Origin: Nitrospirota bacterium
Lineage (GTDB): Bacteria; Nitrospirota; Nitrospiria; Nitrospirales; Nitrospiraceae
Direction of reading: 5' to 3'
DNA: 64,000 nt
Assembly (NCBI GenBank): GCA_030684575.1
Contig: JAUXVD010000023.1
Coordinates: 124,001-188,000 of the forward strand
The notes beneath the pieces were generated by a model, which did no database searches, was not told where the DNA came from, and was given only the letters and a program-made list of their open reading frames with translations. A program made the translations under genes and the position numbers. Each line of letters begins with the position of its first letter. Position 1 is the first letter of the stretch. Positions 1-64,000 of this stretch are shown here, piece after piece.

Positions 1-593
1 ATGCGAAGAGAGTGGTAGGTCGGTAATGATCGCTGATCGATGGTCGGCGTCAGGAAGACATCGATGAGCACCTTCTCCGCCACGAGATCGCTGAGCGCGC
101 TGTCCCCCTCACCCGTATAGTCTTTGTAGTATGTCTTGAACTGGATCACCGGAATGACGAATTGGAGTCGGAGCTCCACGCCTTCCGTTGTCACAATGGG
201 AGGGTTCGATGCCCCGGTGACATGGATGTAGGACTTTTGTCCGTTCCCGGCTTCGTGTGTGTATTTTTCCAGCGCAATGCGCCCTGAGAGGCCACGGCCC
301 AGGGAAAAGTTCGTATCTAACGGGCTTCGCATATTGCCCAGCTGGATAAACGACTTTGTCGGGTCTCCAAGAATCACCGTAAAGGGAATGACCTTCGTGA
401 TGGACCCAGGCGGTCCGTTGGATTGCTGTGGCATGGCTGGCTGTCCGGGCATCTGTGCCGGTGGTTGAGCCGGTGTAGGGAAAGGCGCAGGAACCGGTTG
501 CGGCGGGCGAGGGGGAAATACTTGAGCCATCGCGACCGAGCTCGAGAAGACCAGTCCCGCCGTGATCCCGATCAATCTACGGGAGATGTACAT
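1..593 (-). CDS. Exported protein of unknown function, C-terminus cut by window edge
   Basis: An open minus-strand frame runs from an ATG at 593 to the left edge without a stop. The N-terminus MYISRRLIGITAGLVF...AMA reads as a cleavable signal peptide. A Pro/Gln-rich stretch (about residues 25-55) follows, then a beta-rich segment with no motif I recognise. A GAGAGGGA ribosome-binding site lies just upstream of the ATG. It starts 19 bases after the stop of the Pro/Tyr/Gly-rich lipoprotein gene on the same strand, so the two are probably co-transcribed and both exported. No function is assigned. Confidence 0.8.
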   Translation of the reverse strand, partial: MYISRRLIGITAGLVFSSSVAMAQVFPPRPPQPVPAPFPTPAQPPAQMPGQPAMPQQSNGPPGSITKVIPFTVILGDPTKSFIQLGNMRSPLDTNFSLGRGLSGRIALEKYTHEAGNGQKSYIHVTGASNPPIVTTEGVELRLQFVIPVIQFKTYYKDYTGEGDSALSDLVAEKVLIDVFLTPTIDQRSLPTYHSLR

Positions 594-612
594 AGGAATA
601 TCCCTCTCTCAC

Positions 613-2349
613 TTATTCGTGTTTAAACCAGCGGGTGACGGTCACATCTTGCCCTGGCTGACCGGCCATATACGAGAGCGGGGTCACTTGTGTGGTGGTG
701 CCGGTTTCGTCTTTCACGGTGACGATCCCACGAGTTTTCGTCGCGCCGACCCCTCGTGGAATGACTGGCGGTTCTTCGACCTTCGCCACGATGGTGCTCG
801 TGGGACGTGGTTCAGCCGCCATCTTCGCCATGCTCTCTTCAAGGTCTGTTCGTCGATTCGCCGAGGCGACGACATAAAATGTTTCAATTCCCTTTACCTG
901 ATCGAGGCTGAACCAGTAGGGCCCTTCTGGAAACGCCACTTCTTGATCCTTTTTCACCGGATTTGCCGTCGTGCCCGATTTGGTGGGGAAGACCGGTTCC
1001 GCCCATGCTGATCCATCGATTGAGACGATGTACACATAACAGTCGCAGCTTGTGCGTACCACCAGCTTGAACTTATCTCCGGCGTCTTTTTCCCCCCCAC
1101 CGTCGGTGAGTACGTCGCCATCGTTCATTAAGACCACTTCTTTGCCTTTAGCGGTTTGTTTCTGACGAATCAGCGCCACATCGATGGCCACTGGTTCAGC
1201 AGGTACTCCACGAGGATAGATCCCAGCCCCTCCGTTGGGTTGTCCCCCGTACGGCTGAGGTTGCGCGGCTGCGCCATATCCGCCATATGCTTGCTGTTGT
1301 TGTGGTGGGGCTCCGTACGGTGATGGAGTGCCATATCCTGGCTGCGCTTGTCCGTACCCGGATTGTGCCTGTCCGTATCCTGGCTGAGACTGGCCATATC
1401 CAGGCTGCGCTTGGCCGTAGCCTGGTTGCGTGGCTGCGCCAGCCCCATAGGGATTGTTTGGATCGTAACCTGCCTGTGGAAGAGACGCCGCCCCTCCATA
1501 GGGATTGGCCTGACCAGGCTGAGCAGGCATTCCAGTGTTTCCATACGGATTTTGTGTGCCATAGGGGTTCGGCGTTCCGTACGGTTGATTGGTCGAACCA
1601 TAGGGGTTCTGTTGGCCCGGCTGAGTTTGATACCCACTGTTGCCATAGGGATTCTGCGACCCGTAGGGATTTTGAGTAGCAGCAGGGTTTGGAGGTTGCC
1701 CGTATGGCGATGCTGTTCCATAAGGAGAGGCAGGCTGTCCGTATGGATTCTGCGCCCCTGCTCCATAGGGATTGTTTGGGTCGTAGGCGCCGGCTTGTCC
1801 AGGGTACGTCTGCTGCCCGGGATATTGCTGTTGGGGCATGCCCGGTTGTCCGCCATAGCCGGAGGCTGCTCCATAGGGATTGGCCTGTGCTCCTCCTGGA
1901 TAGGTCATAGCGCCGGGGTTCTGGGCTCCGGCTCCATAGGGATTATTCGGATCATAGGCGCCGGCTTGCCCAGGGTAGGTTTGTGGCCCGGGATATTGTA
2001 GTTGGGGCATGCCCGGCTGTCCTTGAGGCGCTGGTTGCCCGGGAAACCCAGGCTGACCTTGAAATCCCGGTTGGCCTTGAGGCCCCAGTTGACTCTGCAT
2101 GCCAGGCCCTGCCGGAAGGCCCTGCATATAGGGACTGGCCATGCGATTCACGAGGTTGCTGAGGTTGTCGCGATGCTTGGATCCGTAATTGGACAGGCCG
2201 GTTTGGAAGAGATTCTTGGCAAACTCAAAAGCTATTGGAACCAGGAACGGCGCGGCTGCACAGGAGCTGAGGAGCAGGGTGCCCGCGAGGGCCATGCCGA
2301 CTCCCTGTTGATAGACTCTGTACGGCCTCATCATTGTATATCGCATCAT
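613..2349 (-). CDS. DUF4384 lipoprotein with long Pro/Tyr/Gly repeat region
   Basis: 578 residues in three parts. The first is a lipoprotein signal with lipobox LSSC (Cys30). The second, about residues 85-375, is low-complexity and built from short repeats such as NPYG, DPNNPYGAGAQ and GQPGYGQAQ. The third is a C-terminal DUF4384-type domain (about residues 390-520: VVRTSCDCYVYIVSIDG, then FPTKSG), ending in KTRGIVTVKD and a tail. A GGAG box precedes the first ATG. The downstream caspase-like gene carries the same DUF4384 domain and a nearly identical ATRGIVTVYD motif, so the two may act together at the cell surface. The gene is divergent from the ECF sigma operon, and the sigma factor may control both sides. 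The repeat region probably forms an extended or gel-like spacer; that part is inference. Confidence 0.85.
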   Translation of the reverse strand: MMRYTMMRPYRVYQQGVGMALAGTLLLSSCAAAPFLVPIAFEFAKNLFQTGLSNYGSKHRDNLSNLVNRMASPYMQGLPAGPGMQSQLGPQGQPGFQGQPGFPGQPAPQGQPGMPQLQYPGPQTYPGQAGAYDPNNPYGAGAQNPGAMTYPGGAQANPYGAASGYGGQPGMPQQQYPGQQTYPGQAGAYDPNNPYGAGAQNPYGQPASPYGTASPYGQPPNPAATQNPYGSQNPYGNSGYQTQPGQQNPYGSTNQPYGTPNPYGTQNPYGNTGMPAQPGQANPYGGAASLPQAGYDPNNPYGAGAATQPGYGQAQPGYGQSQPGYGQAQSGYGQAQPGYGTPSPYGAPPQQQQAYGGYGAAAQPQPYGGQPNGGAGIYPRGVPAEPVAIDVALIRQKQTAKGKEVVLMNDGDVLTDGGGEKDAGDKFKLVVRTSCDCYVYIVSIDGSAWAEPVFPTKSGTTANPVKKDQEVAFPEGPYWFSLDQVKGIETFYVVASANRRTDLEESMAKMAAEPRPTSTIVAKVEEPPVIPRGVGATKTRGIVTVKDETGTTTQVTPLSYMAGQPGQDVTVTRWFKHE

Positions 2350-2530
2350 CGGTGATCTCCGTGCTCTTGTCCCGTAGGTCGAGTCGAGTCGTCGGAAGGT
2401 TCACGGCATTGTAGACTGGCCTCGAAGGAGGGTCAATCAAACCCCCTGCTATTGAGGGGCCGGGGCAAATGTGTTAGAGCAATGGCGCAATTCGGTCCTG
2501 CTCCTGTCTCCACATTGAACGAATGGCGCG

Positions 2531-3109
2531 ATGGACGCGACTCACTGGCACGATGTCTCAGACCCTGATCTTCTGGCCGCAGTGGCCGGCCGTGATGCCG
2601 CAGCATTTGAACGCCTCTATCAACTCTACGAGAAACGCGTCTATCAATATGTCTGTACCCTGGTCTACGACCCCACGCTGGCAGAAGAAGTGGTGGTGGA
2701 TGCCATGATGGCAGTATGGCGCGGTGCCGGAAGCTTTTCCCGTTCTTCGCGTGTGTCGACCTGGATCTTCGGGATTGCGCGGCACAAGGCCTTGGATGCG
2801 CTCCGGCGCGCCGGGCGCCATTATCATGATGTGGCGTTGGATGAGGCGCTCGAATTGCCGAATGCCCAAGACAGTCCCGCAGAGTCGGTCAATCGGAAGC
2901 AAGTGACCTCGTTAACGCAGCTGGCCTTGCAGACACTCTCGCGGGAGCATCAGGAGGTGCTTCGTCTCGTGTTTTACGAAGAGCTGCCGTATGAAGAGAT
3001 TGCGGATCTCCTGTCGATCCCGACTAATACGGTGAAAACCCGTGTGTATTATGCCAAGCAGCGTCTCAAACATCATCTTCAGCAACTTGCCGAGGATCAG
3101 CGAGTCTAA
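2531..3109 (+). CDS. ECF-type RNA polymerase sigma factor
   Basis: 192 residues, the usual ECF size. Region 2 (about residues 25-95) contains FERLYQLYEKRVYQYV and an EVVVDAMMAVWR helix followed by STWIFGIARHKALD, the typical -10 recognition segment. Region 4 (about 130-185) has LPYEEIADLLSIPTNTVKTRVYYAKQRLKHHL, a helix-turn-helix for -35 binding. The stop codon directly abuts the ATG of the anti-sigma gene, so the pair is translationally coupled. By the logic of such pairs the sigma factor is held inactive at the membrane until a cell-envelope signal arrives. Likely targets are the flanking caspase-like and DUF4384 genes (inferred from position only). Confidence 0.93.
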   Translation: MDATHWHDVSDPDLLAAVAGRDAAAFERLYQLYEKRVYQYVCTLVYDPTLAEEVVVDAMMAVWRGAGSFSRSSRVSTWIFGIARHKALDALRRAGRHYHDVALDEALELPNAQDSPAESVNRKQVTSLTQLALQTLSREHQEVLRLVFYEELPYEEIADLLSIPTNTVKTRVYYAKQRLKHHLQQLAEDQRV

Positions 3110-3778
3110 ATGGTAGAACCAGAGACACAGGATCATCCCATCCATGCTGAGGGAGCCCTCTTACCCTGGTATCTGAACGGCACTCTCCAGGAGGAGGAAC
3201 GCCGTCACGTTGACCAGCACCTTTCGTCCTGTGCCTCCTGTCGTGCGGAACTGGAGGAATTGGCTCAGCTGAATGTGCAGTTGCATGAAGTCTATGCGGC
3301 GCAGTCCGAACCGTCGATCAGGACTCAGCGAACAGTACGCGCACAAATCCAACGAGAGACCTCCGAGAAGGGCGCCAAGCCTATGACCGGTTCAGCATGG
3401 CTGGACGGGCTGGATGCTTGGTTCCGCTCTCTTTTTATTCCTCGATGGGCGCCCGCGCTTGCGGTCACGTTGCTCGTGGCTCAACTGGGATTGCTTCTGT
3501 GGAGTCTGACCCTGCCGACTCTGTCTGATCAGGTGACGACCAGGGGGCTTGGCGCGCCAACGGTCAAGCTGCGTGTGGTATTCCAGGAGACGGCATCTGC
3601 GCGACAGATTCGTATGCTCGTTCAAGGAGTGCATGGAAGAATCGTGGATGGGCCGGCTTTAGATGGCGCCTATATCATGGAGGTTCCAGCCGGGGACCAG
3701 GCTGCCGCACAGAAGAAGGTTGAGGCTCTGCGTAGCCAGCCTGAGAGTATTCGTACGGTTGAGCCGATGACACCGTGA
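3110..3778 (+). CDS. Membrane anti-sigma factor with zinc-finger domain
   Basis: 222 residues. The N-terminal zf-HC2-like anti-sigma domain shows the zinc motif H-x3-C-x2-C (H37, C41, C44 in HLSSCASC). One hydrophobic segment (about residues 115-140) would cross the inner membrane. The periplasmic C-terminal part (about 145-222) contains VQGVHGRIVDGP and a short alpha/beta fold seen in other Gram-negative anti-sigma factors. The ATG begins on the base after the sigma factor stop, as expected for a stoichiometric partner. It ends 89 bases before the caspase-like gene on the same strand. The cognate signal cannot be read from sequence. Confidence 0.9.
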   Translation: MVEPETQDHPIHAEGALLPWYLNGTLQEEERRHVDQHLSSCASCRAELEELAQLNVQLHEVYAAQSEPSIRTQRTVRAQIQRETSEKGAKPMTGSAWLDGLDAWFRSLFIPRWAPALAVTLLVAQLGLLLWSLTLPTLSDQVTTRGLGAPTVKLRVVFQETASARQIRMLVQGVHGRIVDGPALDGAYIMEVPAGDQAAAQKKVEALRSQPESIRTVEPMTP

Positions 3779-3867
3779 ACCTGAAGAAGCCGGCCTGCGA
3801 CTGACGTATAGATGAGACGTGCAGGGTGCCTCGTTTCCCGAGACCCCGTAGACGAAAGGCGATGTTG

Positions 3868-6105
3868 ATGAGAATCTCATTCTGGCCGCAACTGAGTGCG
3901 GTCATTCTGTGCACGACCCTGGGTGCCATTGGAGACAGCGGGGCATTGGCACAATCCGCAGCGACAGACAGTGGTTCCGGTGTGAAACGCGCGCTGCTGG
4001 TCGGCATCAATAAATATCAAGCCGTACCCAAGCTCCAAGGCTCGATCAACGATATTGAGACCATGCGGCAGATTCTGCTGACGCGTTGGGGATTTCCGGA
4101 GAGAAATATCAGCATCCTCAAGGATGACGCCGCGACGCGTGCCGGTATTCTGGCCGCATTGGAACAGTTGGTGAAGGAGACGGGGCCACAGGATACCGTG
4201 TATTTCCATTTTTCTGGCCATGGGTCGCAGGTGGAGGATTTGAACGGCGATGAAGAGGATGGCCTCGACGAGACCCTTGTCCCGCAAGATGGTCGTTCGG
4301 GAGATGTGCGGGATATCACGGATGATGAGTTGGATGCTGTGTTTGCCAGATTGCGCGCCAAGAACGCTTTCATTGTCTTGGACTCGTGCCACTCCGGTAC
4401 GGCGACCCGCTCACTGGATATCCGTACCAGATCGATTCCTCAAGATCACCGGGTCGATATCTATCGGAAGGCCGATCAGGCATCCGTCAAAACGCGAGCG
4501 GTGATCCCGGTCGTCACGTCCCGGTATGTGGTCATGAGCGGCGCTGCGTCCAATCAGGAAGCGCTCGATGGACCGGTTGATGGCCGCTATCATGGCTTTT
4601 TCACATTTGCCTTGGCACGGAGCCTGAGTACGGCAGGAGCAGGGGCGACGCCCCGCGATATTTTCGGAGGAGTCGAACGGGAACTGAAACGCATTCAGAC
4701 ACATTTCGGCCGCTCGTCCATGCCGGAACCGCAATTGGAAGCACCGCCGGATCTTCTGGAGAAAACCCTGTTCGGTGCGACGAGTGGAGGAACGGGCGTT
4801 GCCTCGCAGAGTCAGGCTTCTCGATTACCCTGGCTGGAGGTGCAGCCAGGCGTCGGCGGGCAGGTGACACTCATCAGCGGGGTGCTACTCGGTGCCGGGC
4901 CAGGATCAATGTGGACGTTATATCCGCCGGGGGAAGTCAATTTTCTACCGGGGAGAGCGCTCGCTGTCGCGACGGTGACACAGACATCCGGAAAGGATTC
5001 GCTCGCCAAGCTGCAGAAAGCTGAGAGTGCGATTCCAAAGGGTGCTCGAGCGGTGGCGCTGCTGCCTGCCGCAAGTGGAGAAAAAGTTCCCATCCGGATT
5101 GTCGATGTTCCTCACGAGCGCCGCACACATATCGAGGACATCCTCAAGAGGAACATCGCCGAGGTTGAACTAGTGGGGCAGGAGAAGACGGCTCGATTCC
5201 TGGTCGATACCAAGGGAAGCGACTTGCGCCTCCTTGCAGCTGACGGCCTGGAGGTGGTGGCGTCATTTTCGACGCTCGACGATCAATGGGGAGCCGGTCT
5301 GGCCCTGGTGGTCTCTCGCTCAGCGAATGCATCGGAATTGCTGTCGCTGGATAATCCCTCCACTCAATTGAAAATGAACGTTCGGGTCGTGAATGCCGCC
5401 GCGCACAAGCCAGCAGTCGGTACCCGTGGCATCGCAGTCGTGGCGGGGAATACGAAGCCGGCTCAGTACCGCATTCGACGGTCGAAAGAGACGCGGTCAG
5501 AGAAGAACAGTTTGCAATTGGAAGTCAGCGTGAGTGCCGATTCATACGTGACGATTGTGGATGTCGACTCAGAAGGCGGTGTCAATCTTCTGTTTCCCAA
5601 TAATTATCAGCAGCCCAGTTTTGTCACGGACGGGTTTGTCCGCGCCGGTGAGGCTGTCCTGATTCCTGACTCGCTCAAGCCCGGTAATCGTGCTGGCTTT
5701 TACTGGGACTACACCCCGCCGAAAGGCACGGATACCATTCGCGTCTTCACCAGTACAGATATCCAGACTGCCCAGATGCTTCGCCAGCGAGTGCAGACGC
5801 TTCAGAATACCGCAAGTCACACAAGCGGAGCGGTGAAGACCCGAGGGGTGGCTGCCGGCATCGGCAGCATCCGTCAGGATCTGGCCAAGATCGCCACGAG
5901 GGGGATTGTGACCGTGTACGATCCGTCCTCGCATGTGCCAGGCACTGCAATCGCTGATCAGTCTGAGCCCCCCTCAGCGGTGATGCCAGCGCCGGCAGAT
6001 CCTGTTGCGCTGACGCCGCCGTTGCCCTCAAGCGAACCGGTCATGCCAACTGCACCAGCGGCAGATTGGGCTGCGACCTCGGTGACGATTCTCGTGGAAG
6101 GGTGA
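3868..6105 (+). CDS. Secreted caspase-family (metacaspase) protease with DUF4384 domain
   Basis: The chosen ATG follows an AAAGG box by 8 bases and opens a signal peptide (MRISFWPQLSAVILC...ALAQ); an in-frame ATG at 3862 is possible. The peptidase C14 domain (about residues 38-290) has both catalytic motifs: His118 in HFSGHGS and Cys174 in VLDSCHSG. The acidic stretch NGDEEDGLDE after the His is typical of metacaspases, which prefer Arg/Lys at P1. After a middle region of unknown fold comes a DUF4384 domain (about 530-630, with YVTIVDVDSEGGVNLLFPN), then KTRG and ATRGIVTVYD motifs and a Pro/Ala-rich tail. Export to the periplasm or surface is predicted. Location behind an ECF sigma/anti-sigma pair suggests stress-induced expression (inference). 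Confidence 0.9.
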   Translation: MRISFWPQLSAVILCTTLGAIGDSGALAQSAATDSGSGVKRALLVGINKYQAVPKLQGSINDIETMRQILLTRWGFPERNISILKDDAATRAGILAALEQLVKETGPQDTVYFHFSGHGSQVEDLNGDEEDGLDETLVPQDGRSGDVRDITDDELDAVFARLRAKNAFIVLDSCHSGTATRSLDIRTRSIPQDHRVDIYRKADQASVKTRAVIPVVTSRYVVMSGAASNQEALDGPVDGRYHGFFTFALARSLSTAGAGATPRDIFGGVERELKRIQTHFGRSSMPEPQLEAPPDLLEKTLFGATSGGTGVASQSQASRLPWLEVQPGVGGQVTLISGVLLGAGPGSMWTLYPPGEVNFLPGRALAVATVTQTSGKDSLAKLQKAESAIPKGARAVALLPAASGEKVPIRIVDVPHERRTHIEDILKRNIAEVELVGQEKTARFLVDTKGSDLRLLAADGLEVVASFSTLDDQWGAGLALVVSRSANASELLSLDNPSTQLKMNVRVVNAAAHKPAVGTRGIAVVAGNTKPAQYRIRRSKETRSEKNSLQLEVSVSADSYVTIVDVDSEGGVNLLFPNNYQQPSFVTDGFVRAGEAVLIPDSLKPGNRAGFYWDYTPPKGTDTIRVFTSTDIQTAQMLRQRVQTLQNTASHTSGAVKTRGVAAGIGSIRQDLAKIATRGIVTVYDPSSHVPGTAIADQSEPPSAVMPAPADPVALTPPLPSSEPVMPTAPAADWAATSVTILVEG

Positions 6106-6401
6106 TGTGTTGGGTCGGTCCAGATCTGACGACTGAGGGCCAATAGTCATGGCGAGAGCAGACTTTGCCGCTTCGCTGATCCTTCCAGTTCCTGCCATCC
6201 ACTGACAGAGCCTGACTCCCGATCGCGGGGGTGTTTTGGTGTCTCTACCGGCTTTCGGGCTGCCCTGTAGGCGTGATCATGATGCTCGGAGCAGGTGTGG
6301 TCATGCAAGGTCTCACGCTCCACGAATTATGAAGCGTTTCCAGCACGGCATGATTCTCTGGTTGCTGTCGTCAGAAGAGAGAGCAGGGAAGAGATGTAAT
6401 G

Positions 6402-6477
6402 TGGTGCGCCCGACAGGACTTGAACCTGTAGCCTTCTGATCCGTAGTCAGATGCTCTATCCATTGAGCTACGGGCGC
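6402..6477 (-). tRNA. tRNA-Arg (anticodon ACG), CCA encoded
   Basis: Read on the minus strand the 76 bases fold into a full cloverleaf. The 7-bp acceptor stem is GCGCCCG/CGGGCGC and the D-arm is GCTC/GAGC. The anticodon stem is TCTGA/TCAGA with loop CTACGGA, giving anticodon ACG. The variable loop is AGGCT and the T-arm is ACAGG-TTCAAGT-CCTGT. A discriminator A and a genomically encoded CCA end follow. ACG (read as ICG after deamination) decodes CGU/CGC/CGA arginine codons. It sits alone between the caspase-like gene and an exported FN3 protein. Confidence 0.96.
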
Positions 6478-6615
6478 GTACGAGAAGCACAGTTTCACCG
6501 GGCCCCACGCGTTACGCTCTATCGAGCCATGCGGAGAATGAAGGGCGGTCGGATTACGCTGCAGACAGGGGTTATACAGGTGTCTGGCCTGGCGGGTCAA
6601 GGGATCGTAGAAACT

Positions 6616-7569
6616 TTAGAGTAGGGGCTTGCTCACTTCGGTGGAGCAGGCGCTTTCATTGCCTACATTGTCGAATGCACTGACGCAGAAATAGTACGTC
6701 CTGCCAACGGTGAGATTTGAGGCATTGTAGGCGGCTACAGACCCTAGTGTGATGGGAGGGTTGTACAGTTGTGATTGTGTCCCGATGTAGACCTTATATC
6801 CGGCTAGATCTGGTTCTGTGTTTGCGGTCCAGCTGAGACCAACGGATCCTGTCGTCGAGGTCGGCTGGCTGAGGGTGAGGGAGACAGGGATCTGTTGGGG
6901 AGAATTGGTGGCCCCTGAAGCGGTGACCGCGATGACGGTGCTGTACGTGCCTGCCGTTAGTCCTTGAATGTTCACACTCGCACTTACCTGATCGGTTTCC
7001 GTGGTGGTCGTGCCAGCCGAGGTATTGAGCGCCAACCAGGCGGCAGATTCCGTCATGCTCCACGTGAGCGTTCCACCGGTAGGGTTGAGCAGGTTCATGG
7101 TTCTTGCCAGGGGATTCGCTCCTCCCGCTGTGCCTGAAAAACTGAGGCTTGCCGGATTCAGAAGGATGCTGGGACTTGCCGTTGTCCCGCCGCCGGAGAC
7201 GATAAAGCTCACGGTAACGGACTCAGTCTCGAAGCGGCCATAGCGGTCTGCGATGGCGATCTGAACGGTGCTGGTGTAGGTGCCGGCCGAGAGGCCAAGC
7301 TGGTTCACTTGCATGGTTATCGTATCTTGCTCCCTTGAGATGGTTCCCGATGCCGGGGAGACTGCGAGCCAGGGCGAGGTTTCCGTCACTGTCCAATGCC
7401 TGGCCACGAGCGTCCTCTTTGAAAACCTTACGGATTGAGCCGGTGGGGTGGGCCCACCGGATGTCGCCGTAAAGGTGAGGGTACTGGGTGCATAGGAGAA
7501 GGCGAAGAGCGCAGATGGATCGAGAAGACTTACCGCAGCGATGGGCATCCAGAGCGCGAGAGAGAGCAT
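6616..7569 (-). CDS. Exported BACON/FN3-domain protein
   Basis: 317 residues. A hydrophobic N-terminus (ALWMPIAAVSLLDPSALFAF) is a probable signal peptide, though it lacks an obvious basic n-region. Two BACON-like beta domains follow (about residues 28-125 and 130-225), each with the W-x-x-x-E/S-x-x-x-WL pattern (WTVTETSPWLAV, WSMTESAAWLAL) and a later AGTY-strand. A fibronectin type III domain ends the protein (about 230-315: VGLSWTANTEPDLAGYKVYIG ... YYFCVSAFDNVGNES). BACON domains usually mediate carbohydrate or mucin contact; FN3 acts as a spacer. No catalytic domain is present. An in-frame stop four codons upstream restricts the start to this ATG or an internal one; no strong ribosome-binding site is seen. 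Confidence 0.8.
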   Translation of the reverse strand: MLSLALWMPIAAVSLLDPSALFAFSYAPSTLTFTATSGGPTPPAQSVRFSKRTLVARHWTVTETSPWLAVSPASGTISREQDTITMQVNQLGLSAGTYTSTVQIAIADRYGRFETESVTVSFIVSGGGTTASPSILLNPASLSFSGTAGGANPLARTMNLLNPTGGTLTWSMTESAAWLALNTSAGTTTTETDQVSASVNIQGLTAGTYSTVIAVTASGATNSPQQIPVSLTLSQPTSTTGSVGLSWTANTEPDLAGYKVYIGTQSQLYNPPITLGSVAAYNASNLTVGRTYYFCVSAFDNVGNESACSTEVSKPLL

Positions 7570-7999
7570 CGTCTTATAGTGTTACATGCTGTGCCGTCCG
7601 TCGTATTGTGTTAATGCGCGAGCGGGGTGACGTGGGTCATCCTGCCGGGTTGTTCAGTCTTCTTGACATGTTGGTTCAGCAATCGCTGTGCCACTGCAGA
7701 AAGAGAGAGGCATAAGACCAGGACAAGTCCTGTTTCTAGTGACTTAGGGTGAGGCGTCTGGAAACGGTTGCCTGAAATATTATGTAGAGATCGTACTGTG
7801 CCACCTTCAATTCATCGACTGTGGGGAGAGCAGTCTGTCTCGCGATGTTGTTCGTTGCATATCGTTGTAGGCGTGCCGTATGCGTCAGGATCCGTGCACC
7901 CGTCGGCCAAGAAAGAAAAAACGATGTTCAGATTTTCCTCTCTCAGGTAGGATGACGTCGGACTGTGGCCTGCGAAACTCACTAGGGAAGCTGTACGCG
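7570..7999. other. Intergenic stretch without recognisable gene
   Basis: About 430 bases between the divergent FN3-protein and small membrane-protein genes. Frames here are short and lack protein-like composition or a good start. It presumably holds the promoters of both neighbours, but no confident -35/-10 pair stands out. Confidence 0.5.
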
Positions 8000-8266
8000 A
8001 TGTCGGACCAGCAATGTACGCAACATGGGATTCAAGTGCCGGATACGCCGAGGGGCTGCTCTGGTGGGATTCAGCTCGTGATCCAATGGACGATCGGTAC
8101 AGTGTTTGCCGTGCTCCTGGGATCGTGGTTGGTCTGGTGGGCCATACATCTTCAGCGGCAATTCGCGGAAGATGAGATCCGGGCTGCTTGCGAACGGGTC
8201 ATGCCGGATACGGTGCAGCGCTGTGTGGATACGGTGGTGATTCAACGGGGAGGCGCAAGGCGATGA
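8000..8266 (+). CDS. Small single-pass membrane protein
   Basis: 88 residues from the ATG that follows an AGGGAAG box by 9 bases. One transmembrane helix (about residues 28-50, IQWTIGTVFAVLLGSWLVWW) separates a short N-terminal part from a C-terminal amphipathic tail with two Cys residues (AACERVMPDTVQRCVD). No family is recognised. Its stop overlaps the ATG of the outer-membrane barrel gene (ATGA), so both are translated from one message. It may help or accompany the barrel protein, which is inference. Confidence 0.7.
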   Translation: MSDQQCTQHGIQVPDTPRGCSGGIQLVIQWTIGTVFAVLLGSWLVWWAIHLQRQFAEDEIRAACERVMPDTVQRCVDTVVIQRGGARR

Positions 8267-9261
8267 GTGCAGGATGGAAAATGGTTTGCGCTGCTGTGCT
8301 GTGCGGAGCGATGTCGATCGCAACGGTCTCGGTTGGCGCAGGGGAAGAGCTCGTTCAGGAATCTCGTCCCAAGGTCGAGCTGAGTGCCGGGACCTGGTTT
8401 ATGGGTGTCGGCAAGACCACATGGGCTCACAATGCCTCTTCGGTCGCGGGTTTGGGGAATCCAACGTCCAAGTTGACCTACAAAGATGTCGGTACCTATG
8501 TGATCGATCTGACAGGAAAGCTCTGGTTTTCCCCACGGGTATTCGGGCGGCTGAACGTGGGAATTGCGGACATTGGTGGTGGCCGGCTGACGGACGATGA
8601 CTATGGATCAGGGCAACGGCTATTTTCGAAAACCACCAGCAACATTTCCGGCAACAACATGTATTACATCAACGCCGATCTGGGTGGCCGGGTAAAAGAA
8701 TTCGCCAACCATCGAGGCTATCTGGACTTATTCGGAGGATACCAGTATTGGCATACGGAGTATCAGGCAGTTGGAATTGGACAGGTGGTGTGTAATCCGA
8801 GTGCGATCCCCGGCTTGACCTGCGCTGCAGCCGGCACGAGTAGTAATCAAGGACAGACGGTGATTACCAATACGACAAATTGGCACTCGATCCGGCTAGG
8901 TGCCTCAACAGAATATCGGTTGACGCGGCGGTTAAGCCTGGTGGGAACTGCTGCCTTTATTCCGGTGAGCATCGTTGAGAACAAGGACATTCATCACCTG
9001 AGAACTTCTGGTGTCGGTGCACTTCAGCAAAACCCGAGCATCTCGATGCTGGGCTTCGGCATTGGAGCGGATGCCGATGTGGGCGCCAAGTTTATGTTTA
9101 CCAAGAACGTGGGACTGAACATCGGGTATCGCGTGTGGTGGAACAGGACGCTTGATGGGAACGTGACGTTCCATGGGGTGAGTGGTGCTTCAGAATATCC
9201 CTTGACCCAGTTCGAATCTATCCGGCATGGGCTGACAGCCGGACTCAATATTACATTCTAG
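8263..9261 (+). CDS. Predicted outer-membrane beta-barrel protein
   Basis: 332 residues with a signal peptide (MSAGWKMVCAAVLCGAM...VGAG). The rest consists of alternating amphipathic strands rich in Tyr/Trp/Gly (for example VELSAGTWFMGVG, LTGKLWFSPRVFGRLNVGIADIGG, YLDLFGGYQYWHTEY, GLNIGYRVWWN). The last strand ends in Phe (HGLTAGLNITF), the usual BAM recognition signal for outer-membrane proteins. Length and strand count fit a small barrel of about 10-12 strands; the fold is loosely omptin-like but I see no catalytic residues to support protease activity. The start overlaps the preceding membrane protein gene. Confidence 0.8.
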   Translation: MSAGWKMVCAAVLCGAMSIATVSVGAGEELVQESRPKVELSAGTWFMGVGKTTWAHNASSVAGLGNPTSKLTYKDVGTYVIDLTGKLWFSPRVFGRLNVGIADIGGGRLTDDDYGSGQRLFSKTTSNISGNNMYYINADLGGRVKEFANHRGYLDLFGGYQYWHTEYQAVGIGQVVCNPSAIPGLTCAAAGTSSNQGQTVITNTTNWHSIRLGASTEYRLTRRLSLVGTAAFIPVSIVENKDIHHLRTSGVGALQQNPSISMLGFGIGADADVGAKFMFTKNVGLNIGYRVWWNRTLDGNVTFHGVSGASEYPLTQFESIRHGLTAGLNITF

Positions 9262-9277
9262 GAATGTCGTAACTCGA

Positions 9278-10342
9278 CTAGCGGCGGCGCCCTGACGGCA
9301 GGGTTTCGTCTTCGTACTGCTCAAAGAGCCTCTTGGCTTCCGGGTGCAGATGGCCTGGATGACCGTGGGGGATGCCCACGGTGCGGAAGAGCGGTGCAAG
9401 CTTTCCGTTCGGGTGCAAGTAGCCGGCGCGAAGAGGGACGGTTCGCGTGCTGTGACGGATCAGATGGCAGGGAGTCGGTCTGATCGTGGTGAGCCAGTCG
9501 GCAATGTCGTGTGGGTTGCCGATCGACGCAGAGAGCAAGAGCAGTTTGGCTTGGCTCGGGCAGAAAATGATCGTTTCTTCCCAGACGACGCCCCGCTCGG
9601 GATCTGCAATATATTGAGACTCGTCCAAAATCACGAGACCTAACGTATCGAGCCGCACATCGATCTCACCGCCTCCCGCGTCGTAGAGCAGATTCCGCAA
9701 GATCTCCGTCGTCATAATCAACAGGGGCGCTTGCCCATTGTCTCGCCGATCGCCGGTCAGGATGCCGACCTGGTCTGCACCGAATATTTTTGAAAATTCC
9801 GTGTACTTGGTATTGGAGAGGGCCTTGAGAGGCGAGGTATAGATGACGGTCCGATTCTCCGCGATGGCCCGTCGGGCCGCTTCGACCGCGACGTAGGTCT
9901 TTCCGCTTCCTGTCGGGACGCTCACGACGACGTCGCCTTCTCGCAGTTTGGCGATGGCGTCTTCTTGCCAGGCATCGGGGACAAAGGTTTGCGGCGGCGG
10001 CACTCCCAGTCCCTCCAACCAACTTGAGAGCGTAATGCCCGGTTCCTGGGACTCCGGTTCAACCGGTCTATGCCCGGAGCGGCGCGGCTGCGCTGCGGGT
10101 TTCGGCTTTCGCGCGGCCGGGGCTTGGGGTGGGGCTGGAGCCGGACGGGCCTCTCGCTCACCGATCAAGGTTTGGAGGTCGGACTCGAATCCTGGTCGAT
10201 TCTCAGCAGAGTGGCGCAGTAACACTTCGATCAAGCGACGTTTGCCTGCGCGGAAATGCCGTTGCACTCGCCCGCGCGCAAGTCGATGCAGCAGGGCGAT
10301 CGGTTGTTGCGCCAGAAGTTGTTCGAGCTCTTCAGTAGTCAT
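9278..10342 (-). CDS. Ski2-like helicase, N-terminal half (DEAD/DEAH ATPase domain)
   Basis: 354 residues. After an N-terminal helical region (MTTEELEQLLAQQPIALLHRLARG) and a Pro/Ala linker comes RecA-like domain 1. It has Walker A VPTGSGKT, motif Ia TSPLKALSNTK, motif Ib GILTGD, motif II DESQ (in place of DEVH) and motif III SASIGN. It stops after the DETLPSGRRR segment, where the second RecA domain should begin. Motifs IV-VI are absent here and are found in the separate gene immediately upstream on the same strand. The two products together match a whole Ski2/Mtr4-type superfamily 2 helicase, so they probably associate to work on RNA or DNA. No frameshift is involved, since gene order is reversed. 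Confidence 0.85.
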   Translation of the reverse strand: MTTEELEQLLAQQPIALLHRLARGRVQRHFRAGKRRLIEVLLRHSAENRPGFESDLQTLIGEREARPAPAPPQAPAARKPKPAAQPRRSGHRPVEPESQEPGITLSSWLEGLGVPPPQTFVPDAWQEDAIAKLREGDVVVSVPTGSGKTYVAVEAARRAIAENRTVIYTSPLKALSNTKYTEFSKIFGADQVGILTGDRRDNGQAPLLIMTTEILRNLLYDAGGGEIDVRLDTLGLVILDESQYIADPERGVVWEETIIFCPSQAKLLLLSASIGNPHDIADWLTTIRPTPCHLIRHSTRTVPLRAGYLHPNGKLAPLFRTVGIPHGHPGHLHPEAKRLFEQYEDETLPSGRRR

Positions 10343-10433
10343 GGTTTGAAGGGGTCGTAAGGGGTGAAGGGGTACTGGGGTAGCAAGAAAGCCGCCTGTG
10401 TCCCTTTACCCCTATGCCCCCATACCCCTTTCG

Positions 10434-12293
10434 TCACGGTAATTCTTCCAGTACACCTCGGCGGAGGGCAGCGATCGCTCGTGAGGCGCTGTCTGCCAAC
10501 CCTGGGTGAGTGCCTTTGAGCGTGCGCAGTTGCGAGAGAAACTCCAACGTTCGCGCTAAGAGACGATAGATATCCCCTTCAGCCATCGTGGTGCTCTTAC
10601 AGAGACCGATCCAGGTGAGCGAGGGATCGCCGATCCACCGCTCCGTCACCGCGGCAATGTCGGCCCGAAGGAGCGGGGGATCTTCATGCGGCGCGAGCGA
10701 CACCGCCAGCTTTCGCACCTGTCCGAGCAAGGAACCCAATCCTGAACTGACGCGAGGAAAGGCGCCGGGGCGATCGTCGTCATGAGCGATGCTCGACATG
10801 ACGGCGGCCAGCATGGCGGGATCGGCTCCATTGAAGGCATCGGCCCGGAGCAATTCGGTGATGAGCAGCGAATGGTCGATGCGGATAAGTCTGGCCCATT
10901 CGCCGTCATCGGTGAGACGGGACGTCGGCGAGAGGTACCCGAACTGTTGCAGGACGTCGATCTTCTCCTGGAAGCGATGCCAGAGACTGGTGCGGAGGGC
11001 CTGAATCGATTTGATATGGCGCTGTTGTTCCTGCCGGAGTTTGGAGGCAAGGGGATAGTCGCTCTGACAGGCGGCGCGCGACGGACAGGTCGGGCAGGCA
11101 AAGTCGCCCAGGGTTTGTACGATCGCGTCCGGAATCGGTTCATCGTCTTTTGGAATCAAGATGGGAAGCTCCGGCAGCCTGGTCGGTAACTCGTCCAGTT
11201 GCCGGAGTAAGTCTTCTACACTCTCCGGCGTGCACCAGGGATAAACCGGCGCATCCACGCAGTCGAGGATACGGTCGGAGATTTCGGTGACGGTGGAGGA
11301 GGGAGATTCGGTAATGCCTCCGCCCTGACGCAGGGCTGTGACCATCGGGCTCTTTTGTCCCTTGCTGCGGTATTGCCGCAGGACGACGCCGCGGCTCCGT
11401 CCGAACCCCACCACGCGACCCGGGGTGAGAAAGTGAAAGCGTGCGGCCACTTCCGCTGGCTCGTGCCTTCTGACGGGAGCCCGGTGCGATTTCTGGCGCC
11501 GGACCTGGTCGAAGGTCTGCCATTCGGTGATCCAGTCGGTGCAGACGCGTGGCCCGAAGGGCTCCATCTGATCGCGCAGGTCATCCAGTTTTCGTTCCAA
11601 GACTTCGGCGCGTTGGTTGAGCTGAAATTGCGCGAAACTTTTGGCGAGAATCGATTGAATCTGATCCAGGGGATGCGCCTTCAACAGATTGAGGACCATC
11701 GGATAGCTGATGAGGAACTGGCTATTGATCGCTTCCGGATGGCCGGTAAAGCCCTTGGTCAGCACGTTGAGGTCGATGTAGGGCGACGGCGTCACGATGG
11801 CGAAGCCCACGAGATCTTTTCCGCGGCGGCCTGCGCGGCCGGCAATCTGCTGCACTTCGCCGATCGTCAAGTCCATGAAGTCGCGCGACTTGCGAATGCT
11901 GGACTGTGTGATGATGACGGTGCGCGCGGGAAAATCAACGCCGGCGGCCAAGGTGGTCGTGGCGAAGACGGCGTCGAGACAGCCATGGCGCATCAGTTCC
12001 TCGACCGCAATTTTCCAGGAGGGGAGATGGCCGGCATGGTGCGCGGCCACGCCGATGCGTGTGACGGTCGGAATGAGCGGATGTTCGGCGATGCTGGGAT
12101 ATTGGGCGATCACCTTGTCCAGCACGGCGGCGATGGCATCTTGACGAGGCGCCGGAAGAAAAATGTGGCTATGGTCGAAGGCCTGCATCGCTTCATCGCA
12201 CGCTCGGCGCGACGTCAGGAAGACAATGGCAGGGGTCAAGTGCTTCTCGCGAAGGGCTAGGATCAGGTCAACTGGATGAATCGAGGGAGGCAT
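10434..12293 (-). CDS. Ski2-like helicase, C-terminal half (helicase-C domain and tail)
   Basis: 619 residues beginning MPPSIHPVDLILALREKH, which is where the second RecA domain of a Ski2-like helicase normally starts. Visible motifs: IV (AIVFLTSRRACDEAM), V (ATTTLAAGVDFPARTV) and VI (QIAGRAGRRG). A long C-terminal region (about residues 200-619) with a Cys cluster (CPTCPSRAAC) may be a winged-helix/ratchet domain. The ATG lies inside the 3' end of glgC in another frame, and an in-frame stop three codons upstream rules out a longer start. It is read before the N-terminal half, 91 bases apart: the ancestral gene order has been permuted. Without its partner it has no Walker A motif and cannot hydrolyse ATP. 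Confidence 0.85.
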   Translation of the reverse strand: MPPSIHPVDLILALREKHLTPAIVFLTSRRACDEAMQAFDHSHIFLPAPRQDAIAAVLDKVIAQYPSIAEHPLIPTVTRIGVAAHHAGHLPSWKIAVEELMRHGCLDAVFATTTLAAGVDFPARTVIITQSSIRKSRDFMDLTIGEVQQIAGRAGRRGKDLVGFAIVTPSPYIDLNVLTKGFTGHPEAINSQFLISYPMVLNLLKAHPLDQIQSILAKSFAQFQLNQRAEVLERKLDDLRDQMEPFGPRVCTDWITEWQTFDQVRRQKSHRAPVRRHEPAEVAARFHFLTPGRVVGFGRSRGVVLRQYRSKGQKSPMVTALRQGGGITESPSSTVTEISDRILDCVDAPVYPWCTPESVEDLLRQLDELPTRLPELPILIPKDDEPIPDAIVQTLGDFACPTCPSRAACQSDYPLASKLRQEQQRHIKSIQALRTSLWHRFQEKIDVLQQFGYLSPTSRLTDDGEWARLIRIDHSLLITELLRADAFNGADPAMLAAVMSSIAHDDDRPGAFPRVSSGLGSLLGQVRKLAVSLAPHEDPPLLRADIAAVTERWIGDPSLTWIGLCKSTTMAEGDIYRLLARTLEFLSQLRTLKGTHPGLADSASRAIAALRRGVLEELP

Positions 12294-13506
12294 GCAGTTT
12301 CATTCCCTTTGAAATCACGACGAGGCCGGATTCGGTGACGGTAAATCGCTGTGCATCGGCCGCCCGGTCGTACCCGATTTCCGTATTGGGCGGGATGACG
12401 ACATCCTTATCGATGATGGCCCGTTTGATCCGGCTCTGTTCGCCGATGACGACGTTTTCCATGACGATCGATTCACGCACGTCGGCATGGTCCAGCACGC
12501 GGACGTTTGGTGAGAGCACCGAGTTTTGCACCCGGCCACCCGAGACGATGCAGCCGCCGCAGACGATGGAATCCAACGCCACGCCCATTCTGCCGCCTTG
12601 ATAGTCTTGCGCGAAGACGAATTTGGCAGGTGGATATTGTCCTTGATAGGTGCGAATCGGCCACTGCTGGTCGTAGAGATTAAACTGGGGATCCACCGAG
12701 ACGAGGTCCAGGTTCGCTTCCCAGTAGGCGTCCAGGGTGCCGATGTCGCGCCAATACTTCACGTCTTTGTTGTTCGCGTCGACAAAGTTGTAGGCATAGA
12801 CACGGCGATCGCGAATCATACGCGGAATAATATTTTTCCCGAAGTCGTGACTGCCGCCCTCTTGCGCGTCGGCAATCAAGTACTCACGGAGGACCTTGGT
12901 GCGAAACAGGTAGATGCCCATCGAGCCAAAGGCCTTGGTTGGATCGTTGGGGATCGACGGCGCATGCGCCGGTTTCTCGATGAAGTCCGTAATCCGGAAG
13001 TCTTCGTCCACGCCGATCACCCCGAAGCGATGGGCCTCTTCAATCGGGATATCGATGGCCCCGACCACGGCATCGGCGCCTTTGGCGAGGAGCCAATGGA
13101 ACATCTCCATATAGTCCATTTTGTAGATGTGGTCGCCGGCCAGGATCAGGACATAGTCCGGTTGTTCGTTGTCGAGGAGGAACAGGTTTTGGTGCACCGC
13201 GTCGGCCGTGCCTTGATACCATTCTTCGCTGATCCGTTGCTGGGGTGGAATCGAGGCGATGTATTCGCCGAGTTCGGCATTCAAGATGTTCCAGCCCGTG
13301 CGGATGTGACGATCGAGCGAGTGGGACTTGTACTGGATGAGGACGGCGACTTTGCGCAGTCCGGAATTGAGACAGTTGCTGAGCGTGAAATCGATGATGC
13401 GATACTTTCCACCAAAGGGCACCGCCGGCTTGGCGCGATGTTCGGTGAGAGGCTGAAGCCGTTCGCCCTTTCCTCCCGCCAGCACCATGGTGAAAATGTT
13501 CTGCAT
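12268..13506 (-). CDS. glgC: Glucose-1-phosphate adenylyltransferase
   Basis: 412 residues from the ATG giving MQNIFTMVLAGGKGERLQPL; the frame stays open upstream but that part is not protein-like. The nucleotidyl-transferase signature GGKGERLQPLTEHRAKPAVP, the FGGKYRIIDFTLSNCLNSG segment and the glucose-1-phosphate site FIEKP are all present. The C-terminal left-handed beta-helix (VVIGEQSRIKRAIIDKDVVIP) is complete. The enzyme makes ADP-glucose from ATP and glucose-1-phosphate, the committed step of bacterial glycogen synthesis. Its last 26 bases overlap the start of the downstream helicase half in another frame. No other glycogen gene is adjacent. Confidence 0.96.
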   Translation of the reverse strand: MQNIFTMVLAGGKGERLQPLTEHRAKPAVPFGGKYRIIDFTLSNCLNSGLRKVAVLIQYKSHSLDRHIRTGWNILNAELGEYIASIPPQQRISEEWYQGTADAVHQNLFLLDNEQPDYVLILAGDHIYKMDYMEMFHWLLAKGADAVVGAIDIPIEEAHRFGVIGVDEDFRITDFIEKPAHAPSIPNDPTKAFGSMGIYLFRTKVLREYLIADAQEGGSHDFGKNIIPRMIRDRRVYAYNFVDANNKDVKYWRDIGTLDAYWEANLDLVSVDPQFNLYDQQWPIRTYQGQYPPAKFVFAQDYQGGRMGVALDSIVCGGCIVSGGRVQNSVLSPNVRVLDHADVRESIVMENVVIGEQSRIKRAIIDKDVVIPPNTEIGYDRAADAQRFTVTESGLVVISKGMKLHASLDSSS

Positions 13507-13635
13507 TGCGGCGAATTGTAGCAGGACGCAGAGGAAATAGAAAGAAAGCAGACTCGTTGACATCGAGAGGATCTGAGACGATACTACGCGAGACAGCCTA
13601 GGCAGATGTGTGATTCGTCGATCAAAGGAGTGCGT

Positions 13636-13935
13636 ATGAAGCGGGATGTATTGGTCACGTCGCTGGTGAGACAGAAACCGATTCTGAAGTCGGTGCAGAA
13701 GTCGGTTCAGAAGCCGGTCGTGGATCGCAGCAAAGATGCGTTGTCGCGGCTCGAACATCTTGAAAACCAAATGGCGAAGTTGTCGGAATTAGTCCGTGAG
13801 CATGCGGAGGATGTCGATCGGTTGGTGCGCATCGTGGCAGAAGATCGCGAAGTCATTCGGCGACAGTTGTTGCGTAAGCACCATGAGCAAGTCCGGGTTC
13901 GGAAACATCTCCGTGATTCGAGTTCCAAAGGATGA
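13636..13935 (+). CDS. Small basic coiled-coil protein
   Basis: 99 residues from an ATG preceded by AAAGGAG at 5 bases. The N-terminal third is basic with the tandem segment ILKSVQKSVQKPVV. The rest is a strongly charged heptad-like helix (DALSRLEHLENQMAKLSELVREHAEDVDRLV), indicating a coiled coil. No family is recognised. It stands alone, divergent from glgC, between glgC and the polyamine importer operon. Confidence 0.65.
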   Translation: MKRDVLVTSLVRQKPILKSVQKSVQKPVVDRSKDALSRLEHLENQMAKLSELVREHAEDVDRLVRIVAEDREVIRRQLLRKHHEQVRVRKHLRDSSSKG

Positions 13936-14069
13936 CTCGACTCCTAAGCCGGTGATCCTGTGCCGTCGATTCCTCCTCGTGGGTCCTTCCTCTCAGCATT
14001 GCGAACAGACCCTGCCCGCCTCGTTCTTGCTGCTTCGCCCTTATGCCGGTGATGTCCACATGGATCAGC

Positions 14070-15173
14070 ATGGTTGACCAATCAGCGAGTATCGACATCA
14101 CGTCTTTGGTGAAGCGGCATGGTGCGACGCTTGCGGTCGACCATGTGTCGTTGACCGTGCAGCGAGGGGAATTCTTTTCGCTCCTCGGACCCAGTGGAGC
14201 AGGGAAGACGTCCCTGTTGCGGATGATCGCAGGATTTGAAACGCCGGATGAGGGGACCATTTGCATTGATGGCCGCTCGATGGAGGCGGTGCCACCGAAC
14301 CGCCGTCCTGTGAATCTCGTCTTTCAATCCTATGCACTCTTTCCCCATATGACGGTGGCTGAAAATGTGGCCTTCGGCCCCACGATGCAGGGCGTTCCAC
14401 GCGCTGAGATTACGTCCCGCGTACGTCTCGCCTTGGATATGGTGAAGCTTTCATCGAAAGAGGAGCGCCTGCCATCTCAGCTATCGGGTGGGGAGCAACA
14501 ACGCGTCGCATTGGCCCGTGCGTTAGTGAATCGGCCATCTGTCCTGTTACTCGATGAGCCGCTCTCAGCGTTGGACCAACAGCTCCGACAAGAGATGCAG
14601 GTTGAATTGAAATCCATTCAAGCACGAGCGGCCTGCACCTTCGTGTGTGTCACCCATCATCAGGAAGAAGCCCTGACCATGTCGGACCATGTGGCGGTCA
14701 TGCATCAGGGGCGGGTCCTGCAGGTCGGGAGCCCGCAAGATCTGTATGAGTCGCCACGTTCGGCATTTGTGGCCAGGTTTATCGGGGTCTCGAATGAACT
14801 GCGTGGAATCGTTCGACGCATCGACGGGGAGCGAGCGATCGTGCAATCTCCGGAATGCGTTGGAGAGATTCAAATTGTCCTGCCTATACATCCGGCTATC
14901 CAGGTGGGAAGCCCTGTCACGTTGCTGATACGGCCAGAGCGGCTTCGCCTGTCGACCGCCGCGCAGGGGCTGAGCGGTGAACAGAGTCTAGCCGCCTCAG
15001 TCGACAAGGTGCTCTATAGCGGGAGCGATCGACGTTATCTGGTGCGGCTGGGCGAGCATGCCGTCTGGAACGTGCGGGTGCCGAACGATGAGTCCGGTCG
15101 AAGCGGGCATGTGCCGGGCGATACCCTGCACGTGCGTTGGCAGATTTCCGATGCCGTGGTGTTGAGCGAATGA
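14070..15173 (+). CDS. potA: Spermidine/putrescine ABC transporter, ATP-binding protein
   Basis: 367 residues. Walker A GPSGAGKT (residues 40-47), Q-loop VFQSYALFPHMTVAENV, signature LSGGEQQRVALARAL, Walker B LLLDEPLSALD and the switch His (CVTHHQEEAL) are present. The C-terminal TOBE-type domain (about 275-365, with LLIRPERLRLS) is typical of the PotA/FbpC branch. This is the first gene of a potA-potB-potC-potD operon; its TGA overlaps the ATG of the first permease gene. The ATG chosen gives MVDQSASIDITSLVKRHG; an in-frame ATG nine codons earlier is less likely. It energises uptake of polyamines at the inner membrane. Confidence 0.93.
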   Translation: MVDQSASIDITSLVKRHGATLAVDHVSLTVQRGEFFSLLGPSGAGKTSLLRMIAGFETPDEGTICIDGRSMEAVPPNRRPVNLVFQSYALFPHMTVAENVAFGPTMQGVPRAEITSRVRLALDMVKLSSKEERLPSQLSGGEQQRVALARALVNRPSVLLLDEPLSALDQQLRQEMQVELKSIQARAACTFVCVTHHQEEALTMSDHVAVMHQGRVLQVGSPQDLYESPRSAFVARFIGVSNELRGIVRRIDGERAIVQSPECVGEIQIVLPIHPAIQVGSPVTLLIRPERLRLSTAAQGLSGEQSLAASVDKVLYSGSDRRYLVRLGEHAVWNVRVPNDESGRSGHVPGDTLHVRWQISDAVVLSE

Positions 15174-16057
15174 ACAGCTCTCCTCCTGACGGACGGGCAG
15201 AGTCTTCCGGACCTCTGGCGGCCTGGTGGCTGCTCGGACCAGGTCTGCTCTGGATGGGTCTGTTGTTTGTGGTGCCGCTCGGTCTGGTCCTGGTGATCAG
15301 TTTTGCCGAACGGGGAATCTATGGAGGGATTGTCTGGTCGTTCAGCCTGACGAACTATCTGGATCTTCTCCATCCTTTGTACGCTCGCATTCTTGGCCAA
15401 TCGATCCTTTTGGCCGCCGTGACGACCTTGCTCTGCCTGATCATGGGCTTCCCCTTGGCCTACTATATCGCGAGGGCGGCGCCGAGACGGCAGGGGGTCT
15501 TGTTGCTGCTGGTCATGATTCCCTTCTGGACGAACTTTCTCGTTCGTACCTATGCCTGGATGTTTATCCTCCGCACTGAAGGTCTCCTGAATACGCTGCT
15601 GCTGAAGTTGGGGGTGATTGCGACTCCGATCGAGCTGCTCTATTCCAATACTGCCGTGGTGATCGGACTGGTCTACGGCTATCTCCCCTTTATGGTGCTG
15701 CCGCTGTATGTCGCGCTCGAGCGGGTGGACCGAACGCTGGTCGAGGCGGCCTGGGATTTGTACGCCACGCGATGGGCGATGGTCTGGCGAATTATTGTGC
15801 CGCTTGCCAGGCCAGGGATCATGGCCGGTTGTCTCCTCGTGTTTATTCCTTCGCTGGGAGCCTTTCTCACGCCGGATCTCCTCGGGGGAGCCAGGAGCAT
15901 GATGGTCGGGAATCTCATCCAACATGAGTTTTTGGTCGCGCGCGATTGGCCGCTGGGCGCGGCCATCTCTTCGCTGTTGATGTTGTTCGTGATGGGTATG
16001 ATGAGCTGGTCGCTTCGCACCGCAACACCAGGATCCCGGCAGGAGGATGCGTCATGA
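15170..16057 (+). CDS. potB: Spermidine/putrescine ABC transporter, permease PotB
   Basis: 295 residues with about six transmembrane helices and the binding-protein-dependent permease EAA loop (VEAAWDLYATRWAMVWRIIVPLARPGI). FGERG-like N-terminal sequence SFAERGIYGGIVWSFSLTNYLDL fits PotB. Starts with an ATGA overlap on potA and ends overlapping potC, so the subunits are translationally coupled. The product pairs with PotC to form the membrane channel. Confidence 0.9.
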   Translation: MNSSPPDGRAESSGPLAAWWLLGPGLLWMGLLFVVPLGLVLVISFAERGIYGGIVWSFSLTNYLDLLHPLYARILGQSILLAAVTTLLCLIMGFPLAYYIARAAPRRQGVLLLLVMIPFWTNFLVRTYAWMFILRTEGLLNTLLLKLGVIATPIELLYSNTAVVIGLVYGYLPFMVLPLYVALERVDRTLVEAAWDLYATRWAMVWRIIVPLARPGIMAGCLLVFIPSLGAFLTPDLLGGARSMMVGNLIQHEFLVARDWPLGAAISSLLMLFVMGMMSWSLRTATPGSRQEDAS

Positions 16058-16821
16058 GACAGGCTGGGGGCTGGTTGTGGCGCGTGAGTCTGGCCAATCT
16101 GTTCTTCCTGTATGGACCCATCGCCGTGTTGATCCTGTTTTCGTTCAACGCGTCGCGACTGTCTGCGAGCTGGCAAGGATGGACGTGGCAATGGTATCGC
16201 GCGTTGTGGGTGGATCACGCGCTGCTCGATGCCACGGCGAACAGCCTGTGGGTGGCGGCGGTGTCGACGGTGCTTGCACTGATCTTGGGTGTCGGGCTCG
16301 CGGTGGGGTTGGATGGTCTGCCCGGGCGACGGCAGCAGCAGATTGAACAGGCGCTGCTGCTGCCGCTGGTGATTCCGGAAATTATGATGGGGGTCTCGCT
16401 GTTATTGTTCTTCGTCCTGCTACAGATTCCCCTCAGTCTGATGACGGTGATGATTGGCCATGCGCTGTTTAATGTGCCCGTCGTGATGATCATCGTGCGA
16501 GCCCGTCTCAAAAAATTAGATCCACGGCTGTTGGAAGCCGCAGCGGATCTCGGGGCCTCCTATTGGGATACGTTGCGTCATGTGACGATTCCGCTACTCA
16601 GGCCTGCCATTTTAGGGGCAGGGCTCATGGCCTTTACCATTTCGCTCGACGACTTCATCGTCACCTATTTTACCGCCGGTCCCGGGGCGACGACCTTGCC
16701 GCTGAAAGTGTATTCGATGATCAAATCAGGCATGTCACCCGAGATCAACGCCCTGTCGGCATTGTTCGTCATTGTGTCCATGGGGTTGATCGGGTTGTCC
16801 CTTCTCTTACAACGACGATAG
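16054..16821 (+). CDS. potC: Spermidine/putrescine ABC transporter, permease PotC
   Basis: 255 residues, six predicted helices, start fixed by an AGGAGG box eight bases upstream of an ATG that overlaps the potB stop. The EAA motif LEAAADLGASYWDTLRHVTIPLLRP is followed by SLDDFIVTYFTAGPGATTLPL, a segment highly characteristic of PotC. It forms the permease with PotB. It is followed after seven bases by the substrate-binding lipoprotein gene. Confidence 0.92.
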   Translation: MRQAGGWLWRVSLANLFFLYGPIAVLILFSFNASRLSASWQGWTWQWYRALWVDHALLDATANSLWVAAVSTVLALILGVGLAVGLDGLPGRRQQQIEQALLLPLVIPEIMMGVSLLLFFVLLQIPLSLMTVMIGHALFNVPVVMIIVRARLKKLDPRLLEAAADLGASYWDTLRHVTIPLLRPAILGAGLMAFTISLDDFIVTYFTAGPGATTLPLKVYSMIKSGMSPEINALSALFVIVSMGLIGLSLLLQRR

Positions 16822-16828
16822 GGCATGT

Positions 16829-17884
16829 ATGCGTAGCAACGGGATGCGGTTTTCCCTCAGCCTGCTGATCCTCCTGCTCTGGGGGACCCTGGCCTGTCAA
16901 CGAACCTCCGGGGATGCAGGGCAGAAGACGCTCCACTATTTCACCTGGTCCGATTACGTCGGGCCCGAGTTGTTGGCTGAGTTTGAACGGCGCCATGGCG
17001 TGCATGTCGTGGTGGATACCTTCAGCAGCAACGAAGAACTGTTAGCCAAGCTTCAGGGCGGCGCGACAGGCTACGATGTGACGGTGCCGTCGGACTTCAT
17101 GGCGGCGATCATGATTCAGCAGGGGCTCGTTGCCGAACTCGACTCCACGATGTTGCCGAACGCCGCCACGTTAGAAGACCATCTTCAGCACCTTCCGTTC
17201 GATCCGACGCAACGGTTCGCCATTCCCTATCTCTGGGGTACGGTCGGGATCGGGTATGACTCAGCCGTCGTCTCGCCGCCACCGGACAGTTGGGCGGTGC
17301 TGTGGGATGTCCGCTATAGTGGAAAGATCAGCATGTTGAACGATCAGCGGGAAGTGTTTGGGGCGGTCCTCCGGTTGATAGGGACCTCTATGAATACGAA
17401 GGATCCGGCGTTGATTGAGGCGGCAAAAGCGCGATTGTTGGTGCAGAAACCATTGGTGAAAGCCTATGCCAGCGAGCATTACGACCAACTCTTAGCGTCG
17501 GGCGATGTGGTGCTGGCGCATGGGTGGGGAGGGCCGGTTGCCCGGGCGATGCTGGATCGGCCGTCGATTCGTTATGTCGTGCCGAAAGAAGGTGCGACTC
17601 TCTGGGCGGACTGTCTGGTCGTGCTGAAGTCCTCACCCAGGAAAAAGCTGGCGACGCAGTTTATTAATTACCTCTTGGAGCCACAAGTCTCGGCGCGCAC
17701 AACAGAGCGTCTGCTGTTTGCTTCTGCCAATAAAGCAGCCAGGCCCTTTGTACCCTCACGTATTTTGGATAACCCCGCCATCTATCCACCCCTCGACCTG
17801 CTCCCTCGCCTGGAATGGATGACCGACGTCGGCGCGGCGCTGCGAATGTACGATCGGGCCTGGACCGAACTCAAGATGCATTAG
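16829..17884 (+). CDS. potD: Spermidine/putrescine-binding lipoprotein
   Basis: 351 residues. A lipoprotein signal (LILLLWGTLAC, Cys about residue 23) anchors the protein on the periplasmic side. The opening of the mature domain, LHYFTWSDYVGPELLAEFE, and GYDVTVPSDFMAAIMIQQGL are typical of PotD/PotF-type type-1 periplasmic binding proteins, as is the central PYLWGTVGIGYD. It captures putrescine or spermidine and delivers it to PotB/PotC. Which polyamine is preferred cannot be settled by eye. It closes the operon; its stop codon lies in a strong hairpin. Confidence 0.9.
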   Translation: MRSNGMRFSLSLLILLLWGTLACQRTSGDAGQKTLHYFTWSDYVGPELLAEFERRHGVHVVVDTFSSNEELLAKLQGGATGYDVTVPSDFMAAIMIQQGLVAELDSTMLPNAATLEDHLQHLPFDPTQRFAIPYLWGTVGIGYDSAVVSPPPDSWAVLWDVRYSGKISMLNDQREVFGAVLRLIGTSMNTKDPALIEAAKARLLVQKPLVKAYASEHYDQLLASGDVVLAHGWGGPVARAMLDRPSIRYVVPKEGATLWADCLVVLKSSPRKKLATQFINYLLEPQVSARTTERLLFASANKAARPFVPSRILDNPAIYPPLDLLPRLEWMTDVGAALRMYDRAWTELKMH

Positions 17885-17910
17885 TGGGATGGCCTTTTCC
17901 CGCCAATGCA
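17877..17910 (+). terminator. Hairpin over the potD stop codon, possible terminator
   Basis: A 13-position stem (TGCATTAGTGGGA pairing with TCCCGCCAATGCA, two non-Watson-Crick positions) encloses an 8-base loop and includes the potD TAG. There is no clean T-run after it, so intrinsic termination is only possible, not certain. Confidence 0.4.
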
Positions 17911-17958
17911 TAGGGTGATCGATAAGGGACAATAAGTGCTTATTTATCAAGAGGTTCT

Positions 17959-17986
17959 TTGCTTTGGCCCAGGTACTCTGTATAAT
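17959..17986 (+). promoter_or_regulatory. Sigma70-like promoter for the RND efflux operon
   Basis: A TTGCTT box and a perfect TATAAT are separated by 16 bases, and lie 55 bases ahead of the GTG start of the outer-membrane channel gene. The -35 is a partial match, so some activation may be needed. No clear inverted repeat for a metal-responsive repressor was seen between them. Confidence 0.45.
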
Positions 17987-18041
17987 CACACTTCTGTTAA
18001 AGCGAAGTGTGCACTGGTTGCAGAAATATAGGAGTCTGTCT

Positions 18042-19355
18042 GTGTTGTTGGATCGACGATTTACGCTTATCTGCTCCCTCTCAATGATCAGCGTTCTGGG
18101 TATGTCCACCTCTCATGCCGATGCGGTCTCGCCGTCTTCGATGCCTGAACAGATGCCTGTGGCAGCGAAAGTGCTTCGCCTCAGCGTGAACGATGCGCTG
18201 GGCGTGTTCGTCAGTCAAAACCTCGATGTGCTCATCGCCAAGTACGGGATCGAGTATACCAAAGGGCAAGAAGTGACTGCGCGGTTGTTCCCGAATCCCG
18301 TTCTGACTGTTGGGTCGCTCGGTTCTTTCACGCAGGGTCGAACGATCTCAAACAGCAGCTCGTTGGGTTTCCAGGCACAGCAGTTGTTTGAGCTGGCGGG
18401 TAAACGGGGCTATCGAATCGAAAGCGCGGGGTTCGGCACCCAATCGGCAGAGGCCGCCTTTGAAGATGCCGTGCGGCAACTCGGGTTTACGGTGAAGGAC
18501 ACCTACTATCGGATTCAGTTGGCGCAACGTCGGCTGGTGTTGGCTGAAGAGAACCGCGACCGCTTTTCACGAATCCTCGACATCAACACGATCCGTTTCA
18601 AAAAAGGGTACATCGCAGAAGTCGATCTCATTCGGATTCGCTTGCAGATGGTGGACTTTCAATCGCAGGTCATTCAATCGTTGCAGGAGGCAGAGTCGGC
18701 GAGAGGTGATCTTCGTCAGTTGCTGCGGGTCTCTCCCAAGACAATGGTGGAATTGACCACAGAGCTGGATTTCCGCCGGATCGATCCCGATATCGAGAGA
18801 TTACGAGTGGCTGCCTTGGATGTGCGTCCTGACATTCGCGCCAAACGCTATACGTTTTCCCAGCGGGAATCCGATCTCAAGCTGGCGAAGGCCTACCGGG
18901 TGCCCGACGTGACGGTTGGAGCCGGATACGCAGTTCAGGGAAGCCAGGGCCCTGATAACCCAGGCCAAGCGGCACTCAACGTGGGCATCCCCTTACCGCT
19001 ATTCAACCGGAACCAAGGCGGGATTCGACAGGCAGAGGTCGCGGTCCAATCCGCTGAGGCTGACTTGAATAAGACGGTCAATCTAGTCGAGAATGAAGTG
19101 GAAGTCGCCTATCGCAACCTGTTGCAGAGCCGGCGGTTGGTCGAAGCCTATGTCGGTGGAGTGTTGGAGGATGCCCGCTCGACCTTTACGATCGTTGAGC
19201 GGGCCTATGAACGGGGTGGGGCGACCATTCTCGATTTGCTCGACGCCGCTCGTACATCACGGACTATTCAGCAGAACTATATCGAGGCGCTGTTTAATTA
19301 TCAGCACCAGCTGTTCCAATTAGAAAGCGCCGTGGGTCAGGAGATCATCTCGTGA
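18042..19355 (+). CDS. RND efflux outer-membrane channel (TolC/CzcC family)
   Basis: 437 residues from a GTG seven bases after an AGGAG box; this start opens a signal peptide (LLDRRFTLICSLSMISVLGMSTSHA). The two outer membrane efflux protein repeats are visible (about residues 45-235 and 250-435), with LFPNPVLTVGS near the start, the helix ENRDRFSRILDINTIRFKKGYIAEVDLIRI, and GVPLPLFNR-like NVGIPLPLFNRNQGGIRQAE in the second half. These match the CzcC/CusC branch. It forms the trimeric outer-membrane duct of the tripartite pump whose other parts follow. Its stop overlaps the adaptor start. Confidence 0.9.
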   Translation: MLLDRRFTLICSLSMISVLGMSTSHADAVSPSSMPEQMPVAAKVLRLSVNDALGVFVSQNLDVLIAKYGIEYTKGQEVTARLFPNPVLTVGSLGSFTQGRTISNSSSLGFQAQQLFELAGKRGYRIESAGFGTQSAEAAFEDAVRQLGFTVKDTYYRIQLAQRRLVLAEENRDRFSRILDINTIRFKKGYIAEVDLIRIRLQMVDFQSQVIQSLQEAESARGDLRQLLRVSPKTMVELTTELDFRRIDPDIERLRVAALDVRPDIRAKRYTFSQRESDLKLAKAYRVPDVTVGAGYAVQGSQGPDNPGQAALNVGIPLPLFNRNQGGIRQAEVAVQSAEADLNKTVNLVENEVEVAYRNLLQSRRLVEAYVGGVLEDARSTFTIVERAYERGGATILDLLDAARTSRTIQQNYIEALFNYQHQLFQLESAVGQEIIS

Positions 19356-20548
19356 GAACCCTGGTGACAGCTGAGGTTATGGTTGCGCATATGAAGGCAT
19401 CTCGTCGGTTTCTGTCAGTACGATCGGTTGCCGCCGTCACCTGTCTGTTCCTTGTTGCCTGTGGGCGAGGCGAGCCACCGGCAGCGTCCTCCGCCGCAAG
19501 TCCTCTTCCTCAGAAATCCGGTTCAGTCCAGGGGGTGCAGCCGCGGGTAGAAACGGCTCTCGTTGAAGTCGGGTCGGGGGCTCATGCCTTGACCTTGTCC
19601 GGGAAGATCGCTTATGGAGAAGATCATTATTCAAGAATTTCCTCTCCAATCCAAGGGCGCGTCCTCGAAGTGCGGGCGCACTTGGGCGAGCGGGTGCAGG
19701 CGGGTAGTGTGTTGCTGGTATTAGACAGCCAGGAAATTGCTCAGGCCTATTCGGAATACGTGAAGGAAGACTCCGATCTTCAATATGCGACCCGTGCCCG
19801 TGATTTGGCCAAGGACCTGTATGAGAATAAAGCTTTGCCGTTAAAGGACCTCAAGCAGGCGGAGAATGAGCTGACCAAGGCGCGCGCTGAATTCCGGCGC
19901 GCCAAAGAGCGGTTGTTATCGCTGCGTGTTCCTGCCCAGGAATTGGAAAAACCGCTCGACCGGCAGAAAATTACGTCCCGATTCGATATGAAGAGTCCTT
20001 TGACCGGGATTGTCGTGGAGCGGAACGTCACGCCCGGACAGTCGATCGGGGGAGATTCCAGCCAGGTCGTGTTCACGGTAGCGGATCTCGATATGCTGCA
20101 GGTGGTGGCAGATGTGTATGAACGGGATCTGGCTCTGGTCAAAGAAGGGCAGTTTGCGACGGTGAGCGTGGAAGCGTACCCTGACGTGAGTTTTCCCGCG
20201 ACCGTAGCCAGCATCGGCGACGTGGTCGATACGACGTCGAGGACCATTAAGCTCCGCGCCTGGGTCAATAATAAGGACCATCGGTTGAAGCCGGAAATGT
20301 TTGCACGCCTCCATATCCAGGTCGGAGAGTCCTCGCCGCTGTTGACGATTCCACGCGAAGCGGTATTGGAAGTGGACGGAAAACAGTTTGTGTACGTGCT
20401 CGAAGGTCCCGACCAGTATGCCAAGCGTGAAGTCAAAGTGAACACGATTTCACCGGATCATGTGCGGGTTTTGGAAGGTCTGACATCGGGCCAGCGCATC
20501 GTGATTAAAGGCGCCGTGTTGATCAAGGGGCAGGAAGTCAAAGGGTAG
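19352..20548 (+). CDS. RND efflux periplasmic adaptor (CzcB/CusB family)
   Basis: 398 residues from a GTG overlapping the channel gene stop; an ATG at 19391 (MKASRRFLSVRSV) opens the lipoprotein signal (lipobox LVAC) and may be the true start. The biotinyl/lipoyl-like segment (SSPIQGRVLEVRAHLGERVQAGSVLLVL), the long coiled-coil hairpin (about residues 150-205) and the beta-barrel (VADLDMLQVVADVYERDLALVKEGQ) are all visible. The IYVLE-like FVYVLEGPDQYAKREVKV region closes the membrane-proximal domain. It links the inner-membrane RND pump with the TolC-like duct. There are no Met-rich or His-rich metal-binding tails, so copper or zinc specificity is not obvious. Confidence 0.9.
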   Translation: MRTLVTAEVMVAHMKASRRFLSVRSVAAVTCLFLVACGRGEPPAASSAASPLPQKSGSVQGVQPRVETALVEVGSGAHALTLSGKIAYGEDHYSRISSPIQGRVLEVRAHLGERVQAGSVLLVLDSQEIAQAYSEYVKEDSDLQYATRARDLAKDLYENKALPLKDLKQAENELTKARAEFRRAKERLLSLRVPAQELEKPLDRQKITSRFDMKSPLTGIVVERNVTPGQSIGGDSSQVVFTVADLDMLQVVADVYERDLALVKEGQFATVSVEAYPDVSFPATVASIGDVVDTTSRTIKLRAWVNNKDHRLKPEMFARLHIQVGESSPLLTIPREAVLEVDGKQFVYVLEGPDQYAKREVKVNTISPDHVRVLEGLTSGQRIVIKGAVLIKGQEVKG

Positions 20549-20597
20549 CCCTCACGAGTCCGTTCTCCTCCTTCGAATTGGAATCTAATCGAACCTC

Positions 20598-23500
20598 ATG
20601 ATAGCCAGAATTGTTGAACTCTCTCTGGTCCAGCGCGTCATGGTTTGCGTGCTGGGTTTTCTCCTCTTCTTCGGCGGACTCTACGCCTTTCACATCCTCG
20701 ATATCGTCGCCTATCCGGATCCCTCGCCCCCGATGGTCGAGCTGATCACGCAGTATCCCGGGTGGTCGGCCGAAGAGATCGAACGCCAAATTTCGATTCC
20801 TATTGAAGTTGCCCTCAACGGTATGCCCGGCCTCACGGACATTCGTTCCCTCTCGATCTTTGGCTTGAGCGACATTAAGATCTATTTCGATTTCGATACG
20901 GAAATATTTCACGACCGTCAGGAAGTCTTGAACAGGCTGGGTTCAGTGCAATTGCCTCCCGGCGCGGCGCCGTCGCTCTCTCCCTGGTGGGCGATTGCCG
21001 AAATCTACCGGTACGAACTCACAGGGACCGGTGAGACCACACTCACCGACTTGAAAACGATTCAGGACTGGCAGGTTCGTCGGGAGTTCCGGCGGATTCC
21101 CGGCGTCATCGACGTGACTGCGTTCGGGGGAACGACCAAGGAATACCACGTCGATATCGATCCTGGACGGTTGATCAGCTATGGCGTCAGCCTCTCTCAG
21201 GTCATGTCGGCCTTGACCAATAGTAATGCCAATGTCGGCGGGAACTATCTGACGATCGGCGCGCAGAACTACAATATCCGAGGATTGGGTCTTATTAACG
21301 GACTCGCGGATATTGAAAACGTCATGGTGGCCGAAAAAGATGGGACACCGATTTTCGTCAAGACACTCGGAACGGTCGCGGTCGGTTCACAAGTTCGATT
21401 GGGGAAGGTCGGTATCGACGATCGAGACGACGTGGTTGAAGGCGTTGTGCTGCTCCAACGTGGGTATAAGGCGCTCAATGTCCTGGAGAAGGTGCGAGAA
21501 AAAGTTGAGGATCTGAATACGTGGAAGCTGCCGGCCAACGTCAAGGTTAAAACCTTCTATGATCGTACGGCCCTGATCCATACGACGGTGGAGACGGTTA
21601 CGGACATTCTCATCAGCGGCATGGTCTTGGTCTTTATCATCCTGTTCGTGTTCCTGGGACATTTGCGCGCGGCCTTGATTGTGGCATTAACTATTCCACT
21701 CTCCTTGTTGTTTACCTTTGGCATGATGGTGTCCATTGGGCAGTCGGCGAATTTGATCTCGCTCGGGTCCATCGATTTCGGCATTATCGTGGATGCCACG
21801 CTGATTATGGTGGAGAGCATCTTTTTCCATCTCGCGCACGGGAAGATCCAAGGGTTGACTGTCCACCAGCAGATCGTGAGGGCTGCGCGACAGGTTGGAC
21901 AGCCGATCTTCTCCTCTACGGCGATTATCGTGGTGGCGTTTATTCCGCTCTTTACGATGACGGGTGTGCCGGGGAAGATCTTTGCACCGATGTCGATCAC
22001 CTATGGGTTCGCTTTGGTGGGCGCGCTCTTGATGGCCTTTACGTTGGCTCCCGTACTCTGTTCCTTCCTGCTGAAGGGCACGATCAGCGAGGAGGATACG
22101 GCGATCGTCCGGGGAATCCGTCGCGTCTATAACGGCATTTTGGGGTTTGCGTTAGACCATCGGGCGGTGGTCGTCGGAGCCTGCGTGGGACTTCTCGCCA
22201 TCACCTTTGTGGCCTTAAAGTCCATTGGAGGGGAGTTCATGCCGGCGCTGGAAGAGGGGAATCTCTGGGTGCGTGCCACGATGCCCGTGGATATTTCTTT
22301 CGATCAGGCCGCCAAGCTGACGAGCGAGATTCGCCTCCTGTTCCGGGAGTCGCCCGAGGTCACGACCATCGTGTCGCAGTTGGGCCGTCCCGACGACGGC
22401 ACCGATCCCACGAGTTTTTTCAACGCGGAGTTTTTAGCCAACCTGAAGCCTGAAAAAGAATGGCGCCCCGGCCTGAGCAAAGATGGGCTGATCGAAGAGA
22501 TCGAGGGGAGGCTGAAAGATATTCCCGGCGTCATCTTCAATTTTTCGCAGGTGATTCAGGACAATGTGGAAGAGGCGATGTCGGGGGTCAAGGGAGAGAA
22601 CTCCATCAAACTCTTCGGGAACGATCTGAAGACGATGGAGGCCAAGGCCACCGAGATCGAGCATGTGATGCAAAAGGTCCGGGGCGTCAAAGACCTGGGA
22701 ATTTTCCGTCTCGTGGGACAACCGAATCTGTTGATTCAGGTCGATCGTGAGGCAAGCGCGCGGTATGGACTGCAAGTGTCGGATGTCAACGCCGTGGTCC
22801 AGGCCGCGGTCGGGGGGCAGGCGGTCACGCAGGTCTATGAAGGAGAGCGCCTATTCGATCTCGTGGTTCGCTTTCTTCCGGAATTTCGACAGGATGTCGC
22901 TGCAATCGGGAATATCCTCGTCAGTACGCCGAATGGGGCCCGCGTTCCCTTGAAGCAAGTGGCATCCATTACGACGCAGACCGGGGCCTTCATTATCTAT
23001 CGCGAAAATAATGAGCGATATATTCCGATCAAGTTCAGTGTCCGTGATCGCGACCTTCAGAGTACCGTGGAGGAGGCGCAAGCCCTTTTGGCTAAAGAGG
23101 TGACGCTGCCCGAGCGGTATCGGATGGAATGGGCGGGTCAATACGATCAGCTGAAAGATGAACAGAAGCGATTGGCGATGGTGGTGCCGATTAGTTTGGT
23201 GATCATTTTATTTCTGTTGTACACCACGTTCGACTCGGTCAAGAATGCGCTCCTGGTCTTGAGCACGGTTCCGTTTGCTTTGATTGGTGGAGTACTGTCC
23301 CTCGTCGCCACCCATACGAATTTTAGTATCTCTGCCGCGGTCGGCGTCATTTCGACGCTCGGGGTGGCCATCCTCGGCGGGGTTTTGTTGATATCACGGA
23401 TCGAAGATTTCCGGCGCACGGGGTTGACCCTTCGGGAGGCTGTTCGAAAGGGGGCCGACGTGCAGATGCGACCGATTCTCATGGCCACGTTGGGTGCCGC

Positions 23501-23684
23501 GATTGGTTTGCTGCCGGCCGCGCTGGCAACCGGTATTGGGTCGCAGGCGCAGAAACCGCTTGCACGAGTCGTGGTCGGCGGCATGCTGACAGCCGCCGTG
23601 CTGATTCTGGTGGTCTTGCCGGTGCTCTACGAAATTGTTCATCGGCGGGATGAGCGTAGTGATGAAGAGAAAGAAAGGGGATGA
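20598..23684 (+). CDS. RND efflux pump, heavy-metal (HME) type, CzcA/CusA family
   Basis: 1028 residues, the usual RND length, with twelve predicted transmembrane helices and two large periplasmic loops. The transmembrane segment containing SIDFGIIVDATLIMVES keeps the D...D...E acidic residues that define heavy-metal efflux RND pumps and carry protons. VAYPDPSPPMVELITQYPGWSAEEIERQISIPIE at the N-terminus and GGQAVTQVYEGERLFDLVVR are family hallmarks. It exports its substrate by proton antiport with the adaptor and channel encoded upstream. The exact metal is not readable from sequence. The last bases overlap the start of a HEAT-repeat gene. Confidence 0.92.
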   Translation: MIARIVELSLVQRVMVCVLGFLLFFGGLYAFHILDIVAYPDPSPPMVELITQYPGWSAEEIERQISIPIEVALNGMPGLTDIRSLSIFGLSDIKIYFDFDTEIFHDRQEVLNRLGSVQLPPGAAPSLSPWWAIAEIYRYELTGTGETTLTDLKTIQDWQVRREFRRIPGVIDVTAFGGTTKEYHVDIDPGRLISYGVSLSQVMSALTNSNANVGGNYLTIGAQNYNIRGLGLINGLADIENVMVAEKDGTPIFVKTLGTVAVGSQVRLGKVGIDDRDDVVEGVVLLQRGYKALNVLEKVREKVEDLNTWKLPANVKVKTFYDRTALIHTTVETVTDILISGMVLVFIILFVFLGHLRAALIVALTIPLSLLFTFGMMVSIGQSANLISLGSIDFGIIVDATLIMVESIFFHLAHGKIQGLTVHQQIVRAARQVGQPIFSSTAIIVVAFIPLFTMTGVPGKIFAPMSITYGFALVGALLMAFTLAPVLCSFLLKGTISEEDTAIVRGIRRVYNGILGFALDHRAVVVGACVGLLAITFVALKSIGGEFMPALEEGNLWVRATMPVDISFDQAAKLTSEIRLLFRESPEVTTIVSQLGRPDDGTDPTSFFNAEFLANLKPEKEWRPGLSKDGLIEEIEGRLKDIPGVIFNFSQVIQDNVEEAMSGVKGENSIKLFGNDLKTMEAKATEIEHVMQKVRGVKDLGIFRLVGQPNLLIQVDREASARYGLQVSDVNAVVQAAVGGQAVTQVYEGERLFDLVVRFLPEFRQDVAAIGNILVSTPNGARVPLKQVASITTQTGAFIIYRENNERYIPIKFSVRDRDLQSTVEEAQALLAKEVTLPERYRMEWAGQYDQLKDEQKRLAMVVPISLVIILFLLYTTFDSVKNALLVLSTVPFALIGGVLSLVATHTNFSISAAVGVISTLGVAILGGVLLISRIEDFRRTGLTLREAVRKGADVQMRPILMATLGAAIGLLPAALATGIGSQAQKPLARVVVGGMLTAAVLILVVLPVLYEIVHRRDERSDEEKERG

Positions 23685-24490
23685 TTGTGCAGAAACGACA
23701 TCTGTATTCCTGGGGAGTCTTTGTGTTGGCGGTGTTACTGGGAGCGCCCCAGACCTTGTGGGCTGACCCTGTAGGAACAGGATGGGCCATCATTCGAGTG
23801 CAGATCCCTTACGAGGCGCCTCCAAAGGGGCAGGACGTTCTGGCTGAGTCCGTTCCACAGAATACGAAACCCTTGACGCCTGAAGAAGTGCAGCGGGCGG
23901 AAGCGCTGCTGCCATTGCTTGAGGGGAAGCAAGAGTTTTGGGCGATGGGAGAATTCGTGCACCTCGGCGAGCCTGCCGTGCCGGTCCTGGTGAAGGGCTT
24001 GACCATGCCGGGCCCGCGGATTCGGTACAATGTGATTGAAACAATTTCGATGTTGAAGGCGGTCTCGGCGGTTCCAGCCCTCGTTGCAGCTGCCAAGGAG
24101 CCGAATGAGATCCCGCGGGTACGTGAACATGCGCTGCGGGTGGCGGTGCGATTGGACGCGGCGAAGGCCGTGGAGGCAATCGAGGTGATGGCGAAGGATC
24201 AGAATTCGTCGATCCGGAAGGTCGCCGCCTTTGAGTCCCGCTATGTCAGGGAGAAAGCCGTCGTCCCTATTCTCATCGGGATGATCGGCGATGAGGAACG
24301 TTTCGTGGCCCTTTCGGCGGTGCAGTCGCTCTGGATTTTGACCAGGCATGAAAGCGAATTTCACGATTGGGAGATATCGTCCAAGCAAGATCGTCAAGAA
24401 TGGACAGTCGAGTGGTTGGAATGGTGGAACGGGCAAAAAGATACGTTCGAAATGCCGGACCCGAAGAGGTCGGGGCGTAATCGACCGTAG
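23681..24490 (+). CDS. Secreted HEAT-repeat protein coupled to the RND operon
   Basis: 269 residues with a signal peptide (LYSWGVFVLAVLLGAPQTLWA). After a short linker the body (about residues 75-225) is made of HEAT-like helical pairs: FVHLGEPAVPVLVKGL, TISMLKAVSAVPALVAAAKE, HALRVAVRLDAAKAVEAIEVMAKD, REKAVVPILIGMIGDEERFVALSAVQSL. The C-terminus is Trp/Glu-rich. The ATGA overlap with the pump gene means it is translated with it. Periplasmic HEAT proteins act as scaffolds; a role in pump assembly or regulation is plausible but not demonstrated. This is not a standard member of Czc/Cus operons. Confidence 0.75.
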   Translation: MIVQKRHLYSWGVFVLAVLLGAPQTLWADPVGTGWAIIRVQIPYEAPPKGQDVLAESVPQNTKPLTPEEVQRAEALLPLLEGKQEFWAMGEFVHLGEPAVPVLVKGLTMPGPRIRYNVIETISMLKAVSAVPALVAAAKEPNEIPRVREHALRVAVRLDAAKAVEAIEVMAKDQNSSIRKVAAFESRYVREKAVVPILIGMIGDEERFVALSAVQSLWILTRHESEFHDWEISSKQDRQEWTVEWLEWWNGQKDTFEMPDPKRSGRNRP

Positions 24491-24509
24491 CAAGCGAATC
24501 GCGAGAAAG

Positions 24510-24538
24510 GCGAGACAGGCGCCACGCGCCTGTCTCGC
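24510..24538. terminator. Perfect 13-bp hairpin after the RND operon
   Basis: GCGAGACAGGCGC pairs perfectly with GCGCCTGTCTCGC around a CAC loop, 20 bases after the HEAT gene stop. A second small GC-rich hairpin and an A-run follow. No T-run directly trails the first stem on the plus strand, so it may act as an mRNA end stabiliser rather than a classical terminator. Confidence 0.5.
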
Positions 24539-24633
24539 ATGCCCTGCCTTGCGGGGCTGAAAAACCCTGTGTTATATTTTCGAAGACCGTGCGCTCCTCT
24601 CATGACGTGCTAGAAGGATGATAGGTTCGTTCC

Positions 24634-25170
24634 ATGGCTATTCTTCCGATTGCAAAGCTCGGTAATCCTATCCTCCGTCAGATCGCGGCGAAGGTCGACC
24701 CTCGCGATATTCGCACGAAAGAGCTGCAGCGTTTCATCGACGATTTGTTTGAAACCATGTTGGATGAGCCTGGCATCGGGTTGGCCTCGCCCCAAGTATC
24801 TCGCTCGATCCAACTGGTGGTGCTGGGTTGTGAGGGTGACGGGGAGGACAGTTTTCCCAATACCGTGCTCATCAATCCCAAGATCGTGTTCTACGGCCCT
24901 CAGCAGGAGGAAAATTGGGAAGGCTGTCTGAGTGTCGACGGTTTGCGCGGGAAGGTGACGCGCCCGGCTGTGGTGCGAGTGCAGGCGCTGGATCGTGACG
25001 GCAAATCTATCGATATCGAAGCGACCGGTCTCTATGCGGTCTGTATCCAGCACGAGATGGATCATCTGATCGGCAAACTGTTCGTAGACCGGATGACCGA
25101 TATGTCGACGCTCACGCAACTCGACGAGTTCAGTCGTTATTGGCAGAAAGATTCGACCCCGGTCATTTAA
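24634..25170 (+). CDS. def: Peptide deformylase
   Basis: 178 residues, normal length. All three catalytic motifs are seen: motif 1 GIGLASPQ (G-x-G-L-A-x-x-Q), motif 2 EGCLS (metal-binding Cys) and motif 3 QHEMDHL (two metal-binding His and the catalytic Glu). It removes the formyl group from the N-terminal methionine of new proteins, an essential cytoplasmic step. It lacks its common partner fmt nearby and is instead followed by an ABC exporter gene 24 bases downstream. Confidence 0.96.
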   Translation: MAILPIAKLGNPILRQIAAKVDPRDIRTKELQRFIDDLFETMLDEPGIGLASPQVSRSIQLVVLGCEGDGEDSFPNTVLINPKIVFYGPQQEENWEGCLSVDGLRGKVTRPAVVRVQALDRDGKSIDIEATGLYAVCIQHEMDHLIGKLFVDRMTDMSTLTQLDEFSRYWQKDSTPVI

Positions 25171-25193
25171 CTAGCCGTGAATAGACCCTCCCT

Positions 25194-26918
25194 GTGAAAA
25201 CCCTCCTTCGTGTGCTCCAGTACCTCAGTCCACATCGTGCCATGGTGGTCGGCACCTTTGTGTTTGCCGGGTTAGCCACCGCCTTCGAGCTGGTACCGCC
25301 GTGGCTCATAAAAGTGATCATCGACGACGTGATTCAGGCTGGTAAAGTCCAGCTGCTGGGATGGGTGTTTCTCGCGCTCTGCGCCGCGTATGTGTTCAGG
25401 AATTTCTGCGGGTCGATGCGCATCAGGATGAATAACGGACTGGAGCAGCAAGTCGTTCATGACCTGCACGTCCAGGTGTTTTCCGCCCTGCAACGACTCT
25501 CGATCAGCTTCTACGAAAATCGTCCGACGGGCGAGATCATGTCACGGGTCTTGAACGATACCGAGCATATGCAGCGTATCTTCGTCGACGGTCTCGAAGA
25601 GATCATTACGGCAGGGCTGACGCTGATCGGGATCATGATCGTGCTGTTCATGCTCAACTGGAAGCTGGCCTTGTTGGCGCTTGTGCCGATTCCTCTCTTG
25701 ATCGTGGGTGCGGCCCTGTTTACCAAACGTGTCCATGGGCATTATCGCGTCATTCGAAAGGGAGCCGCCGAATTAAACGCCCTCCTGCAGGACGTGTTGG
25801 CCGGTATCCGGGAGACGATGGGGTTCAATCGTCAGCCGTACGAGCAGGAGCGATTCAATCGGAAGAGCGATCGCTGTCGGCAAGATACATTAAAGGCCAT
25901 GTATCTCTGGTCCTTCTACTCCCCGGGCATGATGCTGATCGGGAGTCTTGGCGGGGCGCTGGTGCTCTGGTTCGGCACAGCAGAGGTTCTAGAGCATCGG
26001 CTGTCCGTGGGCGAGCTGGTGATGTTCACCTCCTATCTGGCGCTCTTCTATGTGCCCATCAATCAGATCCACTCGGTGAACCATATGCTGCAACATGCTC
26101 TGGCGGCGAGCGAACGGGTATTCGAAGTCCTCGACCTCGTGCCGGATGTCCGGGATCGGCCAGATGCGCAAATCCCGGTCCCTCGTGTCCGAGGGGATGT
26201 CGCCTTTGATCGCGTTGGGTTTCATTACCGACCCGATTCGCCGATTTTGCATGACGTGACCGTATCCGTCCGTGCGGGAGAGCGGGTGGCGCTGGTCGGT
26301 CCGAGCGGCGCGGGCAAGAGCACGACGCTCAAACTCTTGATGCGGTTTTACGATGTGACAGAGGGTGCCATCACCATCGATGGGTACGATATCCGCGATC
26401 TGCCCCTCGCGTTTCTTCGCAGTCAGATCGGGCTAGTTCAGCAAGAGCCGTTCCTGTTCAACGGTACCGTGAGAGAGAACATACTGTATGGAGATCTTTC
26501 GGCAAGGCAGGAAGAGGTTGAGGCGGCGGCGAAAGTCGCTCGCGCCCATGACTTTATCATGGCGCTTCCTGAAGGCTACGATACCTGGATCGGAGAGCGA
26601 GGCGTCAAGCTGTCAGTTGGGCAGCGACAACGTGTGTCGATCGCCCGTGTGATCCTCAAGGACCCCCCGATCGTCATGTTCGATGAGGCGACCTCCAACA
26701 TCGATACGGAGACCGAGGTTAAGATTCGCGAGGCGCTGGACGATCTCACGAAGGGGCGGACGACGATCATCATCGCCCACCGCCTCTCTACGATTCACGG
26801 AGTGGACAGGATCATTGTTGTCGATCACGGTCGCGTCGTCGAAGATGGCACACATGAGACGTTGATCGGGCGGGGAGGCGTGTATACGCGGCTCTATGAC
26901 GCCCAGTTCCAGGTCTAG
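25194..26918 (+). CDS. ABC exporter, MsbA-like (fused membrane and ATPase domains)
   Basis: 574 residues starting at GTG. Six transmembrane helices (about residues 15-310) form an exporter type-1 membrane domain; RLSISFYENRPTGEIMSRVLNDTEHMQ is the typical coupling region. The ATPase domain has Walker A VGPSGAGKST, the Q-loop LVQQEPFLFNGTVRENI, signature LSVGQRQRVSIARVIL, Walker B IVMFDEATSNID and switch His (AHRLST). The best match by eye is the MsbA lipid A flippase / multidrug exporter group. Whether lipid or drug is moved cannot be decided from sequence. The stop is followed at once by a family A palindromic repeat. Confidence 0.88.
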   Translation: MKTLLRVLQYLSPHRAMVVGTFVFAGLATAFELVPPWLIKVIIDDVIQAGKVQLLGWVFLALCAAYVFRNFCGSMRIRMNNGLEQQVVHDLHVQVFSALQRLSISFYENRPTGEIMSRVLNDTEHMQRIFVDGLEEIITAGLTLIGIMIVLFMLNWKLALLALVPIPLLIVGAALFTKRVHGHYRVIRKGAAELNALLQDVLAGIRETMGFNRQPYEQERFNRKSDRCRQDTLKAMYLWSFYSPGMMLIGSLGGALVLWFGTAEVLEHRLSVGELVMFTSYLALFYVPINQIHSVNHMLQHALAASERVFEVLDLVPDVRDRPDAQIPVPRVRGDVAFDRVGFHYRPDSPILHDVTVSVRAGERVALVGPSGAGKSTTLKLLMRFYDVTEGAITIDGYDIRDLPLAFLRSQIGLVQQEPFLFNGTVRENILYGDLSARQEEVEAAAKVARAHDFIMALPEGYDTWIGERGVKLSVGQRQRVSIARVILKDPPIVMFDEATSNIDTETEVKIREALDDLTKGRTTIIIAHRLSTIHGVDRIIVVDHGRVVEDGTHETLIGRGGVYTRLYDAQFQV

Positions 26919-27047
26919 GGTAGGATGCTGAAAAAGCCCTCCTGCTTCGTTCTCCCCTCGAACGCATCCTCAACGTAGCCCAGAGGCTACGCCTCCGGTG
27001 CGTTCATCGGCTGCGGCCTTGCTGGCGTGCTTTTTGAGCATCCTGCC
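26919..27047. repeat. Family A palindromic repeat, copy 1 (129 bp)
   Basis: Terminal inverted repeats of 19 bases (GGTAGGATGCTGAAAAAGC against the complement of GCTTTTTGAGCATCCTGCC, 17 matching) enclose a conserved core with ATCCTCAACGTAGCC...GGCTACGCCTCCGGT and CTGCGGCCTTGCTGG. It begins on the base after the exporter stop codon. Other copies: 27520-27644, 33136-33258, 60568-60694, internally deleted 61443-61497, and a truncated half at 40758. Confidence 0.85.
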
Positions 27048-27110
27048 AGGCCGTTGCGGATGGATTGTGTCCACCAGTATACTGAGCCTTACTTGAGGGA
27101 GAATTGACCG

Positions 27111-27305
27111 ATGGTGCTGATTTACGAAAGCGATCCTCTGGATGACGAAGATGCGCGCGGGCGTTTCTATCATGTCTGCCGTGGACAAATTATTAAGACG
27201 GAAATTCAATTGCCGGCCGGTGAATCCGTGTACGAATGTCCGGTGTGCGAAATCGATCTCGAAGCCGAAGACTTTTGGCTCGCGAGGCAGAAAGGGTCGG
27301 TGTAG
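27111..27305 (+). CDS. Small Cys-motif protein, unknown function
   Basis: 64 residues with ACTTGAGGGAGAATTGACCG before the ATG (GGGAG box). Cys residues occur as HVCRG and ECPVCEIDLEAEDFW, which could give a half zinc ribbon or, in a dimer, a whole one. It is acidic and cytosolic. Seven bases separate it from a second small Cys-motif gene on the same strand, and the pair probably works together. No family is recognised. Confidence 0.65.
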   Translation: MVLIYESDPLDDEDARGRFYHVCRGQIIKTEIQLPAGESVYECPVCEIDLEAEDFWLARQKGSV

Positions 27306-27311
27306 AACAGC

Positions 27312-27521
27312 ATGGCTGGAAGCGCAGGACGAAAAACCGTATCCGTCTCTCGCGGGCTGATGATGCTCTGCGAGACGTGCTACGACCAGGTCACGGAAGA
27401 GAAGTTACCAGACGCCAGGAATTTTATTGCCGACCACGAGGCGCTGTTCGATACGATTTGTATGGGCTGTACCGATATTAACCGGCCATTGATCGACGAT
27501 ATGCTCGGCAGCTCCGAATGA
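27312..27521 (+). CDS. Small CxxC/CxxC protein, probable zinc ribbon
   Basis: 69 residues with two CxxC motifs (LCETCYDQ and ICMGCTDI) 30 residues apart, a likely structural zinc site. The remainder is acidic. It follows the previous small Cys-motif gene after six bases. The stop codon overlaps the first bases of a family A repeat, so the repeat sits exactly at the transcript's coding end. No function assigned. Confidence 0.65.
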   Translation: MAGSAGRKTVSVSRGLMMLCETCYDQVTEEKLPDARNFIADHEALFDTICMGCTDINRPLIDDMLGSSE

Positions 27522-27644
27522 GGCTGTTGAAACATCACGCCCGCTTCATTCTCGCCTCGCATTTATCCTCAACGTAGCCGCGAGGCTACGCCTCGGTGCT
27601 TCCATCGGCTGCGTCCTTGCTGAATGGGAGTTTTGAATATCCTC
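27520..27644. repeat. Family A palindromic repeat, copy 2 (degenerate)
   Basis: Same core as copy 1 (ATCCTCAACGTAGCCGCGAGGCTACGCCTCGGTGC then ATCGGCTGCGTCCTTGCTG) with eroded ends (GAGGCTGTTGAAAC / GTTTTGAATATCCTC). It overlaps the stop codon of the preceding gene. Confidence 0.75.
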
Positions 27645-27875
27645 ATAGCGCTAGTCACCTACTGGCTGGAGACTGATGACGTCGTAATGCCTTGTGATTT
27701 CGAGCCGGTCTTCCGATAGCAAAAACGGAATCATGTTGTGACGGTGGTACCTGGGTAGCATTGACGGAGATGGTGGTTCGCCTGAGAATAGGCCGAGCGT
27801 GCCGCAATTGTCAGTGTATCCAAGCCTATGCTGCAGGTCCGCATACTCAATAGTGAGACTTCATCAGGAGCACCA

Positions 27876-28421
27876 ATGCGTACGTTTATCCTGTCTCTGG
27901 TCATGGTCCTTGTGGCATTCAATGCCTCCTTCGCTGGTGATGCTGAAGATCCGGCTGACGCGTTCGCAAAGATCTACGCGTCGCTCTGTCTACAGCACAT
28001 CACGAACCTGGATAGTCTTCGGGGGAAGTTGAGAGACATGCCAAAACTCACTCCGGAGCAATCGATGCACTTCTTGGCGGGAAATCAGGGTGATGCCTGG
28101 CCGATTGCTGATAACACTGGAACCTTCGTCCTTGCTCTTCCCAGCAACAAGAATATTTGTGCCGTATATGCGCGGAGAGCCGATGCCTCGAAAGCTGAGC
28201 GGTTATTTGTGGCGTTAGTCGGTCATTCGCCCGCTCCGATGGTTTCACGGCTCGTGAGAGACGAGCGTGCCCACACTCCGGCCAATGGCCCGACGCATAC
28301 CGTTTCGTACGAGTGGTCTCTCCCAAACGCGGCAAGGAAAATGTTGTTCACGATTACGACGGCGACGTCAGACGATGCACAGCTCCAAGTCCTCGGCTCG
28401 GCGACGATGACCAGTAATTGA
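27876..28421 (+). CDS. Secreted protein, possibly NMCC_0638 family
   Basis: 181 residues from an ATG preceded by CAGGAG. A signal peptide (MRTFILSLVMVLVAFNASFA) is followed by a compact alpha/beta domain. Features such as ICLQHI-like SLCLQHITNLDSLRGKL near the N-terminus, a single central Cys (NICAVYARRAD) and a C-terminal beta stretch (YEWSLPNAARKMLFTITTATS) resemble small periplasmic proteins annotated NMCC_0638. That resemblance is from memory and tentative. The gene stands alone between repeat copy 2 and a convergent small secreted protein gene. Confidence 0.65.
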   Translation: MRTFILSLVMVLVAFNASFAGDAEDPADAFAKIYASLCLQHITNLDSLRGKLRDMPKLTPEQSMHFLAGNQGDAWPIADNTGTFVLALPSNKNICAVYARRADASKAERLFVALVGHSPAPMVSRLVRDERAHTPANGPTHTVSYEWSLPNAARKMLFTITTATSDDAQLQVLGSATMTSN

Positions 28422-28661
28422 CATATTATTTGACCCACAAGCCTCTTCCTGTGGTTTCAGAACAAATCGCTTGAGGAAATTCATAAGAGTGCTTGGCTGA
28501 AGGAGTGGAGGGGAAATACACGGGGAGATTGTAAATGCTTGAAAGTGCCAGCTCGAGATTTTCTGAAGTAGCTCAGAGTGATCGCATTAGATCACCCCTG
28601 GTTTCTTGCGCAGCATCGCGGCTTATTGCGATAGACGAACGATACGGTACGCATAAAGAAA

Positions 28662-29000
28662 CTACTTACAGGTCGTTCCATCGAAGTACTTGCAGCTCGA
28701 TTCTCCAGATTTTATTTTCCACGTCTTCAGCAGGGGTGGTTGCCCATTCCCTCTCATGTCCAGCATGAAATCTGCGAGACCCGAGATCGGCAGTTTATCG
28801 AGGTGTGGCTTGGCGGCATCGGGAACATCGATCCAGAAGACGGCCCCGAGTGTGGAGATCAAAATCTTGTGTTCTTCAAAGTTGACATTGATGATGGGGC
28901 TATAGAAACTCTTGTCCTCGGCAAAGCCAGGAGTCGCGCTGAGACTGAGGAGGACGAGACTGAACAATCCGGAGAGAAGAGTCGTACGCAGATGGGGCAT
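28662..29000 (-). CDS. Small secreted protein of unknown function
   Basis: 112 residues from an ATG with a GAAGGAG box upstream. The signal peptide is MPHLRTTLLSGLFSLVLLSLSATPGFA. The mature part is about 85 residues with a hydrophobic strand (HKILISTLGAVFWIDV) and a C-terminal pair of cysteines (SSCKYFDGTTCK) that could form a disulfide in the periplasm. No family is recognised. Confidence 0.65.
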   Translation of the reverse strand: MPHLRTTLLSGLFSLVLLSLSATPGFAEDKSFYSPIINVNFEEHKILISTLGAVFWIDVPDAAKPHLDKLPISGLADFMLDMRGNGQPPLLKTWKIKSGESSCKYFDGTTCK

Positions 29001-29129
29001 GACGAGCACTCCTTCGTATGAGGATAATGAGAAGCGCATTATCGCATTGGAGCAGATGGGATACAAACTGGAAATTCTTTGGGCCTGTACGGTGCTGTTG
29101 GTCTGTTTTATCCAGATAGGCTAGTAGAG

Positions 29130-29645
29130 TTAGGAAGCGGTCGTGATGTGCGCCGTTGAGACGGTCCCGCCCTTGATCCAGTACCCGCGTATATCTGGCT
29201 TCGACTTCTCCATGAGGGAGAGAATCAGATAGGCGGGGATTGGCAGATTGATCTTCGGCCAGATTTCTTCGTAGTCGGTGGCAATCTTGATGTCGGTGAT
29301 GGAGGGGCGCGCTGGGTCGTGAGGGTGAGAGTGGTAGACCACTTGTAGGTCGAGCCCTTTGTTTCGGATATCCTTCTTTGCCGTGGAAAAATCCTGCATA
29401 TCCATCACGAAGGCAATTTCGGCTCGTTCGGCCGGTGAGAGTCGTTCCAGATGTGCCGCCTTTGCCGGGTCGAAGGAAGACAGTTTTTCAGCTCCCTCGC
29501 TCGCCACAATATTTTTGATCCGATAGATATGGGTAACGGCGCCGTTGGTTCCTGCCAGCAGACCACAACATTCGTAGGGATCGAGTTCCCTGGCATGGGC
29601 TACCATGTCGTCGAGGATTGTTTGAGGAATGACGAGATCAGCCAC
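29130..29645 (-). CDS. JAMM (Mov34/MPN/PAD-1) metalloprotease, sulfur-carrier processing
   Basis: 171 residues with a complete JAMM active site: Glu25 (YECCGLLAG), His105 and His107 (YHSHPHD), Ser115 and Asp118 (PSITD). Prokaryotic JAMM enzymes of this size, Mec of Mycobacterium, QbsD of Pseudomonas and HcyD of Wolinella, trim residues beyond the Gly-Gly of ThiS/MoaD-like carriers or release the amino acid made on the carrier. It is the last gene of the minus-strand sulfur operon, five bases after an E1-like enzyme gene. The carrier encoded three genes upstream has exactly such a C-terminal extension, making it the likely substrate. Confidence 0.9.
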   Translation of the reverse strand: MADLVIPQTILDDMVAHARELDPYECCGLLAGTNGAVTHIYRIKNIVASEGAEKLSSFDPAKAAHLERLSPAERAEIAFVMDMQDFSTAKKDIRNKGLDLQVVYHSHPHDPARPSITDIKIATDYEEIWPKINLPIPAYLILSLMEKSKPDIRGYWIKGGTVSTAHITTAS

Positions 29646-29650
29646 GATAT

Positions 29651-30454
29651 TTATATGGTGCAGCTGACGACGTAGTCCATGCTCAGATCTTTGATCTTCG
29701 GATTCTCGCCGCAGAGCGGGCAGGCCGGGTCCTTGGGGCGGCGGACCTTCCTGAACTTCATTTCGAGGGCATCGTAGATCATGAGGCGATCGGCCATGGT
29801 TTCCCCGATGCCAAGAATCTCTTTGATCGCTTCCGATGCTTGAAGAATACCCATCGTCCCGGCGAGGACTCCCAAGACACCGGCCTCTTGGCAGTTTGGG
29901 ACCAATCCAGCCGGCGGTGGCTCCGGATAGAGACAGCGATAGCAGGGGTAGCCGGCATGGGGCTTGATCGTCGTCAGCTGGCCTTCGAACCGAAACATGC
30001 TGGCGGAGATCAGCGTCTTCTTGGCAAAGAAGCAGGCGTCGTTCACGAGAAATCTGGTCGAAAAGTTATCGGATCCGTCCAGCACGATGTCATACTCGGA
30101 CACCAGCGCCAGAATATTGTCGCTGTCGACGTTCTGGTGATAGGTCTTAATCGTGATTTCAGGGTTGATCGCCGACAGGGTCTTACGGCCAGACTCCACT
30201 TTCGGCATGCCAACCGTCGCAGTGGAATGCATGATTTGCCGCTGCAAATTCGAGAGATCAACGACATCACCATCGACCAGACCGATGGTGCCGATACCGG
30301 CGGCAGCAAGATAGAGTCCTGCAGGCGAACCGAGTCCGCCGGCGCCGATGAGCAAGACCTTCGCCTTGCTCAACTTCATCTGGCCCTTGCCGCCGACTTC
30401 GCTGAGAATAATTTGACGGCTGTATCGCTGAATCTGTTGTTCTGTGAGTTCCAT
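29651..30454 (-). CDS. MoeB/ThiF-type adenylyltransferase (E1-like), copy 1
   Basis: 267 residues. ATP-binding Rossmann motif GAGGLGSP, the RQIMHSTATVGMPK region, the catalytic-core DGSDNFSTRFLVND and two CxxC zinc pairs (CYRCLYP and CPLCGE) are typical of MoeB/ThiF. It activates the C-terminal Gly of a sulfur carrier as an acyl-adenylate. It lacks a rhodanese tail. A second close paralogue lies upstream in the same operon. The pair may divide between the two carriers, ThiS and the MoaD-like protein; which serves which cannot be told from sequence. It is directly followed by the JAMM protease gene. Confidence 0.88.
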   Translation of the reverse strand: MELTEQQIQRYSRQIILSEVGGKGQMKLSKAKVLLIGAGGLGSPAGLYLAAAGIGTIGLVDGDVVDLSNLQRQIMHSTATVGMPKVESGRKTLSAINPEITIKTYHQNVDSDNILALVSEYDIVLDGSDNFSTRFLVNDACFFAKKTLISASMFRFEGQLTTIKPHAGYPCYRCLYPEPPPAGLVPNCQEAGVLGVLAGTMGILQASEAIKEILGIGETMADRLMIYDALEMKFRKVRRPKDPACPLCGENPKIKDLSMDYVVSCTI

Positions 30455-30523
30455 AACGTGTGTCCGGCGTAAAATAAAAGGCTTGTGGCGAGAGGTGTGA
30501 GATAGCCTATTGCCTCGGGCCTC

Positions 30524-30766
30524 TTACCCCTCCACGACATCCAATTCGATCGGGTCGACGATGACGCCCTTCTTGCGAAGGCCTGCGATCGCCCGTTCGA
30601 TTTCTGCGTTCTCTCCGGTCAGCTCGAGATCCATCCAGCCGGTGGTTTCACGGACGTCCGCTCGTCGAACGTTGGTGACGACCTTGAACTCGTGGCCGAT
30701 CTGATAGATGACGGGCTCTTTGATTTTATCTTCCGGAAACCGTACATGCACTTTCATGCTTGGCAT
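30524..30766 (-). CDS. NIL-domain protein
   Basis: 80 residues, one NIL domain (KVHVRFPEDKIKEPVIYQIGHEFKV, then a central DLELTGENAEIERAIAGLRKKGV typical of the ferredoxin-like fold). NIL domains also occur on MetN methionine importers, where they sense methionine, and on ferredoxin-linked sulfurtransferases for homocysteine synthesis. Its ATG overlaps the last codons of the MoaD-like carrier gene in another frame, so the two are coupled. A role as methionine/cysteine sensor or carrier partner is inferred from this context. Confidence 0.82.
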   Translation of the reverse strand: MPSMKVHVRFPEDKIKEPVIYQIGHEFKVVTNVRRADVRETTGWMDLELTGENAEIERAIAGLRKKGVIVDPIELDVVEG

Positions 30767-31041
30767 GATGAGCCTCCCGCAATGGCGGGCACAATCGAGA
30801 CTTCGTCGCCATCTTTGAGCGAGGTCTCTTTGCCCTTGAGGAATCGGATGTCTTCCTCGTTGACGTAAATGTTCACGAAACGGCGAAGTTCACCCGTGTC
30901 GTCGCAGAGACGATCCTTGATCCCTGGATGTGCGGTATTCAAGGTGTCAATCATCTCCGTGATACTCGTGGCCTGTGCCTCGACCTCGCCTTGTCCCTTC
31001 GTGAGGGGGCGGAGCGGAGTTGGAATGCGAACTTTAATCAT
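30754..31041 (-). CDS. MoaD/ThiS-like sulfur carrier with C-terminal extension
   Basis: 95 residues of ubiquitin-like beta-grasp fold: MIKVRIPTPLRPL start, NIYVNEEDIRFLKG and LKDGDEVSIVPAIAGG. The invariant Gly-Gly is at 89-90 but is followed by five residues, SSCQA, so it cannot be adenylated without trimming. Comparable extended carriers are HcyS (one extra residue) and QbsE (two extra residues), each matured by a co-encoded JAMM protease. Here that protease is in the same operon. The start overlaps the thrC stop by four bases and the end overlaps the NIL gene start. Sulfur bound as thiocarboxylate would feed Cys or homocysteine formation. Confidence 0.9.
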   Translation of the reverse strand: MIKVRIPTPLRPLTKGQGEVEAQATSITEMIDTLNTAHPGIKDRLCDDTGELRRFVNIYVNEEDIRFLKGKETSLKDGDEVSIVPAIAGGSSCQA

Positions 31042-32288
31042 GCGTCACCACCACCGTTCTTTCCCATCTTAAAGGTTTTCTCGAAGCTCGCGAGACTCGG
31101 CTGAATGCGGTGAGGCTTGCCGACCGCATCGATCACCGCCTCCTGGGTCTTCAAGCCGTTGCCGGTGATATAGGCGACTGTCACGTCGCCCTTCTTGATC
31201 GTGCCTTGTTTCACCAGCTTCTGGAGCACACCGATCGTCACGCCGCCGGCCGTTTCTGCGAAGATGCCTTCCGTCTGCGCCAGCAGTTTAATCCCTTCCA
31301 CTACTTCGTCGTCCGACACCATGTCCATGGAGCCCTTGCTCTCGGCCGTCGCCTTGAGCGCGTAGTACCCGTCGGCGGGGTTGCCGATAGCCAGGGACTT
31401 GGCGATGGTCTTCGGTTTCACCGGTTTGAAGAAATCCCGTCCGGCCTTGAACGCCGTCGAAATAGGGGAACAGCCTTCGGCTTGCGCGCCGTTGATTCTG
31501 GTGCGCACGTCGTCGACGAGCCCCAAGGTTTTCATTTCATGGAGGCCCTTCCAGATCTTGGTCAGGAGCGAGCCTGAGGCCATCGGGATGACCACTTGGT
31601 CCGGCGTGCGCCAGCCGAGTTGTTCCACGGTTTCATAGGCGAGGGTCTTCGAGCCTTCTGCATAGTAGGGGCGCACGTTGATATTTACAAAGGCCCAGGC
31701 ATATTCGCCGGCAATTTCGCTGCAGAGCCGATTGACGTCGTCGTAATTACCTTCGACTTCGACCACGTTCGGTTTATAAATCAAATTACCAAGGACTTTC
31801 GCGGCTTCCAAATCGGCCGGGATGAACACGTAGGCGCGCATGCCGGCGGCAGCCGCATGGGCGGCGACGGAGTTCGCCAGGTTGCCGGTCGAGGCACAGG
31901 CGATAGTTTCAAATCCCAGTTCGCGGGCTCTGGTGATGGCCACGGCCACCACGCGATCTTTGAACGAGAGCGTCGGGTGATTCACCGTATCGTTCTTAAT
32001 ATAGAGCTCGTCCAATCCGAGGTAGGCGCCCAGGTTCTTGGCGCGCACCAGCGGGGTCATCCCGGCATGCGGGCCGAGGAAGGTGGGCCCTTCCACCGGC
32101 AGCAAATCGGCGTAACGCCAGATACTCTGCGGTCCGTCCTGGATCTTCTTGCGGGAAATGTTCTTCTTGATCTCCTCGTAGTTGTACTTCACTTCGAGGG
32201 GACCGAAGCACATCTCGCAGACGTGGATCGCTTTGGTCGGATATTCTTTTCCGCACTCGCGGCAGACTAGCGCTTTCATTTTGGTCAT
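31038..32288 (-). CDS. thrC: Threonine synthase (zinc-ribbon, archaeal-like type)
   Basis: 416 residues from the ATG behind a GAGGTGGAG box. An N-terminal zinc ribbon (C9, C12, C24, C27) precedes a PLP-dependent fold type II core. The PLP lysine is in LSFKDRVV, the phosphate loop in ASTGNLANSVAAH. The enzyme turns O-phosphohomoserine into threonine. In this operon, between an E1-like enzyme and a sulfur carrier, it could alternatively use carrier-bound sulfide on O-phosphohomoserine to give homocysteine; that is a contextual inference, and normal threonine synthesis remains the default. The stop overlaps the start of the carrier gene. Confidence 0.9.
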   Translation of the reverse strand: MTKMKALVCRECGKEYPTKAIHVCEMCFGPLEVKYNYEEIKKNISRKKIQDGPQSIWRYADLLPVEGPTFLGPHAGMTPLVRAKNLGAYLGLDELYIKNDTVNHPTLSFKDRVVAVAITRARELGFETIACASTGNLANSVAAHAAAAGMRAYVFIPADLEAAKVLGNLIYKPNVVEVEGNYDDVNRLCSEIAGEYAWAFVNINVRPYYAEGSKTLAYETVEQLGWRTPDQVVIPMASGSLLTKIWKGLHEMKTLGLVDDVRTRINGAQAEGCSPISTAFKAGRDFFKPVKPKTIAKSLAIGNPADGYYALKATAESKGSMDMVSDDEVVEGIKLLAQTEGIFAETAGGVTIGVLQKLVKQGTIKKGDVTVAYITGNGLKTQEAVIDAVGKPHRIQPSLASFEKTFKMGKNGGGDA

Positions 32289-32315
32289 GGTGACTCCACC
32301 TCGCTGCGTCAATGG

Positions 32316-33128
32316 TTACGGCCGGACGGCACAGCCTGCAAAAGGATCGCCGTCGTCGAACAATTCGGTAATCGTCGGGTGCGCACCACAGAGCGCGCAA
32401 TCGGGATTTCGCTTGATCTTAATCTCTCGGAACTGGGTCTTGCGTGCATCGAAGTCCAGGAATCGGTTCGTCAACGGCTGCCCGATGCCTAAGACCAGTT
32501 TCAACGCTTCCGTCGCCTGGATCGTGCCGATGATGCCGGCTAATACGCCGATCACGCCCGCTTCCTGGCAGGAGGCGACCAGCCCGACCGGCGGCGGCGT
32601 CTTGAACACGCAACGATAACAGGCTGACTGCTTCGGTACAATGGTCGTCACCCGACCATCGAAGCGGAGGATGCCGCCATGGATCAACGGTTTTTCGGCA
32701 AAGAAGCAGGCGTCGTTGATCAGAAACTTGGCGGTAAAGTTGTCGACCCCGTCGATCACGACATCGTACTCGTTGATGATCTTCAACGCATTTCCCGCGG
32801 TGAGCCGCTCTTCGTACATCGAGACCTGGACGTCCGGGTTCAATCCCTGGATCTTCTCTTTGCCCGAGAGCACTTTGGGGCGACCCACATCCGACGTGTG
32901 ATGGAGAATCTGACGTTGCAGGTTGGTCAGATCCACCACGTCGCTATCGATGAGCCCGATCGTGCCGACTCCGGCCGCGGCCAAATAGAGGGCAGCAGGC
33001 GACCCAAGCCCTCCCGCGCCGACCAGGAGAATCTTGGACTTGGCGATCTTCTTCTGCCCCTTGCCACCGACTTCCGGTAAAAGAATATGCCGGCTGTAGC
33101 GTGATATTTGATCTTCAGTAAATTCCAT
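32316..33128 (-). CDS. MoeB/ThiF-type adenylyltransferase (E1-like), copy 2
   Basis: 270 residues from MEFTEDQISRYSRHILLPEVGG; a longer start is possible but has no ribosome-binding site. It carries GAGGLGSP, TNLQRQILHHTSDVGRPK, DGVDNFTAKFLIND and the zinc pairs CYRC and CALC. It closely resembles the other E1-like enzyme of the operon, so one arose by duplication. It activates the C-terminus of a ThiS/MoaD-like carrier. A family A repeat separates it from cysK. The last part (TELFDDGDPFAGCAVRP) differs from its paralogue and may set partner choice. Confidence 0.88.
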   Translation of the reverse strand: MEFTEDQISRYSRHILLPEVGGKGQKKIAKSKILLVGAGGLGSPAALYLAAAGVGTIGLIDSDVVDLTNLQRQILHHTSDVGRPKVLSGKEKIQGLNPDVQVSMYEERLTAGNALKIINEYDVVIDGVDNFTAKFLINDACFFAEKPLIHGGILRFDGRVTTIVPKQSACYRCVFKTPPPVGLVASCQEAGVIGVLAGIIGTIQATEALKLVLGIGQPLTNRFLDFDARKTQFREIKIKRNPDCALCGAHPTITELFDDGDPFAGCAVRP

Positions 33129-33135
33129 GTTTGCC

Positions 33136-33258
33136 GGGATGCTGAAAAAGGCCTCCAACTTCGTTCTCGGTTCGAAGAAATCCTCAACGTGCCCCTGAGG
33201 GTACGTCTCCGGTTTCTTCTCGCCTGCGGCCTTGCTGGACGGCCATTTTGAGCATCCC
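33136..33258. repeat. Family A palindromic repeat, copy 3
   Basis: Ends GGGATGCTGAAAAAGGCC and the complement of GGCCATTTTGAGCATCCC match at 16 of 18 positions. The core has AAATCCTCAACGTGCCCCTGAGGGTACGTCTCCGG. It lies inside the sulfur operon between cysK and the second E1-like gene, so it does not simply mark transcription ends. Confidence 0.85.
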
Positions 33259-33284
33259 TCCTCGCTTAGTTCATGAAAGGGCTC

Positions 33285-34208
33285 TCAAATGTTGAAATAC
33301 TTTTCGATGCTGATATACCGCTCGCCCGTATCGCAGAGGATCGTGACCACGTTCTTGCCCGGTCCCAGTTCCTGTGCGATTTTCTGTGCAGCGAACACAT
33401 TGGCTCCCGCGGAGATACCGACCAGGAGACCTTCCTTCTTCGATAGCTGCTTGGCCGTTTGATAGGCTTCGTCGTCGGTCACGGTCATCACCCGATCGAT
33501 GATGGCCCGGTTCAATACTTTCGGGACGAACCCTGCGCCGATACCCTGAATCTTATGCGGCCCCGGTTCTCCGCCGGACAAGACCGGCGAGCCGGCCGGT
33601 TCCACGGCGATCACTTTCACGTCGCGATTCCGTTCCTTGAACAATTCGCCGCATCCGGTAATCGTGCCGCCAGTGCCAACCGCCGCGACGAAGGCATCGA
33701 TCTTTCCGTCGAGCGCATCCAGAATCTCGATCGCAGTGGTCTTCTTATGCATCGCCGGATTTGCCGGATTGGAAAACTGATCCGGCATATAGTACGACGG
33801 ATTTTGCGCGATGATGCTCTCCGCCTCGCGGATCGAGCCCTTCATCCCTTCCCAGGCCGGCGTCAAGACGAGCTGTGCGCCGTAGGAGGACAAGAGACTG
33901 GCCCGCTCCATGCTCATGCTCTCCGGCATGACGAGAATCAGCTTATAGCCACGGACCGCGGCGACCAATGCCAGCCCGATTCCGGTGTTCCCACTCGTGG
34001 GCTCGACAATCGTGCCGCCCGGCTTTAAATGACCCAGGCGTTCTGCCTCGTTGATCATGTTGAGACAGATCCGGTCCTTGATGCTTCCGCCAGGATTAAA
34101 GAACTCGACCTTTCCGTAGATCGTCGCTCCGCCGGTCGGCGAAAGCCGGTTCAGACGGACAAGGGGAGTCCGCCCGATGAGTTCGGTAATATCCTTGTAC
34201 AGAGGCAT
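33285..34208 (-). CDS. cysK: Cysteine synthase (O-acetylserine/O-phosphoserine sulfhydrylase)
   Basis: 307 residues of PLP fold type II. The PLP lysine is in GGSIKDR, the substrate loop in TSGNTGIG, the phosphate loop in GTGGTITG. It makes cysteine from an activated serine and sulfide; in the CysM branch the sulfur comes from a carrier thiocarboxylate instead. Presence of ThiS- and MoaD-like carriers, E1 enzymes and a JAMM protease in the operon makes carrier-supplied sulfur possible. A GTG two codons upstream overlapping the thiS stop is an alternative start. Ends with EKYFNI, so the C-terminal tail is short. Confidence 0.93.
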   Translation of the reverse strand: MPLYKDITELIGRTPLVRLNRLSPTGGATIYGKVEFFNPGGSIKDRICLNMINEAERLGHLKPGGTIVEPTSGNTGIGLALVAAVRGYKLILVMPESMSMERASLLSSYGAQLVLTPAWEGMKGSIREAESIIAQNPSYYMPDQFSNPANPAMHKKTTAIEILDALDGKIDAFVAAVGTGGTITGCGELFKERNRDVKVIAVEPAGSPVLSGGEPGPHKIQGIGAGFVPKVLNRAIIDRVMTVTDDEAYQTAKQLSKKEGLLVGISAGANVFAAQKIAQELGPGKNVVTILCDTGERYISIEKYFNI

Positions 34209-34210
34209 CG

Positions 34211-34411
34211 TCACCGGCCACCTCCCATATAGAATAAGAACTCGACCCGGTCGCCCTCGTTCAGGCTGGTGGTGGCGAGAAGATTCCGGTCTAGCACGGT
34301 GTCGTTGACTTCGACTGCAACCATTTGCGGTTCGATTTTTTTGGCCTGGAGAAGATCGAGGACCGTTCCTCCTGAAATCTCTTCTGGCTTGCCATTGATT
34401 TTGACCTGCAT
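34211..34411 (-). CDS. thiS: ThiS-like sulfur carrier
   Basis: 66 residues. MQVKINGKPEEI, VAVEVNDTVLDR and LNEGDRVEFLFYMGGG match ThiS. The C-terminus is Gly-Gly-Gly-Arg rather than the usual Gly-Gly, so one residue would need removal before adenylation. The start was chosen at the internal ATG because upstream sequence is not ThiS-like. It is the first gene of the sulfur operon and its stop overlaps the possible cysK GTG start. It would deliver sulfur to the thiazole of thiamine or, given its neighbours, to cysteine. Confidence 0.85.
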   Translation of the reverse strand: MQVKINGKPEEISGGTVLDLLQAKKIEPQMVAVEVNDTVLDRNLLATTSLNEGDRVEFLFYMGGGR

Positions 34412-34561
34412 GAAGACTCCTAATATGGCCCAGAGATTAAACAATTCCAACACGTTATCAAACGGACTTTGCCGTTGTCAAGGCAACGAAATGGGCCGGT
34501 TCGTGGCTTGACTTTGTTCGTGATCCGCCGCCACTATGCCATCTTTTGGAGGCGTGATTGC

Positions 34562-34939
34562 ATGTGGAAACGCAATTTCATGTTCAGGTCCGCTGAGGCC
34601 ATTCCGCTCAAAGAATCCGAAAACGAGCTGTTTCACGATACCGACCCCGCCATGGATAGCGCCGGACTCCAGTTAGAGAAGTTTTTATCCGTATGGATTC
34701 AAGGCGAAGGGGAAGACGAGAAACCAACGATCTTTACGAACATGTATGTTCGCACGGCCACGTTGGATTTTCAGAAGCGGGTCGGATTTCTCCAGCCTCT
34801 CCAAGGCCGCACACACCAGATCAAACAGTTGCTCACGCCGGGCCAAAAGCAGTTTCTGCAACAATGGCTCGCCACCACGGCGCCCGAGGCCTGGGAGGCC
34901 ACGGACGAACATTTCAAAATGTTGTTCGAGCTCGAATAA
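34562..34939 (+). CDS. Conserved-looking hypothetical protein
   Basis: 125 residues from an ATG preceded by TTTTGGAGG. Soluble, mixed alpha/beta: MWKRNFMFRSAEAIPL at the N-terminus, a central FLSVWIQGEGEDE, a C-terminal helix with LTPGQKQFLQQWLATTAPEAWEATDEHF. No motif recognised. It is divergent from the sulfur operon and 26 bases ahead of the PLD-like gene, possibly co-transcribed with it. Confidence 0.65.
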   Translation: MWKRNFMFRSAEAIPLKESENELFHDTDPAMDSAGLQLEKFLSVWIQGEGEDEKPTIFTNMYVRTATLDFQKRVGFLQPLQGRTHQIKQLLTPGQKQFLQQWLATTAPEAWEATDEHFKMLFELE

Positions 34940-34965
34940 TTCACCGGATCTGCCATGTGCCATCT

Positions 34966-35517
34966 ATGAGCGCAGTCCTTGCCCACTCCATCATCCGGTC
35001 GCTCGCTCTCGTCGCCCTGCTGCTCACGGTTCCGCGTGGGACCGGCTGGGCGGCCACGGTGGAGGTCTACTATGCACCGGAAGATGCGCCACTCGATCGC
35101 CTGGCGGCGCTCTACGGACAGGCTAAACGTTATCTCTACGTGGCGGTCTATGGGTTAACCACCCCTCGCGCGGTGGAGGCGATGATCGCGGCCAAGAAGC
35201 GGGGCGTCGATGTGCGATTGATCACCGACCGGCAGCGCACCGAGGACGTCAAGCAGCGCGCGGCGCTGCATACCTTGCATCTGGCCGGCATTCCTATTCT
35301 GGTCAACGAACATGACGGGTTGATGCATCTGAAGCAGGCCGTGATTGACGATGAGGCGAACGCCTCCGGTTCGATGAACCATACGACCAGCGGCAACCGG
35401 TATAACGATGAGCGGCTCGACATCATCACCGATCACGCGATCTCCGTAAAAGCCAGGGAGAAATTCCTGGCGATGTGGAACGATCACGCGAGGTACCGGG
35501 CCTGGGACGCACACTGA
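34966..35517 (+). CDS. Secreted phospholipase D-like protein (single HKD motif)
   Basis: 183 residues with a signal peptide (AHSIIRSLALVALLLTVPRGTGWA). One HKD motif is seen, H-L-K-x4-D followed by NASGSMNHTTSGNRYNDE, the pattern of Nuc-type PLD endonucleases, which act as dimers with one motif each. YLYVAVYGLTTPRAVEAMIAAKKRGVDVRLITD is the usual first strand-helix region. It probably cleaves nucleic acid or phosphodiesters in the periplasm. The chosen ATG gives the signal peptide; a longer upstream frame overlaps the previous gene and is not protein-like. Confidence 0.85.
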   Translation: MSAVLAHSIIRSLALVALLLTVPRGTGWAATVEVYYAPEDAPLDRLAALYGQAKRYLYVAVYGLTTPRAVEAMIAAKKRGVDVRLITDRQRTEDVKQRAALHTLHLAGIPILVNEHDGLMHLKQAVIDDEANASGSMNHTTSGNRYNDERLDIITDHAISVKAREKFLAMWNDHARYRAWDAH

Positions 35518-35521
35518 GACG

Positions 35522-36805
35522 ATGGTAGATATGATTGAGCAGGCTGATGTGGCGGTGGTAGGAGCCGGGGGCGGTGGAGCCGTCCTCGCGTTGGCGCTGG
35601 CGAAGCAGGGGATCAGCACGGTCGTGCTGGATCAGGCTGCCGGTCCACCCCAGGGATTGCGGGGAGAAATTCTCCAACCGAACGGACAGCATGTGCTCGA
35701 TCGCCTGGGCGTCTTGCAATCGTTGCCGACCGATGCGACCAGATCCGTGCGACACTTTCATTTCTGCCGGGCCGGAGGCAAGCGCCTCTGTAGCATCGAC
35801 TACAATGACCTGCCAGAACCGTACAATCGCGCCATCGTGACCTTGCCGAATGTGGCCCACCATGCCATCGTCGCAGCGGTGCAGCAGCAGCAGAGCGCGA
35901 TTCTTCGTTATGGGACCTCTTTCGCCGGACTGTTGCGCGAGGGAAACAAGGTGGTGGGATTGACCACGCAAGGACCGGAAGGGACGAGCACGGTCCGCGC
36001 TAAGATTGTCGTCGGCGCCGACGGGGCCTTTTCGAAAGTGCGCGAGGCTCTGCAGATTCCCGTCGATCTGCATCGCTATCCCGATGGCTATCTGATTGCG
36101 ATTCTCGAATCGGAGGAGCCCATCTCCGAATCGTTTTACTATGTCGGGCACAAGACCATTTTGGGTTTGTTTCCTGCGACGGGAAATAAAGTCTATCTGT
36201 TCTACATGATCCCGAGCGGCTCGATAGAGGCCGTGAAGCAGCGGGGTATTCCCGCGCTGCAGCAGGCCTGGAGTCAGATCGCGCCACAGTTCTCCGGGCT
36301 GTTCCGTGGTTTACGCGATTGGAACCAGACCGCCTATATGCCGACCGGGCGGGTGCGGACGCCGACCTGGGTGGCGGATGGCGCCCTGTTGATCGGTGAT
36401 GCCGCCCATGCCATGAATCCCCATGCCTCGCAGGGGCGTATGCAGGCGATGGTCGATGCAATGGCGCTGTCCGATCTCTTGCCGGGCTGTTTAGCTGATA
36501 AGGATTATTCGGCCGACCGGCTGAAAGAGTTTGAACGAGTTAGACGGCCGCATGTGACGATGTTGCAGCAGTTGGCCGATCAACAAGTGTTCTATTGGAA
36601 TACGGGCAATCCGGTCGTGGCTTTCCTGCGCGATCGCGTCTTTCAGACCTTGGATCGGAATGCACGGCTGCGGTATCAGGTCCTCTCGACCACGGCGGGG
36701 TTGCGAGCGACCGCGCCCTTCGACCTGATCGACCGCGTGATCGCTGCGGGGTTTCTCCCGGATTTTCGCGCGAATGAAACGGCTCCACATCCGAAGTCTT
36801 CATGA
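35522..36805 (+). CDS. FAD-dependent monooxygenase (UbiH/PHBH fold)
   Basis: 427 residues. FAD-binding N-terminal motif DVAVVGAGGGGAVLALALAKQG, central VVGADGAFSKVR (DG motif) and C-terminal IGDAAHAMNPHASQGRMQAMVDA (GD motif) define class A flavoprotein monooxygenases. In this group NAD(P)H reduces FAD and one oxygen atom is inserted into an aromatic substrate, as in ubiquinone or menaquinone modification and phenol breakdown. The substrate cannot be named. An ATG three codons downstream is equally possible. It begins five bases after the PLD gene and precedes an NTase-fold gene by 11 bases. Confidence 0.88.
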   Translation: MVDMIEQADVAVVGAGGGGAVLALALAKQGISTVVLDQAAGPPQGLRGEILQPNGQHVLDRLGVLQSLPTDATRSVRHFHFCRAGGKRLCSIDYNDLPEPYNRAIVTLPNVAHHAIVAAVQQQQSAILRYGTSFAGLLREGNKVVGLTTQGPEGTSTVRAKIVVGADGAFSKVREALQIPVDLHRYPDGYLIAILESEEPISESFYYVGHKTILGLFPATGNKVYLFYMIPSGSIEAVKQRGIPALQQAWSQIAPQFSGLFRGLRDWNQTAYMPTGRVRTPTWVADGALLIGDAAHAMNPHASQGRMQAMVDAMALSDLLPGCLADKDYSADRLKEFERVRRPHVTMLQQLADQQVFYWNTGNPVVAFLRDRVFQTLDRNARLRYQVLSTTAGLRATAPFDLIDRVIAAGFLPDFRANETAPHPKSS

Positions 36806-36815
36806 GGAATAGGGC

Positions 36816-37574
36816 ATGACTGAACGTGTAATCGAAGGCCTGTCGAACGAAACACAGCAGAAGCTGCAGACCTATGTGAACGAGGTCAAGGGTGTCTTCG
36901 GGGAGCAGTTGGAAGGCATGTTGCTCTACGGCAGCGCCGTGAGAGGTGAGTTCCTTCCGGGACGCTCCAATCTCAATATCCTGCTCCTCGTGTCGTCGTA
37001 CGACAGCGCCGTCCTCAGAAAGTACAGCGCCGTGCACCGTCAATGGAGCAAGGAACAGATCGTGGTTCCCCTCTTTCTCACGGAAGAGGAGCTGCATCTG
37101 TCGGCCGCGGTCTTCCCGCTCGAATTTTTGGAAATCCAGGAGCACCATCGCGTATTGGGCGGGCGCGATCCCTTCATCGGTTTTCATGTGAAGAGCGACC
37201 GGCTGCGAGAGGCCGTCGTCCAGGGCATGACGAGCAATCTGTTCCGGCTGCGCCAACGCTATGTCGAAGGGGGCGGGACCGACGATGCCACCACGATTTT
37301 GCTGCCGCTCTCGATTACGGCGACAGTGCCCTTGCTGCGCGGAGTACTGCGGCTCCTCGGGCGGCCGGCGCTCTCCCGATCTGAGGCCGTGATCAACGAC
37401 GTGGCCGAGCAATTGACGCTGGACCTGCAGGGACTGCTCGATGCGCTGCTGCTCAAGCGCGGGCAGATTTCTCCCGGCCCGAGCGAAGTGCCTCGCCTGT
37501 TCGACCGGTATTTGCAGACCATGACGCAACTCACGCGTGCGGTTGAACAACTGCCGCAGCCGGGGCCACGATGA
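36816..37574 (+). CDS. Nucleotidyltransferase-fold protein lacking catalytic Asp
   Basis: 252 residues. The segment LLYGSAVRGEFLPGRSNLNILLLV (GS at 39-40) aligns with the NTase hallmark G-S-x-x-R-G-x-x-x-x-x-S-D-x-D, but both Asp positions are Asn (Asn52 and Asn54), so it should not transfer nucleotides. The C-terminal half is helical (VINDVAEQLTLDLQGLLDALLLK), like substrate-binding domains of such enzymes. It overlaps the following TPM gene (ATGA). It may be a regulatory or scaffold pseudoenzyme. Confidence 0.75.
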   Translation: MTERVIEGLSNETQQKLQTYVNEVKGVFGEQLEGMLLYGSAVRGEFLPGRSNLNILLLVSSYDSAVLRKYSAVHRQWSKEQIVVPLFLTEEELHLSAAVFPLEFLEIQEHHRVLGGRDPFIGFHVKSDRLREAVVQGMTSNLFRLRQRYVEGGGTDDATTILLPLSITATVPLLRGVLRLLGRPALSRSEAVINDVAEQLTLDLQGLLDALLLKRGQISPGPSEVPRLFDRYLQTMTQLTRAVEQLPQPGPR

Positions 37575-38299
37575 CGAAGATCCTCAACATCGCAATGGTC
37601 TGTTGTCTCGTCCTCGTTGCGGGGATCGCTCAGGCGGTGCCCTACGATCGGCCCAAGATCCAATTGCCGGAGCCGCGAGGTTATGTGAGCGACCATGGAC
37701 AGGTGGTCAATGCGGAATGGAAAGAACGTATCCGGTCTGTCTGTCAGGATCTGGAGCGGAAGACCGGCGTGGAAATGGTCGTGGTGACGGTCCCGAACAT
37801 CAAACCCTTCGGGACGGTCAATGAATATGCGACGGCGATCTATGCCAAGTGGGGCATTGGGTCCGCGCAACAAGAGCATGGCGTCATGGTGCTGGTATCG
37901 GTGGAGGACCGACAAGTCGCGATCACGCTGGGCCGGCAGATGTTGCCGGTGATTACCCCCACGGTGATGAATCAAGTCGGACATGAGCATCTGCAGCCGT
38001 TCATCGACCGGGGCCAGTTCGGCGAAGGGCTCTATCGCACCGTGGTCTCGCTCGCCGCGCCGGCGCAGGAAATCAGGGTCGGGACGCTCTCGAAGACCCA
38101 TTTCAAAGGTGTCGGTTTCTGGATCACCCTCTTCACCAGCATCGGAGCCATCTCTTTCTTCTGGTGGATCAGCCGACCGGACCTCCGGCATCCCTATCGT
38201 CGGATTCAGAAAGGCGAGTATTGGGGGACGGGGCAGGGGGGATTCGGGGGGAACTTCGGGGGATTTGGAGGGGGGACGGGAAGCGACGGGTGGCGGTAA
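37571..38299 (+). CDS. TPM-domain membrane protein (YgcG-like)
   Basis: 242 residues: signal peptide (MTKILNIAMVCCLVLVAGIAQA), TPM domain (about residues 38-165: VSDHGQVV...EMVVVTVPNIKPFGTVNEYATAIYAKWGIG...VEDRQVAITLGRQM), one transmembrane helix (about 182-198) and a Gly-rich tail (GGFGGNFGGFGGG). This is the usual TPM_phosphatase/YgcG layout; the family has reported phosphatase activity in plants and a role in photosystem II repair, with unknown bacterial function. Its ATG overlaps the preceding gene's stop. Confidence 0.88.
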   Translation: MTKILNIAMVCCLVLVAGIAQAVPYDRPKIQLPEPRGYVSDHGQVVNAEWKERIRSVCQDLERKTGVEMVVVTVPNIKPFGTVNEYATAIYAKWGIGSAQQEHGVMVLVSVEDRQVAITLGRQMLPVITPTVMNQVGHEHLQPFIDRGQFGEGLYRTVVSLAAPAQEIRVGTLSKTHFKGVGFWITLFTSIGAISFFWWISRPDLRHPYRRIQKGEYWGTGQGGFGGNFGGFGGGTGSDGWR

Positions 38300-38311
38300 C
38301 GATGGTAGCAC

Positions 38312-38379
38312 GGCCTGGTCGTCCTCCTGCTCGCGGAACGCGCACGATAGGAATGTGCTCGTTCGACGCGAGTAATCGG
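38312..38379 (+). repeat. Family B repeat, partial copy
   Basis: CCTGCTCGCGGAACGCGCACGATAGG...TGTGCTCGTTCGACGCGAG, the core of a dispersed repeat found again at 40803, 41741, 44318, 47430, 51907 and 53892. Its full form (53892-53988) has terminal inverted repeats. It follows the TPM gene stop by 12 bases. Confidence 0.7.
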
Positions 38380-38495
38380 ATTTGTGTTTCTGCGTTCGGG
38401 ATAGAGACCTGCCAGCGCTCGTGCACCTACTGGAAATAGGCTGCCTGATTGTTCCTCATTCGGATCGGCTATTCTGATTATCAAACGGAGATGAC

Positions 38496-40757
38496 ATGGC
38501 AATCGTGTGGTCGGTGACGGTTTTTCTGAGCGCCTTCTTGCTGTTCTTAGTGCAGCCGATGATGGCGAAGATGATCCTCCCGATGTTGGGGGGCACCCCG
38601 GCTGTGTGGAACACCTGCATGTTGTTCTATCAGGCGACCCTGTTGGCCGGGTATGGTTACGTCCATCTCCTGAGCTCGCGTGTGGACCCTCGACGCCAGC
38701 TCGTCATTCATCTTGCCTTGCTGGCCCTGCCGTTGCTGCTGTTGCCGATCGGCCTGCCTGCCGGCTGGACTCCTCCGGATGAGACGAATCCTGTGTTCTG
38801 GGTGCTCCTGCTCCTGACGGTCGCCATTGGTCTGCCGTTTTTTGTGCTGTCCACCACGGCGCCCCTGCTGCAGAAATGGTTTTCCTGGACGGATCATCGG
38901 TCAGCGAAGGACCCGTACTTTCTCTATGCCGCGAGTAATGCCGGCAGTATGCTGGGACTGCTCAGCTATCCATTTGTGATCGAGCCGTGGCTCCCTCTGA
39001 GAGGCGCCGATCAACTGACGCAGACGCTGCTCTGGAGCTTCGGATACGGCGCACTGGTTCTGCTCATCCTCGTCTGCGCATGGTTCGTGAGATCTACACA
39101 CAAGAGCCGGGGAACGGAGGCGGCGGCCGATATGGGCCAGCAGGCCATAGCTCCGCTCTCCCCTGTATCGACGGGCCTGCTCGTGCGATGGGTCCTGCTG
39201 GCCTTTATTCCTTCCAGCATGCTTCTCGGCGCGACCACCCATATCACCCTCAACGTCGCGGCGATCCCGTTGCTGTGGGTCGTTCCACTCTCGCTCTATC
39301 TGCTGAGTTTCATCATTGTGTTTGCCAAATGGCCGGCGGCCAATCACCGGGCCATGGTGCTTGTCCTCCCGTTGGTCCTGCTACTCATGGCCTTTGACAT
39401 GATGCCCAACGCACCAGCCTTGTCCTATTGGATGAAACTCTTCCTTCCTCTCGCGGGATTGGGAGTGGTGGCCATGGTCTGTCATGGCGAGCTGGCGAGA
39501 ACCAGGCCGCCGACGGACCGGCTCACGTTGTTTTATCTCCTCATGTCTGTCGGTGGCGCGCTCGGCGGCCTCTTCAATGCGCTGATCGCCCCGGTGGTCT
39601 TCACGGACATTTATGAGTACGAGATCGTCATGGTGCTCGCCTGTTTCATCCTGCCGTCCTTACTGGAGAAGGATCCGCTCTGGACTGCCCGATGGTCTCC
39701 GTACCGTTGGTCTGTCGGGAAAGGACAGGCGGGAGATTGGGCCTGGGTGCTGGGTGTGGCGCTCGTGACCGGCCTCTTTATGTGGTTCATTCGCCCGTTG
39801 AAGGACCCGGCATTCCTGTTGGTGATGGTCTGCACAGGCCTGCCATTCTTGCTTTGCTATGCCGCGGTAGGAAGGCCCGTTCGCCTGGGGCTCAGTCTCG
39901 CAGCGGTCCTGGTGATGGCGAATACGGTCAGCGCCTGGTTCGGGGCCCCGGTGCTGTATCAAACTCGCACGTTCTTCGGTGTCTTAAAGGTCGAATATAC
40001 AAAGGAGAACAACACGCGCCAGTTGGTGCATGGCACGACCAATCATGGAATCCAGCGTGTCGAACCGGAGTTCCGGCGTGAGTCCGTAAGCTATTTTCAT
40101 CCGACCGGTCCCTATGGGCAGGTGTTTGCGGCCTTCAGCGGGTCGAAGGCCAAGAAGAATATCGCCGTGACAGGGTTGGGTATCGCGGCCTTGGCGAATT
40201 ACTGCGAGCAGGGACAATCCTTAACCTATTACGAGATCGATCCCGCGGTCGTGACGATCGCGCAAGACCCCCAGCTCTTTACCTATTACGACGATGCGAC
40301 GGCACGAGGGGTGGCCCTGCGCGTGGTGGTCGGCGACGCGCGGCTGAAGATGGAGGACGCGCCGGATGCCGGCTATGACATGATCATCATGGACGCCTTT
40401 ACCTCCGATGCGATTCCGGTTCATCTCCTCACCCGCGAAGCCATGGAGATGTATCTGCGAAAGCTGGCTCCTGGTGGACTCCTGGTCACGCACATCTCGA
40501 ACCGGTACCTGGCTCTTGAGCCGGTGTTGGGCAATCTTGCGGAAGCGCTCGGGCTTGTGGCGCTGAAGCAATTCGATTTCGCGAACGGGGTACCCTTCAA
40601 GTCCGGAGCCGATCTGGTCGTGATGGCGAGGGAAGTTGAGGCGCTAGGGCCGCTCGCGACGGACCCCCGGTGGTCGCCAGTGGACAGGGTCCCGTCTGTC
40701 GGGACCTGGTCTGACGATTTCTCTAACGTGGTGAGCATCATCAAGTGGGGGATCTAA
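38496..40757 (+). CDS. Fused MFS-like transporter / spermidine synthase-like protein
   Basis: 753 residues. The first about 490 contain many transmembrane helices beginning VWSVTVFLSAFLLFLVQPMMAKMILPMLGGTPAVWNTC, the hallmark of fused MFS/spermidine synthases. A soluble methyltransferase-fold domain follows (about 500-735): ENNTRQLVHGTTNHGIQ, GLGIAALANYCEQGQSLTYYEIDP, VVVGDARLKMEDAP and DMIIMDAFTSDAIPVHLLTREA. It may make and move polyamines or related aminopropylated compounds, but activity has not been shown for most such fusions. A truncated family A repeat begins on the base after its stop codon. Confidence 0.9.
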   Translation: MAIVWSVTVFLSAFLLFLVQPMMAKMILPMLGGTPAVWNTCMLFYQATLLAGYGYVHLLSSRVDPRRQLVIHLALLALPLLLLPIGLPAGWTPPDETNPVFWVLLLLTVAIGLPFFVLSTTAPLLQKWFSWTDHRSAKDPYFLYAASNAGSMLGLLSYPFVIEPWLPLRGADQLTQTLLWSFGYGALVLLILVCAWFVRSTHKSRGTEAAADMGQQAIAPLSPVSTGLLVRWVLLAFIPSSMLLGATTHITLNVAAIPLLWVVPLSLYLLSFIIVFAKWPAANHRAMVLVLPLVLLLMAFDMMPNAPALSYWMKLFLPLAGLGVVAMVCHGELARTRPPTDRLTLFYLLMSVGGALGGLFNALIAPVVFTDIYEYEIVMVLACFILPSLLEKDPLWTARWSPYRWSVGKGQAGDWAWVLGVALVTGLFMWFIRPLKDPAFLLVMVCTGLPFLLCYAAVGRPVRLGLSLAAVLVMANTVSAWFGAPVLYQTRTFFGVLKVEYTKENNTRQLVHGTTNHGIQRVEPEFRRESVSYFHPTGPYGQVFAAFSGSKAKKNIAVTGLGIAALANYCEQGQSLTYYEIDPAVVTIAQDPQLFTYYDDATARGVALRVVVGDARLKMEDAPDAGYDMIIMDAFTSDAIPVHLLTREAMEMYLRKLAPGGLLVTHISNRYLALEPVLGNLAEALGLVALKQFDFANGVPFKSGADLVVMAREVEALGPLATDPRWSPVDRVPSVGTWSDDFSNVVSIIKWGI

Positions 40758-41221
40758 CAGGATCCTGAAGAAGTCCGTCAGCGGCGTTCTCGCGTCGATC
40801 AAAGGCTGATGATCTTCTGTGCTCGCGCAAGGCTTGTCTGTCTGGTTGGCTGGATTTTCTGGTCTGTCTAGTTCTTCTGGATGAATGTGCAGTCCTCCCA
40901 AGCAAACAAACCAGAGAGACGCGATAGACCATCCCTGCGTCTCGCTCGACCCGCCAGTCTTGCACGTCTCACGTCACCGTCAGTGGACATGCGCAGTGGG
41001 AGACCACACCAGCCGTCTCGCTCGTGATCACGCTTCCCGATTAAAGGGGAGAGGGGTAACGAGCTAGCTGGGTGGGAACATTGATAACAGCATATCCTGT
41101 TCGCATCGATCAGATGAAACTGTTGCAAACCGCATAGAATCCCCTTAGAACTCGGCAACCTGACGAACGTTGATTCCATGCGTGATCGGTGCAGAGCCAT
41201 GGGATGTTGTCAGGCGAGGTG
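40758..41221. repeat. Intergenic stretch with nested A, B and C repeat fragments
   Basis: No gene is seen. From left: the left half of a family A element (CAGGATCCTGAAGAAGTCCG..., 40758-40800) joined to a family B start (CTGATGATCTTCTGTGCTCGCGCAA, 40806-40830), then a family C palindrome (40835-40930; arms TTGTCTGTCTGGTTGG and ACCAGAGAGACGCGATAGACC). The rest is unassigned. Confidence 0.7.
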
Positions 41222-41539
41222 TTAGAGCCTTGGCACGCGATGTTTGTAATGGGCGGTTTGAAGAGATTCATGTAAAGGTGGTTGGCTGAGTTGCTCTCGC
41301 TCCCATTCGGTCAGCACTTGGTGGAACGCCTTCTCCGTAACGACCTGGTGATCCCGGAAATAACGATAGCGCTGTTGGTGCTCAGTATCGAATCGAGTCA
41401 CGTTGACTTGGTCCACGGCGAAGTCCGTGCGTTGCTCCAGTCCTTCAAAGTAGTGTTGTGCCAGAAATATGGCGCAGATTGATGAGAGGCTCACCATGAG
41501 GCTCGGGATCTTGGCGGCGACATGACTCTTCAGTTCCAT
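41222..41539 (-). CDS. Small protein with one membrane helix, unknown
   Basis: 105 residues; a TGGAGAA box lies about ten bases upstream of the ATG. One short hydrophobic segment (SLMVSLSSICAIFLAQHYF) and a charged C-terminal region rich in Gln/His/Tyr (RFDTEHQQRYRYFRDHQ). No family is recognised. It is isolated among repeats, so a decayed gene is possible. Confidence 0.5.
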   Translation of the reverse strand: MELKSHVAAKIPSLMVSLSSICAIFLAQHYFEGLEQRTDFAVDQVNVTRFDTEHQQRYRYFRDHQVVTEKAFHQVLTEWEREQLSQPPLHESLQTAHYKHRVPRL

Positions 41540-41859
41540 GATCTGGTTCTCCAGGTACCTTGTAACTATAGCGCAGGGTTCGACGTTCGGCCTCCTGTCC
41601 TCAGCGGGCTATCTGTCTATTGCAGTTGCCACCCAAACGACTCCGTTACTACAGCTTGTTGCCGTGGCTTGGCCCAACGGTTAAAGGCAGAGCCTACATC
41701 GAGTCACCTCAGACGAAGAAGCCGCAAGAGGAGAAGGGTCGACTGGCCGTCCTCCTGCTCGCGCAACGCGGATGGGCTGGTCTGTCTGGTTTTTCGGGAT
41801 GAATATTCAGTCCCCCCAACCAAACTAACCAGATAGACGGGATAGATCAGATGCGCCAG
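41540..41859. repeat. Intergenic stretch with family B and C repeats
   Basis: No convincing gene. A family B fragment (about 41741-41772, GGCCGTCCTCCTGCTCGCGCAACGCGG) runs into a family C palindrome (41774-41850; GGTCTGTCTGGTTTTTC ... AACTAACCAGATAGACGGGATAGATCAG). The same B-then-C order occurs at 40803. Confidence 0.7.
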
Positions 41860-42846
41860 CTAGCTGCGCTTCGCCTGTCCTGCGCGGCAGCAATGTTTGT
41901 ATTTTTTGCCGCTGCCGCAGGGGCAGGGCGCGTTGCGGCGGACTCCCTGACGACGCCGGGGCACCAACGAAAGCAGCGTACTCGTGTCCTGGTGAAACAT
42001 ACCGCGCAGCATGGCATACAGGGCGGGATCCCGGCGTTTCAACAGCTCCGGCGAGGTGAAGAAATACTCGGCCAGGACGGCGAAGTATTCGTGTTCGTTG
42101 GTATAGGCATAGTCGCTGACGTGGTCGTGATGCTTCGAAGGACGATCCAGTTCCCGGGCCACGTAGCGCACCCATTGCCGGACCACCATCCAGGGCACCT
42201 CAGGCGGGAGCCCATACTCGTTCGCCCCTCGCTCGACTAGATGTGCAAACTCGTGTACTCCAACATTTTTCGCGTCATCCTGATTGGCGAATCCTGCCAG
42301 GAGTGCCGGTTTGGAGAGAATCATCACCCCGCTTAAATGGTGCAGCCCGACCATCCCGAGAATGTGCTCATCGGGCCCCCCATGGCTCTGGTAGGCGTCG
42401 TCGAAGGCATCCGGGTAGATCAGCACCTCACGCAGTCGATGGTATTCCCAGTCGTGGAAGCCGAAGATCGGAATCGCCGCACTGGCCGCCACCAGCACCC
42501 GAGTCGTCTCATCCACCTCCGTGCGAATACCCGTAATCAGGATCTCGTCGAGAAAAATCTGCACCAGGTGCCGGAATCGCGTCTTCTTCGCATCGTTCAA
42601 CGCCACGAAGAAGACGACATGCGTGCGGAGAATCTGTTCCCACTCGTCAGGAAAGGGTTGCTGCATCACGGTCACCCGCCGGAGATAGCGCCGCCGCACC
42701 CACCAGTAACTGAACGGAATCAGTGCCAGCAGGAACCAGAGCAGGGGGGCAAGCCAGACCACCAGGCCCGCAGCCCAGGCGACCAGGCCGGCGACGATGA
42801 GCGCCTGCCGCAGATTCCGGCTATTCATCTCCTGAGTCACGATCAT
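41860..42846 (-). CDS. MtfA-type zinc peptidase with membrane anchor and SEC-C tail
   Basis: 328 residues. Two N-terminal hydrophobic helices (about residues 13-50) anchor it. The M90 peptidase domain (about 65-275) has the zinc motif HEFAH (198-202) and a downstream Glu in NEHEYFAVLAEYFF as third ligand. E. coli MtfA binds the Mlc repressor and is a metallopeptidase. A SEC-C zinc motif (NAPCPCGSGKKYKHCC, about 304-320) closes the protein, an unusual addition for MtfA; SEC-C usually mediates contact with SecB or other proteins. A role in proteolytic regulation near the membrane is inferred. Confidence 0.88.
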   Translation of the reverse strand: MIVTQEMNSRNLRQALIVAGLVAWAAGLVVWLAPLLWFLLALIPFSYWWVRRRYLRRVTVMQQPFPDEWEQILRTHVVFFVALNDAKKTRFRHLVQIFLDEILITGIRTEVDETTRVLVAASAAIPIFGFHDWEYHRLREVLIYPDAFDDAYQSHGGPDEHILGMVGLHHLSGVMILSKPALLAGFANQDDAKNVGVHEFAHLVERGANEYGLPPEVPWMVVRQWVRYVARELDRPSKHHDHVSDYAYTNEHEYFAVLAEYFFTSPELLKRRDPALYAMLRGMFHQDTSTLLSLVPRRRQGVRRNAPCPCGSGKKYKHCCRAGQAKRS

Positions 42847-42956
42847 CGAGGTCTCCAGCGTGAGGGGATTTTCTGCATCAGAATTCTACTCCGAACGAAC
42901 AGACGAGGGAGATCAGTATGGCAGCGACAGAGGCAAGAGCATAGGGCGTAGAGAGG

Positions 42957-43044
42957 CGGTCTATCTGGTGCGAGGTCTGTCTTGTCTTTCTTGTTCACCG
43001 ACGAGACAAACCAGATAGACCAGATGAACCAGACAGACCAGACC
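42957..43044. repeat. Family C palindromic repeat
   Basis: Left arm GGTCTATCTGGTGCGAGG..., right arm AACCAGATAGACCAGATGAACCAGACAGACC. The arms pair imperfectly and each is built of a roughly 10-base unit (ACCAGAYAG). It lies between the divergent starts/ends of the MtfA and AlkD-like genes. Confidence 0.75.
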
Positions 43045-43069
43045 CTTCTCTGCACGACGCAGGGACCGA

Positions 43070-44188
43070 TCACCGCGCGAGCAGTTCGAACGTGCCGAGG
43101 GGTGTGGCGCGGCCGTTGAGCAGGAGGTCCACCCGGTGCTGTCCCGGATAATGTGTGCGGGTGGTCATGGGCTTGAGGGACACAGTCTTCTTGAGTGAGA
43201 GGCTCGCGCGCGGGGCAAGTTCGACCAGCTTGAGCTTGAACACTTTCGGTGTCGTTGAGCCGTTGGCTTTCACGAAATGAATTCTGAAATCGACCATCAC
43301 TCGCTGTGGTGTCGATTGGGCGTTTTTGAGTTCGACTGCCACAGTCACCGACTGGCCCACTCGCACCAGGCTTGGCGTGATGGAGTTCTGTCGCAGGACC
43401 ACGTTCGCTTCATGTCCGGCACCCAACACGTGCAACGCACCTGGCTCACCCCGCTTCACGGCAGAGCGTAAGGCATGGCGGATCAACCAGCGCCGCTCCT
43501 CCGTCGCGTTCCGCATCCACTTCTTGGCGGTCTCTGCGAGCAAGGCCGGATGGTCCTTCCCGATGTCGTTCAGATTATTCGCCACCGATCGGCGCACATA
43601 GAGGTCCGGGTCGTCTTTCAGCAAGTCGAGCAGGGCCAGCACCGGTTGCGGGTCTGCCTGAAACTCTCGCAAGCGCGGGGCCCAGGGCAACCGCGGCCTC
43701 GTCCCTTCCGAGACCAGTCGGCGCACGTCGGGACTGGGATCGGTCGCCCATTGGGTCAGTCGCGCCAACGTGGCCTCTCGATGACGCTCCAGAAAGGGGC
43801 GGATGCTGAACTCGGCGGTAAAGCGCTGCGTCAATTCATACTGCGCCCGCATCGAGGGTTCGAAATGGTCGAGCCCATATTCCTGTACGAACATGGTGTG
43901 CGGCATATAGAAGAAGGGGGCCATCCCTCCGTTGCCTGTTTGCTTCGGGACGTCGGGACCGAGCGAGGCCAGGAGGATTTCGATGGCCTCTTCGTAGTCA
44001 TCCGGAAGATGTTGGCGCAACGCCCGTGCGATGTGCCGCCCGCGGGGCATGAGCTCCAGCGAGTCATAACTCTTTAGAGCGGTACGAAGAAACTGAGCCT
44101 TGGGAAAGGCGGGATAGACCACGACGATCATCTCGGCAATGGTGCGGGGAATATTGGCGCCGAAATGATTCTTGAGCGGTTCTGCCAT
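43070..44188 (-). CDS. DNA alkylation repair protein (AlkD-like, HEAT-like repeats)
   Basis: 372 residues from an ATG giving MAEPLKNHFG. Residues 1-260 are helical HEAT-like repeats (TLARLTQWATDPSPDVRRLVSEGTRPRLPWAPRLREF; LLDLLKDDPDLYVRRSVANNLNDIGKDHP; ERRWLIRHALRSAVKRGEP) typical of proteins annotated as DNA alkylation repair glycosylases. A C-terminal beta domain (about 270-372, SLVRVGQSVTVAVELKN...HRVDLLLNGR) looks immunoglobulin-like. AlkD excises bulky N3/N7-alkylated bases; activity here is assumed from family. Confidence 0.8.
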   Translation of the reverse strand: MAEPLKNHFGANIPRTIAEMIVVVYPAFPKAQFLRTALKSYDSLELMPRGRHIARALRQHLPDDYEEAIEILLASLGPDVPKQTGNGGMAPFFYMPHTMFVQEYGLDHFEPSMRAQYELTQRFTAEFSIRPFLERHREATLARLTQWATDPSPDVRRLVSEGTRPRLPWAPRLREFQADPQPVLALLDLLKDDPDLYVRRSVANNLNDIGKDHPALLAETAKKWMRNATEERRWLIRHALRSAVKRGEPGALHVLGAGHEANVVLRQNSITPSLVRVGQSVTVAVELKNAQSTPQRVMVDFRIHFVKANGSTTPKVFKLKLVELAPRASLSLKKTVSLKPMTTRTHYPGQHRVDLLLNGRATPLGTFELLAR

Positions 44189-44317
44189 GGGGTGAGTCCT
44201 TTGAGTGATGCCGGAACAAACGGTCGGGAGATTGTACTGATGCAGGAAGGTTTGGTCTATGCCGGTGTTGAGAGCGAATGGCCGATGGACGATAGCTGAT
44301 GGCAAGAAATTTAGGAA

Positions 44318-44540
44318 GGGATGGAGGCTGATGATCTTCTTTGCTCGCGCAACGCGCGCCCTCAGACGGATGAGAGGGAAGCGGCCAGGTGCGCTCTTTA
44401 CTCGCAGAACGCGCACGATAAAACTGTGCTTGTCCGATGCGCGCAGTCGAGGGCAACCTTGGCCACTCCCCTAAAAAAGATGTGGTGAAAGTGAGGAGGT
44501 CCTCGTTGGACGCGAGCAATCGAGGATCGACCAGGCTACC
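44318..44540. repeat. Family B repeat cluster
   Basis: The 490-base gap between the AlkD-like and DUF3800-like genes holds no gene. It contains a family B start (GGGATGGAGGCTGATGATC, 44318), an internal B core (CTCGCAGAACGCGCACGATAAAACTGTGCTTGTCCGATGCGCGCAG, 44394-44450) and a further partial core (GGACGCGAGCAATCGAGG, 44498-44525). Confidence 0.65.
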
Positions 44541-44679
44541 CTTGAAAATACAGTAGAAGATTGAGAGGGCACGCGCAGTGGGAGGCCATCTAACCTGCCT
44601 TCAGGTGAGATGGTTGATATAGGAGCGATGGATATTCCCCCGAGAAAATACTCCCGACCCATTTTCTGGCTCTGTGTGT

Positions 44680-45615
44680 TCAGTCTGCGAGTTGCGTGAT
44701 GTGCCAAAGGTGATCATGCTCTATTTCAAGTACCCCCATGTGACCCATGGGATCACAGAAAGAAATAAGCCTACAGCCTGTCTCGTCGTGACGGAGGAAA
44801 CAGTCGTAGTAGCCTTGCAGCATGGTGCTATTCGTAGACGGCTTGTAGGGGTCGTCATTAGAAAGTGATCCATTGATGGTGGCAACACGTCGAAACGGAA
44901 TAGCTATTGGATCTCTAAGTAGATGAGGATCGCGAGTGCCTTTCAATCCATCCTGGTCGAGGCTTCTCCAAATGCTTTGGCCGTGGATGGTAAAGTATTG
45001 TTTAATGTCCCCAGCCAATACTCCAGCTAGTCTTGCGATAGAGGATAGTGGGTGTGTTGCCTGCCCTCCAAAGTAGATGGATTTGTCTACGCCTGCAAAA
45101 GTAGCGTACTCTTTGTACATATCAATATGTTTTCTGCATATCTTTTCAATAAAGGACAGGTCATTTCTTCGGTCCCAAAATAGTGCGGCGGTGTAATTAT
45201 TAACTTGCGCGTGCCGAGCAATAGGTAAGATGGCGTACCCTAGGAACTGTTCCATTAAGACTTCGGTGGATGCGGTATTTTTCTCGCTTGTTGGGGTGGT
45301 GTAATGCTTTCCCGCCTCGGTCGTTCGCATAATTTCCTGAGCGACTCCTGTTTCAGATGAAAAGAATCCATAACATTGGACTTCGTTTGTGCAGAGGGAC
45401 TTTATGAATAGAGTTCTTGCTTCTCGATTTTCCTGAACATTCCTGTACTTGAAATCAGCTTTGCCGACGACAGAGCCTATCTCCTTAGCAGCGGTCGCCA
45501 GCAAGCCCAGCTTTCCCTCAGGTAAGAGAATCGCTCCGACACCAAAACCCACTCCGCCTTTCTCTGTTGGACGGCTACCTCCAGTTTCGTCAATAATCAC
45601 AAGGAGCTTGTTCAT
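44680..45615 (-). CDS. DUF3800-like protein
   Basis: 311 residues. The N-terminal MNKLLVIIDETGG followed by a GVGAILLPEGKLG strand resembles the start of DUF3800 proteins, whose fold is RNase H-like with an acidic D-E motif. Mid-protein it has AALFWDRRNDLSFIE and DPIAIPFRRVATINGSL, ending LEIEHDHLWHITQLAD. Base composition from here to about 47.35 kb is visibly more AT-rich than the flanks, suggesting acquisition by transfer. DUF3800 genes are common near mobile elements and defence loci. The family call is tentative. Confidence 0.55.
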   Translation of the reverse strand: MNKLLVIIDETGGSRPTEKGGVGFGVGAILLPEGKLGLLATAAKEIGSVVGKADFKYRNVQENREARTLFIKSLCTNEVQCYGFFSSETGVAQEIMRTTEAGKHYTTPTSEKNTASTEVLMEQFLGYAILPIARHAQVNNYTAALFWDRRNDLSFIEKICRKHIDMYKEYATFAGVDKSIYFGGQATHPLSSIARLAGVLAGDIKQYFTIHGQSIWRSLDQDGLKGTRDPHLLRDPIAIPFRRVATINGSLSNDDPYKPSTNSTMLQGYYDCFLRHDETGCRLISFCDPMGHMGVLEIEHDHLWHITQLAD

Positions 45616-45978
45616 TTTATTTCCGCATATATTCTCTTGAAGTGCACCGTGCCAGATAAGTGCACCTCAAGATTTTGCTGTACTTAACGATGGCTTGCCA
45701 TTAGTGATTTCGGCATTGACCTAGAGAAATGGGCAAGGGATTCGTGTGCTGCGCCTATGAATCCAAAAGTAGGTTGGTTATATATGCCAGTCACCGTGCT
45801 ATGAGTAGCCCTGATCCGGGAGGCTGACCGTTGTTTATTTAAAAAAATAATGGGTTGTACCATGAAACGGAAGTCATCAAGAGTCAGGAGCACTACAGAG
45901 TGTATTGACGTGCGAGTCGAGCCACTATATATTGTGTGATCGTAAGATTCGGCTAAACATTAACCAAGAGGTCTGGTT
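45616..45978. other. AT-richer divergent intergenic region of the accessory island
   Basis: About 360 bases between the divergent DUF3800-like and wHTH genes. No gene with acceptable start and composition. A TATATATTGTGTGATCGTAAGATTCGG stretch near 45930 could hold a promoter for the wHTH pair, but no clear -35 was seen. Confidence 0.45.
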
Positions 45979-46599
45979 ATGGGTAAGGAAGATAAGGGCA
46001 AAGTAAGAATGACCGTGATCCACTTCGAAACTGAGTCTGACAATGCCACACTCCAAGAAAACATCCGTGCAATAGCAGGAACTTTAGCACGGGCACTTGC
46101 CCCTCAGCAAAGAGTTCCCGCCACCACAGTTCAATTGTCCTCCCCCAACCAAAATGTGGCAGTTACGGCAGAAGAAGATCAACAAGCTGATGTTTTAGAT
46201 GATGGTGTTATTGAACGCACTAGTTTATCCGGAGTAAAGAAACAGAATGGAGTTCGTTACCGACGGACGCCGCAGCCGGTAGAGGTTGATCTGTCCAAAG
46301 CCCCAATGCCTCTTAAGGAATTTATTGAAGAGAAAAATCCTGAAGGAGAGAATAAGAGATATCTGGCAATAATGTATTGGTTTAAGAAGTACAGAAGTAT
46401 CGAGAGTGTCACAATGGATCATGCCTATACAGGGTATAGGCATATGGGATGGCAGGTGCCTGCTGACGCAGGACAGCCCTTTCGAAATATGAAATCAAAG
46501 CAGTATGGATGGGTTGGTTCTTCAGGAAAGGGTGCTTTTACAATCAACCATCTCGGGGAGAATCAAGTTGAGAAGATGGGGAAATCGATAGCGAAGTGA
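45979..46599 (+). CDS. Putative winged-helix protein, first gene of a two-gene module
   Basis: 206 residues with an AAGAGGT-type box before the ATG. The first 105 residues are polar and probably unstructured, including a coiled stretch (DNATLQENIRAIAGTLARAL). The C-terminal about 95 residues form a helical domain (PLKEFIEEKNPEGENKRYLAIMYWFKKY, AYTGYRHMGWQVP, FRNMKSKQYGWVGSSGKGAFTINHLGENQVEKM), which looks like a winged helix-turn-helix seen in small accessory proteins of defence loci (from memory, tentative). Its stop overlaps the GTG start of the next gene. Composition is AT-richer than the surroundings. Confidence 0.65.
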   Translation: MGKEDKGKVRMTVIHFETESDNATLQENIRAIAGTLARALAPQQRVPATTVQLSSPNQNVAVTAEEDQQADVLDDGVIERTSLSGVKKQNGVRYRRTPQPVEVDLSKAPMPLKEFIEEKNPEGENKRYLAIMYWFKKYRSIESVTMDHAYTGYRHMGWQVPADAGQPFRNMKSKQYGWVGSSGKGAFTINHLGENQVEKMGKSIAK

Positions 46600-47351
46600 C
46601 GCTAGAAGACTTGCTAAATGGAATAGATGGCTTTCCTGATTGGAGTCACGCTGACAAGATAAGATTCTTCGCTTGGTTTATTCATTCTAAGGAAGAGAAA
46701 GACCGTTTCAGCCCGACTGATATTCGCGCTTGCTATGATAGTCTCTCGTTAGAACAGCCTAGCAATGTTAATTCATACATTGACAAGATGTTTGCCCGAA
46801 GGCCTAGAGAGGTTTTGCGTGACGGCCAAGGCTATGCCTTGGAAAAACGTTTGCGAGATGAATTGGAGAAGAAATACGGGAGCCGTCCGGCAACAACTCA
46901 GGTAGATAGGTTATTGCTTGATTTGCCATCTAAAATTCCTGATCTTGCTGAGCGCATTTTCCTTGAAGAGACGATTCTTTGTTTCCGTTGCAAGGCCTAT
47001 CGAGCAACTATAGTCATGGCTTGGAACTTGGCTTTTGACCATCTGTGTAACCATATTTTTAGTGAAGCGCGCCGTATTGACGCTTTTAATCTACAGTTGC
47101 CGAAGTCATTTCCGAAGGCACGCATAGGAGCCGTTGCGGCCAAGGATGATTTCGGTGAGTTGAAAGAAAGTGAGGTGCTTCAGGTAGCCCGTTCGGCAAA
47201 CCTGATTAGCAGTGACCTAAACGTAGTGCTGAAAGAAAAACTTGCAAAGCGTAACACTGCCGCCCATCCGTCAAGTATTGCCATAGCCCCTCACACTGCC
47301 GAGGAATACGTTATTGACCTAATCAATAATGCTGTTCTGAAACTGACGTAG
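46596..47351 (+). CDS. wHTH plus HEPN-like protein, second gene of the module
   Basis: 251 residues starting at GTG overlapping the previous stop (GTGA). Residues 17-95 form a helical wing-like domain (DKIRFFAWFIHSKEEKDRFSPTDIRACYDSLSLEQPSNVN...GYALEKRLRDELEKKYG). It resembles in pattern the C-terminal domain of its neighbour. The C-terminal half is helical, with EETILCFRCKAYRATIVMAWNLAFDHL and an R-x4-H motif (R219...H224 in KRNTAAHP), as in HEPN ribonuclease/toxin domains. A nuclease or toxin paired with the 206-residue protein as partner is plausible. No enzyme activity has been shown for this exact layout that I know of. Confidence 0.65.
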   Translation: MTLEDLLNGIDGFPDWSHADKIRFFAWFIHSKEEKDRFSPTDIRACYDSLSLEQPSNVNSYIDKMFARRPREVLRDGQGYALEKRLRDELEKKYGSRPATTQVDRLLLDLPSKIPDLAERIFLEETILCFRCKAYRATIVMAWNLAFDHLCNHIFSEARRIDAFNLQLPKSFPKARIGAVAAKDDFGELKESEVLQVARSANLISSDLNVVLKEKLAKRNTAAHPSSIAIAPHTAEEYVIDLINNAVLKLT

Positions 47352-47429
47352 TTTTGACAGGAATAGCGTATCGTGTAAGGCAAAGGTCCTAATTTATTAT
47401 TGAAATATCAGCATGGCCTATTCAGTCGT

Positions 47430-47668
47430 GCGCGCGTCCAACGAGGGGAGTCCGCGACCGCGCGTTGAGCGAGCATAGGGAATTGCCAGGCCAGTCTTCT
47501 TTTTCCCCCGCCACATATTATTTAGGGGTGCGGCCAAGGTTGCCTTCGACTCGCGCATCGGACGAGCACATTCTGATTGTGCGCGTACCGCGAGCAGGAG
47601 GACGGCCATGCTACCCTTCTCCTCCCACGCGTTCCGCGAGCACAGGAGATCTTCAGGCTTCATCCCTT
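47430..47668. repeat. Family B repeat cluster (reverse orientation)
   Basis: The 320-base gap between the wHTH/HEPN module and the Tim44-like gene has no gene. It contains a partial B core (GCGCGCGTCCAACGAGG, 47431) and a fuller one (CGCATCGGACGAGCACATTCTGATTGTGCGCGTACCGCGAGCAGG, 47554-47600), then GCGTTCCGCGAGCACAGGAGATCTTCAGGCTTCATCCC (47629-47666). Confidence 0.7.
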
Positions 47669-47674
47669 CCTCTG

Positions 47675-48454
47675 TTACTGCTGGATTGCCGAGAGGAGCC
47701 ACTTTCCATCAGAGGATTGCGTGAAGGTCCAGGCTTCGCCTGATTCGGTGGGTTTCTCTTTGCTGCCCTCGACGACATAGCCCGGTTCTCCCCGTTGCTT
47801 CGTCAGGGAGAGGTTGTAGTCACGGGCACTCCAGCGCAGTCCCGCCGTGACGTATGGCGTGCCCTGCTCGGTCCAGGCTTCCAGGATTTCGGCACGGAGG
47901 AGGACCACATCCTCCACATGGTTCTGGATGTCCTGGCTGGTATTGTCTGCCAGGGCGGCGCTGAAGTAATTCAGCATCTCCGGCGTGACGAACTGCCGCA
48001 GCTCGTCCATGTCCTGTTTGCTCCAGGCCCGTTGCACGTCGGTGAGGAGTTGTTGGAAGGCGGCCTTGTCGGCGGAGGTGATGCTCTCAATCGGTACGGT
48101 CTGTCTCTTGGTGACGGATCGCCTTGTCGAGATCTTGTCGACGGAGGGGTCGCGGCCAGTGACCCCGGAAAAATCCGGGAGGGAGGGTCGTTGGATTTTG
48201 AGATAGTACAACACGACTGCGGCCCCCAGGAACAGGAGCATCAGCAGAATCCCGCCGGAGCCTGGTCCTCCGCTGGTGGTACGGGGTTCGGTCGCAGGCG
48301 CATCGCCATCGCTGCTCTGCGCGCTGCTCTCCGTTGCGCCGAAGAGCATAGGGCCGATCCATGAGCCGCCCTTCGCACCCGTAAGGGATACGTTCTGGGC
48401 TCCGAGGAGAGACATCAGAATGATGCACGCGGTAATGATCGTCGTTCTATTCAA
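47675..48454 (-). CDS. Tim44-like domain membrane protein
   Basis: 259 residues: signal/anchor (MNRTTIITACIILMSLLGA), Ser/Thr/Gly-rich linker, a transmembrane helix (about residues 70-88, GGILLMLLFLGAAVVLYYL) and a C-terminal Tim44-like domain (about 125-259) with AFQQLLTDVQRAWSKQDMDELRQFVTPEMLNYF and a final YVVEGSKEKPTESGEAWTFTQSSDGKWLLSAIQQ. Bacterial Tim44-like proteins have a ketosteroid-isomerase-type fold; some bind lipid. Function here is unknown. The only gene on its strand nearby. Confidence 0.85.
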   Translation of the reverse strand: MNRTTIITACIILMSLLGAQNVSLTGAKGGSWIGPMLFGATESSAQSSDGDAPATEPRTTSGGPGSGGILLMLLFLGAAVVLYYLKIQRPSLPDFSGVTGRDPSVDKISTRRSVTKRQTVPIESITSADKAAFQQLLTDVQRAWSKQDMDELRQFVTPEMLNYFSAALADNTSQDIQNHVEDVVLLRAEILEAWTEQGTPYVTAGLRWSARDYNLSLTKQRGEPGYVVEGSKEKPTESGEAWTFTQSSDGKWLLSAIQQ

Positions 48455-48650
48455 GCCAAGCTCCTTGTTGTGAATCTCGCGGACCAGTCAAATACTCGCA
48501 TATTCTGGGAGCCCTGGTCCTCGGAAAACGTACGGGCCAATGAGTATCGGCGGTCTTTCCTGACCACCTCTTGCGACGCCACTGCATGCCGGGCTTTTCT
48601 ACTATCGGCATAACGAAGAAACAGAGACATTCTACGTTTCCCTCGGTAGC

Positions 48651-48769
48651 TGGTCTATCTGGTCTATTTCGTTGGTTTGGTTTTTCTGGTTGATCTCGTT
48701 TGTTTGGTTGATAGGACTAACATTCAATCAGATGAACTAGTGAAACCAGATAGACCAAACAGACGAACC
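48651..48769. repeat. Family C palindromic repeat (119 bp)
   Basis: Arms TGGTCTATCTGGTCTATTTC...GGTTTGGTTT and AAACCAGATAGACCAAACAGACGAACC can pair over about 25 bases. The repeat lies in a 390-base gene-free stretch (48455-48842) between the Tim44-like and zinc-ribbon protein genes; nothing else is recognised there. Confidence 0.75.
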
Positions 48770-48842
48770 CCTGGATGCGAGGTGTCTTTCACGAGGAACG
48801 TGCACACGGCGGTTTCCGACCGATCGCTCTGAATCGTGCAGG

Positions 48843-49649
48843 CTAGCGTGTGGAGATGATGAGGCTGTTGTTTTCGACCCGGACGGATTCAATCTGAGGT
48901 GGAAGCTGGAATTTGTCTCGGTTTAAGGGCGAGTCGAACAGTTGATGGACGACGCTGTCGAGGGTGGTGGATGGAATGGGTAATGAGCCAAGTTTCCCGG
49001 AAGTCGGTTGGAGTCTGATGTAGCCCCCTTCGGTGGTGAGGGTGCCATCGAGTTGCAGGGAGATCTCTTTTCCATAGATGACAAAGAGGGCATAGGCCCG
49101 GAGTTGATTGCCCATGAGGTTCATCCGGACATCTTTCAATGCCGATTGCACTTCTTGGATGTCCGGTTCGCGCCCTGTTGGCACCGGGATGCCGGCTTCT
49201 TGTGCTTGATGGGTCGAGGCGATGGCGAGATTGTCTCGCATCCACTGATTCAATTCTGCTTCGTTCAAGGTGAACGAGTGAGGCTGGTTTGTCTTCAGGG
49301 CCATTTGTAGCTGGGCCATCTTTTCTGCCACGCGTTCGGCCGCCTGGGGATCGGTGTGGATCTGGAGCGGCGGTGTCTGGCGGAGAATGAGCAGCAGGAT
49401 GCCGACTGAGAATGTGAGTGAGATCCAAGGGAGTATGCGGAAGACACGAGACAGCAATCCAAGAGTTGAAGGGTGGGTTGTGGCCTCAGTGCCGGAAAAT
49501 GGTCGCTCCCCGGCGACCGGGGCCGATGGTTTGATCTTGGAGAAGACGACTCCACAACGTAAACATTCCAGGCTCTCTTCCTGTTCGAACCGGCACTTGG
49601 GGCAGGTGAGGGCTGTTCCGCTCGATGCGGTTGAAGATTGCAGTCGCAT
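48843..49649 (-). CDS. Zinc-ribbon membrane protein of unknown function
   Basis: 268 residues. An N-terminal zinc ribbon (CPKCRFEQ and CLRCGVVFSKI) is followed by a linker and one transmembrane helix (about residues 73-90, ILPWISLTFSVGILLLIL). The C-terminal part (about 100-268) is a soluble alpha/beta domain with LNEAELNQWMRDNLA and LPIPSTTLDSVVHQLFDSPLNRDKFQLPPQIESVRVENNSLII, reminiscent of lipid-binding or LolB-like/BPI-like folds, but no family can be named. It faces the cell exterior if the ribbon is cytosolic. Confidence 0.75.
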   Translation of the reverse strand: MRLQSSTASSGTALTCPKCRFEQEESLECLRCGVVFSKIKPSAPVAGERPFSGTEATTHPSTLGLLSRVFRILPWISLTFSVGILLLILRQTPPLQIHTDPQAAERVAEKMAQLQMALKTNQPHSFTLNEAELNQWMRDNLAIASTHQAQEAGIPVPTGREPDIQEVQSALKDVRMNLMGNQLRAYALFVIYGKEISLQLDGTLTTEGGYIRLQPTSGKLGSLPIPSTTLDSVVHQLFDSPLNRDKFQLPPQIESVRVENNSLIISTR

Positions 49650-49717
49650 GAGACGACTGTAGTTCAGAGCCCCGAAGAGCGCAAAGAATAGTGCGAAATG
49701 GGCGGCCCCTTTGTTTC

Positions 49718-49802
49718 GCTCTGTCTGTCTTGCCTGTTCTTGTTCGCCGATTTGATGGAGCAGAGAGCTGAGATGAATCAGAGAGACCAGGGGAACCAGA
49801 TC
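49718..49802. repeat. Family C palindromic repeat, degenerate
   Basis: GCTCTGTCTGTCTTGCCTGTTCTTGTT ... AATCAGAGAGACCAGGGGAACCAGAT; arms still pair in part. It fills much of the 305-base gap between the zinc-ribbon protein and the haloperoxidase gene end. Confidence 0.6.
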
Positions 49803-49953
49803 TCAGTGCCGCGCCGCGAAAAGTTGGATGATAAGATCTGTCCCCGCATGGTGGTCTGAAGATTTGAAGGCGGGGTATAGGCTGCCGATATAAAGAGAGG
49901 GGGCCGGATTGCCCAGGCCCCCTCTCCCGACGGTTCACACGATGACGTGCTAA

Positions 49954-51480
49954 CTACTTGTCCTCTACCTGATCCTCAGCCTCATCTTCCTTGTTAGATC
50001 GGCCGCTCTCATCGAACGGCGTTCCTATCGTCCCGTTAAAGTACGCGGTGGCTTTCCGCAAGGCCTGACGGCCGATCTTCCTGCCCATCTTTCGAGCTTG
50101 AAGGTCGCCATCAATAAAGTGGATGCCCCCGAAGCGGCGTGAAATTCCTGCTTCATTTGCCGCATCACTGAACTTTTTCCACGACAGCGTGATGTCATTC
50201 GCCGGCACCAACCCTGGCTCAACGCGAGACGACCCTGCAGGGATCGTCACTGAGAAACCAAAATGATCGCTGCCAGTGAACCCCTTCAACACACGAGCCG
50301 CTGAGGTGCTAAAGATACTGTGGCCGGACACGTACTCCGCAAACGGAGGAGTGACGAAAGTCGTTGCTTGATAGGGCTGCCATGCCGCACCGTCAATCAG
50401 GCGCGTACCCAACCCAGGCCCCGCCCAGGCCTTTACTTGTTGTCCGGCAAAAAGGAAATGAATCGCCGATACCGGCCTGACATAGTCAAACACCCGCTTC
50501 GCATGCCACGACGACACACTCGCATCGAGGACGGCGTTTGTCATGGCGAAGAACATCTTCACATCCTGATCCAAGGTGTGGTGATCGCGACGGGACACAA
50601 ACTGCGCACACAATGCCCAATGGCCAGGAGGCAGTTCTGAGCTAGGTCCGTCCGCCCAATATTCGGCAATGACCTTCTCACGGTCCGTCAAGTTCGCGCT
50701 GTAGGCGAGTACCTGTTTGGCCTGCTTGAGGTATTGCGCCGACTCTTGGGGGTAGAAATTGGGGTCTTTGGGAGAGAACTGATCTGCCGATCGCAGCGCG
50801 AACGGCACGACCTTCCCCCAATGTGGCGCAATGAACTTTTGCGTCACAAATCCTCCCTGCCCATTGCTGATTCGCAATGGCTGCCATCGATTGGGATCGT
50901 TGATGTGATCAGGATCGTTCACAGGCACATATCCCGTGTAATCGGCATAGGGGCCCGGCGCCAGATCGCCCAATTGGTTGGACCCATCATGATGACGGAA
51001 GGCCAACACCGCTTGGCAGGCTACATTTCCAACCCCCGAAGCCGTGTGTGTATCTGTCGATCGGTCAGTCGGATCGAACCCCATCTCCGCCATCACGAGG
51101 TCGAATTTGGCCTGCTCGGTTGGGAACAGATCGACGAGGGCCCGATAGGCAGCAAAGCTCACCGCTTTTTTCTTGTTGGCTTCGGTACGTTCTGCAACCG
51201 GCTGGCGAAGTGTCTTTCCGAGTTGCGTGCCAACAGCCAGGGCGTCGTAGGGAGCCCAAGCGTCATAGATACAGGTGTGTGTCACGGCGAGCATCCGCGC
51301 CACGATCGGCGGTCCCGGATGCGTATCGCGAATTGCCTGCAGCGTCACATCGTTCCATCTGACGATCACCGTATCCGCAGCCTGTGCCGCGGCATCTGCA
51401 GCTTGCGCCACGGACATCGACCCGAGGGCCCATAAACCCGCACTGAATATGGCAACGACTTGATACGACCATTTCCTCAT
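49954..51480 (-). CDS. Vanadium-dependent haloperoxidase (PAP2-superfamily)
   Basis: 508 residues from MRKWSYQVVAIFS, a signal peptide start (an ATG five codons earlier is possible). The vanadate site motifs are visible: RVFDYVRPVSAIHF, PPFAEYVSGHSIFSTSAARVL (the PSGH-type motif with catalytic His) and GISRRFGGIHFIDGDLQARKMGRKIG (His/Arg contacts). This layout fits bacterial vanadium-dependent haloperoxidases, which oxidise halides with hydrogen peroxide, and the related PAP2 acid phosphatases. Export to the periplasm is predicted. An animal-type peroxidase gene lies about 3.7 kb away. Halide or phosphatase preference is unclear. Confidence 0.87.
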   Translation of the reverse strand: MRKWSYQVVAIFSAGLWALGSMSVAQAADAAAQAADTVIVRWNDVTLQAIRDTHPGPPIVARMLAVTHTCIYDAWAPYDALAVGTQLGKTLRQPVAERTEANKKKAVSFAAYRALVDLFPTEQAKFDLVMAEMGFDPTDRSTDTHTASGVGNVACQAVLAFRHHDGSNQLGDLAPGPYADYTGYVPVNDPDHINDPNRWQPLRISNGQGGFVTQKFIAPHWGKVVPFALRSADQFSPKDPNFYPQESAQYLKQAKQVLAYSANLTDREKVIAEYWADGPSSELPPGHWALCAQFVSRRDHHTLDQDVKMFFAMTNAVLDASVSSWHAKRVFDYVRPVSAIHFLFAGQQVKAWAGPGLGTRLIDGAAWQPYQATTFVTPPFAEYVSGHSIFSTSAARVLKGFTGSDHFGFSVTIPAGSSRVEPGLVPANDITLSWKKFSDAANEAGISRRFGGIHFIDGDLQARKMGRKIGRQALRKATAYFNGTIGTPFDESGRSNKEDEAEDQVEDK

Positions 51481-51610
51481 GTGCCATCCCTTCATGAAAA
51501 CTATAAATAACAGGGGTCACATCAGCGAAATCCATGCGCAACGAGCACGAAAATATCGCAATGCCCATGCCACTCATAGCGAAATACTGATTGCTATAAC
51601 AGGTGAGAAA

Positions 51611-51718
51611 GCAACAACTGTGCCTCTCGATGATTCAGTAAACGTTGAGCAACATCAGTCACCTGGCTCTCCACCCCGTGATGCCGGTATGTAGGAATAT
51701 GTAGAAGAGGGGAGTCAG
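51611..51718. repeat. Duplicated upstream segment, copy S1
   Basis: 108 bases that align without gaps to 52600-52707 at roughly 70% identity by hand count (shared CAACATCAGT, GTATGTAGGAA, GAGTCAG). On the minus strand it contains a direct repeat CTACA-N7-CTACA-like pair (CTACATATTCCTACATACC) ahead of the haloperoxidase gene. The gene-free gap 51481-52025 also holds an mlaC relic and B/C repeats. Confidence 0.7.
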
Positions 51719-51729
51719 CCTACACTGAC

Positions 51730-51799
51730 AATGCGGAGGTGAAGCAGTAGAACCGCTTCGTGGAACGACGCCAACTGATCAATCTGGTGGTTCGAGCGT
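51730..51799 (+). pseudogene. mlaC relic (about 70 bp fragment)
   Basis: AATGCGGAGGTGAAGCAG...GGAACGACGCCAACTGATC matches the mlaC gene interior (from about 53329: AATGCGGAGGTGAAACAG...GGAACGACGTCACATGATC). Translated it reads D-N-A-E-V-K-Q then a TAG stop. It directly follows segment S1, whose sister S2 lies upstream of intact mlaC, so this is what is left of a duplicated block. Confidence 0.7.
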
Positions 51800-51837
51800 A
51801 CTTGCCATCTCCCAGGGATGATGGCGGATTTATCTAG

Positions 51838-51957
51838 CCTGTTTCGTGGGTCTGGTTGTTATGGTTGATCTCGTTTGTTTGGTTGTTGAACCAGAGAAAC
51901 CTGCCGTGCTCGTGACGCGAGCACAGAAGATCATCAGCCTCCATCCCGTAGTTCGTC
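51838..51957. repeat. Adjacent family C and family B repeats
   Basis: A short family C palindrome (GGTCTGGTTGTTATGGTTGATC ... TTGAACCAGAGAAACC, 51848-51902) is joined to a family B end (GCTCGTGACGCGAGCACAGAAGATCATCAGCCTCCATCCC, 51908-51947). This is the reverse-complement order of the B-C junctions at 40803 and 41741. Confidence 0.65.
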
Positions 51958-52025
51958 GCTCACGAGACAGGCTTCACGAGAAACGGGACGTCGTAGGGGC
52001 GCTGCTGTGGGTAGGGAACGATGGA

Positions 52026-52529
52026 TCAGTGAACGAGTTCGTCTGTCTCAACGTTGTGCGCGAGCTGCTTGTAGTCCGATTCCCGTTCCGCAAGGCGGAG
52101 GCCTGCGTTGTTGTGCCGGATGGCCTGGCTGGGTATCCCGTTGCTGTGCTGGGAGGATTCTTCGGCCTTAGGGCTGTGGCCCATGTCTGCGAAGCCTTTG
52201 AAATAGGCTCCGTCTTCGATTGAGAAGGCCGGGGTATGGACGTCGCCGATCTGCACGGCGGTCTTGAGAAGTTGGACTTTGTCGACCGCGGCCACGGTGC
52301 CTTGAATCTTCCCGCTGCTGAGTAACGTGCCGACCGAGACGGTCCCCCGGATCTCCGCATGTTCGCCGACGACGAGCACTCCCGTGGTGTGAATCTCGCC
52401 TTCCACGCATCCGTCGAGTTGGACGGTGCCTTCAAAATAGACAATGCCTTTGAACGTGACGTCTTTGCCCAGGACGGTAAAATTCTCGGCATCGCTCTGC
52501 TTATTCTTCGGTTTCTTGGTGTCCCACAT
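52026..52529 (-). CDS. Bactofilin family cytoskeletal protein
   Basis: 167 residues. The central beta-helix domain (about residues 18-120) has the short-strand repeats of bactofilins: TVLGKDVTFKGIVYFEGTVQLDGCVEGEI, LVVGEHAEIRGTVSVGTLLSSGKIQGTVAAVDKVQL, GDVHTPAFSIEDGAYFKG. Bactofilins polymerise without nucleotide, often near the membrane, and help cell shape or peptidoglycan enzyme placement. No M23 peptidase gene is adjacent as is common. The C-terminal tail is polar. Confidence 0.9.
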   Translation of the reverse strand: MWDTKKPKNKQSDAENFTVLGKDVTFKGIVYFEGTVQLDGCVEGEIHTTGVLVVGEHAEIRGTVSVGTLLSSGKIQGTVAAVDKVQLLKTAVQIGDVHTPAFSIEDGAYFKGFADMGHSPKAEESSQHSNGIPSQAIRHNNAGLRLAERESDYKQLAHNVETDELVH

Positions 52530-52599
52530 GGTGATGCTCCTTGATGATTTCGAATGACGGCTTGTGACGGATATCGGATATGTAATACGGACTGAATGA

Positions 52600-52707
52600 G
52601 CAACAGTCGTGCCTTCAGCCGATTCGAAAAATCTTCAACAACATCAGTGGTCTGACTCGTCCCAGCGCGAGGTCTGTATGTAGGAACCTGTAGGGGAGGA
52701 GAGTCAG
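52600..52707. repeat. Duplicated upstream segment, copy S2
   Basis: Sister of 51611-51718. Its minus strand has CTACAGGTTCCTACATAC (two CTACA units 10 bases apart) ahead of the bactofilin gene, and its plus strand lies upstream of mlaC. It could hold an operator shared by the haloperoxidase and bactofilin genes, or be a duplication scar. Confidence 0.65.
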
Positions 52708-52752
52708 TTCGCAGGCAAGAGGCTGGTGTGGAGCAGGCGATAGCGTTTCTTC

Positions 52753-53136
52753 TTAGGCCAGCTTTGAGGTCACAATGTGTGACCGTAAACCGTTCATTAC
52801 GTCTTTCACGATCTGTGGGCCTAGTTCCATTGACGCGAGATCTGCTGGCCTGGCCAAACGGAGAAACCATGGAAACCAGCTCTCTATTTCCTCCAGACAC
52901 TGAAGCGTTTGGGCGACAGCAAGGTTCGTTTGTGCGCCTTCTGCCACAGTGCCCAATAGCCCCCAGTACCTGTCTTTAGTAAGGTGCTCCTCTCGGCTAG
53001 CTCTATGTGCATGGCTTTGTTGGTCTTTTCCCATTCTGACCAGGGAGACTTCTCGGTGTAGCTGTCCAGCATAGGTCTTGCTGTATGTCACTGGGCAGAG
53101 ACTGGTACATGCCGACAGGATTGAGGAGGGCATCAC
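52753..53136 (-). CDS. Possible small protein or gene remnant
   Basis: An open frame of up to 127 codons; the part from about residue 50 on (GLLGTVAEGAQTNLAVAQTLQCLEEIESWFPWFLRLARPADLASMELGP) looks protein-like, but no good ribosome-binding site precedes any ATG, and a different frame on the same strand (start near 53072) also looks protein-like in its first 40 codons. This could be a frameshifted remnant. No family recognised. Confidence 0.3.
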   Translation of the reverse strand: MMPSSILSACTSLCPVTYSKTYAGQLHREVSLVRMGKDQQSHAHRASREEHLTKDRYWGLLGTVAEGAQTNLAVAQTLQCLEEIESWFPWFLRLARPADLASMELGPQIVKDVMNGLRSHIVTSKLA

Positions 53137-53823
53137 ATGGAACAGATATTAGACACAGCCGTCAGTCAGGGTTCTCGCAGTGTCGAATCGAGCAAGGGCT
53201 TAGGGTGGGCGGCGATCACCGGGATAGTGGCGCTCCTGACGCTGCCCTGCACTGGTGCGTTGGCTGCTGAGCTGACCCCGACGGAATCGGTGAAGAGCAC
53301 GATCGCTGAAGTGGTTCGTATCCTCGATAATGCGGAGGTGAAACAGCCAAGCCGCTCCTTGGAACGACGTCACATGATCGAGCAGGTGGTGCGGGATCGT
53401 GTGAGTTATGAAGACATGGCGAAACGAGCGCTGGGGGTACCCTGGACAGACTTGACGGATAATGAACGGCGTGAATTCGTCGATCTCTTCGTGCAACTGC
53501 TCCGAGACACGTTTGCCGGCAGGATCGATTCGTATGCGGGCGAGCAGGTGGTCTATCTGTCCGAACAGCGCGAGGAGCAGTTCGCCGAAGTGAAGACGCG
53601 GTTGGCGGGACACAAGATGGATACGCTCCTCGATTTCCGGTTGGCGAACCGGTTCGGCAATTGGCTCGTCTACGATGTGGTCATCGATGGGGCGAGCATT
53701 GTTGGAAATTACCATGCGCAGTTCACCAGCATTATCCGCGACCTCACCTATGCCGGGTTGGTGAAACGGATGAAAGAGAAGACACTCGTCGCCAAAGCGT
53801 TTGAAGTGACCGCGGCGCACTAG
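53137..53823 (+). CDS. mlaC: MlaC/Ttg2D-family periplasmic phospholipid-binding protein
   Basis: 228 residues with GAGGAGGG before the ATG. A hydrophobic export segment (about residues 22-45, GWAAITGIVALLTLPCTGALAAE) precedes the MlaC domain: LTPTESVKSTIAEVVRILD, RDRVSYEDMAKRALGVPWTDLTDNERREFVDLFVQLLRDTF, and NWLVYDVVIDGASIVGNYHAQFTSIIRDLTYAGLVKRMKEK. MlaC ferries phospholipid between the outer membrane and the MlaFEDB ABC complex. No mlaE, mlaF, mlaD or mlaB is near, so it is an orphan copy. The relic at 51.7 kb shows that it was once duplicated. Confidence 0.88.
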   Translation: MEQILDTAVSQGSRSVESSKGLGWAAITGIVALLTLPCTGALAAELTPTESVKSTIAEVVRILDNAEVKQPSRSLERRHMIEQVVRDRVSYEDMAKRALGVPWTDLTDNERREFVDLFVQLLRDTFAGRIDSYAGEQVVYLSEQREEQFAEVKTRLAGHKMDTLLDFRLANRFGNWLVYDVVIDGASIVGNYHAQFTSIIRDLTYAGLVKRMKEKTLVAKAFEVTAAH

Positions 53824-53891
53824 TCGATAGAGGTCCGATCTGAACCTACGTCTTTCCCCCCATCACTCCTTGCGTGCTTGTACTTCCACAA

Positions 53892-53988
53892 GGGATGGGG
53901 GTTGATTGATCTTTCACTGCGCGCGTCGAACGAGCACATTCTTATCGTGCGCGTTCCGCGAGCACAGAAGATCATCAGCCTCCATCCC
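53892..53988. repeat. Family B repeat, fullest copy with terminal inverted repeats
   Basis: Left end GGGATGGGGGTTGATTGATC pairs with the complement of the right end GATCATCAGCCTCCATCCC; the core has GCGCGTCGAACGAGCACATTC and GTGCGCGTTCCGCGAGCACAGA. This is the reference copy for family B in the window. Confidence 0.8.
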
Positions 53989-54068
53989 ATCCCCCCCCCA
54001 TTTCGTAGGATAGCGGTTCGTTCTGCCATGCTCGTATCCTGTGCCCTATGGCCGACAGGAACCAACCC

Positions 54069-54500
54069 ATGGCATGGCGAACGATTCTCCGAGGAGTCGC
54101 CATTGTGTATGGCACCACCTTTGTGGCGGGGCTGGTGTTTGCCTTCAACGGGATCACGCCCCAGACCGATCACATTGGTTTCCCTCTGCTCGCGCTGCTC
54201 ACAGGGGCGGTTGGTGTGGCGATCGCCCTCAGGGTCGCTGACACGACGAAGCTGTCGTATCTCCTGGCCATTGGAGTCGGTGTCTGGCTGCTCAATTTGA
54301 CCAGTGTCTTGCTCGACGCACAGTCCTTGAGCAGTTGGGTCAATAGCAGTGGCTTCATCGCGACGACGGTCATCCTCGGCCGACTCTTGCTCGGCGTCAG
54401 CCTGGAAACTGTCCCAACTCCCACCCTCTCCTATTCACCCATTAGCCGGAAGAGCGACTCAGACTTGCGGAAGCGCCGGACAAGGTTCTCTCGCTTCTAG
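54069..54500 (+). CDS. Small integral membrane protein, unknown
   Basis: 143 residues from an ATG after an AGGA box (an ATG seven codons earlier is possible). Four predicted transmembrane helices: ILRGVAIVYGTTFVAGLVFAF, FPLLALLTGAVGVAIAL, LSYLLAIGVGVWLLNLTSVLL, FIATTVILGRLLLGVSL. The tail is basic and Ser-rich. No family recognised; it resembles other small four-helix proteins of unknown role. Confidence 0.65.
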   Translation: MAWRTILRGVAIVYGTTFVAGLVFAFNGITPQTDHIGFPLLALLTGAVGVAIALRVADTTKLSYLLAIGVGVWLLNLTSVLLDAQSLSSWVNSSGFIATTVILGRLLLGVSLETVPTPTLSYSPISRKSDSDLRKRRTRFSRF

Positions 54501-54633
54501 CAGGGCGCCTCCTCGCACCTTGAGTTCTAACTCCACGTGCAACATGACACGCCCGGATGGGCTGCGTTGTTGCCACGCGAGCGAGATCCTCTAGATACCA
54601 GAGTGCCGAAAGAACGAGAAACCTTTAGTCTGG

Positions 54634-54838
54634 GGCTGGCCCGCGGCCACTCGTACCGTACCCGACCACTGGGAAGGCGACCTGATCAAGGTGGCCCGTA
54701 ATGGCTTGGCTCGTCGGCACCCTGGCAGAGCGGACCACCTGCCTGGTCATCCTGGCCAGAATAACCGGAACGGATGCGCGGAGTGCCCGCGCTGCTGCGC
54801 CATCATTCACCCGTTGCACTTGGAACGTGAAACCACTC
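54634..54838 (+). pseudogene. IS30-family transposase relic
   Basis: Two frames on the plus strand give pieces of an IS30-type DDE transposase: PDHWEGDLIKV (the HWEGDLI motif around the first Asp) and, after a +1 shift, WLVGTLAERTTCLVILARITGTDARSARAA (the IGTLVERTTR...LLARM stretch). No start, second or third catalytic residue, or inverted repeats remain. The rest of the 54501-55155 gap has no recognisable gene. Confidence 0.75.
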
Positions 54839-55155
54839 GCCCAAACATGTTGCACTTGGTGTTTGTGTGCAGCCTAGTTATATCGATGGATGCCTCGTTT
54901 TTCTCCTGCAGTTCTCTGCCTACAGTCATTCATGTCCTGGATTAGTCCCTTGACTGACATGAAGGGGTTGGATTACGTAGGTCTATGAAAAACAACGAGC
55001 GGTAGTTTTGCCTTCGCAAGAGCCTACGCGGCATGCCAGTTGCTCATCTGTTGCTCAATAATAGCGAGAACAACTATTTGAATCCTAAACCGTCCTGCTC
55101 TCTGAGATTGCCGCTGCGGTTGAGTGGGGGGTAGAGGGACTACATGGAGGGTCTG

Positions 55156-56820
55156 ATGTCACGAAGGACACGCGCACTCATTTCGATGGGTGCTTTGGGG
55201 ATGATCTCCTGTTCGGCGTTGTTTGCCGTTCCAGGGGTTGCGGTTTCAGGTGATGAGCGGAGGGATGTCCGTGGAGATGGGGGGAACAATGTCCATGTGA
55301 CGGCTCCTGTAAAATTATCGAGGCCGGACGATGTCTATGTGCGAATGTTCTCCGGATTGCCGGCCTTCGCTCCTGCATCCGATGAGATGCGCGAGCGGGC
55401 GAAGCAGCTGGGGGCAAAGGGCGGGTTGCTGGACCCATCGGATCTTCTGACGGACCCGATCCAGTCGATCTTGAATCCCGCGGTGTTCAGTCCCAACAAT
55501 CCGGATAATCCCAACATGACGGCCGGCATGACTTTCATCGGGCAATTCCTCGATCACGATATCACGTTGGATTTGAAGTCTCCGTTGCTGCAACCAACCG
55601 ATCCGCGGCGGACGACGAACTTCCGCACGGCGGCGTTCGATCTCGACAGCCTCTATGGGGACGGGCCGAAGGATTCGCCCCAGCTGTACGATCAACGTTC
55701 CGTTGATATCAAGTTTCGCGTGGAGGTTATCCCTGGGTCGGAGGCGGTCTCCCGTAAGGGGGCCGTGCGTTATGACCTGCCGCGCGATGCCAATAATAAT
55801 GCCATTATCGGCGACAGCCGGAACGATGAACACGTGATCCTCAGCCAGTTTCATCTGGCGATGCTGCGGTTTCATAACGCGGTGGTCGACCACCTGCGCG
55901 CCAAGCCAGCCCTTGCCGGGGCCTCGCCCGAACGTATCTTTGACATGGCGCAGCGCCTCGTCCGGTGGCACTATCAATGGATTGTGTTGAACGAGTTTCT
56001 GCCAGTGACCATTGGGCAGGAACGTGTGACAGATATTCTCCGGAAGGGCCCGCGTTTCTATAACGTGGATGACACGGTCTCATCTCAGCGCTTTCGGAAT
56101 ACACGCCGAGATATCATGATCCCCATCGAGTTTGCTGTTGCCGCCTATCGATTCGGCCATTCGCAGGTGCGACCGAGTTATCGCCTGAACTTCGGTTCGG
56201 ACAGCGGCGCGCCATTTTTTGCGTTCATCTTCGACGATTCCATCGACCCGAACGAGCTTGACCCCAATGACCTTCGAGGCGGAAAACGGGCTCCACGCCG
56301 ATTTGTCGATTGGCAGACCTTCTTCAACTTCGGTGATGGAAACTTCAGGCCGAACAAGAAGATCGATACCAAGCTGTCCACGGTCCTCATGCAGTTGCCT
56401 GGCTCCCGTGGGCCCGCGCCTGGCCTGCCGTCAGACGGGGTGCAATCGCTGGCCTCCCGTAATCTGATGCGGCACGTCAATTTCGGTATCCCCTCGGGCC
56501 AGGCGATTGCGAGGGTCTTGGGTGTGCCGGCTCTGTCCCCGGCACAGCTCGCGGACGTGCAGCCATTTGGCATGGACCGAAGCACGCCGCTCTGGTACTA
56601 CATTTTGAAGGAGGCGGAAGTCATGGAAGGTGGGCTTCGTCTCGGACCGGTCGGGGGACAGATTGTCGGAGAGGTCTTCGTGGGGCTGCTCAAAGCCGAT
56701 CGCACCTCCTACCTGGCGACGGAGCGGGATTGGAAGCCGGTGTTGCCATCCGCCACACCGGGAGAGTTTCACATCACAGACTTGCTCACATTTGCCGGCG
56801 TGGTTCCGCCGCTGAACTAG
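55156..56820 (+). CDS. Animal-type (heme) peroxidase, exported
   Basis: 554 residues from an ATG five bases after GGAGG. An export signal (RTRALISMGALGMISCSALFAVPGVAV) precedes the peroxidase domain. The distal His motif GQFLDHDITLD (His about residue 134) and the proximal His motif AAYRFGHSQVRPSY (around residue 335) match the animal haem peroxidase superfamily (peroxidockerin/myeloperoxidase-like), as do FNEFLP-like VLNEFLPVTIG and NDEHVILSQFHLAMLRFHN. The enzyme uses hydrogen peroxide to oxidise halides or organic substrates. It shares its locus with a vanadium haloperoxidase. Confidence 0.9.
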   Translation: MSRRTRALISMGALGMISCSALFAVPGVAVSGDERRDVRGDGGNNVHVTAPVKLSRPDDVYVRMFSGLPAFAPASDEMRERAKQLGAKGGLLDPSDLLTDPIQSILNPAVFSPNNPDNPNMTAGMTFIGQFLDHDITLDLKSPLLQPTDPRRTTNFRTAAFDLDSLYGDGPKDSPQLYDQRSVDIKFRVEVIPGSEAVSRKGAVRYDLPRDANNNAIIGDSRNDEHVILSQFHLAMLRFHNAVVDHLRAKPALAGASPERIFDMAQRLVRWHYQWIVLNEFLPVTIGQERVTDILRKGPRFYNVDDTVSSQRFRNTRRDIMIPIEFAVAAYRFGHSQVRPSYRLNFGSDSGAPFFAFIFDDSIDPNELDPNDLRGGKRAPRRFVDWQTFFNFGDGNFRPNKKIDTKLSTVLMQLPGSRGPAPGLPSDGVQSLASRNLMRHVNFGIPSGQAIARVLGVPALSPAQLADVQPFGMDRSTPLWYYILKEAEVMEGGLRLGPVGGQIVGEVFVGLLKADRTSYLATERDWKPVLPSATPGEFHITDLLTFAGVVPPLN

Positions 56821-56866
56821 CTCACGAATCCCTGACCTGAGTGCGTTCTAGGGTGCCGCAGATATT

Positions 56867-56893
56867 GGGGGCCGGTCGCAACGACCGGCCCCC
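56867..56893. terminator. Perfect 12-bp GC hairpin after the peroxidase gene
   Basis: GGGGGCCGGTCG and CGACCGGCCCCC pair without mismatch around a CAA loop, 46 bases after the stop. There is no following T-run on the plus strand, so it may act as a bidirectional or Rho-assisted end, or as an RNA stabiliser. Confidence 0.5.
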
Positions 56894-57046
56894 GTCGTGG
56901 GACGGTTCGGCCCTCTTTTCAGTCTTACAGACTGACAGGTTGATGCGTGTGGTTCAGGAGTGATCGATTGCTTCTCCTGCTGTCGGTGGGCTTACTCAGT
57001 CTACTGAGTGATATGACCCCGACATTTCTCATCATCAGTATTTCCG

Positions 57047-58051
57047 TTACTCGTGCACAGATGAATCGTTCTGCTCGGCCGGCTGTGGGCTTGCAGTGGC
57101 AGCATCGCTGGCCAGGCCGCGCTGGTCTTTGACGTAGACGCTGCCCTTCAGCGCCTTGGCGCGCTTCTTCAGTTCGGAAGCGATCTTACTCACATCTCCG
57201 GGATGTGTAATGGGACAGCGTTCGTTGGTCACGACGGCGATCGAGAGACTCATCATCGGAAATTGCTCTTTGTTGCCTCGCCGATCGATGGAATCGATAT
57301 AGCCCTTGAGGCGATCGTCACGGTCGTAGAAATCAGGGATCACCAGATCGAAGCGTTTGATGACGGTTTGGCAGATGGCGTCGATGCGGTCTGGCCGGCT
57401 CATGAACACAAAGTCGTCTCCCCCGACATGTCCGACAAATCCTTCTGCGCCGGCGAGTTCTCCCACCACCGTCGAGAGGATGCGGCAGGCGACGATGAGG
57501 ACTTCGTCTCCACGGCCATAGCCGTAGCGGTCGTTGAAGGATTTGAAATTGTCGATATCGACGTAGGCCAAGGCGAAGGGTTGACCGCTCTGAATTCTGG
57601 CGGTGGTTTCGAACAGGATGGTGGTATTGCCTGAAAGCCGGGTGAGGGGGTTGGCATCGAGCGAACGGGTCAGGCGGCTCAGGCAGAGGCGCACACGGTG
57701 CACCACGTCTTCAGGGCGATAGGGGATGGTGATGAAATCGTCGACTCCCAATTCACCCCAGTCGATATCGTTGAGTCGGCTGTCCCGGACGAAGAGGATC
57801 AACGGCAGTCGCCCGAGGAAGGCATCGTGCTTGAGGTTTCGCGTGAGTGTTTCCGCCGAATGGCCCCCGGCTCCTTCTGTCGCCAGGATGAGACAGGGAG
57901 GATCGTGCACGAGTTCGTGCAGCGCGAGGTCCGGGAGGTTTCCTTCCACGACTTGGAAGCCGGCTTTCTCCAAGGCCGAGGTTAAGGTGACGATAGGGGC
58001 AAGTTCATTGTGCAGGAGGAGAATGCGCCGTCCTGGTAGGGATGGGTTCAT
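57047..58051 (-). CDS. Response-regulator-like protein with degenerate GGDEF domain (diguanylate cyclase type)
   Basis: 334 residues. The N-terminal receiver-like domain (about residues 8-125; RRILLLHNELAPIVTLTSALEKAGFQVVEGNLPDLALHELVHDPPCLILATEG) lacks the usual phospho-acceptor context, since the LVDD-type acidic pair is not seen. The GGDEF domain (about 160-310) has AYVDIDNFKSFNDRYGYGRGDEVL and an active loop GGDDF; GGDDF loops can still be catalytic but are less common than GGDEF/GGEEF. It is the last gene of a three-gene signalling operon, overlapping the HDOD gene (ATGA). Output would be cyclic di-GMP. Confidence 0.87.
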   Translation of the reverse strand: MNPSLPGRRILLLHNELAPIVTLTSALEKAGFQVVEGNLPDLALHELVHDPPCLILATEGAGGHSAETLTRNLKHDAFLGRLPLILFVRDSRLNDIDWGELGVDDFITIPYRPEDVVHRVRLCLSRLTRSLDANPLTRLSGNTTILFETTARIQSGQPFALAYVDIDNFKSFNDRYGYGRGDEVLIVACRILSTVVGELAGAEGFVGHVGGDDFVFMSRPDRIDAICQTVIKRFDLVIPDFYDRDDRLKGYIDSIDRRGNKEQFPMMSLSIAVVTNERCPITHPGDVSKIASELKKRAKALKGSVYVKDQRGLASDAATASPQPAEQNDSSVHE

Positions 58052-58887
58052 AGATAATCGTCGATGGTGGCAAATTCGCTCGAGGCCTTGGCGATATAGT
58101 CCGCCAACGTCTGTTCGTCGAGGCCGACTATGTCCCAGGCTGCTTTCGAGAGCGGCGGGATGAGGTCATCCCCCGGGTTGCCGCAAGCCAGGCCTTTGAC
58201 CAGGATATCGGCTATATGGACGATGGCCGTTTGCACCGTGGCTTCCTTGGCGAGCGTCGGCGCATGGTGGTAGAGGATCGGCTCGCGGAGCGTGACCGGT
58301 AGATGCCAGGCATTGGCCAGGTAGCCGCCGATCTCTGCATGTGAGAGGCCCGTGAGTTCCTTCTCCACGTCGAAGAGTGAGCGGTCGCCTCCTGCTTTGT
58401 AGGCCTTTTTGATCTGGTCTCCGACATCGGCCCATTTGACGTAGAGGACGACTTTTCCGATGTCGTGTAGCAGGCCTGCGACAAACAGTTCTTCGGGGTT
58501 TTTGATCTCCAGTCTGGCTGCCAGGAGGTTGGCCGTGATGGCCACACCCAGGGAATGACGCCACAACTGATCCATGCCGGCGTCTTTCATGATATTGAGC
58601 GCCGAGGCGCAGAGGGTGAGTCCCTTCACGACGTTGAATCCCAGGACGATGACCGCATGGGCCACCGAACTGATGCGGGAGGGGAATCCATAAAACGGTG
58701 AATTGGCAAGCCGCAGGACTTTGGCCGCGAGGACTTGATCTTTTTCGATGATCGAGCCGATCTCCTCGGTCGACACCGTCGGGCTGCCGATCATGGCGGC
58801 AAGCCGCTGTACGACATGGGGGAGCGTCGGCAGGTCTCCGAGTTTTTCGATCCGGTTGCGCAGGTCTGTCGGATTGAATGTGGTCAT
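58048..58887 (-). CDS. HDOD-domain signalling protein
   Basis: 279 residues, almost entirely an HDOD domain: LPTLPHVVQRLAAMIG, EKDQVLAAKVLRLANSPFYGFPSRISSVAHAVIVLGFNVVKGL, LWRHSLGVAITANLLAARLEI and FVAGLLHDIGKVVLY. HDOD proteins are HD-like but usually not phosphodiesterases; they act in cyclic-di-GMP and stress signalling. An HDIGK motif is retained here. Starts overlapping the upstream small gene (ATGA) and ends overlapping the GGDEF gene, so all three are made together. Confidence 0.88.
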   Translation of the reverse strand: MTTFNPTDLRNRIEKLGDLPTLPHVVQRLAAMIGSPTVSTEEIGSIIEKDQVLAAKVLRLANSPFYGFPSRISSVAHAVIVLGFNVVKGLTLCASALNIMKDAGMDQLWRHSLGVAITANLLAARLEIKNPEELFVAGLLHDIGKVVLYVKWADVGDQIKKAYKAGGDRSLFDVEKELTGLSHAEIGGYLANAWHLPVTLREPILYHHAPTLAKEATVQTAIVHIADILVKGLACGNPGDDLIPPLSKAAWDIVGLDEQTLADYIAKASSEFATIDDYL

Positions 58888-59219
58888 ACTGTCGCAGGCC
58901 CCTCTGTCACTGGCGTGGTGCTACGCGTGGCATGTAAATGTGTCCGGAGACTGTTGAGGATGAGCTGCTGGACAGGATCTTTCGTGACATGCCGGAACCG
59001 ATGATCGAGTTCAGCCTCCAGCTCCGTCAGCGTTTTTCCGCCGGCTCCCCCTGCATCGCCCTCCACATAGACCGAGGTCGTTCCCATCCGTTGGAGCCGC
59101 TCGATCATGGACGCATCGAGTCTGGTTCCGACTGCCACGATGGGCAGTCCGTTGGCATTGGTCACGGGTTTGACCAGGATCATATCCGGCAAGAGTTCTT
59201 CAATGACCACTCGTTTCAT
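58884..59219 (-). CDS. Small HD-GYP-associated N-terminal-like protein
   Basis: 111 residues from an ATG giving MKRVVIEELLPDMILVKPVTNANGLPIVAVGTRLDASMIERLQRMG, a pattern typical of the short domain before HD-GYP phosphodiesterase domains. The C-terminal helix ALDHRFRH-like ELEAELDHRFRHVTKDPVQQLILNSLRTHL resembles the linker helix in such proteins. No HD-GYP domain follows in the same frame; the HDOD gene is next. It may be a stand-alone sensor module. Confidence 0.75.
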   Translation of the reverse strand: MKRVVIEELLPDMILVKPVTNANGLPIVAVGTRLDASMIERLQRMGTTSVYVEGDAGGAGGKTLTELEAELDHRFRHVTKDPVQQLILNSLRTHLHATRSTTPVTEGPATV

Positions 59220-59581
59220 CGTATGTGAATTCCTGAGATGTATTTGTCTGTGCGCCACCTGCCGAGTCATCTGAATAGACGCATCGGGCAGCGCAAGGCT
59301 GTCGCTCGTCCTTCTCTTATCGGACGACCGGCATCATTTCTAAAGGTTCATTCCCCTTCTTCTCCGTTGATACGGTCGGCAGGGGTAGCACTGTCGCCAT
59401 TACGGGGATTTAAGGTTGCTGGTGCGGGTATGCGACTGTGGCTGAAGGGACTTACATGGGCAACGCGATGGTCTGGATGAAGTGTTTTCCGGGAGTGATC
59501 TATTCAGACTGCGAATGGGGCAAAGCTCAGATTGCGAGTCTAATCTTCAACGGGGTGTTGAGGATTTCGTGTGACGTGACT
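59220..59581. other. Intergenic stretch without recognisable gene
   Basis: About 360 bases upstream of the signalling operon and downstream of a lipoprotein gene. Short frames only, none with a protein-like composition or ribosome-binding site. It presumably carries the signalling operon promoter; no clear pair of boxes was found. Confidence 0.45.
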
Positions 59582-60055
59582 CTATTTTGGCTGGGGTTGA
59601 GACACAGGGGCCGATTCGTGTCCGGCAATGTTCGTGGAGGTCACGCAGATACTGACTTGAGGCGCAGCTGGAATGATATTTCGAATGGTGACGGTTCCTC
59701 CCCCTCGTGGGTCGTTCGTCCAGATACGAATGACCTGGGTCTGGCTGTGAGGTGAGCTGATATAGACAGACGTCAGCAAGAGGTTTGTCAGCAGAGTGCC
59801 GACCGCATTGGTGGAGGGTTCGCGATAGGACACGGTGAGTCCATTGGGGCTAGTCGGAACCGAGACAGTGGTTGTGGGGCAGCCGTCGGGGGCTGTTGTC
59901 CCAACGGTCGTTTTGGTTCGAAGTTTCTCGCCTGTCCCATTTGTCGCCAGGTAGGTTACTCCAGGACTGATGCTCCCACAGGCCGCTAGCGAGAGTGCTA
60001 CCGTGAGAAGCGGCCACTTGATGAGATGTACGATTGTCGGGGAGGGCTGCATCAT
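59582..60055 (-). CDS. Lipoprotein of unknown function
   Basis: 157 residues with a lipoprotein signal (LIKWPLLTVALSLAAC, Cys about residue 26). The mature part is Thr/Ser/Pro-rich and beta-like (TYLATNGTGEKLRTKTTVGTTAPDGCPTTTVSVP, TLLTNLLLTSVYISSPHSQTQVIRIWT). Two further cysteines may pair. No family recognised. Confidence 0.75.
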   Translation of the reverse strand: MMQPSPTIVHLIKWPLLTVALSLAACGSISPGVTYLATNGTGEKLRTKTTVGTTAPDGCPTTTVSVPTSPNGLTVSYREPSTNAVGTLLTNLLLTSVYISSPHSQTQVIRIWTNDPRGGGTVTIRNIIPAAPQVSICVTSTNIAGHESAPVSQPQPK

Positions 60056-60134
60056 TGTTCCAATGCTCTGAAGCTCTGCATCAACGCTCTTGGCGCAATC
60101 GAAAGCTATTGTACTCCCGAGGTGTGAATAAGCG

Positions 60135-60566
60135 CTATGGCCTTCGCGGAACGGTGCGGCCTTCTTCTAAGTCTTGGAGATCGGACCAGGCGGTGAGGTC
60201 GGTGCGGGAAGGATCGACGGCGTCTCTGAGCTGGTTGAAGTACTGTTGTTTCTCGGGGCTGCTCGGTCCGCGGGTCAGCATTAAGCCGTTCCAGAGCTTG
60301 AGCTCAGAGGCGTTGTGTGGTTTCGCAATTTTCCTGAACCACTGGGCTACTGCGTCATCAGTGGGATTGGCTGTGACGGCTGCGGTGAACTGATCGGCTG
60401 TGATGCCGGCGAATTCCATCAGCCGATCGTCCATCGGGCAGGGATAAATATATTCGCCTTCGGTGCCGGCCAATACGGCACGGCACTTATCGATCATGCG
60501 CGCCAGATGGACATAGCCTTCCAGCGTGAATCGCATGCTGCGGGGGAATGCCGTTCTTAGATCCAT
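60135..60566 (-). CDS. DUF5069 domain protein
   Basis: 143 residues. MDLRTAFPRSMRFTLEGYVHLARMIDKCRAVLAGTEGEYIYPCPMDDRLMEFAGIT is very close to the start of DUF5069 proteins, found in Nitrospirota and some other phyla, function unknown. The start codon lies one base from the end of a family A repeat, so the repeat supplies the whole 5' leader. Confidence 0.88.
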   Translation of the reverse strand: MDLRTAFPRSMRFTLEGYVHLARMIDKCRAVLAGTEGEYIYPCPMDDRLMEFAGITADQFTAAVTANPTDDAVAQWFRKIAKPHNASELKLWNGLMLTRGPSSPEKQQYFNQLRDAVDPSRTDLTAWSDLQDLEEGRTVPRRP

Positions 60567-60567
60567 A

Positions 60568-60694
60568 GCAGGATGTTGAAAAAGCCCGCAGGCTTCGTTC
60601 TCAGTTCGTCGAAATCCTCAACGTACCCCTGAGGGTATGCCTCCGGTTTCGACTCGCCTGCGGCCTCGCTGGACGGACTGTTTGACCATCCTGC
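60568..60694. repeat. Family A palindromic repeat, copy 4 (127 bp)
   Basis: Ends GCAGGATGTTGAAAAAG and the complement of CTGTTTGACCATCCTGC; core AAATCCTCAACGTACCCCTGAGGGTATGCCTCCGG. It abuts the start codon of the DUF5069 gene. Confidence 0.85.
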
Positions 60695-60734
60695 GGGCCA
60701 CGCGATCATTGCACGGGCTATTGCCGTTCTTTTG

Positions 60735-61415
60735 TTAAACCAGTTTATGATTCGTGAACGTGAGGTTCTTTACGACGACCGCCCCGTTTTCATAGGTAAT
60801 GATGCGGCGGGTGGCCGGCAGATCCGATGATCCGACACGCACATAGCTATCGGTGAAACTTTCGACGTTGTTCAGCTTTCCGTCGGTCGGGGAGTAGTAG
60901 TAGACGCAGTACTTCGTCGTGAGGTTCTTCTGATCCTGAGTGAGGGAGCTTTCTTCGACATTGATCGTGAAGGCGAACGGCGTCATACCTGGGTGCGCCA
61001 TCTTGCGATTGATCTGGGTGATGCGATTGTCTTTGAGACGATAGAAGGAGTTCGAGCCGTGAATGTTCAGCTTCGTGCCGAAGGGATGCCCATCTTCTTC
61101 CATCGTTAAGGAGTATTTGCCGTCCGACTCTTCGAAGCTTCTCGGGCCACGGTGCACGGCGATCGAGCCGAGCTGCTCCTGTGCCCACTTCTGTACCTCG
61201 GGGTCTCCCAGTTGGACCGAAACTTCACGCGGGCCCTTGACCATGACCGGTCCCTTGGTCTCTTTTCCGTTCACATTGACGGTCAAATCAGCGGTAAATC
61301 CCGTGAAGTCCTTGGGCCAGCGCGCGGTCTTCTCGAAGGCTTGCCGAAGCATTTCACGAGCCTTTGGATCGTCGGCGACCGGGGTTTCTTCTTGTTTTGG
61401 CTTCTGTTGTTCCAT
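60735..61415 (-). CDS. DUF3386 family protein
   Basis: 226 residues from MEQQKPKQEETPVAD, with AAGGAGATCTCC before the ATG; the longer upstream frame is not protein-like. FTADLTVNVNGKETKGPVMVKGPREVSVQLGDPEVQKWAQEQLGSIAVHRGPRSFEESDGKYSLTMEE... and a C-terminal IITYENGAVVVKNLTFTNHKLV match proteins annotated DUF3386, first known from cyanobacteria. It lacks a signal peptide. Function unknown. Confidence 0.82.
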   Translation of the reverse strand: MEQQKPKQEETPVADDPKAREMLRQAFEKTARWPKDFTGFTADLTVNVNGKETKGPVMVKGPREVSVQLGDPEVQKWAQEQLGSIAVHRGPRSFEESDGKYSLTMEEDGHPFGTKLNIHGSNSFYRLKDNRITQINRKMAHPGMTPFAFTINVEESSLTQDQKNLTTKYCVYYYSPTDGKLNNVESFTDSYVRVGSSDLPATRRIITYENGAVVVKNLTFTNHKLV

Positions 61416-61442
61416 GGGGAGATCTCCTTGTTGGGTCGAATA

Positions 61443-61497
61443 GGCAGGATGCGTTCGAGGCGTCGGCCTTGGTGACGGCCATATTGAGCATCCTGCC
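61443..61497. repeat. Family A repeat, internally deleted copy (55 bp)
   Basis: GGCAGGATGC ... GCCTTGGTGACGGCCATATTGAGCATCCTGCC; both outer ends are kept but the core palindrome is lost. It lies just upstream of the DUF3386 gene. A degraded family C piece follows at about 61584-61640. Confidence 0.7.
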
Positions 61498-61727
61498 AGA
61501 TGTAGCCTGCAGTATACGCTTGGGGCGAAAGCTGCCACAAGCGCTCGCAGGCGTGAGAGGCAACTGATTGCTCGAGTTTATTGAGTTGAACCAGGCTAAC
61601 CAGAGAAATAGGCCGGTCTCGCCAGTCTCGCTCAGCGTTCCCACTTAGGCGCTAGAAGAAATTGAGTATTTCGGGTATACTCGCGCCGCGCGGGGGCTCT
61701 CTCTCCACGTAGAACGAAAGGATAGAC

Positions 61728-62108
61728 ATGGAACGACGGGCTGCTTCCCATACTGAAGAAGAAGAGATGAACCATCGCCGTAAACTGCTGAACGCCGCGA
61801 AGAAGGGCGATCAGAAGGCCATTGGCAAGCTGTTAGAGCTCTATCAAGTGCGTATCCATAGCGGCGATATGGTGACGAAGCTGAACAAAACTTCTGCCAC
61901 GCATAAGCTTCAGGCTCAACTTGCTGAAGGGAAGCCTGTGAAGGGTGGCGGCGGGAGCCATGGCAAGAAGACTGCGCCTGCGAAGCCCGCTCCAGCAAAG
62001 GCTGCACCGGCCAAAGTTGCTGCGAAGCCTGCTATCTCGAAGGTCAAGTCAAAGCCAAAGGTAAAGACGCAACCGGTCAAAGCCGCATCGCCGAAACGCA
62101 AGAAATAG
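61728..62108 (+). CDS. Small protein with Lys/Ala/Pro-rich histone-like tail
   Basis: 126 residues. The first half is a short helical domain (EEEEMNHRRKLLNAAKKGDQKAIGKLLELYQVRI) resembling the N-terminal helices of sigma-like or TPR-like proteins. The second half (about residues 70-126) is APAKPAPAKAAPAKVAAKPA-type low complexity and strongly basic, as in bacterial histone H1-like tails. It may bind DNA or RNA. No family is certain. Confidence 0.65.
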   Translation: MERRAASHTEEEEMNHRRKLLNAAKKGDQKAIGKLLELYQVRIHSGDMVTKLNKTSATHKLQAQLAEGKPVKGGGGSHGKKTAPAKPAPAKAAPAKVAAKPAISKVKSKPKVKTQPVKAASPKRKK

Positions 62109-62119
62109 CCGACGGGCGA

Positions 62120-62416
62120 TTATTGCACAGCCACTCGTAGTCCACCGCCTGCCAACTTTGCCGCGATCTCTTCCGCTTGTGTCAGCCCCCCGGCAAACAC
62201 GATGGCTTCTCCGTCATGATCGATTTTCCATGCCAGCTCGAAGGCTTTCGAGCTGGTCATGCCTGGAATATATTGGCAGAAGAGCCCAACTACTTGCTCG
62301 TAGGTGTGGCATTCGCAATTGAACACGATCACTCGCGCATCGAGTCCGCTCCCGGTGACGGTACTGGCAGTTTCGATCGGGACGGGAGGTGCAAAGGGAG
62401 TTTTTGTGCCGGCCAT
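62120..62416 (-). CDS. clpS: ClpS-like ATP-dependent protease adaptor
   Basis: 98 residues from MAGTKTP. The core VIVFNCECHTYEQVVGLFCQYIPGMTSSKAFELAWKIDHDGEAIVFAGGLTQAEEIAAKLAGGGLRVAVQ has the ClpS layout (NDDYTPME position is NCECHTYE; the V-H-Y-Q-G position is IDHDG, keeping the His). ClpS hands N-degron proteins to ClpA. Here the first Asp of the N-degron pocket is Cys and the second is Glu, so its substrate choice may differ. No clpA is adjacent. Confidence 0.8.
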   Translation of the reverse strand: MAGTKTPFAPPVPIETASTVTGSGLDARVIVFNCECHTYEQVVGLFCQYIPGMTSSKAFELAWKIDHDGEAIVFAGGLTQAEEIAAKLAGGGLRVAVQ

Positions 62417-62554
62417 GGGGACGAATATTAGCAGAGTTTGGAGCAACTTTTAACCTGGATTATTCAGGCGGGTCGTCGCGACGCGTTCGAGGACGAGCGC
62501 GCTGGTGCAAGTACACCCTACGGCTGACGAGCAGGTCTGTACGAAGGGTTACGG

Positions 62555-63241
62555 TTAATAGCCGATACGCGTGAGCAGGTGGTTGGTTCTCACCCAATTC
62601 TCCCGGGCGCAGGATTGCGCATAGAGTGTGAAATGCGCGGGAGAATCTGTGGCCGGTTGGAGTTGATGTGCCAAGGCGAGCATTTGCGTGTAGGTGAGTG
62701 AGGCGGATGTCTTGACGAGGGCGAGCCCGTATTCAAAAAAATACCCCTCTTCAAGAGTCGCGCTCCGCTTCGAGAGTGTCCTCACCCGCGCGAGATCGAA
62801 TGGTTCCTCCTTGAACGAATTGTCCATGAGATGGAGGAGCGCGGCAGGGCCTGGCACGAGGCTCTCGCCGATGCGAACCGCATGGGAGGGTTCGAAGAGT
62901 CCACGCTGAAGACGGCGGTCACGGCACAGGGCTGCGTGAAATTGTGCGCGCCAGACGGGGTCGCGGAGATCTCGGTCGATAGCTTCTGCCACTAGTGAGG
63001 AAAGTGGTCCACTCACGTCATACCCTTGCACGAGGCGTCCCGATTCGATGAGATCCGGAAAGCTCATGCCCATTCGGTCTTGAAAGGCCGTGACGCCAGT
63101 CATGGGCGTCAATTGCATCGCCATGAAGTCGCGAAAGTGAACGGTGGCAAAGCGAGTCAGGAGCCTGGTCAGGGTCTCCGGATGGCAGAGGTGGAAGGGG
63201 TAGAACAACGCGTGGGGTGGTTGCCGGTGATTCATCGACAA
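62555..63241 (-). CDS. Conserved-looking protein of unknown function
   Basis: 228 residues, soluble and mostly helical. HALFYPFHLCHPETLTRLLTRFATVHFRDFMAMQLTPMTG at the N-terminus, LQRGLFEPSHAVRIGESLVPGP in the middle, and LALAHQLQPATDSPAHFTLYAQSCARENWVR near the end. No family or motif is recognised. It is divergent from the antiporter gene by 28 bases. Confidence 0.7.
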   Translation of the reverse strand: MSMNHRQPPHALFYPFHLCHPETLTRLLTRFATVHFRDFMAMQLTPMTGVTAFQDRMGMSFPDLIESGRLVQGYDVSGPLSSLVAEAIDRDLRDPVWRAQFHAALCRDRRLQRGLFEPSHAVRIGESLVPGPAALLHLMDNSFKEEPFDLARVRTLSKRSATLEEGYFFEYGLALVKTSASLTYTQMLALAHQLQPATDSPAHFTLYAQSCARENWVRTNHLLTRIGY

Positions 63242-63269
63242 AGTCTCACAGTCATGTTAGTTTTTGCGT

Positions 63270-64000
63270 GTGAAATATCTCTTCACGTCGTGGCTTGATT
63301 ATCTGCTCATCTTCGTCCCGGTGACGATCGCACTCGAGGTGCTTCGAACCGATCCGCTACTGGTGTTCATCTCGGCCTGCCTGGCCATTATTCCACTCGC
63401 CGGCTTGCTCGGTCGAGCCACTGAACATTTAACAGCCCATGTCGGTGCTGGAGTCGGCGCGCTCCTCAATGCGTCGCTGGGCAATGCAGCAGAATTGATT
63501 ATCGCACTGGTGGCTCTCCGCGAGGGCCTTCATGACGTCGTCAAAGCGTCGCTGACCGGCTCAATCCTGGGAAACATCTTACTCGTTCTTGGCGTCTCGA
63601 TGTTTGCCGGTGGCATGAAGTATGAGCGGCAGAAGTTTAATCAAACTGCTGCCGGAACGGGTGCCAGCCTTCTGCTTCTCGCCGCTGTCGGGCTCATCAT
63701 TCCTGCACTCTTCCACTACACCGCGGCCGACCGTGGCGTGGCGATTGAGCGAGAGCTTAGCTTGGAAATATCCATCGTGTTGTTCATTATTTATATCGCA
63801 AGTCTCCTGTTTTCCTTGAAGACTCATCGCCATCTCTTTGCCGGAGAGTCGCATGATACATCGGACCTTGGAGAGCAGCCTTGGACCAAGGGTGCATCGA
63901 TTGCTGTGCTCACCGTGGCGACCTGTTTCGTGGCCCTCATGAGTGAAATATTGGTGGGGGCGCTGGAGCCTGCATCGCACACTCTCGGGCTCACGCAAGT
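63270..64000 (+). CDS. Ca2+/H+ antiporter (CaCA family), N-terminal part
   Basis: An open plus-strand frame from a GTG to the right edge (243 codons seen, C-terminus beyond the window). Transmembrane helices and the first alpha-repeat signature GALLNASLGNAAELIIALVAL (G-N-A-x-E) define the Ca2+:cation antiporter family (CAX/ChaA-like). A second hydrophobic block and the opening of the next helix group (LTVATCFVALMSEILVGALE) follow. It exports Ca2+ (or Na+/K+) against protons. The start was set at GTG since upstream codons are stopped; no strong ribosome-binding site was seen. Confidence 0.85.
   Translation, partial: MKYLFTSWLDYLLIFVPVTIALEVLRTDPLLVFISACLAIIPLAGLLGRATEHLTAHVGAGVGALLNASLGNAAELIIALVALREGLHDVVKASLTGSILGNILLVLGVSMFAGGMKYERQKFNQTAAGTGASLLLLAAVGLIIPALFHYTAADRGVAIERELSLEISIVLFIIYIASLLFSLKTHRHLFAGESHDTSDLGEQPWTKGASIAVLTVATCFVALMSEILVGALEPASHTLGLTQ

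Follow-up and report, generated by a model that had tools for sequence, protein, structure and literature searches.

The window analysed here is a stretch of 64,000 nucleotides from a contig of a Nitrospirota bacterium of the family Nitrospiraceae (JAUXVD010000023.1, positions 124,001 to 188,000). From left to right, the locus studied carries a haloperoxidase-like gene on the minus strand, a segment called S1, a relic of mlaC, a bactofilin gene on the minus strand, a second copy of the segment (S2) and an intact mlaC gene on the plus strand. Because of this order, each copy of the segment (S) lies 5' of a minus-strand gene. The genome of the window (3.79 Mb) is referred to as G000, and other genomes of the genus are given further G-numbers. 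The features of the locus are the following:

49954-51480, minus strand: vanadium-haloperoxidase-like gene (open reading frame from 51495; the start at 51480 was judged likelier by eye)
51557-51572, minus strand: second sigma54-like site, in the haloperoxidase leader, TGGCATGGGCATTGCG; GG lost in G028
51604-51718, minus strand: S1, putatively duplicated sigma54-type promoter region 5' of the haloperoxidase gene (ungapped match to S2, profile match)
51610-51625, minus strand: predicted -24/-12 core of S1, AGGCACAGTTGTTGCT, GG-N10-GC
51700-51717, minus strand: upstream dyad of S1, TGA-N12-ACA, at about -117
51719-51726: junction between S1 and the mlaC relic, 8 bases in place of 618 (52708-53325) in the intact block; common to G028
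51727-51794, plus strand: mlaC relic, in frame, with TAG at 51748-51750 (match to mlaC)
51905-51947, plus strand: dispersed hairpin repeat outside the duplication (genome-wide matches)
52026-52529, minus strand: bactofilin gene (Pfam Bactofilin and relatives)
52593-52707, minus strand: S2, predicted native sigma54-type promoter region of the bactofilin gene (copies in relatives)
52599-52614, minus strand: predicted -24/-12 core of S2, AGGCACGACTGTTGCT, 70 bases 5' of the bactofilin start
52689-52706, minus strand: upstream dyad of S2, TGA-N12-ACA, at about -117
53137-53823, plus strand: intact mlaC (Pfam MlaC); the relic matches its positions 53326-53393

A repeated segment and a relic of mlaC

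S1 (51611-51718) and S2 (52600-52707) align without gaps over 108 bases, 75 of which are identical, and their local alignment score of 84 compares with 32 for the best of 1000 mononucleotide shuffles. Beyond S1 lie the 68 bases of the relic, which are 78% identical to the corresponding part of the intact mlaC gene and 82-84% identical to mlaC of G027, G028 and G014, and which read in the mlaC frame up to an in-frame TAG. The ungapped repeat, the mlaC fragment with a stop after its first copy and the intact mlaC gene beyond its second had all been described in the original prediction, made from the letters of the window, and they are borne out here. The prediction went on to propose that a block including mlaC had been duplicated and that one copy had decayed, and this proposal stands in part. 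The S and mlaC parts are each present twice, in the same order and on the same strands. G028 contains S1, relic, S2 and mlaC in identical order; the relic stop is common to both genomes, and the junction after S1 is the same apart from one base change and one gap of 1 base. Continuous homology between the two blocks was not found, 618 bases of the intact block being represented by just 8 in the decayed copy, so that a continuous duplicated block is putative; the missing bases fit a later deletion common to G000 and G028. The part of the proposal that does not hold is the ownership of the segment, since S appears to be a bactofilin promoter and not part of an mlaC unit (see below).

At its other end, S1 can be followed as far as 51610 by local alignment with S2 and as far as 51604 by the profile. 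The predicted transcription start lies close by, and further on the two leaders align poorly with each other. S1 was aligned with four other copies, and its match to the profile is by construction.

A further match of 43 bases, between 51905-51947 and 53946-53988, was considered as a further line of evidence for the duplication and dropped, as it belongs to a dispersed element that recurs at 24 or more other positions of the genome (E up to 1; 40 of 44 candidates scored). The element consists of a short hairpin, CGTGCTCG / CGAGCAC, followed by AGAAGATCATCAGCCTCCATCC, and is also found in relatives; within the window it occurs at 51905-51947, 53946-53988, 44319-44348, 47636-47665 and 40797-40826.

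The S segment and the bactofilin gene

The distribution of S among relatives links it to one bactofilin gene. A DNA search with S2 in 32 genomes of the genus gave matches in three (G000, G027 and G028), and a five-copy profile added G022 (E 9e-14), the matches in nine other genomes being weak (E 0.03 to 0.4) and taken as chance. With a six-copy profile, S was found in 12 of 175 genomes of the family, 4 from the same genus and 8 from a second one, and was not found in the other 163 at E 0.05 with stricter filters than in the genus search. In all four genomes of the genus S lies 5' of the bactofilin gene and on its strand, and in the second genus it lies directly 5' of a bactofilin gene in 7 of the 8 matches, these bactofilins being 55-68% identical to that of the window; for the eighth match, a weak one (L200), no bactofilin match was found in the locus. 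mlaC does not share this linkage: in G022 it is on a different contig from S, and it was not found beyond S in 1.4 kb of G022 or in the 0.9 to 1.5 kb searched in the second-genus loci. S was likewise not found at sixteen loci with other bactofilins. Since S stands upstream of this particular bactofilin gene across relatives, we read it as the promoter region of that gene: S2 is the predicted native copy, and S belongs to bactofilin and not to mlaC.

Conservation of S2 is consistent with this assignment. A comparison of G000 with G028 shows 12 differences in the 115 bases of S2 and 87 in the 428 bases of the spacer between S2 and mlaC (p 0.014); the core and distal part of S2 together have only 2 in 50 (p 0.003, for sub-blocks chosen after the fact).

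These data also bear on the idea that S1 and S2 belong to a dispersed repeat or a mobile element that has nothing to do with either gene, like the element at 51905-51947 close by, which truly is one. In a sequence search of G000, S1 and S2 are the only places with E < 0.01; seven more short places gave E 0.016 to 4.3, and inspection of two of them (L003 and L004) revealed no -12 element. G027 and G022 have a single match each, and as in seven genomes of the second genus the one copy is at bactofilin, which makes a dispersed repeat extremely improbable.

The minus-strand sequence of S closes with GGCAC-N3-TGTTGCT, in agreement with the sigma54 -24/-12 consensus tGGcacg / tTGCt as quoted in PMC4641369. 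All 13 copies compared (11 at bactofilin and the two S1 copies, the weak match L200 being left out) have a GG-N10-GC core in the orientation of the gene, a count to be read with the retrieval by S profiles in mind, which favours a kept core. The distance from core to start codon is about 43 to 76 bases in the 11 bactofilin-linked copies and 131 bases from the S1 core to the haloperoxidase start at 51480. We scanned for sigma54-like sites with a score table. In the window, five sites reached at least 21.5 points, against 1.5 sites in simulated sequence, among them S1, S2 and the haloperoxidase-leader site; below 21.5 points there was no excess over chance. Of 4000 random stretches of 410 bases from 11 related loci, 0.5% reached the score of the core, 22. 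The genome has one match to Sigma54_DBD, in rpoN (E 1.4e-55). Searches of 51400-53200 for sigma70 promoters and terminators gave 1 and 0, against 0.8 and 1.3 in shuffles. By these features S is a sigma54-type promoter with a GG-N10-GC core, and its dependence on sigma54 is predicted.

Two other sites of the window are recorded here. One, of 22 points, lies at 55029-55044, 5' of a gene for a haem peroxidase of the animal type (at 55144); this gene was rejected as a regulon member, none of 11 orthologue loci having a site above 19.5. The other, a full-score site on the minus strand at 7678-7693, lies 5' of a gene for a BACON/fn3 protein (6616-7569).

Upstream of the core, a dyad TGW-N12-ACR is found at -115 to -118 in 13 of 13 copies (counting the core GG as -24), and anywhere in 7.7% of random 110-base stretches. 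The strict form TGT-N12-ACA stands at the dyad position in six of the 13 (G022 and L195-L199), and G027 has it elsewhere, at -99. In L196, L198, L199 and L201 the dyad is outside the profile-matched stretch. These figures are descriptive, because the motif was found after the fact in these same sequences and the copies were obtained via S profiles. The place and symmetry of the dyad suggest a candidate site for an activator of the sigma54 kind.

Short inverted repeats are visible in S, as would be expected if it were a structured RNA element or riboswitch. The fold z-scores of the two copies on both strands (-0.26, 0.43, 1.56 and 0.87), the lack of any Rfam match in S and its position upstream of the predicted transcription starts all speak against this reading, which we hold to be very improbable.

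S thus resembles enhancer-dependent promoters of the sigma54 (RpoN) class in its -24/-12 core, its GG-N10-GC spacing and the presence of rpoN, and the dyad about 90 bases further upstream of the core is a candidate counterpart of their enhancer. It differs from the known ones in its predicted targets, bactofilin and a haloperoxidase. In operation, the GG-N10-GC core would be the binding site of RNA polymerase with sigma54, and an enhancer-binding protein seated on the TGW-N12-ACR dyad near -116 would open the promoter through a DNA loop. A conserved promoter of this predicted type, with a nearly fixed dyad, in front of bactofilin in two genera of one family offers a handle for the activator.

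The haloperoxidase gene and its upstream copy

The product of the gene downstream of S1 has matches above cut-off to Pfam DUF6851 and VCPO_2nd. The haloperoxidase motifs K-x6-RP and SGH are present, and SR-x5-H-x3-D, which we take to be the third active-site motif, was unmatched in that form. Its solved relatives include NapH1 and NapH3 (PDB 9l8x and 9ptr; about 390 to 430 residues); with these vanadium-dependent haloperoxidases it shares VCPO_2nd, K-x6-RP and SGH, a likeness read from sequence. The G028 protein is 94% identical.

According to the original prediction, the haloperoxidase and bactofilin genes now use the two upstream copies. This is well supported for bactofilin and plausible for the haloperoxidase, so that the claim is right in outline and partly supported; what is added here is the nature of the segment, the gene that owns it and how it probably works. 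For the haloperoxidase, the comparison of G000 with G028 is informative. S1 is 82% identical between them, S2 90%, the relic 88% and the haloperoxidase leader 93%. Within S1, the distal 32 bases are only 72% alike, and the nine changes that they contain all miss the dyad half-sites (an after-the-fact reading), while 17 of 18 bases of the core are kept.

The better preservation of the leader could mean that S1 is a fossil, copied with mlaC and decaying like the relic, and that the haloperoxidase uses a promoter of its own in the leader (51496-51603). The leader does contain a sigma54-like site at 51572, closer to the gene than S1 and with 22.5 points against 22.0 for S1, but G028 has GA in place of its GG, whereas the core and the dyad half-sites of S1 are retained in both genomes. 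A haloperoxidase homologue in another locus (L093) lacks S and has its sigma54-like site at -86; the 21 points of that site are about the chance level among 22 loci scanned over 700 bases, and it was also discarded as evidence for a regulon. Taken together, a fossil S1 seems unlikely to us, and we think that the haloperoxidase gene does, with fair probability, use S1. The haloperoxidase is then probably under the same switch as bactofilin.

Promoter capture by duplication is reportedly known from citT in long-term E. coli lines. As in that case, a duplication here would have set an existing promoter before another gene; unlike it, the present event is older, decayed and found in two species-level genomes, and the promoter appears to be of the enhancer-dependent kind, so that control would come with the copy. 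The scrap of mlaC would thus be a marker showing that a whole enhancer-dependent promoter was copied to another gene, probably bringing its signal with it, and the locus may be a compact and legible example of how a bacterium rewires a gene through promoter copying. Judged by titles and the openings of abstracts, none of the papers listed on bactofilin with sigma54 or RpoN, or on Nitrospira with bactofilin, haloperoxidase or sigma54 (for the last, 8 of 19), describes this arrangement, and no match was found on promoter duplication and rewiring.

Origin and age of the copied segment

We regard it as likely that the bactofilin gene has S as its sigma54-type promoter and enhancer region and that S1 is a copy of S, carrying a remnant of mlaC and joined to the haloperoxidase leader. 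An ancestor of G000 and G028 would have undergone a duplication that took in S plus the start of the diverging mlaC gene, and the copy would have been set down so that its predicted transcription start abutted the leader. The copied mlaC would then have decayed, losing about 610 bases to a deletion as well as its 3' part and acquiring a stop, with the promoter core and the dyad half-sites retained in S1. The haloperoxidase would thereby most likely be expressed under the signal of bactofilin.

Relatives lacking the duplication were compared. G027 has one S, bactofilin and mlaC, and neither S1 nor the relic was found in it. In G027 and 29 other genomes of the genus, relatives of the haloperoxidase reached at most 30% identity at E 1e-20, and the nearest one outside is 75% identical, in an assembly named Nitrospira sp. 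A tree of S unites the three S2 copies (94%) and leaves the S1 copies outside, with G022 among the latter at only 45%. Such a pattern would also be expected if the haloperoxidase, S1 and the mlaC relic had been imported together by recombination from another lineage and not duplicated in place. No donor was found: the 59 haloperoxidase loci compared, all of named genomes, include just one with S, mlaC or bactofilin, the G028 contig (L092), and the deep S1 branch may instead reflect faster evolution after loss of constraint. We consider import possible though doubtful; it concerns the origin of the copy and is compatible with the promoter reading.

The tree of S can thus be explained by a duplication before the split of G000, G027 and G028 followed by loss in G027, by import of a cassette, or by faster evolution of S1. 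The order of the three genomes does not decide the matter: FastTree supports one order (0.845), IQ-TREE another (54%), and single loci disagree; these species trees were built from three joined alignments, with bactofilin missing for G018 and with G014 left out, its mlaC being at a contig end. Since S1 lies outside the three S2 copies and the species orders conflict, the absence from G027 need not date the duplication.

G027 differs from the window in two further respects. In its locus L048, a DUF433/DUF5615 pair (3754-4388) is found to the left of bactofilin, and S and mlaC are separated by a GNAT/TacA1-like toxin-antitoxin pair (5513-6558); neither is at that place in the window.

Tentatively, a Nitrospiraceae enhancer-binding protein reading a CTGW-N12-ACA dyad might control a small regulon, consisting of bactofilin and, later, the haloperoxidase through promoter duplication. 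If so, a cell-envelope scaffold and a halide-oxidising enzyme would be made together.

Elsewhere in the window, a repeat of about 120 bases at 33137-33257 and 60571-60691, without an Rfam family, makes up most of the matches listed (at least 31 to 42 per genome) in six genomes of the genus. Finally, positions 3826-6105 encode a caspase-like (Peptidase_C14) protein with a DUF4384 domain, and its neighbours are a gene for a zf-HC2 protein (3110-3778) and a further gene with DUF4384 (613-2349).
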